DNA from: Tubulanus polymorphus
Taxonomy: Eukaryota; Nemertea; Palaeonemertea; Tubulaniformes; Tubulanidae
Assembly: GCF_964204645.1 (NCBI RefSeq)
Contig: NC_134031.1
Location: 1,736,001 to 1,800,000, forward strand
Direction of reading: 5' to 3'
Length of the DNA stretch: 64,000 nucleotides
Part shown: piece by piece, positions 1 to 64,000 of the stretch
Position numbering within the stretch: the stretch's first letter is position 1
Layout: each line of letters opens with the position of its first letter
Position numbers and translations under genes: made by a program
Notes under the pieces: generated by a model
Seen by the model: only the letters and a program-made list of their open reading frames with translations
What the model was told of the DNA's origin: nothing
The model's database searches: none

Positions 1-1640
1 TACAAGACTTACCCACATGAGAAGCCATTTTCTAGATGAACTCTTAAACTTTTTACTGCCTTATTTTATGAAATCTTATGAACTTGTCTTGCATAATTGA
101 CAAAATAAGGTGGTTTCTTACTTGCAAATGCGTCTCACTCAAACCGTGAAGGTGACCATTCTAAATGTGCCTTTTCAATGGTAAGAAAAACAAAACCAGC
201 CTTCAAAAGTAGGCCTTGGATCCGCCTTGCTTTCATTGTAAATATCGGATTATCTTCTTCTATTGTGAGTGTAAAATATTCATAGGCCTATAGAACGTAT
301 ACAATTGTTATATTCATATCAAAGACAAAAAAAAGAATATTTTCATTTTGGAAGTGGGTTTAATTGGTTAAAAGATCAACGATTTTGTAATTGGAGTCGA
401 GGACTCCCATCTCATACCCTCTCTTCAGTAATTCTACTTCAGTGAATGTTTTTGGAACAGAGCATCAGGGACGATTTGTTGTATACATAGCATACATATA
501 TATTTTGTTATGGAAGAGCAATAAAAAATACAAAATTCTTATTTTGAAATGTTTTCGTGTTGTTTACTGCTATATATCCTTAGCCTCCTGTTTCAGAGGA
601 CTTAATGCGGGATCAGGGAAGCATCCTTAGCCTCCTGATTCAGACAGATCACTCAGGGAAGTATCCTTAGCCTCCTGTTTCAGATCAGAGGACTTAATGC
701 GGGAACTCATTGGGAATTCAGTGCATCAGGGAATTCATTGCATCATTCACCAGACGGAGGATTGTCAAGAAGATCAACAGTCAAAACCAACTCCATTTTA
801 ATAGGTTAAACAAAACGAACTAAAAAATTCTGAGATGTTAAATGATTTTATTGTTCAATGTCATGATTAATTATACATAACACAAAAAATAAATTCTGAC
901 TCTTATTGATTATAAACTAACCTCTTAGGCTTCAGATAAATATATGTAAGAAACTAGCTGATTACTGATACCATGAATTCATCGAGACAGATCTAAAGAT
1001 TTGAGGTTTGAGACATCGGGTTTTGACTCGAAATTTGGGTCTTAAAAGACAAAATTGAATGATGCATATAGCATATAATATATAGCACAACAGCTACAGC
1101 GTTAGAGTAATTAATAAGGTGAGGACATTATCAATGGCTGAACAACCAATAAAACAACACCGATATCTCTCAGCAAATGCTCCATCTAAACCTTAGAGAG
1201 AACTGAATACATTGAAAGAGGTAGGAAAATTTTACGATAGTGAATTACACTACCATGAATTAATTATAAAACAAAAGAGTAAAATGCATTTGAAGGGGCT
1301 GCAATATCAATTCTTATGACACTATAAACAAATTAGCCCCATAGTACGAGTGTACGTTTTTGACGACATAAATAAAACATTTATATTCTTAGGAGACAAA
1401 GTTTGCATCATGAATAGTGGTTTGTTTGTTTGCGTTTTAACTGTTACTTCTTACACTAACAATTTTTCAAGGGAATTCAATTCATTTTTTTTGATGATTA
1501 CATAGGCATCACTCTGCAGCCTGTTCCCTGCACCATTTGGACATTTGATTCCTCTGATACATATGCTCGTTCAGAGACTTCATGTTTTCAAAACTTCACA
1601 AAGAGACGTGCTTAATTGAAAATGAACTATAAAGATCCAA
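1..1640. other. left edge without a supported gene
   Basis: No frame gives a convincing exon. The first 40 bases read a zinc-finger-like HEKPF or LTHMRSH in two different frames, and a minus-strand stretch near 1510-1610 reads an acidic/basic tail ending in CREQAAE. Neither has good splice sites or neighbouring exons. The DNA is AT-rich and contains one short tandem repeat, listed separately. Confidence 0.5.
588..705. repeat. short imperfect tandem repeat
   Basis: Three units of roughly 38-40 bp start with CCTTAGCCTCCTG, followed by TTCAG. The first and third share AGAGGACTTAATGCGGGA; the second is shorter and diverged. Nothing suggests coding function. Confidence 0.7.
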
Positions 1641-1867
1641 GGCCCAGTTTTATAGACTGGTATCATCTTTAACTCAATTGGAAATGAATTTAGTAAGCCT
1701 CCAGGTTAAAGTTAATACCAGTCTATAGAACTGGGCCCAGGGGCTGCAGTGGCTGAAAAGTTGGTTAGAGTTAACCAGTGGATAGTTGAAATAGTTGACA
1801 ATTAAGTCTTACTATGGTATTCATCAGCAAGTAATCTTTAACCAACTTTTGAGCAACTGCAGACCCA
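1641..1867. repeat. two adjacent foldback (MITE-like) elements
   Basis: The first, 1641-1737, begins GGCCCAGTTTTATAGACTGG and ends with its near-perfect inverse. The second, 1741-1867, begins with TGCAGTGGCTGAAAAGTTGG and ends with the inverse. Both belong to the dispersed family whose ends resemble CCAGTTnCACAGTT, also seen near 9.7, 13.5, 15.9, 17.3, 30.1, 37.8, 48.4 and 57.5 kb. Confidence 0.75.
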
Positions 1868-2024
1868 GATATTTCATCAGCGCATTGTCAAGACTTTCAC
1901 ATTACTTTTCGAATGCCTGAAGGGCTGCTGATTGACACCTGATTTACATACATAATATTTAGAACATAATGTCAGAAAATAAGCGAGAAATTCCGTATTT
2001 TGTCGTTTGAACGCACAGTTTTTT

Positions 2025-3173
2025 TTACTGGTCCAGCGGTAATCGTTTTATGATGTGAATACCAGAATCGGTATAAACCGGATCGCTGATCTCGTTCTCT
2101 TTCAAATTAAACGACACTTCCTCAAACGGTTTCTGCATTTGGCCACGCCCGAACGGTCCGAGGTCTCCGCCCTTTTTAGCCGACGAACAATCGCTTTCGA
2201 CACTCGCTAGATCAGCGAATGAAACTTCACCAGATACGATACGTCGACGAAATCCTGAAAAATACCGAGACAACAGTGTCACTTCAGACAGCCACTAGAC
2301 GGCGCCACTTCTCCCCTATCTCCTTTTACTGATATACTTATCTCATATTCATCAGACTTAATCTCAATGATGACTTACACTTAGTAAATGGAATAGGCAT
2401 GAATGAGTTTGCAGCAGGTGAATGGAGAACTGTCTTTGTTTCAAATATAAAAATTTATGTTTTTTTTTCACGAATCATGCGTTGTTTAATTAAAACGTGT
2501 GGTCACTAGCCTATATTAATTCCCGAGAGTTTTCCCATTTTTTACCAAAATTTGTCACATTCTCAGACTCTGAGTTTTCCAGGTCAGCAGCCACATTCAC
2601 CAGAACTGTTCATAGGCAAGAATGAAAAATACCTTCTAATATTTCGAGCGCTTCCTCTTTAGATCTGGTGATAACGTCCTCTTTCCACGATGAAGGTCGC
2701 CTCGATTCAGCGTGTTTAACCAATAAATGAGCGCAACGCACCTACAAATATATACCATCATAATATATCCCCCAACGGTCGAGCAACTTACGCTTTTTTG
2801 GTGGGGAAATGGCATATTTCTAAAATAAACAAACCTGATCTGATGCTGGTTCGGTCGGTTTCTCCCACTGACTATGTTTCGTGTATGAATTCAGATAGTA
2901 GACTTTACCTGAGAAAAAAAGGACATTAAGTATTCAAAATTCACACCGTACGATATCGCCCCCTGCCGCCAATTAGGCGAACCAAATACAATTTCAAAGA
3001 CGTTTTTACATAAATAAGGTAATTATACGTGTTAATTTGTTGCTTCGCGTCGACAGAAATGACGGGTACTATTATTTGCATCATCTAATGCAGGTATATG
3101 ATAGGTATTTACCCGTAGACCGGCTATCTTTGGCTATCCATCCGTCGGGTAGCGGTCCAACATTGTCCGCCAT
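2025..3173 (-). CDS. PIN1: peptidyl-prolyl cis-trans isomerase PIN1
   Basis: Four coding exons on the minus strand: 3113-3173, 2835-2908, 2633-2741 and 2025-2254, all GT-AG with matching phases, giving 157 residues (human PIN1 has 163). Residues 7-38 form the WW domain, with W12 and W35, which binds phospho-Ser/Thr-Pro. The parvulin PPIase domain follows from about residue 46. H50 and K54 plus R59/R60 match the catalytic His and the phosphate-binding basic cluster. C104 in DCSSAK is the catalytic cysteine, and S145/H148 lie in SGIHII. The family isomerises phosphorylated Ser/Thr-Pro bonds in nuclear and cytoplasmic signalling proteins. The start ATGGCGGAC has a TISU-like context. PPP1R11 lies head-to-head upstream. 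Identification is very secure. Confidence 0.96.
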
Positions 3174-3676
3174 TTTGATAATTCAATCTGTTACTAACTC
3201 GCCATCTATCGGCAAATGAACGAGCTACTTAATAAAGATGCGGTGACCAGTGAAGAAAAGGAAATAAAAGGCACACAAACTAATTTGCAGCTAAACGGGC
3301 CTGTTGATATTTAGGACTCTAGTAGGGCCTTTGTATCCAAAGTTTTCAATTTAGTCTGTCCAGTGTCGAGCATGTCCAGTGCTGTTTAGCAGGTAACAAG
3401 GAACTTCTCGCGGTTCTCGTTATCAAGTAGGTGGGGACTAAGCGTGTGACACTTATGGCTACCCTAAAAGCAAGCGAAACTCCTATCAACCCAACATTTT
3501 CCCAACAAGGCAAGCCCAACTAAAACAAAAATCAACCACTGAAAGAATTGAATTGATTTTAGATGGCAGCACTAGCCGGTATACGAACCGAAGATTTTTG
3601 CAATAGGGCGAAGTTGTTTTTATTTTGGGTAATTTAGACATTTTCTCGCTGTATTAATCAAAGAAAGCTTGTAAGA
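3174..3676. promoter_or_regulatory. divergent promoter between PIN1 and PPP1R11
   Basis: The 503 bp between the two start codons must contain both 5' UTRs and promoters. I see no TATA box at a convincing place. On the plus strand an upstream ATG at about 3563 (ATGGCAGCA) opens a reading frame of about 24 codons that stops before the PPP1R11 start, so it could act as an upstream ORF if the transcript begins that far out. Shared promoter use is inferred from geometry only. Confidence 0.5.
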
Positions 3677-5242
3677 ATGGCTGAAGGAGGCCATTTGACT
3701 CCTACAGCTGTCGCAGTGTCAGAAACAATCGTTAAGACTGATTCTTCAAGCGATCAGGTAAAAATAGTAAATCAATTCAATTTATTTTAATTTTAAAAAT
3801 TAAAATATTGCAATTAATTTGCCTTTGGAAAACGTGAGGAATTTCCAACTTACTTTTGATTCCAATTTTCCTTTGATCTTGATATCTGTGAGACTGTGTA
3901 TCTATTGAGTTCTGATAATATTTACAGCGTTTAAACTCTGCCCCTGATCTGGACCCGATCTGTCGCCTCCACTCTCTACTCAACTCTGTCCTGTGGACCC
4001 TCCTGTCGCTGGTGGATCTCACTTTTTGAATTTTGATTTGTAGGATTTGCGAAGTCCGAGTGTTGTCCTAAAGTTGCGCAAACCGAAAAACGATCGTAAA
4101 GTATCTTGGACCGACGATACGATAGACAACGAAATGCTCGGGAAAAAGAAATCTAAATGTAAGAATCATGAATATCTCGAAAAATCTTTTTAATTATAAA
4201 CTCGGATTAATTAGTTCTTATCGTTTTACTTTCTGATAATCAGTAATCCGGTATTTTACAAGGCCTAGTAACTCATGGGTAAATCGTTTCTTGAAGCGAA
4301 ATTAATTAAGATTAATCAACGCTGTTTTTCCAAGTGGCAACAAAGCGAGACATCGAAGCAGATAAGAATAGGCTGTAAAGCCTCAGAGTCGAAGTTATCA
4401 GGAAAAAAGTTGAGGGACTTGTCGTGATTGATAGTGAATGGATAAAACCAGTGACCAACTTCACTTTATCTGACAGTATCCGGTTTGCAATACTGGGGTT
4501 GGTCATTGATACTGGTTTTATTTATTCACCCTCAATTATATCATTTCCTATTCTAGTACCTAGCCGTCATTCCACAGTTGTAGGGAACCGGTAACAACAG
4601 CTGGTATTCAGACTAATCATTTCCCGGTGAGTTGAGTCAAAAGCCGCCCTCTGATCTCTTGTTGTTCGTTATTGTAGGTTGTTGTATTTATGAAAAACCA
4701 AAGTTATTCGGAGAATCGTCCGGTGAAGAGGATGATGATGACGATTGTACCGGACATTGTCGCGGTCACAAGAAAAAATGTTTCCGCCCTCAACCGGACT
4801 CAAATCAAAGAGGTCAGTTTTCATTCAACCCACTGAAATAGTTTACTGGATACTGAAACAAGAATCAGGAAATTAAAAGTTTTTCCTAAATTTGGCTGTA
4901 AAATCTGTCATATTTGAGAGTTGACTGGTGTTAGGAATCCACAGAAGATTGGACTGGTTTCACAGATTCTAGTGTATTTTGAGTGGAATTATTGAATTAT
5001 TTGAGTTTCATTTAGCTGACTGAATTACTAGTCTCTAGACCGAAGTAAAGTCAAATTTCATTTGAAGTTAAAAATTGCTCAATTTGTTTCAACTCTATAA
5101 CTTAATTTTGAACGAGAATCAAACAATTTAGTTTAACTATCGTAGAACCAACATTTGATGAATGAAATAATTAGATTCAATTTTCGATTATTTTGTAGGT
5201 GCAGATGATATGGATAATAGTGAACAACCCGGTGAAACGTAG
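3677..5242 (+). CDS. PPP1R11: PPP1R11 (protein phosphatase inhibitor-3 / E3 ligase)
   Basis: Four coding exons: 3677-3757, 4044-4158, 4678-4812 and 5199-5242, giving 124 residues, close to the human protein (126). The family inhibits protein phosphatase 1 and has also been described as a RING-less E3 ubiquitin ligase. Visible hallmarks are the block LKLRKPKNDRKVSWTDDTID (residues 36-55), which includes the PP1-docking KVSW (RVxF-type) motif. Next comes KCCCIYEKPKLFGESS, then an acidic run, then the CTGHCRGHKKK cysteine/histidine segment. The C-terminus is short and polar. A 518-bp repeat begins about 38 bp after the stop, so it probably lies in the 3' UTR. An AATAAA near 6168 is a possible polyadenylation signal. 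Confidence 0.95.
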
Positions 5243-5279
5243 TAAATCAAACTAGTCATCGGTGTGTTCGTCTAAAGCA

Positions 5280-5797
5280 GCACTCAGGTCGCCCTACGAC
5301 GCGACGCAACTGAAGACCACGAGTTGTAACCGCGCTCAGGTCGCTTACAACTAGAACTAGAAGCGACCGGCAGCAACGGGATTGAAACGTTCAACGCTAA
5401 TCAGTGCGCGCTCAGGTCGCCCTACGACCGTCGCTGCAATGCGCGATTCAATTGATCATGTGATCTGTTCAAAATGGCGCCGCCCATGTTCAATTGATCA
5501 TGTGATCTGTTCAAAATGACTATAGTACTTCCCTACAACGCGGAAATCAGTTGCAGTAGCGCTCAGGTCGACAAAAACGCTGTACAACTAGTGGTAGTCG
5601 CTGCGACGCGTTGCTGAAAGTTCAACATGTTCAACTCATAGCGACTGGCAGTTTTTGCGTCGCCGACCCGTCGCTGTCAGTTGTAGACGCGCTCAGGTCG
5701 CTGCGACTGGGGAAAAACCAGTCGCTGACGATCGCTGCCAGTTGCTCGAACCAGTCGCTTCTAGTTGTAGTTGCAGTTGTAAGGGCGACCTGAGTGC
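5280..5797. mobile_element. 518-bp element with CACTCAGGTCGCCC inverted ends
   Basis: The left end GCACTCAGGTCGCCCTA is matched by its inverse at the right end (GGGCGACCTGAGTGC). The interior is unusually GC-rich for the window. It repeats GCTCAGGTCG several times in both orientations, mixed with CGACG/CAACT motifs. A 33-bp sequence around ATTGATCATGTGATCTG is present twice (about 5448-5517). There is no open frame, so this is probably a non-autonomous transposon. I could not define a target-site duplication. Confidence 0.65.
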
Positions 5798-6260
5798 CCC
5801 TTAAGTGTATTAGAGATCATGTTTAGAGACGTGTACAGTTCATTCATTCCTCCGCGTATACTGATAATCATAGAACGTGTGGACTATCATCCGTGTTCTC
5901 CCTCCCTGTTTTACGTACAACGGTTACCAAGGATCGGTGACGATCGGTGAATCGCAGAATTAACGTATCGCGCGCAGGGAATATCAGGGAAACTGCTAGC
6001 CGACTTCATTTACCGAACTGAATCTCGAGATCGGATATTTCCGTATGCAAAATCTTGAGGATTATTTTGATAGAAATTGAGGCAAGCAGGTTCGGGGAGA
6101 AGAGAGAGTCGGTGTTTATTTCAACTGCTGCGCATGTATTACTGCGGTACCAAGTATTGTACCTGAATAAATGATTTAATTGTGCTGAATGAGTGTTGAC
6201 TATAAACGATGTTGTTGTATACTTGTAGCGCGAGTAGTACTGTATGTTACTGTGTAATAC

Positions 6261-6671
6261 CAGGGTCCCTACAACTCCTTGAATCCTTGAAAACTCCTTG
6301 ATTTTTGAATATATTTTTCAAGGTCCTTGAAAATCCTTTAATTTTGAGAAATATCCATAAACTCCTTGAAACTCCTTAAATTCTGGGAAAGTCCTATTAA
6401 AAATTTTCAAAAGGTCCTTTTCAGAAGACAGTGTATTCTATTATTCTTCACTGTGTGACTTGTGAATGAAAGTTGTTTCACTTTGAGATTTAGACATGTA
6501 AAACCAAAACGGCACACACAACAACTGATCAAAATTTGAGAAAAACATGGATTTTGTTTTTGAATTTTCGACTTTTTTTCCTTATATATGACCGCGAAAA
6601 CCTCCTTGAATTTTGAAAATTACTCCTTAAAAAGTCCTTGAATTCTGGATACCAGGAATTGTAGGAACCTT
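6261..6671. mobile_element. about 411-bp hAT-like MITE rich in TCCTTGAA
   Basis: The left end CAGGGTCCCTACAACTCC is inverted at the right end (GGAATTGTAGGAACCTTG). Between them the motif ACTCCTTGAA/TCCTTGAAA recurs many times in both orientations. CAGGG ends are typical of hAT-type elements, but no exact 8-bp target duplication is visible. No coding capacity. Confidence 0.6.
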
Positions 6672-8446
6672 GAATACGAGCCTACCTCGACTTGTGTCAC
6701 GTGTGAATCTCTGTCAAATTGACATTCAATTCCATATCATAGCGATACGTCACGTGTTATACATGGTCTGGTCCTGAAATCTAATATAGAAATAAAGTGA
6801 GGTTCACTGTAGCTGGAGTCGGCCACAGGAACTGCGACATCACAATTGACAATAGTCGTTAAGATACACTATTTGAAAAAACCTGCCGGCCCATTTTACA
6901 GTCGTGACTTAAATGTAACAATGATCTTGAATCTTGAGACTCGTCTTAAGTTGATATGTTTTTTTTTAGAACTAAAAGCGTCTTTGATTGCTACTAGCTC
7001 CAGGTAATTGATACTGAATTTACCGGTATTCGACTATCTATTATCAATTGTGATGAGTCCTCTGTGATGTGTGACACAATGAATTATTTGTGATCTGAGT
7101 CGATCTTTTTGTTTCTTGTTTCTAGAAACCGTGTTTCATCATCAAACGAAACTTGCGCGAAACTCGAAGGTCGATGCATATGTAATATATGTAGAATATT
7201 ATATTCGATAAGTTATTGAATTTGACTGTTTTTAGTTGTTGCGTTCTGATCTCGTTGTAACATTTCGTTATAAAAATCTCAAAATAATTAATCGCGCATC
7301 AGCTTTAATGGAATTACTCCTGCGGCATGTGAGGGTTAATAATAAGATGCCAAAGACGAACGATTGGAAACATCACAAATACAGTATTCTTGATAATGCC
7401 GGTATTCAGTGACTGTTAGAGTTGAACACTCTGAAGTGAATTTTGAAATGATACTTGACCTCTTTTGCCTCAGCTGGCCTGTTCCACGGTATAAACTTCG
7501 GTTCAGACTATATTGATTTAGACTCATCACTTCCGTGGAGCTGGGTCATTTTTTGTTGTTATCGAGTTTTAATTGATTGAAACAAATTGTATTGATTAAA
7601 TTATACCTGTCTATATGTATATATATATATATAATGTAATAATCATTATCAATTGTAATTAGCTTTTATACAAATAGACTAATTTACCCCAAATTACAAT
7701 TTTTGAGTTATAATTTTTCCCCTTTCCGGTGAAGGTTTTAAGGATTCCTCCGGTGACCTAGTTTGATGTGGTGGGGTAAGCATATCCTCGCTTGCCAGGG
7801 TTAGATTGCCTCCTGCCGAAGCTCATAGTGATGTAAGCTAAACGATGGCAAGCAAAGATACGAAAGGATTTCTTGACTTGTAAATCTCGTGGAAGATTCT
7901 GTTAGAGGTGACAACAACCGAAAAAATTGAAAAGGTTTTTGTGTACTGTAATGACATACACCGATTTTAATATTCATGTAAATATAAATGAGTCGGAACA
8001 TCTTAACAGAGTGACACCAGTCATTATTAACAAACCGCGACCAAAGGGTTAAAACGCTGGTGATAATATGTGTGTAAATGACATAAAATAGGGCAAACGC
8101 TGATCTTTGAACATAAATTAAGCACTTGGTTTAAAACTTTTCAACATTTTTTTAAAGTTTTCGCGAAAAAAATTGCATTCAAATAAATATCTAACATCAC
8201 CTGAGTTTGCACTGCATAAATAAATGCATCAAGAGAATTTGAATTTCGCGAGAAAACGTTGGAAAGTGGGATTCTAATTTTTGATACTTCATTATATACG
8301 TCTTTATAGAATTTGAGCACAATTTATGAATTTCAAACAGTTTTAAGCAAAGATCTCAAGGTTTTCTGAGTGCATACAAAATTTAAATCGACACTAGCTA
8401 CTAGTAATATTGATATGAGAATTGTAGATATTATTTAACTGTGGAT
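6672..8446. other. intergenic, AT-rich, repeat remnants
   Basis: No gene found. Contains a half copy of the foldback family near 6890-6960 (ending GTCGTGACTTAA), a short AT microsatellite near 7617-7633, and at 7785-7840 a sequence that recurs at 40271-40327 (see findings). Confidence 0.5.
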
Positions 8447-10620
8447 TTAGAACGTTTCTTCTTTGCTTTCGACGACATCTCCAAGCCATTTCAAATACGC
8501 CGGGTTACCTTGATCGATCTGAAAATATCAATTACAATCATTAAAAACTTCATTTATGCTTCAGCAATCTAAAGACGTGTTCTAAACTTTCTACTCAAGA
8601 GAATAGTAATGAATGTATCTGATATAAAAAACTACCTTTGAAGTGATCACTTCAGCTACGTCATATGGATGGTTAATTCTGAAAATAAACATCGAAAGAT
8701 TTGACATCTTTTATCTCTATATCTAAACATAGCATTCATTTATTTCCAGTAGACAAAATGTCATTTTTCGTATTTGTTCTTTCTTTGTATAACAAAAGCA
8801 CTAGTAAAACCATGGACTCGATTCGTCTTGTGGTAAAAAAAAACAAGTTATATTTAGCAAATTGAAGAAATGAATAGAATATGAATAGAAAGAAATTGAA
8901 GAATATTCAATTGGTTTTGGTATTTATAAATACATGTATACACTGTGGCAGCGACATTGAGTTCAAATAAAAGATCAAGGAATACAAAATTCCATGATAT
9001 TTCTCCGACTCTTGACCAAAAACATCCTAATTGAATTATATAATATCTTCAGTGGAAGCTGTTTTTCATCAAGAGGTTCCTGTAAGTGTCACTCATCACC
9101 AGCAAGAACAACATGACATTAAAAATTCAAATTCCCTGAGTTTTCCTGGTTTTCAAGAAGAGTCAGAACTCTCTGAAGGGAAAAGAATCTGCAATTCCCT
9201 GATCTGTATGAACCCTGATTTAAGGTCATTTTTCTGAATCCAAGCAAAGTTTTTCATCAACAAAATAACAGCATAACTTACTTTACATATTCGGTCATAT
9301 CATTAACTCTAGTTGTTCGTGTTTTGATCATCTATTCAAAAAAGATAATTGAGAATCAATCTTTCTGAAAGTGAAACAACTTAAACAGTATAGCAGCGGC
9401 AGTAGTTAGTTACCTAATCGTTGGTGGTAAGCTTTTTATAATCGGATGGGCTTATACCAACGTGAAAATATCCGATCGTGAAACTAAACCACAGACAGGT
9501 TACTGACTACAGCGGCAGCAGCAGTATCTCTTACTTACCAATAGAATTTCTTCATCAGTTTTGACTTCTCCTTCCCATTCATAAACTGATTCAACTTTAG
9601 GAATTATATTTACACAGGCAGCTAATTTATTTTTCACCAAACCGCTAAAAATGAAAACAAAAATTATGCCACTGACCTTGGATAAAAGAGCAGGATCCAG
9701 TTCCACAGTTCGGGGTTAAGATTTGACCCTGAGTTAACTCATTGAAAATGAACTAACTTTAACTCAGAGTACAACTGTGGAACTGGGTCCAGATGATTAG
9801 GGTTAGTGTCGAGTTTCAACTTGGCTTGTGAGGACATGGGGTGGCCTAGCTCTGTCAGTTATACCTGATATTGTTGTTAAAATGACCACCAGACGGGCAG
9901 CTGAACTTTTAACTTCAATTCATACGGAAACATATCATTGATAAAATCTTTCAGGGTATCAAGTCTTTTTTCTTCATTCAACTTGAGTTAAGTATTAGAC
10001 TTTTTGTACACAGCATAAAATGGATTCAAAATCAATTTTATTTCAGCTGTCCATCTGTGCTCATCATTTTAACACTTATACCAGGTATGAATTACTACTA
10101 AAACTGAATGAATTATAGCACCCAACATCTGTTCAAAGCAAGTCTAAATAGACTTTGGCTGATTAACCCTACAGTTGCGGTTTGTCTCTCAATTTTCTCT
10201 TCATACTTACCTCGCAATGGTCTTAGCTTTTTCCATATTAGGGCACGTCACGTAAGCGATGGAATACGTTCCCGATGACGGTACTGTCGTCGCATAGCCG
10301 GATTTCGTAGCCATAGTTACTGCTGCGTGTCGAACTAATGATACTAAATTTGGCATAAAAATCGACAACAACAGAGTAAGACTTATCTGAAAAACAAATA
10401 CAGAAAACACTTAAACATGTTAAAATACCCTGTCAAAAAAGGTCATAAAAATAAAATAGTTTTTTCAATTTATGTTTGACAAAAATGACAGTGACTGGAA
10501 GGATGTCCTTAATTTGATTAAATATACATCGCAATGCATTTGAATGCAATCATTGTATGAGTTTCTTGGCTTATTATTGCTTACCCAAAATATAAGACAA
10601 CCCTTCAATCTAGCTGTCAT
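8447..10620 (-). CDS. CUTA: CutA divalent-cation tolerance protein homologue
   Basis: Six exons on the minus strand: 10585-10620, 10211-10386, 9539-9644, 9282-9331, 8636-8678 and 8447-8518. All phases agree, giving 160 residues. The core matches animal CUTA: SIAYVTCPNMEKAKTIA, then GLVKNKLAACVNIIPKVESV, YEWEGEV, a KTRTTR segment, INHPYDVAEVI and a final GNPAYLKWLGDVVES. The family forms a trimeric ferredoxin-like fold. In bacteria it is linked to copper tolerance; in animals to acetylcholinesterase anchoring and metal handling. The N-terminus is hydrophobic (CLIFWISLTLLLSIF), as in secretory-targeted CUTA isoforms. An internal ATG (HAAVTMATKSG) could give a cytosolic form. It shares a short divergent promoter with the acyltransferase gene. 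Confidence 0.93.
9693..9790. repeat. foldback element in CUTA intron
   Basis: Begins GGATCCAGTTCCACAGTT and ends with the inverse AACTGTGGAACTGGGTCC. Inside are AACTCA/TGAGTT blocks that also pair. This is the clearest copy of the family. Confidence 0.8.
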
Positions 10621-10886
10621 CTATTGAATATCTCAATCGGTGTATTAGCCTATACAAACAGAACCGGAAGTACGCGAGTAAATATTTGGGGAATTCCCAG
10701 TTGGTGCTGCCACCTAGAATCAAGATGGCGGCGCCCATGAATTTCCAAAAATAAAACATTTTTCGTCGAAATTTCGAACATTTCCGGCTCCGGTCATAGG
10801 AGAGACCCAGATTTGAGATTGTGAAATATGTCTTCATCGTCTGGATAAACAGTAGAAACAAAGATCCACGCGAGACAGTGAATAAA
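10621..10886. promoter_or_regulatory. 266-bp divergent promoter with TISU/YY1 motif and uORF
   Basis: Lies between the CUTA and acyltransferase start codons. At 10721 on the plus strand is CAAGATGGCGGC, a full match to the published TISU consensus (SAASATGGCGGC), which also fits a YY1 site. Its ATG at 10725 opens a nine-codon frame ending TAA at 10752-10754, upstream of the acyltransferase start at 10887. Function is inferred from the motif only. Confidence 0.6.
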
Positions 10887-13800
10887 ATGGCGAGATTATT
10901 AGTTTTTGTGCTGTTATTTTTCATTCTTGTTGATGTTGATGTAGATACTGGAGTTGTTTGGGCCCAAACCGCCGGGCCTCGATTTATCCACGAACTAACA
11001 AAGGAAATGCACGCGATGGATTCGCTGAAGGATCCTAGAACACAAACAGATGTCATGACACATGTGCATGAATTTTATTCGAAAGTAAGTTAAGTACACC
11101 ACAACACAAACGCGAGGTAGAATAGTGATTTTGGCAAAGTTATTAAAGCGAAGGGCGAGAATCGCAGAATGTATATTCGCTTACTTATTTGGGGCCGCGT
11201 ATGTGTGACGTACACATTTTTTTCAGTTTCTGTATTTTTCTCTTTTGAAGACTTTCATCTATACTTTAAAATTATCATTTCAATCAATGTGATCTTGTAC
11301 ACAGGCATCGACTACGCTGAAATATGGCGGAATAACTCGTCTAATTTCACAAGCTGAGAAATACAACGCTAGTGAACAATGTCTGAATGATACAGCTATT
11401 TTCTTAAATGGACTTTTAAACAAAGATCTGCTTGCTTTAAAAAGTATGTATGAATCATAATGAAATTGAACTTAGTAATGAAAGTTTTGCCTATGATTCA
11501 TGATATTTTTGATGAATGATTTAAATTTTCGCAACTATTTTCATATTTGCAGTGTTTGACGCTACTGGTAAACTGCCTGGTGGAGTTTTGACTGGTAACT
11601 TCAAATGGTTCGGAGATATGAATGAATGTATGAATATCAGTGGTTTAATTAACGGAACTGCCATCAGGGGGCAGTATAATACAGTACTACTCGGTTCATC
11701 CCTGGTAAATATGATCGATATCTTTTCAGCCGATTAGTCTGTTTTGGATTGTATATTTCATAATTGTTTTGTATCATTAAAATATTCTTTAAGATGACTA
11801 TTAGGATATAGTAGTGGAAATCATCAAAAATAAACCATTACCGGTATCTTGTAGGTAATCAAGGAGTTTTCTTTGCGATTAGGAGATTTTCTGTTTATTG
11901 TTTCTTGTTGAAATTTCCAGTTTCCTAAAGTAGAAGTGATGATCGTACAGCTCGGTGTTGTAGTCGGGATTTGTCTTCCAGATTCATGTGATAATACCAG
12001 TGTACAAGCTGTATTGAATGCAGGTTAGTTTGAATCTGTTGTTATTATGGAGAAAAGATGCCGGGATGGAATGACCATTGACATCATCGGATTGATTACC
12101 TATATTTTGATTCTTTATTCTCCATGTTCTCTCTTATTTCAGGGATATCAATGCTTTCTAGTTCTGATTTCATACACGTCGACAATGTCTGGTCTAATCA
12201 TGGATATCCACCACTAAGTGTTGGAGCCATTGTAGCTATGTAAGTAAAATGGCAAGACCTGAATAGCAAAATGGCTTCGTTTTTTAACCTCCAAAAGTCA
12301 GTGATTTAGTAAAAAAATGCTTAATTAAATTTAACTGAAATGAGACTGAATTATGTATTTTGTATTTTGCTAGTTGTATTACTGCGATTCTGGTAGTTTT
12401 AGTTTTGCTCGGTACTGTATATGATCTGTATCATCGATATCGCGTTCCGGGAGATCAATACATCGTGAATCATTCGACAGCAGACGCTGGTTTACAGGAA
12501 CGTACCGGTTTACTGTCCGGGGTTATACGCACTGCTGAACAAGGCTATGGCAACAGAAGTAAGTTCATCACTGCAGACTGAAGTCTTACAGTATCAATCA
12601 GGGGCTTATTTCACTTCAAAAGTTACAAACATGTTTACTAGCTTAATCTAGAAATTGATTCATTGATTCACTTTCTTGTTTTGTTTTATTTAAAGGCTAT
12701 TTCTATTTTCTGCTAAGTTTTCGTCTATTCTTCTAGGAAGAATTTTACGTAATTTACGCCTACGAAATAAAGGATTAATAAATGAAAATAAACAGTTCGG
12801 TTGGTATATAAACCACCACAACCTCACTTATTTCCCGTTCCAATAATTTTCTGATATGATTTAACATTCAACTTTTGATCTCTAAGAGAAATTCAGTCAA
12901 TTATAGCTTATATGTAATTTTCATCATCCCTTCATCAAAATCTGATGGCAATCAGGGAAATCTCAGGGAATGAGATAAATTTTGCACAAAAAAACCCTGG
13001 AAAACTCAATGAATTTTGATGTATCATTAACACACATTTATTTATAAATGCGTCATTCATGAAAAATTAAATTAAATGGTAAATTTTAAACCAAGAAATT
13101 CCTTGAATTTTGTTTAATCACATGGAAAAATACAGGAAATTTGTAAATAAGCATCCACCCCAGTTTTAGAAAAAGTTATTTTCCGATTGTGAGTAATTCT
13201 TTTGGAAAACTTCCTAAAAAGCATTCAGAGAATATTGAATAACAGTGTTTAACATTGATAGAATTATGTGTTTATTTCAGGATTGACTTGTCGATTCATG
13301 ATTGCGTTTTCAGCCGTAACGAACGTACTGAAAATATTCGATACAACTCAACCTCGAGGCAGCATTCCTACGCTTCACGGGATACGAGTGTTGAGCATGT
13401 TATGGATTATTCTCGGTCACACATTCGCAATTTCTGCAGGAATTATCGGTAAGAGAGTTGTACAAGGTCATCAGGACCCTGTTCTACAGTTGCTAGTTTT
13501 GATAACTCATTGACATTGAACTAAACTAACACCAATCTTACTCGCAGCTGTAGAACTGGATTCAGTTCATGGGTTTCTAATCATAATTTCCCTGATGTTA
13601 ATTTGATGTTCATCTTCTTTCTTTTTTAGATAATTTACTAGAAGCGACTGGTATTATTAAAACGTTCACATTCCAAGTGATCGGAAATGGTACATTTTCT
13701 GTTGATACGTTCTTTTTCCTGAGGTAAGCAATTGAACCCCTCGTGAGGATCTCACGATGAGGATTCTTCAACGCGATCTGACATGGATTTTATTGCCGTT

Positions 13801-16800
13801 CTAGTGGATTATTGGTCGGTTACGTCACTTTGAATCATTTGAAGCAGAATGACGGCGCTTTAAAATGGTGGAAGTTCTATTTCCATAGATTCTGGCGGTG
13901 AGATGACCATTTCAAGTAGACAACAAATTTATGTTTTTTGGTCTCGTAGTAATATACATAGTATTTATTCGCAAACAAATGTTTACATTTTGAAGGAAAA
14001 AGAGGAGAAAACTCATAATTTACATCAGTTTACAGTACAGACAAAAGAAACCATTCAAATAATCATATATAGCTAATCAGTACAAATATCATCAATTATT
14101 TGCTGCACATTGTGAAATTGATGTTTGATTGTTCGTGTATTTTCAGTTTAACACCTGCTTACATGTTTATCGTGATGATCTACGCGACTTTGACCGGATA
14201 TTTCGGTAATGGTCCGATGTCGCCGATACTACGAGAAAGCGATTACGTCACATCATGCAACAAATACTGGTGGACGAATTTACTGTATATAAATAATTTT
14301 TACCCGCAACACGAAATGAAACAGGTAGTTACGTCTATTCTATCTGAATACACAGCTAACTGACTTGACCTTTTTCAAGCATATCAAGAAGGGTTTCATT
14401 GGTATTTTTAGTGCATGGATTGGAGCTGGTATTTAGCTAATGATATGCAGTTTTATGTGATCACACCTCCACTATTGATTTTACTGTACAGGTATAGTAA
14501 AATGATACAGCGATTACTGAACTGAAAATTGATATCTTCTACGGCAAAAGGCTTGATATTTACCATTTGCTTGATGTGCATTCTGATAGTATCTATTTTT
14601 GCTGTGAGTACCCAGAACAATACACATATTATTTGTAAATTTTTTGATGAATAGATATCGTAAAGCTGGTATTATAGTCATAACGCTACTAATAACCGCG
14701 ACACTGGTGGCTAGCGGATGTCTGTCACGATATTTTAATCTTCCTCCTGTCATGGTTGCCGGAGTTACCGTGCAAAGGTAAATGAAAAATATTTGTTATG
14801 TGTTGATTTGAGGTGTTGGTGTAAACAACTAATTGAAACAAACACAGACTGTGGCAATATCTATCCTTGGGTTTGGACCCAGTCACACTTACGGTAGTTT
14901 TATCAGCAGGCTTCTTACAGATCAGGGAATTCTGACTCTTTTCTTCTCTTTAAAATTATGGGATTTTTGTTCACAAATGATTTGAGGAACCTCTTGATAA
15001 GTATCAGCTACCACTGAGAATATCTTGATTTAATCCGGGAACTTATGGTCGAGGGTGAGGGGAAACCAGGGAAATAACTGAATTTTGGATTTCGTAATCT
15101 GTAAGAAGCCTGTACTGTCTATCTGTAGTAGTTCTATCTATATAAATAAATCTGGATGATTTATTTTCTTCTAGGCCACTGCACTCCAATCAAACAGCTA
15201 GTGATCTGGTTTGGGATGTAATGTACAGTAAACCATATACACGCATAGCTCCATATTTACTGGGTTTATTAGTCGGTTCGCTGCTGTTTCTTACTGAATG
15301 CAAGAAGGTTTTTAACTGGAATAAGGTAAGAATTCTAAGCTGAATTTTGATCGATTCCTTCAGATTCTAGAACTCTCTTCTGGCATGTTCTGGTGGAATA
15401 TGAAATGTATATAGTGAAGGCCTTATCAGTGATTTACTGATTAATTTGGCATTTTCCTTCATACCAGTTTTTCAAATTAAATGCTCCTAAAAATATATTC
15501 AACTTGTTACTTATAACACTTTTCAGAGATTGGCAGCCCTGCGCGGTTATTCATTACTTACTCATTACTTGCTCTTTCATCTTTGTAGATATTGGTGTTT
15601 ATATTGTGGTTGTTAGTGGCGATTATGAATTTGTCTGTGATATATGGTTTCTATGGAGATATCCGAAATGGAACACCGATAACGAGTACCGTCAGCGCAT
15701 TCTATAACGCGTTCAGTAGATTAGCCTGGTCAGCAGGTGTCGCTTGGGTCGTCTTCGCTACTTGTCACGGATTTGGAGGTACATGTACATTAGAACACAA
15801 AAGATGTTCCAACTCTCGATGAGCATAGTTTCTCTTTAATCTATGATAGCAATCTATCAGTAGGATCCAGTTCAACAGACTTGACTCTAGAGCTAAAATA
15901 TCGAAAATGAATTACATGTTATTTTAATCTACAAACGTAACCTTCAATTGCGGAACTGGATCCTATAGGCTCCGCTATCAAGATGGATATCATCGACTCA
16001 GAGATAAACCGTTCAACTTGGGATTTTGTTGAAATATTTTTCGGAACCTACATTCAACTAGGATATCACTCTCAAGTGTGACTGGTGGCAGTCTACTCTA
16101 TTGATCTTTATTTTTGAAATGTGTTTTTGTCTATATTTTAGGTCCCGTAACGAATATTCTGTCGAGTAAATTGTGGATTCCATTCAGTAGATTAACGTAC
16201 TGTGCGTATTTAATTCATCCCATGTGGCTGATTGTCTTTAACGTTACTCAACTGAAACCGATTCATTTTACTAATTTTAACATGGTAAGCATATTACAAT
16301 GTGTAATCATGTATCCAGTGATTTGTTCCCGCATGTGCCAAAGAACTGATTGCCTCGGATTTTCAAACTGTGATCACCCATCTTTGCTCCGATTGTTCTT
16401 GATGGAATCCTGATATTGCTGAAACAGTAAATTAAAATTCTCTTGACGGTACAATATGTGAACTCGTTGAAGTTGGAGAAAGAATGGGTCCTTATTACAG
16501 GAGTTGGAATAAGAAAATTTTTAACTACAGTAGAACTCGCTTAATTCGGATTTTTCAATCCGAATTTTCGCTTAATCCAGAAGAAATATTTGGTCCATTT
16601 AACCTGGACGCATGTAAACTATTTCATAATTCAGATTTATCTGAATTAAGTGAGTTTCACTGACATATTGTTTATGCAAAGAGGAAGCGTCTGCTTTACT
16701 CGGTCCCTTGAGAATCCGAGGCAAGTCGAGTCTACTGAATGCAGTCTCGAGGGGTTTAACATGTACGTATAATAATGTGTGAATTTATTTTTCAGGCTGT

Positions 16801-16909
16801 ATTGTTTTTGGCTCATTCTGTCGTGTCGTACGGTTTGGCTCTGATTCTTGCTCTGTTAGTCGAATCACCGTTTCTATCCCTCGAGAAACTCTTCCTTAAA
16901 CGCACCTGA
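10887..16909 (+). CDS. NRF-6-like transmembrane acyltransferase
   Basis: Sixteen exons with consistent phases give 735 residues: 10887-11084, 11305-11443, 11553-11704, 11921-12023, 12143-12239, 12374-12558, 13281-13448, 13630-13723, 13805-13897, 14147-14324, 14412-14491, 14655-14777, 15175-15325, 15589-15778, 16142-16284 and 16796-16909. A signal peptide (ARLLVFVLLFFILVDV) leads into the cysteine-bearing NRF domain (about residues 40-220; CLND, MNECMNISG, GICLPDSC). The acyltransferase-3 membrane domain then starts at about 310. Its first helix carries LHGIRVLSMLWIILGHTF, with the conserved histidine. NSVDTFFFLSG-type and FSRLTYCAYLIHP motifs follow. C. elegans nrf-6 (nose resistant to fluoxetine) founded the family; lipid or sterol transport and acyl transfer have been proposed. 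The substrate cannot be told from sequence. Introns host four inverted-repeat elements. Confidence 0.93.
13473..13566. repeat. foldback element in acyltransferase intron 7
   Basis: Diverged copy: starts GGACCCTGTTCTACAGTTG, ends with CAGCTGTAGAACTGGATTC. Same family as 9693-9790. Confidence 0.65.
14907..15112. mobile_element. 206-bp MITE in acyltransferase intron 12
   Basis: CAGGCTTCTTACAGAT at the left is perfectly inverted at the right (ATCTGTAAGAAGCCTG). The interior contains CAGGGAA and GGGAAAT motifs and no open frame. The ends suggest a hAT-type non-autonomous element, though I see no clear target duplication. Confidence 0.7.
15861..15966. repeat. foldback element in acyltransferase intron 14
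   Basis: Begins TAGGATCCAGTTCAACAG and ends GCGGAACTGGATCCTA; only the outer arms are well conserved. Same dispersed family. Confidence 0.7.
16527..16664. mobile_element. pogo/Tc1-like foldback element
   Basis: CAGTAGAACTCGCTTAATTC at the left pairs with GAATTAAGTGAGTTTCACTG at the right, with further pairing inside. The arms resemble Tigger/pogo-type ends (CAGTnnAACTCnCTTAATTC). It lies in the last intron of the acyltransferase gene. A fragment of the same end is at about 36040-36090. Confidence 0.65.
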
Positions 16910-17249
16910 AACTGTGTAGCCTCATCCTCAACAACGAAACCCTCAGACCGGAACGATGATGGTGATTATGATGAGATAATTGCATGTTGTCATTGATACA
17001 GATTTTAATATTTGGGGAAAAAATATACTGTGCAACTAACTAGCAAGATCTGGAAGAAACCCAGAAAGATGGCTGCCTACCCACAATTTTCTCAGATATG
17101 ATTAAATTTCCAGGGATTGTAGTGATATGACAACTTCTATTTCAAATATTATTGCGTTCTGTTGTAACAACAATTTAAAATGGTTGTGTATTTTGAAATT
17201 ACTTGGATTGGATTATGATGGTAATTTATCGGAGGCAGCCACAAGTTCA

Positions 17250-17360
17250 GGACCCAGTTCCACAGTTGCAAGTTAGAGTTAACTCTGAGTTAAAGTTAGT
17301 TCATTTTCGATGAGTTAACCCAGAGTCAAATCTCAACTCACAACTGTGGAACTGGACCCT
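17250..17360. repeat. foldback element downstream of acyltransferase gene
   Basis: GGACCCAGTTCCACAGTTG at the left and CAACTGTGGAACTGGACCC at the right are near-perfect inverses. The interior also pairs (TTAACTCTGAGTTAAA / GAGTTAACCCAGAGT). A well-preserved family member. Confidence 0.8.
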
Positions 17361-17545
17361 GGCTTTTTAATCGGACTATGAAAACTCAGAGAAGCATAAT
17401 TTAGATTAATTAATAAAACATATTTTAATACATTGTTGAAACTGAAAATCGGCAATACATTGCATAGAAGAGATATAGATTCTTTAATTGGTTGTTGATG
17501 AAGGATGTTTGATATATAGCGCATTACATTACAGAATCTACATCA

Positions 17546-17769
17546 GGCTAAACAAAAATGATACCTTGTTTCTCCGCAGCGGCCGGGTCATTTTTGTAAA
17601 ATATGATAAAATTTATAAACAGTTCGTTTCTATAGCGGCCGGGTCTGTTATGGTTAAATTGATCACGATTTTAAAAAAAAGTAACGTATAGGGTAGATAG
17701 GCGGCCGGCCGGGTCAACATTTAAGCTCAGCAGAGCGGAGAAACAAGGTAGCAATTTTTTTTAAGCCTT
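17546..17769 (+). mobile_element. GGCCGGGTC-box MITE, copy 1
   Basis: Terminal inverted repeats of about 35 bp: GGCTAAACAAAAATGATACC then TTGTTTCTCCGC on the left, the inverse on the right. Three internal GGCCGGGTC boxes are separated by AT-rich spacers. The other copies are at 29857-30054 (same orientation), 57117-57353 and 61574-61800 (opposite). Confidence 0.75.
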
Positions 17770-18743
17770 ACCGGTATATATCATTGCAATACTCAATACA
17801 AATTACAATGCTCTGTTATGATTTGGTTTTATTTAATGCTAGACTCTCTTCAGAGGAGTCGTCAAATTACTTTAAGTTGTCGATATCTTTTCGGTCCTAA
17901 TTTGTGTATTGACTAGAGTCTATGTCCTCATTGGTATAATTCATCAACATAGTTAATGATTGTCCCAGAGTTAAGACGACTAATCCCAAGCTATATATTC
18001 TATGTACATCATTTCTACATTTGTGTGCAACGTATCATGCATTTTTCTAGCTAAATTATTTACATTTCTAAATTTGATATAATCATTGTATTGAAATCAA
18101 CAGGTATTAAATACGGTATACTACAGTATTGACTCTCCTCGTAAAACTATGTCTTTATTTTTGTATGGCTCTTATATAAAGCGAAGAAAAATATAAATTC
18201 TGATGATCATATTACAAAGAGAATCTGCTTTTGATTAATTTTGTGTTGATAGTCAACCTTGGTTAATGCACTCAGGACCAAGCAGTACAGATTAAGTGAT
18301 TTATGGAGAACAGATAATCTGTAATTCTATGAATGCGGTTTATTCGATGTTTTGACTATATTCTAATAATCATCTTCGTGAATATTGTCGAAACATCAGA
18401 TAAACTGCACGCTCTAGGAAACATTTTTGGACTTTGTCTTTCGTTATCATTGTGGGATTCTCTATACAAATATATTGTCTCTGGATTGTATATATATCTC
18501 ATAATTTCTGTAGTATCTCATTATTCCTGAAGATGACTATTAGGATATAGTCGAAACGTTGAAATAAACTACTATCTCGAAGTTTCATTTTCGGACTTTT
18601 TATTATCATTGTGGGATTCTCTCCTCACAAATATATTCCCTACAGCTGATACTGATTTAATACTGTACAATAAGTTTTACTTAGAAATTGGAAGAATGGA
18701 AGTTTACATGACAGAAAGGTTACAGCATGCGTTCCTATTATTG
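17770..18743. other. intergenic between convergent genes, with hammerhead-like repeat remnants
   Basis: No coding exon. At 18340-18640 there is an inverted and then a direct copy of the CTGAAGATGACTATTAGGAT motif, at about 18343-18375 and 18528-18560. Each is followed by GGACTTT and ATTATCATTGTGGGATTC. The same tail is found beside the array at 52.2-52.7 kb. Confidence 0.6.
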
Positions 18744-21527
18744 TTATTTACGGATATTTTTCCTGCGTTTTTCATTAATCTTAACATTGCGGTTTTTCCG
18801 AGTTCTAGTATCTGATACATTTTTCGCAGCAGTTTTCTGTTTTTCTTTGCGTCCATTCTTTTCATGTTTATCTTCGTTCTTTTGTTCAGGTTTATGTTTC
18901 GTTTTTTCGTGTTTCTCGTGGACTATTCTCAGTTTACGATCGACGCCGTGTTCTTTCCATACGTGCTTCTTTTTAAGAATTCCATTGGGAAACAATTTGT
19001 TACAAATGGTACAAAGAACTTGTCCTTTCCCATGGGCTTTGATAACGTGATGCGTACAGTCTGACGACGACTTGAATTTCATATCACAATACCCACATTT
19101 CACTAACTTGATGTTCCGATGATCAGTTTCTTTGTAAGCACGTTTGTCTTTATGATTACTTTCTTTCGGACTTCGTTTCAAAGTCTCCAGCAGCTTGGCA
19201 CGGGTCAACACTTGCGAACGGCATTTCTCCGATACGTGATCGGTCGCTGTTTCTTTATCTAAATCGCTACATTCAGAAGAAGATTTCGGACTGGTGTCGT
19301 ACGACTTAGACGCCGGTTCATCGACGGCGGATCCTTCACAGTCGATACTATTGTCATCGTCATCACATCCATGAATTGTCGCCTCAGGTTTGAAATCCGT
19401 TGTATCGGAAACATCGGATTTCTCGTCTTCTTGACTAAACGCGCATTTCTTTTCATGTCTTTTCCAACGTTTTTTATCGACGAACATCTTTTCGCAAATG
19501 TTACATTTGATGCTATCTTCCGTTTCATAACGAGCGGAGGAATCGACCTCGTCGGCCGAATCCGCAGATTTCCGATCGTTATTTTTCGCGTCTGACACGG
19601 AGCTGTCCTCCTGCTCGACGTCGATATCGTGAATACTCGAATGATAATCTAACGAACTTTGACTCAAAAATCGTTTTGAACAACGCGAACATTTATGCTT
19701 CTTTTTTGATGTGACGTAGTTTTTTACTCGTTCTGCCGATCGAATTAGATCAACAAAACAATCATCGCATTGAGAACTATTTTTATCATCTGAATAAACA
19801 TTTTTCTTTTCAACAGTTGTAACATTTTCCTCGTGAAGCATTTCATTTTCCCCTTCTTGTGTATTTGTCGCTTTCCCCGCAATATTTCTAGAACGCGCTT
19901 GAGACCTCATGAATCTACCATGCGGCGATTCAAAAACCGCATCAACTTTTGTTTCTGATTTCAGATCTATCTCTTTCTCCGCGATCCTATGCAAACGCAC
20001 CTGCAAACTCATAATTTTCGGTTCAACTTTAGTTTCTATTTTGGAATCTTTTGCTTTTTCCGCGGCAATCTTTCGCGAACGAGCTTTAGAACTCATAAAT
20101 TTACGACGTGGCGATTTAACGAACGGTTTCACTTTAGTTTCCACTGTCGGTTTCGAATCGACTCCTCTTTGGATCTTTAGTAAGCGTTCGGCCAAATCCG
20201 AGTATTTGCGAACCCGCAAACTCTTGCATTCACGATGTGGCGATTTAACAACCGCATCAAGTTTTGTTTCTGTATTTAGATCTTTCTCTTTCTCTGGTAC
20301 CCTATGCAATCTCACCTGCAAACTCATAATTTTCGATTCATCTTTCGTATCCATTTCGGAATCTTTTGTTTGTTCTACAGCAATCTTTCGCGAACGAGCT
20401 TTAGAACTCATAAATTTACGACGTTGCGATTTAACAAATGGTTCCACTTTAGTTTTTGGTTTCGGTTCCCCTTCATCATCGACAATCCTTTGTAAGCTTT
20501 CCTGCAAATTCATGTATTCACGAAGTGGTGATTTAATAATCGGTTCCAGTTTAGTTTCCGTAGTGATTTCACCGTTTATTTCATATTGCGGAAGCACGGA
20601 GTTCGTACAGTCGTTAGATCTCTCACTCAAAACGTCACTAGTCGTCATTTTCGAATTCTTCAAACCGACACAAGATGAAGACCTTTTCAACGACTTCACG
20701 TTCACGCCCGGATTACTATCTCCTACGTCGTATATCTTTCGTTTACTACCGATTTCTGGAGAACTTACGGAGACATTGGATTTGTTTGAATCACGCGCGC
20801 GGCAGTCAGTGCTCTCGAGAGCAGCATCGTCTTCAGTAATTCCGACATCATCAATATTTCGATCGTCTTCAGAAGTTCCATCTACCGATGTTCTAGTTTC
20901 GTTTCTGTGTCCACTGCTGTCACTCGGTCGGTTTTTACAAATTTCGGGTTGATCTATCGACGCCCAGGATTCGTATAAACTTTCGCAACTCTTGCGAATA
21001 TGCGTATTCCGGCTTTCCGGCGTCGATTTCTTTTCTTGAACATCGATGTTAATTTCTGATTTTTGGTCGCACTCGGCTGATGATAAAACAAAATACCAGA
21101 GTTAGGTTTAAAAATGGGAAATTCGGATATTTTTCCGATTCGGCTATATTCTTGTTAACGTTATTTTACCAATATAATTAAAGAAATAAAATTTCACAAG
21201 GGTTAGAAAAATGGACTAAATTTTTTAAATCCAAAACCACAGGGGCTCGTATCAGAGTTGTAGGTAATGTAAAAATGATAATCTGTTAATCCAATGTATG
21301 AAGTATTTTATATATACTATATACATTGGATTAACAGATTATCATTTTTACATTACCTACAACTCGGATACAAGCCCCTGTGTCCAAAACCAGCTTTTGA
21401 GCGTCTCCACGAAAACTAGCTCAGAAATAGAATTACCACCAAGACGCCGTTGGGCGATTTGATTGAATAAATCATCTTCCAATCGCTCGAAATAATCTCT
21501 TAACCGATCTTCCAACGTGGCGGCCAT
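18744..21527 (-). CDS. C2H2 zinc-finger protein with internal duplication
   Basis: Two exons on the minus strand (21437-21527 and 18744-21076) give 807 residues. The long exon is open upstream of its first methionine. A phase-matched donor after CTTGGTG links it to a first exon starting ATGGCCGCC, in TISU-like context. There are four zinc fingers: about 493-513 (C2H2), 555-575 (C2HC), 691-712 and 719-740. The N-terminal half is basic and low-complexity. It contains a segment of about 105 residues present twice (RRKFMSSKARSRKIA at about 250 and again at about 355), and at DNA level a near-identical tandem of about 315 bp. The C-terminus is Lys/Arg-rich. Likely a nuclear DNA- or RNA-binding protein; I cannot assign an orthologue. 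The intron is largely one MITE. Confidence 0.85.
21238..21382. mobile_element. 145-bp hAT-like MITE with 8-bp target duplication
   Basis: Near-perfect hairpin with ends CACAGGGGCT and AGCCCCTGTG and inverted arms of about 65 bp. It is flanked on both sides by TCCAAAAC (21230-21237 and 21383-21390), an exact 8-bp duplication as expected for the hAT superfamily. It makes up a large share of the zinc-finger gene's only intron. The low divergence of the arms suggests recent insertion. Confidence 0.85.
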
Positions 21528-23554
21528 CTTCTTCATTCAATCAACGTTCAGCTGCTCCAGCATTCGCTAATGACAATTGTCCCATCTTTAAAATCAAAAC
21601 AGCATTTTTTTTATATTCGCAGGCGGATCAGCGAGAGAGACTCATACTTTGAGTGCTGCTCCTATCAGCTGGGCTTATAATAGTATGTGGTTTATGAAAA
21701 TATCCGATTGCTAAACTAAACCACAGACTGTGGTGGTTACTGATAGTAATACTGATCAGTCTGAGTATAGTGTGAACATACCAGATGTTGTTACAGTCCC
21801 CTATAATAATGGGGACCTTGGCTAGATACACTTGATTAGTTTGTGTAGTAATGTCCATCAGAGCAGGGACAACAACAGATCAAAGGGCCTAAGTTTGGTT
21901 AATTTCATAATCGATGATTAGAATTAGATTGAATAGTAGTAGATCATTAACCGATTAAGGCTAAGCCATTATTGGGAATATGGTCACGGACAAGAACCGT
22001 AATGAGTTAATAGGCCTAATTTACGCACGTGTTTGTTTGAATATTTACGAGTTGCTTACATAGTCAAATACATACCGTAATTTATGCGGCAGTAGAGTAA
22101 CCTTCTCTTGAAAACAATAAAACCATAAAATAAAAAATATTGATTATAGATGGCTTGACGGCCTTGAAAATCATCCCGGATTCTGTGATTCTATAACCGA
22201 ACATAATAGGGTAGCTCCGAGCTACGAGCAATCATCTCGAGCTACTAACATGCCACAACTGGAATCTAACGGTCTACCTGGTTCCTACTAACATCGACTT
22301 CAAAAGCAGATCCCACATAAATAAAGTTTTACCGTTGGTATTCATTTAAAACAAACTAGTGCTTGAGTACTGCATGCTATTTGACCGGAACCCGACCCCC
22401 TTTCGAAGGGTTTGCCCTCCGGGCCTTTAAGTTGGTCCATTGAAATAAAAAGAATATATTTACCACCGGAATATTGAATTTCCCTATTACGTACAATACG
22501 GACAACTGAAGTGCCTAATTCTAATAAACTATGATACGATAAATCCTTCCTAAATCAAGAGTTTAAAAGACATTTAACATTTTTCCGCCAACTCTTGCTT
22601 ATTAATCAATTAGTAAATTAAAGCATGAAATAAATGATTCTCGTTTCACCAAAAATCTTAACTAGATCGGTCAGACTGACCGGTTCTTGAAAACAATTTT
22701 ACACATATATGTGTGCTGTTATATTTGATACAAGGATTAATCCCCGGTTATTGGATTGGTAAACCTGTATGGATGCTGACTGGAGGATGATTAGGTTCGT
22801 ACCCCCGCGGCTCTCGACTTAGAGGCGATTGTTAGGAAATCGGGCACTATCGTTTGATTCCTATATTTCATTACCTGGCTACGAATAACGCACCCAAGAA
22901 TAAAGAAACGGAGTCAGTTCAGGGAAATCCTTTTTGGTGGCAGCAGTCTATGATTTTGATATTGTCGAACATGGCCACACGTAGCTAAATTGAAATGAAG
23001 TCAGTCCAGGAAATTCCAATAAATGGCGGGCGATCTATGATTCTGAGCATCAACAGGAACGGACCAGTTACGGAACCGATCTAAATGTGACTGATTCTGA
23101 TGAAATATCCAGTGTTCACTCTTTTCCTTCCTGTCGCGTTATAGTCATTTACTGTATTTGAAACTATTTTATCTGCGATATTTCTAGCTAAATTATATTT
23201 GCAATGTAAAGTTCTACGGAAAACTTTTACATCGGCAATTTGATTTATAAACCGTCTATTCACATGTCCGTCCTTTTGTGCTGTTATTTCATTTAATTCA
23301 ATTTAATCGGAAATTTCAGTTCAGTTCAGGCTCTTGTTGAATGCGACAGCAAATCCCATTTAGAGAAAATGAACAAGATAAATTGGTAAATCAATGATTT
23401 ATTATAACACAATACTAAGATATCGTATAACATTTAATCTCTATCCAGGTGTTATTTCTCAATTGGTTCAGACAACATTGTCAACTTCGGGCCTATTTTC
23501 AGAAGCTCCATCGATTCTTATCATCTTTAATCCAAACGCAGCCACGCGCGCGCT
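21528..23554. other. intergenic region
   Basis: About 2 kb with no convincing exon on either strand. It should include the zinc-finger promoter (right of 21527) and that of the GPCR gene. No repeat I could recognise apart from short hairpins near 22395-22430. Confidence 0.5.
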
Positions 23555-24535
23555 ATGAATTATTCTCGATGCCCGATTGATGAACTACAAGTTTACAATC
23601 ACTACGTCGTAGTTTATGGTATCGGTACAATCTGTATTTTGGGTATATGTTTGAACATTTTTGGAATTTTCGTTCTTCAAAAAATGACGGAAAGCGGGCA
23701 GGCTATTTATCTGCTCATACTGCTGTCGATAGCCGATACGGTCTATCTTTTAAACACATTTCTCGATAGACCATTGCGTCGACTTATTTTCCAAATGATC
23801 AATGGAGATGAAGTGTTTCGTCGACCGGATTACGGCATGTTTCCAATCTGGAACTGGCTCCGAGTTGCGGGCTACAAGTCAACGGTGAACATTCGTAATT
23901 GGATGGTAGTTCTATCGGCGGTTGTTCGGTGCTTGCACGTTTTATTGCCGTTCTGGTCCAGACGAAACGTCGGTAGAAAGTTTGTTAATTTAAGTATAGC
24001 GATAATTGTGATCGTATCGGCGGGGATTTATATCGATCGTTATTTCGGTGGTCGTATTATCCCGATTAAATGTCCGGGAGATTCTTCGTCGTCGAGCGCG
24101 ACTTATCTTAAATTCGAGAAAGATAAATCAATGGACCTGAGCTCGACGGTGATTTATTTGATAGTTACAGTTAACGCGCCGATGATAATTCTCATGTTGG
24201 CAAACACGATTTTGCTGTGGTCGATCAGTCGTTCTATAAAAAATAGAAAATCCATGGCGTCATCGACGCCGAAAACGGAAACGAATGCCAACACAAAAGC
24301 TACACAACTAGTGATCATAGCTACAGTTATTTATCTCGTCTGCGAATCACCGACAATTATTTCCAGAATTTTCAACTATTTTGTTAAATATAAAATCACA
24401 CCGACGATGTGGAAAATGTTCGTCGTTTTAAACAATTTGACTCCAATCGATTCAGCGATTAATTTTATCATTTATACGATCGCGAGTAGAAGTTTCAGAA
24501 AAACTGCGCGCACGACGCTGTTTGGTGGCAAATAA
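23555..24535 (+). CDS. orphan class A (rhodopsin-like) peptide-type GPCR
   Basis: Single-exon gene, 326 residues, with seven hydrophobic helices at roughly 18-41, 50-72, 110-132, 147-164, 192-220, 248-273 and 287-308. It has a short extracellular N-terminus beginning MNYSRC with one NYS sequon, and a very short C-tail. Helix 7 carries NFIIY where the family has NPxxY, and helix 6 has CESP where CWxP is usual. The DRY position reads VRC after helix 3. I see no cysteine at the helix 3 position that normally pairs with the second extracellular loop (the CPGD loop). The overall pattern is that of invertebrate FMRFamide-receptor-like orphans. The ligand is unknown. It lies upstream of, but is not obviously linked to, the transporter gene. 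Confidence 0.8.
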   Translation: MNYSRCPIDELQVYNHYVVVYGIGTICILGICLNIFGIFVLQKMTESGQAIYLLILLSIADTVYLLNTFLDRPLRRLIFQMINGDEVFRRPDYGMFPIWNWLRVAGYKSTVNIRNWMVVLSAVVRCLHVLLPFWSRRNVGRKFVNLSIAIIVIVSAGIYIDRYFGGRIIPIKCPGDSSSSSATYLKFEKDKSMDLSSTVIYLIVTVNAPMIILMLANTILLWSISRSIKNRKSMASSTPKTETNANTKATQLVIIATVIYLVCESPTIISRIFNYFVKYKITPTMWKMFVVLNNLTPIDSAINFIIYTIASRSFRKTARTTLFGGK

Positions 24536-25668
24536 TTAGTAATGTTGTGAAATGAGTGGCGGTGGTCGGGTACCTGGTACCGTATCACTGAAATAACGAT
24601 CTGACCTACACTGTTTTCACTATTTTTCTTATAAATTGTACACGAAAATGGTTTGACACATCTAAGAATGAAGACTGAACTTCTTGAAATCAAAATGATG
24701 CAGAATAATTCGCACGGAAACAACCAAAACTAATTCACATTTTGAAGAATCATTTCAGAACAAATTACAACGAATTGAGACGATTTCTCAGGTCATGAAA
24801 TATGTTACCCTCGATATCTGAGGTGAAATATATTTGCGCCATTCAAACAAATGTTATAAACGCTTACCGAATATTGCAATACTGATTTCTGGGGTATGAA
24901 GAGAAGGTCTTTATGTTTAGAACAAGATACGGTTTTGTATGCTCAGGTTGTATGTTGGAGGCCGCCATTTTCCTATGCAGGTTCAGGTCACACCAGTGGA
25001 CACAATGACCACAAACATCATAATGTTCGGCCAGATTCGCGCATCGCGCTAGTCAGTGTCAATAATTAACAGGATTGATTGGTCTATCCTTTCGTTATAT
25101 TTGAAATGGTTGCGTCTGTTGATAAATTCAAGGCAGCTAAATTTCCATACGTTTATTATCTGAATGGTATTTTGAACGATCTCGGGAAAATCGGGCCAGT
25201 ACTCGATCAAAATGTCTTGGATTGGATTTTTCCGGTGCAGATGAGGCTGGATCTGTCTTTAATTGTTAACACGAATCAGAATCGAAATTTACAATTCTGA
25301 TTTACGATTTCGGTTTCAAAGAATAGAAGTACATGTAACATCAAAAGATCATCCGGCTCGCGATATGTGGACTTCGTGAATCAAACCTGTTTCGTTATAA
25401 ATCTCGGTTGTGTTTGAGCTGTCACCGCATTCAGTGCATTTCCATGAATATAACCCCGTAAAATAAAATAAACTGGAACTTAGTGACAAAAATTGTACAA
25501 AGGTTGCGTTCCGTTTTTTCTTGACCTGTCAAGCTATCAATATAGGTAACGGTAGATGGCCTAGACCAATGTTTATACAGAAAGGTTATCCAGAGGATAT
25601 TCACAGTTTATGAACATGGCACTATAGATCAAGATGTGTACGAGTATGTGTACGACACAGTTTGTAAG
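24536..25668. other. intergenic / 5' region of transporter gene
   Basis: No reliable exon. A minus-strand AAAATGGCGGCC near 24975 is a TISU-like start, but its frame closes after about 34 codons with no homology. A plus-strand frame at 25079-25300 has no recognisable domain. The transporter frame is open upstream of its ATG to an acceptor-like site at about 25580, so an extra 5' exon is possible. Confidence 0.4.
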
Positions 25669-27333
25669 ATGCACGAAGACAAAGAATCTAATCGTTTGGA
25701 ATCTGTGGTAGTTATTTTTGCTGGTTTTGCATCCGCTTTCATCATCGGCGGTAGTTATGTCGATGGTATTCTGGTAGCGGAATGGATGGGATATTTTCAC
25801 CGGGGAAGCAATGAAACAGCCTGGCTGGGTACAGTTATAGTAGGAATTAGTCTCTGCGGAGGTACGAACCTATTTCATCTATAAGTGCTAGCATTTTTAC
25901 CGTGAATATCTACAATCTATTCATCGATATTAAATGGATCGACCTTATTTAGAGGTTATCAGGTCATCAAGCCAAAAGTAGATTATCTAGACTATTGTAG
26001 AGTTAATGAAAATTTTAAATTTCAGCTCCCATTTGCAACTTGTCGGTCAAAAGATTTGGTTTCCGCAAAGTTTTCTTCTTTGCCTCCACGGTCAACGCAA
26101 CTGCAATTGCCATGACGGCATTTGCACGCGATTTCTACGTAGCTATAGCTCTTCGGGTACTCGCCGGTAAACACTCTGATAAATGATTATTTCTACACAA
26201 TCCACCAACCTACTAGGTTCAATCGAAAATCGTATTAAATTTGGAATTTTTCGATCATTATGAAAAAGGATTCTATTTCAGGATGTGGTTTTGCAGTTTT
26301 GATGAATTCTTTGCCTCCATATTTGTTATGCCGATTTCCGAATCACTCGGCGGTGGTTCAAGCTTTTCGCGGTGTTGGTGGATCGGGAGGAACCTTCGTT
26401 TTCCCGTTCATTATCAACTACTGTTTGAATGAGTACGGATGGCGAGGATGCTGTTTGATTATCGGTGGTATCGCATTTCAACAATGCGCTCTCGGACTGG
26501 CGTTTCGTTGCTGGTCCAATGATGAACTACCGCCTCCAGAATCGCGCACAAAACCAAATGAAAACGAAACACGCCGTCTTCATCAACTAGAACTTTTTAA
26601 ACGGAAAACATTTGTAGCATTTGTTTTACATTCTTTTATGTTAAACTTGTCAGTGTCTGCGATCTACGTGCACATCGTATCAGGATCTAAAATTCTACTC
26701 GAAATATCAACAGAACAAGCGAGATTTACGTTTTCCGCGATGGCTATAGCGCTGCTTGTCGGGCGATTTGTCTTCTCGATGATGACCAAACATCCGAAGA
26801 TTGACGCATTCACCCTCTATATAATTCTCAACGCGTTACTCGCAACTCAAGTCGGCGTTATGCCATTTCTGAAGGGCTATACAGCGGCTCTAGCGGCCAG
26901 TGCTTCTATCGGTGTCTTCTTGTCCGCATACGGTTGTCTATATGAACTGGTTCTTTTAAAGCTATTTGGAAGTGAATACTTGTTCATGTCGTTTTCTTAT
27001 AGTATGTTTTTTGGCGGGATCGGATATCTACTTGGTGCACCTGGTGCAGGTAAGGCTATACTCGTTACCCTTCGCAAATTTATTTACGTATCATGAATTG
27101 TAATTCATAAATTGTTTTCAATATGCTTTCATTTCTAGATATTTCGTATTTCAACAGGTTGGTTATACGACAAAACGGGAATGTACGCCTATTCGTTTTA
27201 CTACTGCGCTGGAATGCAGATTTTAAGTGTTGCGATACTGATTCCTGGATGGATGAAATATCATTGTTTTACTCGGCGGCGGAATGAACCTGACGATAAT
27301 CAGCAGACAGTGGATTCTACGAATTTATTATAA
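25669..27333 (+). CDS. SLC16-like monocarboxylate transporter (MFS)
   Basis: Four exons (25669-25861, 26026-26166, 26282-27049, 27158-27333), all phase 1 junctions, give 425 residues. Twelve hydrophobic segments are split by a polar central loop (about 205-225: ESRTKPNENETRR). Family marks are ESVVVIFAGFASAF leading into helix 1, SYVDGILVAEW (MCT helix 1-2 motif), APICNLSVKRFGFRKVFF (helix 2-3), GVGGSGGTFVFP, YGWRGCCLIIGG and GWLYDKTGMYAYSFYYCAG at helix 11-12. The family moves monocarboxylates or related small acids across the plasma membrane; substrate cannot be inferred. The start is uncertain: the frame remains open upstream of the chosen ATG. The C-tail is short. Confidence 0.85.
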
Positions 27334-27957
27334 CGATTATTAGTTAATAACTTATGACTTTGATCACGATTTTCTTTTTGTAAAAAGTAATTATTAAATT
27401 AATAGCTGGTCTGTTAAGTTATGTATCCCCCTCCCAGAGCACCAGAATCGTGCAGAGTCCGCCGGGTATGTACTGTGTCACATCTCATTGCCGGTATCAT
27501 CATCCTTTCTGAACCTTCTCCATTGAAAATCATTCCTACTGTACAGGAAGTTATCGAAGCCGGAAAAAATGTATGGACAACGATAACTCATATTCTCTAT
27601 ACACATCCTTGCCAGCAAAGTTGCGCGGCTTTGCGATTTGTCGTTTGGCGCCGAAGTCGTAAACTAGAGGCAACCCGCAGTCGACTGACCCAGTCCTGAC
27701 AAACGAGGCTATAAGTTACCTCACATCGGATATGGTAAAACCACCGCGATGTAATTCGAATATTCTCGGAGCCACCCTTGTCGATTGTAGTAGCGGCGCC
27801 ACCTCGCGGAGAATCCTTGTAACTGTGCAAATATTGACAGCTGACAATCATGTGATTGGATTGTGACCAAATAAAAATAGACATTTTATTGCCAAATATT
27901 TCGGTTTTCTATAAATCAACAATATACATCGATATCATAAAGAGACGAACCAGCAGG
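27334..27957. other. intergenic, includes promoter of the hydrolase gene
   Basis: No exon recognised. The sequence just upstream of 27958 should hold the 5' UTR; no TATA box in a convincing position. Confidence 0.4.
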
Positions 27958-30900
27958 ATGAATGCATCGTGGGGGGTAATATTACTCCTGACAGTTGTAG
28001 CTACGGCTTCGGTAAGCATTATTCTATGCAAAATTCAACAACGTCAACTAAAAAATAAACATCTTTTTTCTTTCGTTTTCACATTTGTTTTGATATTTCA
28101 GGTAAACTCACTCGGCAGCAGTGACGTCACTGGTGATGATGATTTTTTTGACACGAATGACATAAAGAAAGTTCATGTTGTTTTTATGAATCATCTCGGT
28201 AAATATTACTTAGAAAACCAGTGACAGTCCAACGTCCAGACTATTTACCACCAGAAACCACCCTTCATGCTATTACCAGTAAAAAACCACCCTACTATAG
28301 TCTGTGCCAAACCATCTTTCCTTAGTGTGAATACCAGACGTTGATACAGTTCCCTACGACAGACTAATATTAGAATCTTTCCTCAGCCTGTGGAACTACA
28401 ACAGGTCCTTCAGACAACCTGGAGCCACCCTTCACACCACCTGCTGTCATCTCAGATAATCTTCAATTTAGAAAAAGATCCGAGGTCTGAAGATCATTTT
28501 GACAAGAATTGCTGCTTTCATTTGCCATTTCTGCTGTTATATGTTAAATTGTGTTTATTTCTATTTCAGATGTTGGTTATTCAGTTCCCGGTGGAATCGG
28601 TTTCGCAGCTCAAGTCGTTAATGAATATTTCACTAATTATTTCAAGTTAGCGATGAAATTATCCGAACAGCTTAGAACTGAAGGTTTCGTCGAGCATTTC
28701 ATCTATACGACTCACCCGTGGTTGGTTAGCTTCTATTTGAATTGCCCACCGGGTTTGATCTGGGCCGGTGTTTTAATAAAGGTAATGTCAGCTCATGGCT
28801 TCTATTTAATGATTATATAACTGAAATAAACAAATTCAACTGGCGCGGCTCCAGTTGGTTCTGAGCGCCTCGGCCTCGGACTGTCTGCATCTTGTACCCC
28901 CTTACTGGGTGGCCATTTACCTTGAGATCAGGGAATTATCTTTTCTTTAAGTAATTCAGGAAATAGTCAAGGAATTTTGTTTAGAAAAAATACCAGGAAA
29001 TGTCAGTGAAACTTGTTGAGAAAGTTACCGTCTATGACCTAGAGATCAAGTCAATGAAAACATGCATGACAGGGAATAGTCGGGGGAAAAGCATACATTA
29101 AAGTGGCCTGCACCCTGTCCTCAATAGCTGTCTACAGCTTCGATTGGATATACCTCGTCTAAAACTCTTCATATAGATAGATAGATATTTATTTTTCGTA
29201 AACCGTACATACAATATAATTGATAATCGATACTATTATTATTTTTTTTTCTCATAAATGCATGATGTAGGTTCCGAGGGATACAGTGCGAGCCGAAAGG
29301 CTGTACTTAGAAAATTAAGGCACTGAAACCCTGTGCATAGTGCATTATTGGTGCAATTGTGAACAAAAGAGATATAGTAATAATAATAATGATAATAATA
29401 TTAGTAATGATAATAGTTATGATAACATTAATAATAAGAATAACTACATGAATAATAATAATCATAAAAATCATAGTACAAATTATAGTGACAGTATTCA
29501 GGACAGTGATAACAGTAATAATGTATTTCGTATTGTGTTTACAGTGTCCGAACGCGACTGAGATCTCGACGTTCAAGGCAGCTGTTAAACGAGGTGATAT
29601 CACGTGGCATGCCGGTCCGATGAATATGCAGTTTGAAAATGCTAACGAGTTATTCGTGCAGTTCGGGTTGAATATGAGTAAACAGCTCGACGAGGAATTC
29701 GGAATAAAACGTCAAATACGAGTTGTCAGTCAACGCGACGTTCCAGGTTCGTTACTCAATATACAACTATATACAACTACTTATTACAACGTTAGACATT
29801 ATGATCACAACTTTTCGCTTTTCGATTTTTGCTTTGGTTTTATATTCTTTCACTGATTAGGCTAAAATAGAATGATACCTTGTTTCTCCTAATCGGCCGG
29901 GTCATTTTGTAAGCTACAATGAAATAGGAAATCAGTTCATTTCTTAAGCAGCCGGGTCTTTTATGTTTAGCGTAATAGTGATTTTAAAATGTTCAGGGGT
30001 TAGATAGGCGGCCAGGTCAACATTTAAAGAAACAAGGTATCAATTCATGCCTTAGTTTGCTCAACAGTAGTGTTTACTGTAGAGCAGGGGCCAGTTGCAC
30101 AGTCGTGACTTAAGTCCAAACGTGATCTTAAATCTTAAGACTGGTCTTAAGTCGTTAGATTGGCTATAGAACTAAGTTGGTTTCAGATTGGTCTTAAGTC
30201 ATGACTATGCAACCGGCCCCAGAGTCCTTGTGTTTAGTGTAGAGTAGCTTTAGAACTTCAGATATTGTGCTTTAGCTTAATGTGGTATAATTGTATTAGG
30301 TTTGACTGGAACTACCGTGCCGATATTCGCGAGGAATGGAATCGAAGCTCTGTCAGTCGGAATGAATCCGACCTGTCCACCTGTACAATTTGCCGGCACA
30401 TCCCCGTTTCTGTGGAAATACGACGGACATGAGGTCATGGCTGTCATACACAAAGGTGATGTTATTAATAATCTTTCTATTCAGGTTTGACGGTCGGTAT
30501 GGTACCGAATCTGGTTGAAAATGGCGTGCAGGCGATCTCGGTGGGTATGAATCCGGGCTGCCCGCCGACCGTATTCGCTGGAACATCTCCGTTTATTTGG
30601 AAATACGGAGACCAAGAAATAATCGCGGCTATTCACAAAGGTGACAGTATCATACTGCATACTCATACCTCACTACTCGAATCCTTCAATAAGGACCTGA
30701 ATTATCAACATTTGAAGATTTTTACCAAAATCTTTATATTTTGGATAAGTCCTATGTAGTACAAAGTGATTCCTTATTAGCAGGGGATCCACAGATTCAA
30801 GACAATAAAACTGTTGACATCTTTCTCAAGTTTTGACATTTTCTCCTCGAAAAATCCAATAGAACCCTGAATAGAATGAGGAATTATTGTTGGAGCAATC

Positions 30901-33900
30901 AAGGATTCAGACAGGAGCATGTGTTGCAGTTTTAGTAGAACTGACTGTTATGTATTTCAGGTGGATATCCTCAACCCGCTGGTAAATACCCATCACAACC
31001 TGGTGGAATCAGTGTGAAAGATTGTCATTATCTGAAAGGATTTTCTGAAGCTTTGTGTTTCGCATTCAGAGTTGATAACACCGGACCTCCCGTAAACGTT
31101 GCTGTAAGTGAACGTGTGATCAGTTCTAAATCCTGAACATTTTATTATCTTATTTCAGCCACTTTGGATCCGTTTTGAAAATTTGTTTTATGATAATGAT
31201 GAATAATGATAATATCGTAATTATTTATTGATTATACATTATATATTGATTATACATTATACACGTATATTGATAATATATTATATCTGAAGAACGCTTT
31301 ACATACAGAACAATCTCACAACAATTTAATCCAGATAAGATTGACACACTCAGTAGATATGAAATTGTGTTTAGTAAATCCCATGCTAATAAGAAATCTG
31401 CACTTTTGTATGCTTTATATGTTATGACATGAATATTCGAAATACATTACGTGTATTGGTGTTCCCCATGATGAAATCGTGGCTGCTGAAGTAGAGAGGC
31501 TGTCGATCCCCCCAAAAAATATAGAAAATTTAAGCTTGATTTACTGTAGGGGCCTGATCTTCTATTTTTGACAGTAGCTCAATATATTTCAAATCAAAGC
31601 AATCATCAGCTTTGATAGAATACTAAAATCCACTCTGCTAAAGGCAGCGGATATTGTATAAGGGGTGGCTGATTCTCAAAGGGGTGGATGTAAAAATGAA
31701 AAGGTGGCCGCCCCTTTAAAACCTGTTGTGGAGAACACAGTGTATAAGAATATATGAGGTGAACAATAGATGGCAGTACTGTTAATTCTATGTAATGAAT
31801 ATGAGAAATATAATATTGTAGGATGTTTTACATTACTACGAGATTCTCCGAGCTGAATTCCGTCAAGCGAAACTCGTCGCGTCGACGTTCGATAATTTCT
31901 TCGAGGCGTTGCTTCCGTTTAAATCGAAACTGCCGGTAGCGACGCAGGAGATCGGCGACACGTGGATTCAGGGCATCGCGAGCGATCCGAAAAAACTCGC
32001 CGAATACCGAGCTGTGATGAGAGTGTTGGATAATTGTATTAACACAGGTAGATATATATATATCACCATTCCAGTTCCCCTCAACTGAACCTGGGGCTAA
32101 GATAGCCGGTTCAAATTCGAGGTTACTTTCTTCCCAATTAAGGATGGAGAAAGTAGAGAGGAATCTTCAAGCACAACACTGCCGCCGCCTGGATTCGAAT
32201 CCATGAACACTGGATTGATGAGAAACCAGTACATGAAAGCCTAATGGCTTGAACCACTCAGCCACTGTACCTTACTGAGAGTAGATCCTCAACTTTGATA
32301 ACCAATTCCTGGCCAGTTTTACCCACACCTTGTTTTTTAAGTCAAAACTCTTGAATTTATTCTAGAAATCGCTGTTCATCATCAATGATTCAATAGTAAA
32401 GATACCTATTAGATTCATTAATAATTCTGTTTCACTCCCCTTGTTCTGTTAGCGCTCTTCGCATACAAAACATGCTCACATCAAGGTCAAACAAACAACA
32501 GCTCACGTGTGTTCAGATGAAAGTCAGTTTGATGTAATATTTATTGCAGGAATGTGTTTGAGTAGCGATCCGATAATTCGAAACGCAGTACGGTTTCTGA
32601 TTAAACCCGGTGAGCACACGTACGGTTTATCGAGCGTCGCTGACTACAAGAATTACCAGAATGCAGCGTTTGAGAAAGTTCGCACGGGTACGTTCTGAGT
32701 CTCTGTTTATCACTGCAGTTCTCTCTAGCAGATGGTTTTAGTGCCAAAAAAAAACTCCCAATAGACTCCTCATCTTGATCCGAAGCCGGACTATAAAATT
32801 TTATCCCTTCGATGGACGTATTGAGATCTATCTTCTGGAACCAAGTTTGTTACTTTTAGAAGATATTTCTCTGGTGAGAGACAATGGTACATTGACAAAT
32901 GAAACAAGTCAATGAGTTCACTCTCTCCAGATATAGAACTTTTTACAATAGATTTTAATTGTTTAGTGCAATGAATACGCCTAGTAGTTGATAAATGATA
33001 ATTATGAGCCCGAGACTAATATAGTGCTAAATCCAGCCAGGCAACTCTATGACACAAGTTGTTTCCTATTGATAAATGATATAACAGAAAGGGTGATGAT
33101 AATAAAAAGGCATTTTTTCATTCTAGTCTCTTTGATGTTTTGGAATTTATATATTTTCATTGTTTTGATTAGGTGTGAACTATCAGCACTGTCAGACCGC
33201 GTGGTACGAACAGAGAGAAATGCTGTATACAGGAATTAAACTACTTCAAGGTCATCCAGTTTACCCCTCAGTAGTAGATGAACTCAGACGCTTGGACGCT
33301 AGCCTGCCGGATCTTACCGGTAATTTAAATATTGAAATATTTCAGATATTGTTCTAAATTTGATGTGATAGTTGTAGTATAAATAGAATAATGGACTGCA
33401 CTGCACTCGGTAGCGTTTGAACTGATGTAAATATTGAGTTGAAAATCAAGAAGTTTGAAGGTTTTTCCAAATAAATCTTAGTAAAACTTGAGCAATAAGT
33501 TAACCGAGTTGACCAGTACTGGTTAAGGAGTCTATTTTTGTTACGCATAATGTTAAATTGTTTGATTATTTACAGATTATCGAAGGGTCTCGGATATTTC
33601 TACATTCAAATGTCCGAGTGGATTAATCCTGGGATTCAACGCACGTGATGGTTCTATTAATAGAATGCTCGACCCGATCAACAAAGTAAGCAATTTCGTA
33701 ACAAATGGCAGAATTTTCTGAATTCAAATTAATCTTTGCCTTAATCAGTGCCGGTTCACTTGGGTTTGGCTCTAAATCAGTGCATTAACGTTTTTGTTTT
33801 TTGATTAGGTAAATTGGGCGTCAGATGAACACAAATTGATGAAGTTTGTTTATAAAACGTACAACGAGACCGATTTTGTTTATATGAGGGCGCATTACGA

Positions 33901-35664
33901 TCTGGGCACGTGGGATCCTGGGTACGGTAAACCGAATTCAACATTGAACGCTCATCCTGAAAGTCGTCTGTGGTACAGTCATGTTACAGATGCCTACATC
34001 AATATCTGTAAGTGCCGCAGATTCACCGATGCTTTCGATATACCGGTACGTTGTATCCTCAAAATTGATAAAATTTCGTGTATTATTTCAGATGAACCGT
34101 GTAATGTGATAATCAGATCAGAGATGGATTTGGAATGGACGTACAGTTATTACGGAGCTCCTAAAGCTATTTGGACGCGTTATAATGCTTTGAAAACTGG
34201 AGGTGAGTATTGTCTGATTGATGGAACTCATTCATCGAGATCCAATTCCGCAGTTCTGAACCTAATTCCGCAGTCTTGGACCTAGTTTCACAGTTTTGAG
34301 CCCAGTTCCATAGTTCTGAGCCTAGTTGCACAGACTTGGATTTAGTTCCGCAGTTCTGAGCCCAGTTCACAGTTCTGAACCAAGTTCCACAGTACTGGAT
34401 CTAGTTCCACTCATCTGGATTCAGTTCCACAGTTTCTGAAACCGGTCTCACAATACTATATTCAGTTTGATCCATTGCTCTTGAGAATTTAATTCAAGTA
34501 TTTAAACTCGAATCAATGGAACTGAATCCTGAGAGATTAAAATCTGATAATTACAACCGAAATGTTATTAAAGTTGTTATTCATATCGTAGAGTTGGAAG
34601 TGGAATACATATTTGAGGATAAAACCCCGACTCGTTTAGCTGAGAGTTTATTCGTCGAAGTAAATCCGGCTCCGCAGACAAATCATCGCTGGTCAATTAC
34701 CAAACTAGGATCGATCATTGACCCAATGAACGTCATGTTAAACGGAAGTCAATTACAACACGGTAAATAATTTAGATGAAAGAGAATTTTATTGATTTAG
34801 TTCATGGTTGACAATAATTGGGGGGTCAAATGAGAGAGGTGCAGTAGCTGACTGTAACTGGGGGTCTAGTTAGAGAGGTGCAGTGGCTGAGTGTAACTGG
34901 GGGTCTAGTGATGCATGGCTTCAAATCCTACTGTAGTTTCTCGATGGAAGGTCTTCTTCTGGTCCGTCTCAACTTAATCAGAAAAAGAAATCTCGCACCT
35001 GCTAATAATGCCCTGTGTGGTGGGTGCTCTGCGGGTTGATTTGAAAAAATCCTCAAACATGCTACAACGAAACCTTGTTACAAGAAACTTCTGCGGTCGA
35101 CAAAATACATTCGTTGTAACTGATAGTTCGGAATTGTGCTATTAGGGACGAAATTTGAATTTTGTGATAATGGATGAATTGTGATTTCTGAGGTGGTTGT
35201 AACGAGGTTCCGCTGTAATGATAGCCTCCTCGGTCGAGGGATGTAAAAAATAAAAGTGTAAAATTGCTGTATTTTCAGCCACTGATCGCGGAGTCGCCTA
35301 CACCGACACAAAGCAGACCGGAATTTATATAGAAACGTTAGATTTATCTATAGTTTCACCGATTACTACTCAACAGAACGCGACGTCGATTCCGGCACCA
35401 CTCTGGCCGATTAAAGATCTCACCGGAATGGCGTTCAATTTCTACAATAACGTGTGGAATACAAACTATATATTCTGGTATCCGTATCGTTATCAGGACG
35501 CCAGTTTCAAGGCGAGATTTCTCGTGTCATTCCGTCAGCCGAAATCCTGGCCGAAACGACGACGACAATCCAAACCGCAATCACGTAAAAATCATTCCGA
35601 TAATAACGATTCCGTCCTGCGTTGGGTTTCGTTGAAGAAAGCGAAGTCTGTCGTCGGCGCGTAA
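27958..35664 (+). CDS. secreted GH38-like (DUF5054) hydrolase with alternative exons
   Basis: Fourteen coding exons give 783 residues: 27958-28011, 28102-28198, 28570-28781, 29545-29746, then either 30300-30455 or 30485-30640, 30961-31103, 31822-32047, 32550-32687, 33173-33319, 33576-33685, 33809-34007, 34092-34202, 34592-34762 and 35279-35664. A signal peptide (GVILLLTVVATAS) is followed by an acidic stretch. Then comes VHVVFMNHLDVGYS, which keeps the HxD metal-ligand pattern of GH38 alpha-mannosidases. RDVPG (about 185-189) sits where GH38 has the nucleophile motif DPFGH. Several N-glycosylation sequons fit secretion. The tail is basic (KRRRQSKPQSRKNHS). I assign it to the DUF5054 family from memory of the motifs. 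Glycosidase activity is inference, since the rest of the GH38 site is not conserved. Introns hold a SINE, MITEs and tandem repeats. Confidence 0.85.
29160..29525. repeat. AT-rich microsatellite tract in hydrolase intron 3
   Basis: A short TAGA run (about 29175-29187) is followed by an irregular (AAT/GATAAT)n region from about 29375 to 29525 that ends 20 bp before exon 4. Low complexity; apparent open frames across it are artefacts. Confidence 0.7.
29857..30054 (+). mobile_element. GGCCGGGTC-box MITE, copy 2
   Basis: TTAGGCTAAAATAGAATGAT then ACCTTGTTTCTCC on the left; AAACAAGGTATCAATTCATGCC on the right. Two internal boxes are intact or nearly so and the third reads GGCCAGGTC. Lies in hydrolase intron 4, just before the alternative exon pair. 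Confidence 0.7.
30086..30220. repeat. foldback element in hydrolase intron 4
   Basis: GGGGCCAGTTGCACAGTC at the left and GACTATGCAACCGGCCCC at the right pair. The interior GACTTAAG and CTTAAGTC blocks pair too. It sits about 80 bp upstream of alternative exon 5a, so a stem-loop could form next to its acceptor. Confidence 0.75.
30300..30455 (+). other. alternative exon 5a of the hydrolase gene
   Basis: 156 nt, phase 1 at both ends, encoding GLTGTTVPIFARNGIEALSV and onward to IHKG. Acceptor TTGTATTAG, donor AAAG|GTGATG. Its partner 5b begins 30 nt later with the same length and phases. Reading through the gap gives a stop codon (GTT TGA). Confidence 0.85.
30485..30640 (+). other. alternative exon 5b of the hydrolase gene
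   Basis: 156 nt, phase 1 at both ends, encoding GLTVGMVPNLVENGVQAISV and onward to IHKG. Acceptor TTTCTATTCAG, donor AAAG|GTGACA. About 33 of 53 residues are identical to exon 5a. SVGMNP, CPP, FAGTSPF and WKY are kept in both, while the first 15 residues differ most. Confidence 0.85.
32053..32275 (-). mobile_element. tRNA-derived SINE in hydrolase intron 7
   Basis: On the minus strand the head reads GGTACAGTGGCTGAGTGG, with an A box (TGGCTGAGTGG). About 50 nt later comes GGATTCGAATCC (B box). Spacing and sequence resemble a Ser/Leu-type tRNA. A tRNA-unrelated body follows, ending in an (AT)n tail at 32053-32062 beside exon 7. A functional tRNA is unlikely because no proper acceptor stem closes. 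Confidence 0.7.
34230..34445. repeat. tandem array of foldback terminal motif
   Basis: About ten imperfect units of 20-24 bp resembling CCTAGTTCCACAGTTCTGAG, in hydrolase intron 12. The unit equals the terminal motif of the dispersed foldback family (CCAGTTCCACAGTT). Confidence 0.75.
35054..35217. mobile_element. pogo-like foldback in hydrolase intron 13
   Basis: Left end TACAACGAAACCTTGTTACA pairs with TGTAACGAGGTTCCGCTGTA at the right, a pogo/Tigger-like style of terminal repeat. The interior is AT-rich and non-coding. Confidence 0.65.
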
Positions 35665-36246
35665 AACCGTGAGCGAGTTGGATCACGGCACATCCAAATT
35701 TCTCATCCAAGTTTTACGGTAAATTTTCTTTCTCGATCAAATTGAATTGTATAGAATGTTGTCACTTCGTCTTTTTAAGAGAAATTAATTGAATTTGCGG
35801 CAGGAAATATTCAAGAATATTTTGAATTGTTAATATTATTTTGGTTCTGAACCGATACAAGTGACATATAATGTAATGTTAAGGAGATGTTATACGTATA
35901 ATGTACACAAGTAGTGATTATAAATTATTTATGTAATTGCTGTGTTTCATAGATAAAGTAGATCTCATTTCATCCAGATTAATTTGATCCCGATTTCATT
36001 ATTATTTACACTCCATCTTTACATATGATGAATACGATGTTTTATCTGGATTTTTTTGGGTCCCAAATCATCTGAAATAAGTGAGTTCTACGGTTTGAAT
36101 GTATTAATATTGATATTCACGACTCAGCACCGCAGTTTGATTCGCATCTTTTATATATTTTTTGTAATAATTCTTGAATAAGTTATAAATGTCAACTTAT
36201 CAATAGTAAAAGTGAAATATTCTTGTTCTAACTTGTAAGTTTGCAT

Positions 36247-36252
36247 AATAAA
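36247..36252 (+). terminator. candidate polyadenylation signal of hydrolase gene
   Basis: AATAAA about 580 nt after the stop codon, followed by a T/G-rich stretch (TTTGATGTTCATTTGTTTC). Between stop and signal there is no frame worth calling. A pogo-like end fragment sits at 36040-36090 within the presumed 3' UTR. Confidence 0.5.
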
Positions 36253-36647
36253 TCGATGTATACTCAGTTTGATGTTCATTTGTTTCTTTTCAAGGATATT
36301 TTCGCGACATTGATCAGCTAGCTGCATGGATATTCCTTAAAACTCTGTGATATGTGTTTCATTCCCAAGAAGGAACTAAAGGATGGTCTCCGCTCTTATT
36401 GCCTGCGACATGTGACATGTCTCAATTCAAGTTATTCACAAATTTTATCTTGTAATGAATGGCATGTCTCCAATGGCAAGCAAACAAACTATGGTATCAT
36501 GTGCAAGATTCCATTTTAGTGTTTCAAACAATTTTTGAATTGAGTTTCAGATTGGAGTAAAAGGATTCGACGTTGGTTAGAGGCCGGGTGTATAAACTTC
36601 ATCAAAGTGGACTTGTATACCATTCAAATTTGAGAAATTAAGACACA

Positions 36648-36657
36648 TTTATTTATT
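36648..36657 (-). terminator. candidate polyadenylation signal of neuropeptide gene
   Basis: Overlapping AATAAATAAA on the minus strand about 325 nt downstream of the stop at 36982. Confidence 0.5.
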
Positions 36658-36981
36658 AGATGTTTTGAGTGAATTTGTGCGTCTTATGATAATTTTCACT
36701 TGAAGACAAAATTCATCCATGACATTGATTTACGGGCCCAAAACGTAGATCACATCCCGGGTCTGCTTCGCGTAGAAACCTTCGGAAATGAGAAGAAATC
36801 CAAAACAAACTGAAGAATGGTTGATGTAGTGTTTTAAATATAGAAAATTTTAATGTCCCACAAACCGTACACAATAACCAGTATTTTCACCCCTGATATT
36901 TAACAAAAAAAGAATCGAGATATTATTCTGAATACATTCTTCTTCTCGCGAGCCGCAACTGATAATGTGATCATTCACAAT

Positions 36982-39900
36982 CTACTTTCCGTAACAGCTG
37001 ACGGCGTGGAAGAAGCAGTCTCTGATGTAGTCGCGTTTGCGGTTCATCGTTTTGATGTAGTTCTCGCTTGCTCCGCGTTCCTTCATGCTCTCGATGGCGG
37101 CTTCGATCAATCTGACGAGAAGTTTGCCGGTAAATTGCCGTTCCGATTCACTCAATCCAGTCTGAAAATAGGAGAATCAACGACTCGTTTTACAGAAGCG
37201 AACATGATTACATACGTATCTTACTCTCAACGTCTTTGATAGCGCTATGGACCCTAAAACGACTGGTTTTTTAACCGACTCAAAATCGTAGATCTACAAC
37301 CAAGATCTATCGTCCAAAAACGATTACGCAGTATTTTCGTCGAAACTCATTGAAAACTAATTTGGATCGGCGGCGGACTTTTCATCGGTAAACACACGAC
37401 CTGGACCTACTGGACATTAAGAGTTCATTTTTAATGAGAACTCTGAGTCAAATTTTAACTCAGAGAACTGTGGAATCGGGCCCTGATGCATAAATGGACG
37501 AACGTCTATTACATTACTGACCAACAACTTGGCGTGTTCATAGATAACCAAGCGTTTCCCAGATCACCGATTCAAATCCAGGCCCGTGTTCCCGGTTTTT
37601 GGGACAATAGATGGTTGGCCCTTTGTCGCAAAATGCATCCAGTATATATGTACCTGTAAAAACCTCTAGATACCGAAATGAAAAAAAAAATTGATTTTTG
37701 TATAACCTCATCTTTTTTGTTCAATTGGTCTGCATACCATAATACACGAAATAAGAAACATCGTTTATTTCTATATTCAACAGAAGGACAGGGACCAGTT
37801 GCTCAAAGGTTGTGGTAATAAACCGGTGGATAAATACCACAGTAACCATGAATATTTAATTGTCATCATGTCAACTAAACACTGGTTAGCTCTAACCAAC
37901 TTTTGAGTAACTGATCCCAGAAATGTAAGACGGAAGTCTCGAAATGAGCGAGGAACTAATGTAATGCGACAGTCAATTGAAAAGGAATCCACAAAAATTC
38001 TGATGTTGATTTTCGGGAATGCCCTTCATTGCTTTGTAATGGGGAAACTGATCGGTCAGAGGTGATACAAAGTCCATCATCTCAATTGAATATCTCGTTG
38101 CCTTGGGCCGAACACTCAATGCAAAATTATTGGCTAGAATAGATTTCGCACCAATTCTAACTGATTCTTTTCTTCATTGTTTTAGAAATATCCGTTGTTA
38201 TAATAACAGAAACTCGTATGAATATTTGCGGCGTTGATTAACGTCTGGTATTTCGTTATCTCCGGTAAAAACTGATTCAATTCTAATATTCGGTGGATTA
38301 TTAGCTGAACGTACCGTGGGGGTATTTAATTGATCGCTAGCTGACTTTAACCCTGGGTTATCAACGCTTTTGAAGTACTGTGTCTATGTAATTATCGTCT
38401 TATATTTCATATACTGAATTATGAATAATGAATTATATATTTCACGTATTTTGACAAACAGATACGAAGAGAAACGAGGCTATTGATAGAAAAATTCATT
38501 GCAAAAATATGTCATTTCGCTTTAAAGCATTACCTTTGGGGTTCTATAATTATATAACGTGCGAGATAATGATTTTCTAAAAGGCACCTCGAAAAAACAA
38601 CCATGAAATCGTTGGACCACACGTGACAAATGCCACTAATGACCATCCACCCACGAAAAATCGGTGGATTAGGAAAAATGTACGTTATTGTTACGCGTGG
38701 TGACAGTGGTGACTATGCGTCTGTATATAGATCTAATTTCATACAACCAAACCTAATTACGCGCTAAGATTGCGATTTTATTTCACCACGGAATAGATGG
38801 CCGTCGAGGAATGATTATAGCGAATTCTTCTTTGAACGAAAAAGTCGAAGTAGCCCCCGGCAGGTGACTAATTAGATGGTGGTAATTGGAGTAAAATCGT
38901 TATTGTATACTGACAGAAATATCGCCACGGAAAAACTTGCTAAAGTTGTACAGCTTAATTTCATAAGTTGCTACAAGGTAGTGCTGCAGGAATCTCCTCG
39001 AGTCTCAACCAAATCGATGCGACGCAAAGGAATTTAATTTCCATAGATTTTTCAAAGGTTATACACGATAAAGAACAATATGACGCCGCCAGGAGGCATT
39101 TCGTTCAGTTCTTCCTGAAATATACCGATGTAGTTTTGCAGGTTGTCTGGCAAAGGATCGAATGTTTGCGTCAAAAAGTCTCGATTGCTATGATCGAAGA
39201 ACCTGCCAACGGATCAAATGTCAAAACGCTTGCCTGGGAAAAGTCTATTTTCGGTGATCGTTTAACGCAGAAACATAGTTCATAGAAGTAATTAACCCAC
39301 TGTAGCGCGCACGACAAGGAAACGGTTTTCCTTTCACCGGTGAAGGAAAGACCAGAAAACACCACACAGAAAAAAAACGCATTTCGCCATCGAAAAAAGT
39401 CTTGCTTGCTCGATTTGGTCGAACCGTTCTGACTGCGTGTGTGTTGGGCCGTTGCGACACTTTTCCCTTTGATATTGAAACCTTTGAAACCCCAAACAAC
39501 GCACGTTAAAGACTGAGAGCGCCCTCCACAAAAGAAAATCCACCGTGACATAAACGTGAAATCGAAAACTTATTTCCACCTTCGAAACCCTACTCTAGGG
39601 ATAATTGAAACTTACATCGCGCTTGAGCCTCGATGATCGTCTGTTGAATGATTAGATCGGGTTAAATGAATTGAGACTGTCAAACGACAAGCGGTCGAAT
39701 TTATTAACGCAATAAAATGCACAGATATCGAATTGTCAATTTTCGAAGACAGATCGGGCCTCACTCGCAACACAAAACCATTAGAACCAGACAACTTGTG
39801 TAACTCGAAACTAAACATAACTCATCATTTTTATCTGGGCAACTGTAACGAATTTTATTCGATCTACATTTCCTGCCCTAATCAATACCGAATTTAATGG

Positions 39901-42900
39901 AGCTGTGTTATATACAGCACGTGTTGTAGTAATAACGAGATAGAATACATTAACCGTTACATTCAAGTCGCATATTGTTAATAGTCGCGGAGCACTTAGA
40001 GAAATTATTCATTTTATAGAAATCAATGATCTGACGAAATTGAAGTGGTAATTTTTTCACATTCATTTTTTTCAGCTGATGTTCTCTGTTTCTGAGCTCT
40101 ATTTCGGTGTATGTATACAGATGCCTCTCGAGGCTTGTCAGTAGCGAGGGAGACAAATGATGTCTGATGTTTCCGCGGGTCAGGGTGCTCTCCCGCGGGG
40201 GTCATAGCGCGTGCGATTATACTATAACCGTGTGGATGAATATATCATCAAGTCCTACTCTAGCCAGGGGCCAGCCTCGCTTGCCAGGTTTCGGTTGCCT
40301 CCCGTCGAAGCTCACCAATGTGACGTGTGTACTTCGGCGAGAAGCAACCGGGGATGACCAGTGGAGATGACCAGGGGTCGGTGAGATGGTGGGTTGACGA
40401 TTTATTAATCACTGGTCAAGACACCGCGAATATACAACGAACGCCAACGGCAGGTTAATATCTCGATGACATCCAGAGCTTTTCTTGACCTTCTAGTGAT
40501 TAGAACGGTGTTCTCACGTCGGGTTGTGGTTTGCGCGTCTCACCGATTGAGTGACATTAGCAGATGCAACGCATAAAGACAGATTAAGAGAGATTTATTG
40601 CTATGGCAAAGATTCGTACTATTCGTCTTTTGGGACCCTAATGGACCTGCCAACTGAAAGTGGTGCGCTTTCCATTCTATTTCTCTGACCAGCGTCGTAT
40701 GAGGATGAAATTCTGTTTCAAAGCTGAATCACATTGCACGTTTACAGAGTGGTAGCATATTAAGTTTAAAGTCAATGCAATGTATCTAAATTTTCTACAT
40801 TTCCCATCATTCTGAATCGCATGGTGCGGCAGAAAACCCGTTATCGCTGCTTTGCGGCTATATTTATATAATATGTATATTTATCTTAAAGAATCGAAAC
40901 ATGTACCTAGAAATATACGTAATTATCTTTTAACAGAATTAGCCGCCAGAAAAATAGCCACAATGCACAACTGCGCAGCAGACGTGTTCGCGCATAAAAC
41001 CGTTAAACGCTTTTGCTTCGGTTTAAATTTCAAATTTCGATCGGAAAGTGCACGAAGCCCGGATCCGATTAAAAGATAATGATCGATTAGAATATTAGAA
41101 TTTCTCAAGACGACGAATACTCGATGTTTTGTTTATTCGGAAAGAGGAGAAGAGTATCAGACGAAACGCGAACGTCTAAAAGTAGAAAATTGCACAAATC
41201 TATTATGAAGCTACTTCACCGAATGAACGCGATATAAGCCTTAGTAAGGAGCATCTTGGAGATGTCGTAGATCTTAGAGAAATCGAAATATCAAAATAGA
41301 ATTCATTTGTTAATCTAATTTGCCTTCAGGTCGTAAACAGGGATCACTTTAGAATTGATAAATTCGAGATCGTTCGCTCAAAAATGATTTTTTGATGAAT
41401 TTAAGATTCCTTTTGGAAAAAAAACTCGCAAAAAATCCACAATGATAGTGATGTGATGAAGTAACGAATAATGAGAGATTAAAAGTATGGTCCCCGGGCA
41501 GGTGTTTATAAATGGGTATCAATTTACTGTAGTTGCGAAGCCTCACTAATCTCTCACTCCTTCGTGATATAATCAGAAAACTGTGGCGCTTTTAGCGCCT
41601 TGCCGCCGCGCATGAAGGTTTTAAGCTTTTAAAAAACTGTCTAAATCTTCGTTGTTGATCTAATTGAGAATACGAAGCCTTTGCGACAGCGCGGGAATAT
41701 TATATATATATATATATATAAAGACGACAACGCTAAAAACCTTGCGCTTAACTCCATTCAGAAATGCGACCACCTTAGGACCCATGTTGCACCGTCGCGA
41801 CTCTAAATTTAGAAAATGGTCTTGGATCTTAGAACTAGTTTAGGTTGTTAGCAGGTTACACTGCTCAATTGGGTCTGGGTTTAGCTGTTGATGTGGAATT
41901 AGTTTACTTCTAGTTCAGCGGATGAATTTCGACAGAAAACGCAAAGCGATTTTCTCTTTTGGGAGTTTCAGTTGGCCTTGACCTTTGGTTTGAAACTTCT
42001 TCGATTCTTCTTCACAGTCGACTTGTTTCGCGTCGATCTCACCCAACAGACGATTGAATATCACTTAAACAGAAACAGCTCTTAGCGAAAGTATATCATT
42101 CATCAACTGATTTTACCCGGCAGTAAAATTGCCACCTTAAAGCGGATTTTACAAAGACCAAACAAAACCTGCCACGTAGCCACAATTCTCGATTAATTAC
42201 GAGTTGAAAGCTCGCTTGATTCTGGTTGTTAACGAGGCAGCATCGTTGAGTTATTTATCACGTAACAATAGCAGGGACTTTAATAGTTATTAATAAGTCT
42301 ATTTATCACCTAATCATGTGGTATTTTACTGCCGTTATGAGATGAGTCAGTGAAGGGAAGGCACACAGACCACTGTCACGCTTCGTTGAACAACGAATCT
42401 CGACGCGTAAATACACGACTTTAGTTCATCCGTCACGATTCGTCGTCAATAAAGTTCAAAACTTGATCTTTATCATTCGTAATTCGTTTATGAAAAACGC
42501 GAGCGGTAAAATGTGAAAGATGAAAATATAACGAAGACCTCGAACGCCTTCGCGTTTGCGCCTGGATAATTATAGAATCTTGAAAAGGAAATGATTGAGT
42601 TATTTGAGTCCTTAGAGTGCACTGTTTGGTTTAAAGATCCATGACTATTTTTGCAAAAGGATCCTCAACAACGAATGCGATGAAGATATTCCATTTTAGA
42701 ATATTCTCTTGAATATTCTTAAAATGTTGTCTTCTGTTTTTAGATAAAATTGGCTATAGAACCACGGTGGGATTAGACTGGTCTGAATTGTAATCTGCAC
42801 TGGCTCCAGATGAGCTTCTATTCTACACGATTAAAATGAAGGGATGGAGGAGGGGTGTGGGTGTAAATCACGCGAGTGCTCGGTTTAATATTCGATCGTC

Positions 42901-45900
42901 ACTCGGGCCGTTACGACTTCCAGAGGGAATTTAAAAAGTTTAGGTTCCTTTTTCTGGGTTCTATCACTGTATATCACCCGTGTTCATTTATCAACGGCGA
43001 ATGTTGTGTGTGTCCGTAAATGGTAAATGTATTTTTGTTTACGGTTGGTTGCAGGAAATACTCTCGTTAATATCGTCATTTTCATCGCGTAGCCATTACG
43101 AATAATATCTTACAGGATATTTTTTTTTAAACGCGCGATGATCAATCAGTGATCGATGCGGCTTTGTTTCGTAAGAGTGGACACATCATAGTCTGGTGTC
43201 ATCGCTTCCGAGCCGAACACACGTCGAGCATTTCGATCGTCTTTGATCATCGTCCAGTGTAATTCTTGTTTACTTACGCAAAATACGAAATAACGCATTT
43301 AGCAAGAAGCGCCAATTAAGACTGGCGGTCGTAGCAACTCCCTGGGTAGATTCGTCTGTTAAGCCGGGCATATGTCGGCCTTGCGGTGAATCGCAGTAAG
43401 TCGCAAACCGTCGGGAAAAGGCCGACCTAGCTGAAGTAGGATACGGGACGCTCTATAGGGTTATTGAACGATAGAATCCAATACACCCGATCAACAATAA
43501 AGATTAACCAAAATGGTTCATTCTCGCTGACCGGATGGATTTTGTCAGTCGCGAATGCTGCTTATCCTGATCCGGTCGCGCAGACAAACAGACACCGCGT
43601 CTGCACTAGGCACTGAACCGGAAATCACACATCAAACATGCGGATTAATCGCAGGTGAATTTCCGGCATTTCACACTTTCAGAAAAAGTAGCGCCGGAGA
43701 TTATTTGGGGTATGTTTGCTCTCGATGCAGAAAGTCCCCCCGAGCGAGTTTCGCTTCTCTCATCTCTAGTTAACACCTCGAAATGACAACTAATACCGCT
43801 TTTAAAAGCTCAAAAATCAAAGATACATTTTTTTCTGTGTGTTCGTCGCCTGCTTGCAAAACTATAAGATGTTATTTGTGTGGAAATGAACCGGAAGTGA
43901 CGATGGCGGAAGTTATCGATGTCGTTTGGTTGAACGGTCAGTGTCAAGTAGTTGTGCGGATAATGACGATGTATGATCTAATGCGGCGTGTACGGACAAC
44001 TCGCATCTCCCATCCTAAAAGGATGTCACTTTTGCTCTTTCTGTCCGCGTAGGAAACCGATTGAAACGCTTAGATAATCCCGATAACACGATTCGGAATT
44101 AGTTAGATTTTTCCACTTGGAAACTTCCCGGGTTCTGTCGTTCTGTTTGACGTCGGGTTATATATAGTTTCACGTACTTTGATGCAAACATAACGCCTTT
44201 TCTTTAGAACGCTCCCAGCGTTCTGTTCACCAGATCATCAATAGTTTATTTATCGACAAAGCTAAGATGGTAACCTGTCATTACGCATTGCAACAGTGGC
44301 CATTTTCTGGTATGTGTTACCGGTGCAAATGGAAGGAAGTCTCTGTGTCCTTTACCAGGATCTGACTTCCGTTTCCGTTCATAATGATAACAATACTCGC
44401 GCGATGGTGTCATGCAGCGAATCACGTGATAGAGATTGTTCGTTCCACCAGGGAAGTTTCATTACACTTCCCTGGTTCCACTAAAATCGATTTCCAATAA
44501 CGGGATTTCTATTTTGTTATATTTCTATCCGATTTTTTTTAAAAGCGGGCATCAGATACTAGTATGTGACTTATGATACAGCGAGCAATAGCTTCCGCGA
44601 CAAATGAATTAAATTTGTTATAAAGAACAAACAACTGACGCTTGCTCTCAATATTTACCCAGCGTTTTGCCGTTTGTTTTGCCGTTTGATTACAATATGA
44701 AGTCGATGAATCCGATTGGACAAAACGGGCCAGTCAAACAATCTTTACCTGTCGACATGTTTGTACGAGAAAAAGGTATCTTCTTGCCGCACGACACAAA
44801 TCAGAAACCAGTGATGGGAGAAATGTGCACAACGTACTCTGATTACACTGTTCTGCAAACATCCTTTTTGTGACTAACCTTTTTTCGACGGTGTTTGCAT
44901 CTGCGTCTTTTGATGTTTTAAGTTCACTTTCGTCGCTATTTCCAGAGTTACGCACACAGCCGTACGGAGTACTAAATGTTTTACTTCCTCGATAGATTTT
45001 GCACCATATGGAATTGCATCGTTTTTCTCCTTATCAAGGCCCACAGCGTGCGGAGGGGGGGGGGGTGGTTCGACGAGTCCGGGTTCCAAACGAACTGATC
45101 GTTTTTTGTATATATATCGTATAAAGGTGGAACATTACATTTTTAACTATCACGACATAATACATTATATTGAATTTATTCATGTACTTCAGAGGCCATA
45201 TTCGGGGATTCAACTGGACCCTAACGGATTTTTTTAATCCTCAGACAAACTTATGTCATAAACGTTATAACCTGTTGTTTTTGTATCATAAATGATCGTA
45301 AGTTGTCAAATAAATGGAAATGAAAATATCTGAGCATCGAATCTTCAAGATCAGGGCCCGATAACGCCGTTCAGTATCAACCGAGCTCAAAACGAACACG
45401 TCCGCTCCTCACGAAAGATTTAGATGGACAACATGACACCCACTTTTGTTGTAAAGGTCTAGATTGATTCAAACGGCTTTGATATTAAAGACTCTTGCGT
45501 AATTAATTCATTATTTACCATGAAAGAAGCCCTTAGGCCTATTACAGACTGCCTCTTATTTTAGATATCAAGTTTCATTTGTGAAGTAGGTACTTAAATT
45601 GAAGTACCTCACTTAAATTGGTGGGTGCTGCTGCTGTAGAACAAGTCCTATTTCAATGTCTCATAGTTTTGTCTAAGTTTCTATAAAGTCAGTTTTTCGC
45701 TCTTGTTGTAAGTGAAAAAAATAAAATAAAAAGCTGCGTTGACTTGAGGAGACCCAGGTGCGTAAACTCGCGAATTCGTTAATGAATATGTATGATCAAA
45801 AGGTAATCGTTGATACACGACTGTAAACTGAACACACGTAAACACGTGGAATGTACACATTTACAGCATACAGGCCACTGTATTTTCACAGAACTCGCAG

Positions 45901-48900
45901 ATTTCCTACAGTAGCAACTATTTTGTCAGGCTTTTATTATTACTATTCTCAACTTTGTTGATATTTTCCAGGCAGACGCCGTGATTTCACGAGCCAATTC
46001 ATCGTTCTTTATTTTCATTTTGATAATTCAAGTATAAATCAATTTCAATTACATTTACCCTCGCAGAAACGAGACTTCTCCGTTTTCCTTAGATTGAATC
46101 GTTTGGCGAACCTGGCACGATTTTTTTTCTATCTAAGATGTGATCAGCGTCAATGACTTATGACTCGACACTTATGGGCTGGAATTACAACCTTACTGCG
46201 GAGTATTGTAACAGCTCAGACAGGACGCCCGACCTGAAATCCATCTCAAATTTGGAGGAGAATACGAGATGAAGTCGGCCGAGATCGCAATATCTTGCAC
46301 ATTCGAAGTCAAATAACGAGTTGCTTGTCGACACTGACGGACATCGACAATGAAGAACCTCGTCGAAAAAGCCAATGTTGTTATATACTCCGCTGTGCAC
46401 GATCGGAATATTCAGATGGTGTGACGTCCAAAAAAAGTTCCAGATCATTTGGCCAGCATTCATCAGAAATAGTTACCTATCGTTCATTAGCACTGACGCA
46501 GATTGATTGGAGAGTTCTGTAGACACGGTTGACGGTTTTCTCTGCAGATATTGGCCTGATCACACTGCATAAACCCCCGAACACAATTTACTGTCAGATC
46601 TTTTTAGAGTCAAAATACCAAACTGATATATAGACATGGCGTTAATTTTTCCTAAAAGATGTCGCCTCCTTAGTGTAAGGTAATTAATTATATTTGATTG
46701 ACGGACTGAAGGCCCAGATCTTTGCCAAATATAGAATGATCTTCTCACTATTGACCAGTTGTAGAAACCCGATAACGACCAGAAGGGCGTAGTAGCTTTT
46801 ATTGTTTTTAACATCATCGATAGATATCAATTTCACGTTTGGCACGAAGACAAAATGAACATTCGTTGCCTTAAAAACGAATAACAAAAGCTACGTCACC
46901 GTCGCTCGCATTCGATCCCCGAACTCTGCTCTTGGCGAAGTGTAGTGTCCTTTTTGTACACGGTTGTAAATTACGGGAAACTGACACCGAATCGATGGAT
47001 GTCACTGTAAGACAGAATAGCGTGACTATAGGTCTATAGAAGCGTTCCCAGTTTCACATCAAATAGATTAACTTTCAAAAGTGTAGCTTCGAAAAAACCT
47101 GGAAAACTTGTGCGCCGATAGTTAAATTTTGAAATAGAATTCCACGCGTCGTATAAAGGTGTAACAGACTATAATCAATACCGTGTTAATAGCGATCACG
47201 TGAATATTTTTGAAAATAATGATGTTTCTCTAAACGACTTTGATCACTGCTTAGTTAACGCCCGAAATTTCTCGAAACTTCTTACGTAATTGTGACAGTA
47301 AACTATCTATTTATATATATACCCTTAGCCCGCTTGCTGCATGCTAAAAAAGGATTGGAATTGGAAAAAGACAAAAATTCAAAAGTGGAATTGACGACAA
47401 TTTAGTCAATAGTGATAATGGGAAAGACACATTATATAATGGAGAAAAGGAGGAATAGTAATGCTGGGTCGATGAGGGATAAAATGAAGAGGGAATGGGA
47501 ATCATGTCTGAGAGATTCTACATGCATCTTTTCGTAAATCCCTGGAGAATGCCGAGGCATATTTTGTCTTTTAAAATGATGTATGAAATACGCGTCAGTT
47601 ATAGTTCCACAGTATTCGTCGCGATTGTACTTAAGGGCTTTGGGGGGTAAGGTTCTGACGCATTCTAATTCGAAGGTGTTCTACATAAGGTGGGGTCAAA
47701 TATGACACATAATTTGGTTCTCTAAGGGATCTTCGAACAAAAATTCATATTCGAAATTACTCGCACTTCGACAACATAGGTAAACGGATGTTTCAGGAAG
47801 CGAACACCCACAATATGAATCTAAAACAACTGTTGTTGTTTTATTCCTTACGTTTCGGGTGGAATAGTTCCACTTCCACCCATCTTCAGAGTTTATTTAG
47901 AAATGAGATTCATTGCTATCATTGCTGGTTTCATTGCTATCGTCGTTATACATTTTGTTGTCTTTTTGTACGGTTTTTCCAGGTAACGGAAATCTATAGT
48001 CATAATGATAATAATGATAATTATAATAAGATACCTCCGAGTGATTCATGTTTTATGTTGTGATTTTTTTTCAATTTTGGCAAAATCTAACGCCATCGAG
48101 GGATGTATCGAAAACGGGTTAAGGTGTGATTGAAAAAAAAAAATCTTTTTTATACATCTACAAATGGAAATACATAAATGTGATGATATAAAAAGTTATT
48201 TGAAGTATAAAGACGCCTGAGGAGCCTGACTGTGTAACAAAATATCGTTAACATCAAAAAGGCGCAAACGAATGCACAAAAACCTGTGATGCTGTGAATT
48301 ACAGTAGACTGTGTTCAATGTTTACGATTGGTTTTGAAAAAATATGATTCGTCAAATTTCGACAAATTTTTTGATCTCCTACGATCCAGACTTAAGGTCC
48401 AAGCAAAGTGAATATAAAAGACTGATGTTAAGTGGTAAGTTGCTATGGAACCAAGATGGTCTTAAACGGGCTTCAACCTGAGCCTGTGCAACTGGTCCCT
48501 GGTCCGCTGCAACTTTTGGTCAATGTTGCTGCGAAACTTAAACTAGATGTCCTCTGAGGTGTGATGCATCAGAAACGACATCGAGGAAGTTCTCAAGGGG
48601 CAGAATGGCTATTGTTTATTTGAGAAAAGGAGGAATTTGAAACAGCTATCAGAATCAATACGGAATTGGGTTTCCTATTGTATCAGTTTGTCTCGTTGTA
48701 GATGTCGTATGCTTTGCGCGGATTTTTTTTATATCGGAGAAATATTGCACGCATGTGTTTCATTGAAACAGAAATGGATGATAAGACGAGGTAGAAACTT
48801 CGCGTCGCGTCTCCGATTATCGCCTTTTGATCGCTGCAGAACTGGAATAGAATCACCGACTAAAAGCAATGTGACTCGTCACCAGAACGGCTAATCATTG

Positions 48901-51900
48901 AACCATTGAACAACGGGCAAAGTTTTATTGTCTGGCCGCCGGTAATAAAGTTAGCTGAAGTGTTAAATCCTGGAGGAGTTCACTAGTTATGACACAAAAT
49001 TCTCGAAAACATAAAATCGACTACACGAATCAATTCAGATCGTTCACTAACGCATTCTTAGTCAGGATCGGTATTGCATAATTAACTGATTTCGACTCAG
49101 AGTTATCACTCTAACTCACATCTGTAGTACCGGGGTATCGAAACCTTAATTGACGACTAAACTAGCAACAATCCGGCTAAATCGAAAAAAAATCAAAAAC
49201 TTTGTCCAAAAGATATCCCCACCGCGATGTGAAGATAATTGACAATTAAAATATTCTAGAAAATATTCGACAAGTGAATATCGCCACTGTGGGGCTCTTG
49301 CCTAATTCTAAGCATGCATAATTGGATTCGCTATCAACCAAAAAAATCGCATTTTTCGGTACGTAATTCGATACCGTTGATCATCGACGGCGGACGTGGT
49401 ACCGAGGTGCCCTAGAGACACTCTGGTCTCTGGTTCGAGCACTTGTCGCCGTGTATAACGTGTCTGATGATGGACATGCGCCGCAGTCATTTGTCACTGT
49501 GAACATGAATAATCGAACATACGGAGCACTTCGTAATTCAATATGTCGACGAGTTTGGTACAGTAACTAAGGTCGTTTACGGTGACAGACTACCAAGATG
49601 CATTCTGAGCTTCTTATAAAACCATTCCTCAAAACACTTGGTAGTTTTCCGAGCAACAGGAACACACCCTCAGAAAGTATTACATCTCTGAAAAACATTG
49701 CCTGGCGGGAATAATAGCTTATATGGAGCTTTTGAAAATAGATTTCATATAGAATTTGTTTTTGGAAAATTCGTAATTTCTTTTTGTGAGTGTCCTATGT
49801 TTACCGGTATTATCACCTTATCTTTGTGCTAAATAGAATACGTAAAAAGAGGCTTATAAACCTTCAACGGATGGAAAATACCTGCAAACCGTCATTTTAG
49901 CCTCGAACCTTAAACGCGTTTAGCGCGAATATACCTCATAGGGATACTTATAGACAGTAGCATCCGCATTAATCTCTTCCAGACGTCCTATCAACGCCTT
50001 TAGCGGTTTTCTAAAGCAATAATTCAGAACTGTATTCATATGTTAAAGGTGATTAAATTTTTTCCTAAATACTACGTATATATAGTTCTAAAAACAACTT
50101 TTCTGGCTGTTCCTAACTCGAAGTTCTCTTCCACCGGGAGCGACATTCACTACAGTACAGTTCTATTATAGAATTCGCAACGGAACACATTGCTATCTGT
50201 GATTTCAAATCTCGTAGATTCTCGTTAGATTCGCGTAGATTCTCGTAGATTCGCGTTACTTTGAAATTAATGTTATTACGATCAAATAAAATTATGACGT
50301 ATAAACAGGAAGCAAAATATGTTTTTTTTAGATATCTATTTTGCCAGAAGATCAAAGCGTTACTGTGAATAAATACACCACGCCCTTAATGAAAAATTAA
50401 CATATTTCTCAAAAAGAAAACTACCCGCATCCTTTTACGATCGATAGATTTTGAAATGATTTCTAAATCGATACGTTAGAGATATTGTTACTGAAATTCG
50501 AGTCGATTCGTTATCATAAATCGATCAGATTATTCTTCATGGATAGATCGGAAATAAAGCTATAAATCTCACATTTCTTTATTTCATTATTTTCTATTCC
50601 CTGGCGGCGTCGCTGCTGCCCACACTGCCGCCATATACATAAGTTCCTATATACGATAATGCTATACAGAAATAGAAGATTGATCATTTGCAATTAGCTC
50701 GGTACAAAAGGGTTTCTTTTAATAGAGAAATGCAGATGAATCAAATCGAAATAGATTTCCTTTTCTCGGTATTTAGAAAAAAAAAACTTTAATGATGGCT
50801 GATCTTGAGTTACGTAATATGCGATAAAATTGCACGATACAAAAGCAAAGTGAACCCAAAATGGTTCCTTGAGCTGTAGTTTATTTCGACGTGTCGATTA
50901 TATCCTCCTGGTGTCATGTTCAGGAGCACTGTTACTGGGATAAAGTCGAAACGTCAAAGTTATAGCTCAACGCGGGCTGTTTATATTCAGATTACTTTCA
51001 GTTTAACTCCTTTAAACCCGATATGAATTCGAAATTTCATTTGATTGAATCGCGAATAAGATTTTGTCCAGCACAGTTTCCCTCGGATGTCTGCGCATCG
51101 AGTGACCTCTGCCATCATCGGCGTTTTTAACGATGCGACGATATCTTTGATTTGCTTAAAAGCGTCCGGCAGAAAATAAACATCTTCTTGGATCGATAAA
51201 TGTCGCAGATGCGGCCACGTTCGGCGCATCATTACATCGGCATGAGTTCACAGTAACTCGACCAAAAACTGATAAACAGTTAGTGTGAGTCGTAACGCAA
51301 TCAAATCTGGGTGAGTTGCTTAATATTGATGATCGTATTATAGAAAAAAATGTTCTGGCAATATAAAAATAAGCTGTGACAGAACATAAGAACCATTAGA
51401 GAAAAAAGAAGCTACGTTCATCGTAGATTACAACTCAGTTTTATAGATCGGGGTAACATTTCCAATGCCCGTAACTCCAGAACCCTCCCCCGAAAAAATC
51501 TAGTTCCACGCGTTTTTTTGTTAAAAAGAAAATGTTCAAGATTATGACTTGGTGAACACGTTGGTTTTAGGCCTTACGTTACAAAGTTTGAGCTTTATAC
51601 AATGTTTAAACCGTGTATTCGACTCGATCTAAAACAAGAGTCCATGCACAAAACTTCCGACACGCCGGGTGACTATAACCAACTGGTACTAAGCCCAAGT
51701 TGTCGTGTAATCAACGGCTTGTCAGGTTTTTGAGTTTTAACTTTTTTCGAATATTCGAAAAAGATTAAGAACATTCAATTATCGACAATGATTACGGCGC
51801 TAAGGTGGCTGTAGTGTTTTGAAGGTGTAACTGCCGTGCTTATTGTTTGTCATATGATTGATGATTAAACAGTGTTTGGCTGCACGCGCGCTTCGGGATT

Positions 51901-54900
51901 TCAACTAGAGTTTTATTCAATACCATATTTTTCTTTCGTCCTCTTTGATCGTCAATGGCGTTTTCGCGATAAATCATGGCTCGTCATCAATTCCAGTCAG
52001 AAATTATTCATTCCACCTAAGAATGAAACCACGCACGGTCGGTTGCGCAGTCAGACGTCCTTTAAAGAATTAAAATCTTTTTATGTAAGAGTACAATTAA
52101 AAATTTCATCTAGAACTTTAAGCAAAATTCAAAACAAGGGTATCTCTCGTATTATAATATAGAGAGAAATCTCAAAATGATAACAAAAAACAGTCCGAAA
52201 ATGTTACTGGAGCTAGTGTAGTTTATTTTTCGTTTCGACTATATTCTAATAGTCATCCTTAGGAATACTGAGAAATATTCCCAGTATTCCTGAAGATGAC
52301 TATCAGAATATAGTCGAAACGTTGGATAAACTACCAGCTCAAGGAATACAGTATTCCTGAAGATGACTATCAGAATATAGTCGAAACATTGAATAAACTA
52401 CCAGCTCAAGGAATACAGTATTCCTGAAGATGACTATCAGAATATAGTCGAAACATTGAATAAACTACCAGCTCAAGGAATACAGTATTCCTGAAGATGA
52501 CTATCAGAATATAGTCGAAACATTGAATAAACTACCAGCTCAAGGAATACAGTATTCCTGAAGATGACTATCAGGATTAAGTCGAAACGTTGGATAAACT
52601 ACCAGCTCAAGGAATACAGTATTCCTGAAGATGACTATTAGAATGTGTCGAAACGTTTGATAAACTACACTAGCTCCGGTAACATTTCCGGACTGTTTTT
52701 CGGTAGTATCGCGGGATTCTCTCTACATCATCGTCACGGATCCATAGTGTTTTATCAATCGTGTTTATCGTATGTGAATCTTTTTCCACAGGCGTTGTAT
52801 GAAAACATTCAAATTTATAAACAAAAACAGTTTCCCAATATTTAGGTTTTCACCCTCAGCATCAAAATATTCGCGCATACTGATGGCGTGGCACAATGTG
52901 TATCACAAACATACACCTTTCATTTCATTCAATTCTATGCGAGCACATAAACATATTTTGTTTTCGTAATGAGAGGGTTAATACTGAGGGTAGTGTATGA
53001 TTCAGTAGTTGACTTATTAGTGTTGATTGTAATTCTCCTACGAGCTGATACGGTATATAAGCGATTCCAATCTCAATTTGACGACGATTTGAAAATCATC
53101 GGTAGATTTAACTCGTTTTCTGAACTCCGAGATGCGAGTAAACACGTCTGATTTGTTGATTTGATAATATACTGTCGCCATGTCGCAGAGTTGGCCAGGT
53201 ACTTTCCTACAAATCGTATTAAACGCTATCAGCCGATGTAGATAGACTCTACTGCGGTTACCTGATCGGTACGAGTATCCTGAACACTCAATTCACAACT
53301 TAGAAATGTATCAATATAGATTTGAAGCATTTTCTGTGACTTGAATGAAGAAAACTTGAATTTCAAAATCACCAGTTATATTCAGCTCCTCAGTGATTAT
53401 CGTTGAAGTGAAATTTATTTTTGAATTCTTTGCAGATTTCGATATTGTTTTTTTTTTGGATAGGAAGATTTTCGATTGTGAAGCCACGTAGAAAGACACC
53501 AGTGCGGGAACTGTATCGTCCCTAGAGTGAAATCAGCTCGCGTCGTTTTAGAACACGAGGCGACACTCAGAAACTTACGCTCTACAGTAATATCCCCTTG
53601 GCATACACTGTAAATCCTCTCCGTCAATTTTTCTAGTTGAAAGTTTCAAAACTTTTTTCCAAATATTAGTTATGACGAGCTCTTTGTGATTTCTACGTCA
53701 AAAGCGGGTTTCAGAATAGGGGGAGGGGGGGGAGCAGGAGGAATGGTCAAAACATTTTAGGTCTCGTATATTCACTTCTCAATGTATCTTCAAACAAAAA
53801 ACTATGATCACACGAGTTTATGAAGCGTCTTATTAATATTTGCGTGGGCGTAAAAATCCAAAAATACGTCCAAAAAAGACGAAAGTTCTAGTAAAAGAAA
53901 ATATTATCGAGAAACGTTTCGACATGTGTCGAAACTGAGTTAGTTATGAAGGTCAATGAAAGTGGTGGACGCGGTCTGTGGAACGCGATTAGCTGGATGC
54001 GATGGACGTGATGTAAACTAGCTAACTTGCATCCATCACCAGAACGTGAGCATAAAGACGCAACGATGCCAATTATTGTCGTGTATCCCTCACTCAGGAT
54101 GCGGGAGACTCTTTGATGGAGATCTGAACAGGCGGCAAAAAGTGATAATCTCGAAAGTTATCTGTTCTGATCGTGCGCTCTGAAGGAAACTCTTCGTCCG
54201 TTGATGTTTCGAGTGCGTACTACTCAGTTTTAACGCGGTATATTAGACGTGAAGATGGAAGAAGACCTGGTTTCTTTCTCCCGGCGGTCTCTCTTTTTCG
54301 ACGAGAGATTTCTTAACTGAAATTGCACTACAAATCGTTTTATGGAGAGGATATACGTTATGATGTCTGTCTGAATATAATGATGAAAACAACAGAACAA
54401 CTGTTTCTGTATTTCGTGTGCACTCGGGCGTCTAATATATCACAGTCCGCACTTCTTTTGAACTAACATAAGTGAAAATGAGTTAGGTTTTTGAATTCCC
54501 TGGCGTGGTGGCCAGTAAGTAACCTATATTTACCGGTAACGCGCTCGTCAACACCAGAACCAACGCTCAGCTATACGATTACCATAAATCAGGGATCTTG
54601 CGTGAGCCCTTGCATAAATCATGTAAATCAACTTCAAATAACTGGTTGTCAACTTGTATCGATGTGCAGTTAATGTCATCGTCATGATGAAAAATAAAAC
54701 TTCAAGCACTCTGAATTATGACCACAGCAATTCGTGCCCTAAACACCGAAAGTTAGTTGCTGTTAGTGTTAAACGATATTATAGTTTGTCTCGTCGTCTT
54801 GTACTTGACCGCGCTTCTCTTTGAGAATTGAAAACAACTTTGTTTTCACTCGGTTTGCATTTACAATCGACAACAATTAGTCACGATAAAACTTATGACT

Positions 54901-57900
54901 CTCGAAATTCTCCATCAACGGAAATAAGAGATTTAATTGAAGCTTTTTCGCAGACGTTTCGGTCCCTCGTGTTTCCAATATTCACCAGCGTTTTCTTTCA
55001 GAACAAGTGTTTTCTGTCAAAGCGAGAAATATTGCATAATATAATCATCGTTGACAAGCGCCGTTCGGTCCCTTGTGGCCTTGAATTGATCGGTGACCGC
55101 GATGTAGACAGTCGTAACCAATTAGCAATTAGAACCCGTTTCACGTGACGCCGGGGACACAAAGCAGGTGCTCCGAAACGACTGATTAATCGGGACGAAT
55201 TAAAAACCGAGACACACAACCTGGAAATGTCAAATATCGTGACAAATTCTCATTTACGACCGATGTTTTAGAAGCGATCAAAGATTTGGTGATCTTTTTT
55301 TTGGTTGTTGTTATTGTTTTAATTTAGGTTGCAGACGGTCTCGCGTGACGATCGCCACCGTTTATTTGAGCGTATTCCAAAACATGATACTGAAAATGTC
55401 TAAACAAAAGAGCGCATTCGAGCATGTGAGGAAAGATCTTCTTCTTTTCAAAAAAAAAGGTTTTGATTCATAACTTCGATATAGATTTTCAGAGTTCTGC
55501 TCTTTGAACCCGAAATGACACTGAATAGATGTGAAGACTCAAACGTCTTTCATGTCGATTATATTTTCATATTTTACGGGTTTAGTTTCCAGTTGTGTGA
55601 ACAAAGCATTGAAATGTTCAATTGCGAGAGATGGATGGTGTAAACTGTCGTGTGCGATGATCCAGACGCTTGGCTTTGAATGGAATGTGTCGTCTGCAAC
55701 AAGAAGTTTTGATGTATACGCACTAACCCTGCAAACCACTATTACAACTCTTCACACGTTTCTATATTTATTCGCACGTATCTATTTACTTGGATATATG
55801 AATTGATGTTGTTTAGAAAAATCATCCGTTGACGGAATAGCGAAGATGGAGGTTAATTGAATTTCGAGTATCAAAATGTGTTCTTATCAGCAAAAAAAAA
55901 AATTCCATACTTGACTAACTATTAGTACAGAACCGAGCACAATTAACAATCATCTTGGAGAAGTAGAAATTTTATCTGCAGTTACAACTGAAATCATGGT
56001 TATAAGTTTTCAGTTCAAAAGCAAATATTTCAGTACAACGCGTTTATATATATTTTGCATCATAACACGTCAAATAAACTATGCTTTACAAATAGTTAAT
56101 TGAAATGTCTTGTTTCAAAAATAACCGACATTCCACCCGTTTATCAGACAGACAATCCTCGACGACCCGTCTAATCGATTTATTTAAAACTGTTTATTCA
56201 AATAATCTATCAATAACTTGTTTTGTACATGAAAACAAGAAATACACATTTCATTCAAACAAACCCTAAATTCTATCGATTCCAAGGCTATCCTCTCGGG
56301 CAAGAGTTCTCCAAAACTAAAACATTGGCAATTTGAAACTCAGTTTGCAATATCCACAAATATTTCTAGTGAAATCCAAATAGGGAGGGGGGTGAGCATA
56401 CTGTTAGTATGTACATATATCGCGTTACTAGCGCACGATGTTATTAGTTATATATGGATTCGTGTATAATTCTTGTCAAGCGAATTTCCGAGTAAAAACT
56501 ACCGTTCATAAATTCGTTTACTATGTGATCTAACACATAGCAGAGGAGATCGAAGTATTTCGATACTGCTGATGTGAGTAACCCCCCTCAGCATGCGACG
56601 AGTCAAATAACCACCAGTTCACGAGTAATTCATATCGTCGATTTCGTACGATGAAAACCTATAAAGCATAATCATATCCAGACGGAAAATTCTGGAATGA
56701 AATGTATGCGTTTTTTTTTCTCGCATTTAGGTTCATTTTCATTAATTGGTAAAGGCGCGTCCATTGAATTATATTTCGCTTTCAAGTCTTGAGTTAACTG
56801 AATCTAGTTACGCCGTTTAGAAGTACCGTGTACTGGCTGGCATCCTTTGATGGTAGAGTTTTTACCGGGCATGAATTTTTCTCTTGAGCTAAGGGTTTCA
56901 TTTTGTCTGCGCGTCGAGTCTTTCATCTCTTAGAGAGTTGATGAACCAGCCTCCGAGCGGAAGTGTTTACGTCGACTTTGTCGTCGTTGTTCGTCGGACT
57001 CGTCGTTACTATTACAGAACCAGGTTTTTTTCAACTATTGATGGAATACAACTAACAGAAAGTGCACTTGACTAACTGGTTACTAATTGCAATTGTGTTA
57101 ATGACAAATTTCAGTCTGGCTAAAAAATTGATACCTTGTTTCTCCGCTCTGCTGAGCTGCTGAGCTTAAAACTTGACCCGGCCGGCCGCCTATCTACCCT
57201 GTACATTAAGTTGTTTTTTTTGAAATCGTGGTCGATTTTATCATAACAGACCCGGCAGCTATATAGAAATGAACTGATTACAAATTGTATTGTATTTTAC
57301 ATAAATGACCCGGCTGTTGCGGAGAAACAAGGTATCATTTTTGTTTAGCCTTAAACTATATTTCACATCAATAGAAAATTGTGGAGAAATACCCTAAGTT
57401 ACCCAAGGGACCAGCTCAAAAGTCGTTTTAAATTTTAGGATTGGTTTTAAATTTTTAGTGTGACTATATAGAACTAAGTTGGTCCCAGGCTGGTCTTAAA
57501 TCTTAAGATTGGTCTGAAGTGCTAGATTGCTATATGCAGAACTGATCTCAGACTGATCAGAGCCGTGACTACGGAACCGGCGCCGCCTTTCCATTTTCCT
57601 TCTTCATTTTCATCATTTCTCATGAAACACCTCACGTCCCTGTTCACCGGCTAACTAACTGACCCTTCATTGCAGCAATCATTAAAAATCGTATCGAAAG
57701 CAGCGAATACATCCATAACTAATTTGAACAGTTAAAAATTGCAAACCAATCGCATTTTGTCTATCGCAAAAAGAGGTGAATTTTAGATTGTTTTGTATAA
57801 TGACAATCGGCTTAATGTAAACTTGTAATGTATATGCTGATATTTTTTCCAGGAATCAATCTATTGACTATGTGTAAATGAAAACATCTATATACACGCT

Positions 57901-58146
57901 AAAAAAACAAACCGAGCTCGCTGCAGAAAATTCTGAACAAGTGAGAATATAATTTGTAGGCCTAATGAGTGTATGATCATCAAAGATAAAAAGAAAGAAC
58001 AGCAAAAACACAGTTTTCGGTAACTTTTGAAAAACGTATCTTACCCGTTTGTAGCCCATTTCATCACTCGGCATTGAACTTCCTTTTCCGTAGCAAAGCG
58101 CCAAAACTAACACCAACATCGAAAATACAGCTGCACTGCTCGGCAT
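36982..58146 (-). CDS. allatostatin-C/somatostatin-type neuropeptide precursor
   Basis: Two coding exons on the minus strand: 58045-58146 (34 codons) and 36982-37161 (59 codons plus stop), both phase 0, giving 93 residues. Exon 1 encodes a signal peptide (SSAAVFSMLVLVLALCYGKG) and ends GYKR before GTAAGA. Exon 2 encodes a spacer with an amphipathic stretch, then the tribasic site RKR (75-77), then DYIRDCFFHAVSCY followed by GK and the stop. C83 and C90 have the C-x6-C spacing of allatostatin-C peptides. The Gly-Lys end predicts an amidated tyrosine after carboxypeptidase trimming. These peptides act on somatostatin/opioid-like receptors. The peptide exon is strong. Joining it to the exon about 21 kb away rests on matching phase, the missing signal peptide, and the absence of a nearer candidate. 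Confidence 0.75.
37789..37919. repeat. foldback element in neuropeptide intron
   Basis: GGGACCAGTTGCTCAAAGGTTG at the left; AACCAACTTTTGAGTAACTG at the right. Same subfamily as 1741-1867 (ends with GTTGGTTAGAG). Confidence 0.75.
47851..47889 (-). repeat. hammerhead-like core, second stem type
   Basis: On the minus strand: CTGAAGA, then a 7-bp stem GGTGGAA/TTCCACC with a short loop, then CGAAACG. The core matches the motif at 52.2-52.7 kb but the stem sequence is entirely different. AATAAA follows shortly after, as in that array. Confidence 0.6.
48372..48504. repeat. foldback family fragment
   Basis: The right end GCCTGTGCAACTGGTCCC is clear; the left arm is diverged (GATCCAGACTTAAGGTCC). 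Confidence 0.5.
52161..52740. mobile_element. inverted-repeat-bounded 67-bp tandem array with hammerhead-like core
   Basis: Six direct units with an exact period of 67 bp (CCTGAAG at 52289, 52356, 52423, 52490, 52557, 52624) follow one inverted unit at about 52238-52265. Each unit contains CTGAAGA, a stem GACTAT/ATAGTC, then CGAAACATTG, AATAAACTACCAGCTC and GGAATAC. GGAATAC can pair with GTATTCC just before the next CTGAAGA. Arms of about 80 bp (AACAGTCCGGAAATGTTAC-like and AGCTAGTGTAGTTTAT) bound the array in inverted orientation. Confidence 0.75.
57117..57353 (-). mobile_element. GGCCGGGTC-box MITE, copy 3
   Basis: Inverted relative to copies 1 and 2. TACCTTGTTTCTCCGCTCTG on the left, GCGGAGAAACAAGGTATC on the right, with GACCCGGC boxes between. 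GCTGAGCT is duplicated near the left end. Confidence 0.75.
57407..57590. repeat. foldback element near neuropeptide exon 1
   Basis: GGGACCAGCTCAAAAGTCG at the left and CGTGACTACGGAACCGGCGCC at the right, with repeated TCTTAAATCTTAAGATTGGTC-like blocks inside. Somewhat longer than other copies because of an internal duplication. Confidence 0.6.
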
Positions 58147-58266
58147 GATGGATGCTTTTACTGTGTGCGGGTGAGTTACAAGTTTCGTGTAAGTTTTTAC
58201 TTGAAGTTGTCGATTTACGGATGTAAGGACGGTGCAGCGTGCGATTATCGTGTAGAAATCCGTTTC

Positions 58267-58380
58267 TTTATACGGAGGCGAATCGTTGGTTGCAGCGGTT
58301 AAATATCGCTCTTCACGTGCGCCCATTGACGTAAACGCTGACGTCACCACCGCGGCGCGATGTGAACGTCGCTGATTGGT
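58267..58380 (-). promoter_or_regulatory. CRE-type promoter of the neuropeptide gene
   Basis: Reading toward the gene on the minus strand: CCAAT (in GATTGGT, about 58374-58380), a full palindromic CRE TGACGTCA (58339-58346), a second CRE-like TGACGTAA (58327-58334), a CACGTG E-box (58314-58319) and TATAAA (58267-58272). The TATA box lies about 120 bp upstream of the ATG at 58146, leaving room for a 5' UTR of about 90 nt. A CRE close upstream of TATA is the classic layout of the vertebrate somatostatin promoter. Activity here is inferred. Confidence 0.7.
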
Positions 58381-59471
<1,091 letters not shown>

Positions 59472-59477
59472 ATACAA

Positions 59478-61573
59478 ATTTGTTTGTTTCAATTCTAATC
59501 ACTGTAGTGAGTAATCAGCAAATGGACAATGATCTAAATGGATCTTGACCACGACTGGTGCAATCAGGAAAGATGCGGCTGCGTGAACAATGAATAATGT
59601 AAAATGATTAAACAGCACCGCGCTCTCTTCCAATAAACTAATGTACTTGTAATTGGTGGTTACGTTTGGTCAACCGATGACTGATGAAATATCTCGAGGC
59701 AGATTTTGCTTTAAGATCTGTCGTTGGAGAAGATATTCAACTACGTATAGTTAATTAAGTAACGTAAAGTAAAGTTTAGGAAAAGTAGAATTTCATTTGA
59801 AAATCTGTTAAATTTGCGCGGAGATTTTGAATTCAAAAGTCGTTACGTATCTGACTTTCAGCAGAGATGCTAAAAATGGACGAGGAATCCTAATAAATCT
59901 TCGAGGTTGTTGTTTGCTTTCCTGTTCTTATCCCAGAATTAAAATATCTTCCTCAATCGTTCGTAACAATGTTAGATTAAAAAGCGGCAGACGATCTGGC
60001 GCCTTGTCGAAAAAATATTCCTGCTGAATTGTGGCTATTCTGGTTTATGGAAGCCTGACCAATACTAGCAGAATATAACTAAAAATAGTCGTATTTTCAA
60101 TTTCTGAAATTATTTCGTCAAAATCAAAGGTTTCAGTTGCGCTAAAAACAACCATGAAACTGCAAAATAACCATCCCGACATTTGCAATGTCTACATATT
60201 TTTCTTTTCGGTTTCAATTAAACTATATCTGTTCGACGCATCGAAAATGAATGATTTGGAAGCAGATAAAACCGGTTGTTTTTGTTTACTCGAATGTAAA
60301 ATCATTGAAATGAATTGAACACCGAGAATGAAAGGTCTCGATATTCCCGGCAAGAACGTTTCCTCCGCATGAAGAGCGAGTATTGAAAAACCTAACAAAA
60401 AACCGATCGAAGAATTATTTACAAATTTCACGCACGTTCATTTCTTCTTTTCGTTTTCGAAAAACGGAGCTAAAAGTGTTCGCGTTTCTATTCGACTGGT
60501 ATCAGTCAGATTGAAAAGATTGTTGATTATACGGCGAGGTGCCGCGCGGTTTGCTGCATCATTCAACCGTCCGTGCGTGGAAAATGATTTTAAAACTGAT
60601 CGAGCATACAATAAATGCTATAGGTCAGAATAACAATTCCCGAAATCGCGTGAATTGCTACAGCTATGATTTGATTGTTAGTTCTTCCACCCAAACGCGT
60701 AAAACCGAAACGTATTTAGATGGGTCTATTTCGCCAGCGGATAATCTTCCCTACGCTCTCTTATTACGTTATAAATCACTGCGCGGTGACAAGTACAGAC
60801 AGAATTTTGTCTTCATTGGTTTTTGCTCAAACCTAAAGGCACCCTGGAGTTATCTACCGATAATTCATCAGTTTGGGTAAACGATAAACTTTTTTGAGTC
60901 CTGTAAAAACTGGATGCTTTCCAAAAAGGGCAACCCCTTTTCAGATTGATAGTATAACGTAGATTCAGATGTCGAGACTAAGGTTCAAATCCATTTCATC
61001 GTCGGGCCAATCTAATCGATGTGACGTCACGGGAACATCACTTTTCGGGATGAAAATTAGATTAGTGGCTGGAACTAAACAAATTAAACGGATACCTGTC
61101 ACCCATACCAGACCTGATAGAAAGCCATCGTATCGCTGCTGGTGACAGCAAGAAATCAGGGTTAATGTAATTTCTAATCGAAGTGGCCCTTACCGCTCTC
61201 TCTCTCTCCTGTGCGATAGAAAAAACGTTGTGATTAATTCGACGGGTTCAAGCGGCACATCCGTTCCGTTATGACGTGTTTCAAAAACGACTCGGCAAAT
61301 TATGAGCAGACGTTGTAGGATTTCGCTAAGCGACAACAAAAACAGTTGATTGAAACCTGCGCGGTTAATAAACCCGACTTCGAAGAAAGTCGCGCGGGTC
61401 AACGATAATTATCCCTCCAAACGACCGAACCACTCGATCAGCATCGGTTATTTATTCGTCGGACAAATTTGATATTTACACGATCTACGACGAGTGGTAT
61501 TTACTACGCATAAATCACGAGGTGGTTTTGATGATGGGGGCATTTACGGATACCAGGTGCGACGATCGGATTA
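59478..61573. other. region without supported gene
   Basis: The longest frame, 60539-60880 (+), has no recognisable domain, no clear start and no splice context. A short TCTC run lies at 61197-61208. Nothing else recognised. Confidence 0.4.
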
Positions 61574-61800
61574 AAGGCTAACAAAAATTGATACTTTGTT
61601 TCTCGCGCTCTGCTGAGCTTAAAACTTGACCCGGCCGGCCGCCTATCTACCCTATACATTACTTTTTTTTTAAAATCGTAATTAAATTTACAACAACAGA
61701 CCCGGCAGCTATATAGAAATGAACTGATTACAAAATTTATTGTATTTTACAAAAATGACCCGGCCGCTGCGGAGAAACAAGGTATCATTTTTGTTTAGCT
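61574..61800 (-). mobile_element. GGCCGGGTC-box MITE, copy 4
   Basis: Same orientation as copy 3 and very similar to it (AAAACTTGACCCGGCCGGCC, CAGCTATATAGAAATGAACT). The left terminal repeat has TACTTTGTTTCTCGCG, the right GCGGAGAAACAAGGTATC. Confidence 0.75.
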
Positions 61801-62141
61801 ATATATACAAGTGATTTAGGCATGTAAATTAAGTTATAAAATTGACATCCGTCGTGGTCGCAGCGGGTACCCTGGGCCAACAAGCGCGAACGATCCCCAA
61901 AATATCATCCAATATAAACCGAAACACGATTTTGAGATATAGGCCTTTTCCTGTGGAGGGAGTTTTGGGAAATGATTTTTAGCTGAGAGAATTGTTTCTC
62001 ATTGTTTCATCCCATTGAAAATAAAAATCTGTTGAGATAAATGTGTTTTCTGGGTACACAGTGATGGAACTGCTGTACTCGTTATTAGAATTATTTTTTT
62101 TCTGGTGTGGGTTGTTTTCACTCGAATGTGATTCATTAGTC

Positions 62142-62441
62142 TCATCGAGAATCAGCAGCTGACAAAGCGACCGAGTTGGTTCTCATCTTCGCAATCTGGT
62201 CACTCGACGCTATATCGTTAGAAGTCCTTATCTGGAACCGGCATCCCAAGTGAGACATAGCGTAGAATACGTGAATTGAGTACTTCTCTACGGCCGTTGC
62301 CGCCGCCGCCGCTGCTGCTGCTGCTGCTGCTGCTGCCGTTTGATCATCATCTCGTCGGTTCAGCGTTGCGTTAAGGCCGAAAAAATCACAGCAAGCGAAA
62401 CTCGTCACAGCGGAACTGAGAACGAACATTCTCACAATCAC
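62142..62441 (-). other. open frame with polyalanine tract (uncertain coding)
   Basis: A minus-strand open frame of about 99 codons contains a run of about 13 alanines, encoded by an interrupted GCN repeat (about 62296-62336), and two potential dibasic sites. The frame also extends upstream without a methionine. No domain or signal peptide is convincing and no partner exons were found. Possibly chance openness around a trinucleotide repeat. Confidence 0.25.
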
Positions 62442-64000
62442 AAACTGAGCTTCCCAAATACGTGAATATTCCCATGTTCGTCACCTGGTTCGTGTTGTCG
62501 TAGGTTTTGACGAGTGCGAGAATTTCCTTTTCGTTCTTTCTTATAGTTAAAATGGGTTTTTTTAAAGAAATTCGTCGCCAGCCATCACGAGTTTCTCATC
62601 CAGTCGTATAAGTGGTCGTACCCACCACTGATCTCCGTCGCTCTACGATCCTAGTGTAAAAATATTGTGATTGTCGTTCGTGTCTACTGATGATGACTAT
62701 TAGGATTTAGAATATAATACCATTGGGATCCCCGGGTGAAACTGATTGGTCAACAACAATACCCAGGGCCCAATTTCATAACTCTTAAATCGATTAAATT
62801 TCTTCATTTAATCAGTTTATCTTAAATCGCTTTAGGCCTTAATCAAGGAGTTGCTATATTAAACTTAACTAAACAAATGACAAATTTCAAAATCAATCAT
62901 ATTCTCATACAACAATTATAGAAAATGCCAGGAGTGCTCGAGGAATTATGATGTAAGCTCCTCAAACACGTGGACTTTAAAAAACAACTAGTCCAACCAC
63001 CATAGGCGTATAAACTATAAACTATAAACGAGAGTTTATACGCCCATGGTCCAATCATAGACTCTAAAATCAAAAAGTCTATGGCCCAACCATGGACTCA
63101 ATAGTCCATGGCCCCCGCACTAAAACCAGAGATAAACCTGGCCAAATACTCTGGAAAGCGTAGGATTTAAGTAATCAATCTGATTTACATTTTTACATCA
63201 TTTTATTTTCACATATAAAATTATTAAATTTTAGCTTAATATATAGTAATTTTATTTCTATTACTATGTATGAAAACTTGAAAACCACAAAAGTTACATG
63301 TAAGGTATTTCGAAGTTTTAATATACAATACATCTCCACTACTACTGATTTTATACAATTTGCATCAATCAGGAAAATAACAAAAATACACAAAGAATTA
63401 TTAACTTTGATCCATAAAACACCGAAAATTGGACTAGTCTGAAAGTCTTAAGATTATGAATTTGACAATTCATGAGGTCAATATATTAACCGACACTTTG
63501 TTATATTTCATGAAATATGATTCTATCATGTCAACTTTTCAAATGACATCGAGATTGAGGATATCTCCTCAATTATCAAGAAAAAGCTCAACTTTATTCG
63601 ATAGGACCTTAATAAATCAGTGTTTTATGAATAATTGACATGAACATGTCATTTTATACCCACAACAACAATCATACCTAAATAACAGGAACATGTATTT
63701 ATGTACCCGAGGAAGTACCCCTGCAGTCATTTACAAAAACGTGACTTGTATTTCAAAAAAGTCTCCAACATAAAAAAAAACATTAAAACCAGAGATAAAA
63801 CCACAAATTCAAACTGGAAAACTTAAGATTAGATTAACTAAACAGTCTTTGGTTTAATTTTCATTAACATTATCTTACAAGATAACTAGAGTTTTGCCAC
63901 CTTTGCCTTGTCTTCAAGAGGTTGACAGACATGATCAAATTGGTTATTTTCTCAAATGTAACATTTAATGCAAAGTATTTTGGTGGTATTCTTTTCTATG
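62442..64000. other. right edge without supported gene
   Basis: AT-rich. Contains a degenerate CTGATGATGACTATTAGG motif at about 62689, a diverged foldback arm near 62760 (GGGCCCAATTTCATAAC), and a cluster of short hairpins at 63005-63111. No exon recognised. Confidence 0.45.

Follow-up and report, generated by a model that had tools for sequence, protein, structure and literature searches.

The window analysed here, a 64,000-nucleotide stretch of the Tubulanus polymorphus genome, carries on its forward strand a DUF5054 (GH38-like) gene (27958..35664) with 14 exon slots, whose splice-consistent open frame predicts isoforms of 783 amino acids. An imperfect 20/60-nt tandem repeat lies in one of its introns (34242-34440). 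The same window contains a single open frame for an Srw-type 7TM chemoreceptor at 23531-24532 (PF10324, E = 9e-21), an MFS transporter frame at 26239-27093 (PF07690, E = 2.6e-12), a 67-nt tandem repeat of 5.8 copies with 95% matches at 52282-52668, and a perfect AT dinucleotide run of about 146 units at 59176-59468.

Exon 4 of the DUF5054 gene (29545..29746, forward strand), which ends in ...QRDVP/G, is followed by two versions of exon 5 and by a common downstream exon 6 (30961..31103, forward strand; GGYPQPAG...). Exons 5a (30300..30455) and 5b (30485..30640), both on the forward strand, each measure 156 nt, run from phase 1 to phase 1, encode residues 189-240, and are preceded by AG and followed by GT; they are thus neighbouring homologues that agree in length and phase, and each has splice sites of its own. 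Between them lies a gap of 29 nt (30456..30484, forward strand), GTGATGTTATTAATAATCTTTCTATTCAG, which starts with the 5a donor GTGATG and ends in TTCAG with the acceptor AG of 5b. Read by eye, without a tool score, the gap offers an adenine at 30468 or 30471 on the forward strand as candidate branch point, and the pyrimidine tract of the gap occupies 30472-30482 on that strand. The two exons share 32 of 52 amino acids (61.5%) and 99 of 156 nucleotides, leaving 20 differing residues between the isoforms, all within the exchanged segment. The coordinates, the equal length of 156 nt, the equal phase, the protein identity of about 62% and the 29-nt GT/AG gap given by the first-pass annotation were all reproduced. 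The immediate stop that it had expected on retention of the gap was not found: retention adds 11 residues (GDVINNLSIQV), and a TGA is met only at the start of 5b.

The 57 nucleotide differences between 5a and 5b fall on codon positions 1, 2 and 3 in the proportion 11/12/34. When 57 differences were placed at random on 5a 20,000 times, none of the placements reached at least 34 third-position changes and none retained 32 identical residues. The pattern is therefore that of a genuine duplicate exon maintained by selection.

The predicted protein matched Pfam PF16477 (DUF5054) over residues 340-594 (E = 1.4e-29; 104.4 bits against a cut-off of 37.6), and the residues of exon 5 lie N-terminal to this match. 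The GH38 model PF01074 gave no match to the window protein at E<=1. A profile built from the window protein and ten bacterial DUF5054 proteins aligned with the N-terminal domains of the genome's GH38 proteins with a probability of 91% (E = 1.1e-6), a single comparison made with shallow alignments in which one GH38 row is partly non-exon sequence. In this alignment, HLD is matched with HTD, and the RDVPG Asp sits opposite that of DPFG. The genome's GH38 fragment was in turn aligned, over its full length of 326 residues, with 1hty, the Golgi alpha-mannosidase II of Drosophila, for which Asp204 is reported as the nucleophile and His90, Asp92 and His471 as Zn-coordinating residues (PMC13204073). 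The earlier placement of the catalytic residue at RDVPG, at the end of exon 4, is thus borne out, since the Asp of that motif is matched to the GH38 nucleophile by way of the genome's GH38 sequences and 1hty; exon 5 begins three residues past this Asp. In both window isoforms the HLD His and Asp, the DVPG Asp and the EHT His are retained. The EHT motif is presumably the counterpart of GH38 His471. On the evidence of these alignments, the N-terminal half of the DUF5054 gene is a distant relative of the GH38 alpha-mannosidases. It resembles Golgi alpha-mannosidase II (1hty) in the N-terminal profile match and in the aligned HxD and nucleophile Asp, but it belongs to DUF5054, lacks a PF01074 match, and has Leu in place of His/Tyr after DxxG. 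Searches of the PDB by sequence or profile returned no meaningful relative with a solved structure, and no paper naming DUF5054 was found in the open-access literature searched. The GH38 genes on contigs C1, C4 and C12 are multi-exon, and a Golgi-type GH38 gene with a single open frame of 1,108 amino acids is located at 28046000-28055000 of C1.

Relatives of the gene occur in bacteria. Using tblastn, 25 plasmid records with relatives of the N-terminal region were recovered, with 27.7-29.7% identity among the 20 listed, and an alignment-guided scan of bacterial genomes returned 452 relatives, of which 80, mostly alphaproteobacterial as judged by their titles, were kept. A single-protein scan of genome contigs and a tblastn search of viral contigs yielded no relatives. 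All 80 kept proteins and five plasmid loci (85 in total) entered the table of exon-5 sites, and 28 of the 80 were aligned. H13, D15, D131 and H308 (HLD, the DVPG Asp and the EHT His) were invariant in 28/28 aligned relatives. THLD and EHT occurred in all 85 proteins; DVPG did too (85/85), a count that is circular because the frames were chosen for containing DVPG.

Within the genome (267.8 Mb, 77 contigs), three paralogs were located, at 16.13 Mb of C7, 3.67 Mb of C6 and 2.18 Mb of C2. HLD, D-V/I-PG and EHT are present in all three, the Asp after HL in the C6 paralog being read on inspection. Each paralog has one exon-5 region, found by search in C7 and C2 and by reading the DNA in C6; because the genome search missed the C6 exon, a very diverged further copy could have been missed as well. 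Exon 5 of the C7 paralog is exactly 156 nt long, in the same phase, with flanking introns of 89 and 191 nt, and in the C2 paralog exon 5 is fused with everything downstream. The latter paralog (C2:2180000-2188000) has one open frame of 571 amino acids past the exon 4/5 boundary, with the boundary intron kept; this fused frame could reflect either partial retroposition or intron loss.

In a tree of exon-5 peptides (14 short rows, 50 columns), 5a and 5b grouped as sisters with support of 99/97, and the C7 paralog joined them next (95/94). The 5a branch (0.55) has about double the length of the 5b branch (0.28). Identity to the closest paralog amounts to 25 of 52 residues for 5a and 30 of 52 for 5b, and this paralog sides with 5b against 5a at eight sites and with 5a against 5b at three. 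Taken together, the tree and the agreement with the paralog make it most likely that exon 5 was duplicated within the gene after its divergence from the C7 paralog, with 5b as the more conservative copy. At residues 192-194, which sit just past the nucleophile loop, 5a alone reads GTT, 5b reads VGM, and the paralogs read KAV or QAV; the 85 bacterial proteins carry L (71 of them), G (84) and M or I (84) there.

Third codon positions of 5a and 5b differ at 34 of 52 sites, which is near saturation (JC distance about 1.54), and first and second positions differ at 23 of 104. Counted at first and second positions, 5a has 15 changes and 5b has 7. When 5a was simulated as neutral for half of the third-position distance, none of 5,000 simulations matched the data; neutrality for a quarter of the distance fitted in 1.5% of simulations, and for a tenth in 52%. 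The simulations therefore argue that 5a has been coding for most of its life, and the good fit at a tenth of the distance means that 5a may have been retired recently. As read from the substitution pattern, both copies evidently spent most of their history under selection.

The 29-nt gap stands apart from the other introns sampled in the genome. The remaining introns of the gene have a minimum of 84 nt (12 intervals, one of which is the 1,214-nt interval holding the pair), and those of the DUF5054 paralogs measure about 77 nt and up. For the chaperonin family, 25 introns were estimated from family matches at 71-910 nt, ten of them at 71-93; these correspond to 25 neighbouring pairs with a query overlap or gap of <=12 residues, drawn from 51 of 53 match rows, the two rows of an intronless copy on C31 being left out. 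That copy (C31:7097-8704, reverse strand) gives chaperonin matches across most of the family within a single 575-amino-acid open frame; it may lack introns or may stem from bacterial contamination. One GH38 gene gave an intron estimate of 65 nt that spans 14 unaligned residues. An estimate of 61 nt for intron 2 of the C6 paralog proved on inspection to be 85 nt, and an estimate of -139 in the C7 paralog was meaningless, being the product of a spurious match, which distorted the next value as well. Introns of 37-65 nt are on record in humans (PMC4463651), which shows that animals can have very short introns.

Splicing in silico produced open frames for every combination: 783 amino acids for 4-5a-6, 783 for 4-5b-6, 835 for 4-5a-5b-6 and 731 for 4-6. 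Because double inclusion and skipping both stay in frame, the reading frame cannot enforce exclusivity, and spacing alone could. The argument from spacing made in the first-pass annotation is accordingly stronger than it had been put. The footprints of the U1 and U2 snRNPs would be the basis of competition between a donor and a nearby branch site. In the present case, the candidate branch A lies 12-15 nt from the 5a donor, within a gap of 29 nt, and U1 and U2 should not fit side by side over that distance. Published work places the steric threshold between donor and branch point at about 50 nt, with branch points at 25-41 nt in OGDH (PMC7969005), and describes potential steric interference in 57 (9%) of human mutually exclusive clusters (PMC5740500). 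Were the branch point located inside exon 5a instead, joining of 5a to 5b would be impossible as well.

We consider that 5a and 5b very probably represent an old, real and likely functional mutually exclusive exon pair that arose by tandem duplication and is enforced by spacing. A single 156-nt exon 5 would have been duplicated in tandem to give 5a and 5b, such that the 5a donor and the branch site and pyrimidine tract of 5b came to share the same 29 nt. U1 at the 5a donor and U2/U2AF at the 5b branch site would then block each other, no spliceosome would form across the gap, and each transcript would commit to 4-5a-6 or to 4-5b-6, giving two proteins of 783 amino acids. We infer from the genomic sequence the exclusive usage in RNA, the competition between U1 and U2, and any substrate difference between the isoforms. 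That the two isoforms differ in substrate, as the first-pass annotation had suggested, is possible but falls short of an even chance in our judgement. Somewhat more doubtful still is the fuller proposal, in which the 29 nt would be a bifunctional element where U1 and U2 compete, acting as an autonomous two-state switch that toggles the specificity of a GH38-like glycosidase, and perhaps ranking among the shortest such gaps in animals.

What could set the choice between the exons was examined at the splice sites and in the flanking introns. With a matrix derived from twelve introns, the donor scored 4.21 for 5a and 0.27 for 5b, the latter being the lowest of 14, and both donors are non-consensus at +5. 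The acceptors scored 6.88 (5a) and 3.0 (5b); upstream pyrimidines show the opposite order, 11/16 at the 5b acceptor and 7/16 at that of 5a. Scores from a matrix of only 12 introns that are at odds with the pyrimidine count of the acceptors are weak evidence, and the two together are too little for the 5a and 5b sites to be ranked. In intron 5, 11 nt (30866..30876, forward strand) form a perfect complement to 30475-30485 at the 5b acceptor, a match that extends to 15/17 nt. Such a complement arose in 1 of 300 shuffles for that pair and in 6 of 300 for the best of eight comparisons. Pairing of 30475-30485 with 30866-30876 could hide 5b in the manner of a selector-type structure, and we treat it as a lead only. 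The local fold of 30420-30520 is nothing special (z = -0.21).

Intron 4 holds a MITE-like inverted-repeat element (30087..30223, forward strand) with 33-nt inverted arms that are 88% complementary, ending about 76 nt upstream of 5a. This intron also contains a foldback (29873-30042) whose perfect inverted arms, 15 nt each, lie 140 nt apart. A genome-wide search for the MITE gave 2,075 first-look candidates, 40 of which were scored, and the list holds 39 further copies of near full length with 90-93% identity. The suggestion that this element influences the choice found no support, given the 90-93% identity of its copies and the age of the exon pair, whose third positions are near saturation, and it was set aside because the element is a dispersed genome-wide repeat.

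Several other accounts of the locus were weighed against a spacing-enforced pair. In one of them, one exon, most likely 5b, is constitutive, and 5a is a recently retired copy that stays open but is little or never used. The longer branch of 5a and its fewer residues in common with the closest paralog (25 against 30), its departure to GTT at 192-194, and its pyrimidine-poorer upstream tract all fit this account, but 5a has neither stop nor frameshift, its AG and GT are intact, and both its sites score above those of 5b in the twelve-intron matrix. Moreover, the simulations rule out a long neutral history, and 5a keeps G189, T191, P196, G209, N211 and W227, which are constant or nearly so in the family; we regard its recent retirement as unlikely. 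Inclusion of both exons, with the gap spliced as a real ultrashort intron and an 835-amino-acid protein bearing a repeated segment, would be formally allowed by the in-frame 5a-to-5b splice between a GT and an AG. It appears highly unlikely, because every other intron measured or estimated is much longer than 29 nt and a doubled segment beside the active site would probably not fold. The alignment of 28 bacterial relatives, with 655 columns for a 640-amino-acid protein, has no room for a 52-residue repeat, and each of the three paralogs carries one such segment.

The same gap, probably too short for removal as an intron, would allow the locus to act as an expression switch, in which an exclusive choice yields protein and retention of the 341-nt unit (5a, gap and 5b) yields a transcript for decay, read-through of the gap meeting the TGA at the start of 5b. 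This idea leaves the continued coding of 5a unexplained and is compatible with exclusion by spacing rather than opposed to it; we give it a small probability. An equally small one attaches to the view that competing RNA structure (docking and selector sites) governs both choice and exclusion, with spacing secondary. In its favour is the intron-5 site that is perfectly complementary to the acceptor of 5b, but the minimum-energy fold of 30440-30960 lacks this pairing, the other seven site-by-intron comparisons were unremarkable, and intron 4, which folds strongly (z = -6.26), contains the dispersed repeat and the foldback in that stretch.

A spacing-enforced 5a/5b pair would be of a known kind, namely mutually exclusive exons kept apart by spacing; it differs in its very compact gap and in the gene family. 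The classic case of steric exclusion is alpha-tropomyosin exons 2 and 3, where the branch point lies near the upstream donor; it differs in having a longer intervening intron and in belonging to a muscle protein. Exons 4a and 4b of vertebrate OGDH are likewise duplicated, mutually exclusive enzyme exons with branch points under the proposed steric threshold. In that gene the stretch from donor to branch point already takes up 25-41 nt, so that the intron is longer than the whole 29-nt gap, and the work described used minigenes, whereas the 5a/5b case is known from sequence (PMC7969005). In coq-2 of helminths, annelids and molluscs, homologous exons 6a and 6e also swap a segment near the active site, and the reported change of product is a precedent for altered substrate choice; that enzyme is a polyprenyltransferase and its exon swap is backed by genetic and RNA evidence (PMC7434440). 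The open-access literature searched contained no paper that brings the shortest introns together with mutually exclusive exons, and the one paper listed for such exons at the active site of a glycoside hydrolase concerned salt tolerance in dandelion.

The locus would provide a natural test of the limits of steric exclusion, since the products with one, both or neither of the exons all keep the frame, which leaves only spacing to enforce the choice. The pair also offers two predicted isoforms of an unstudied GH38-like family that is present in this animal and in bacteria, and, as the exchanged residues adjoin the predicted catalytic site, comparing the isoforms could reveal what the DUF5054 family acts on.
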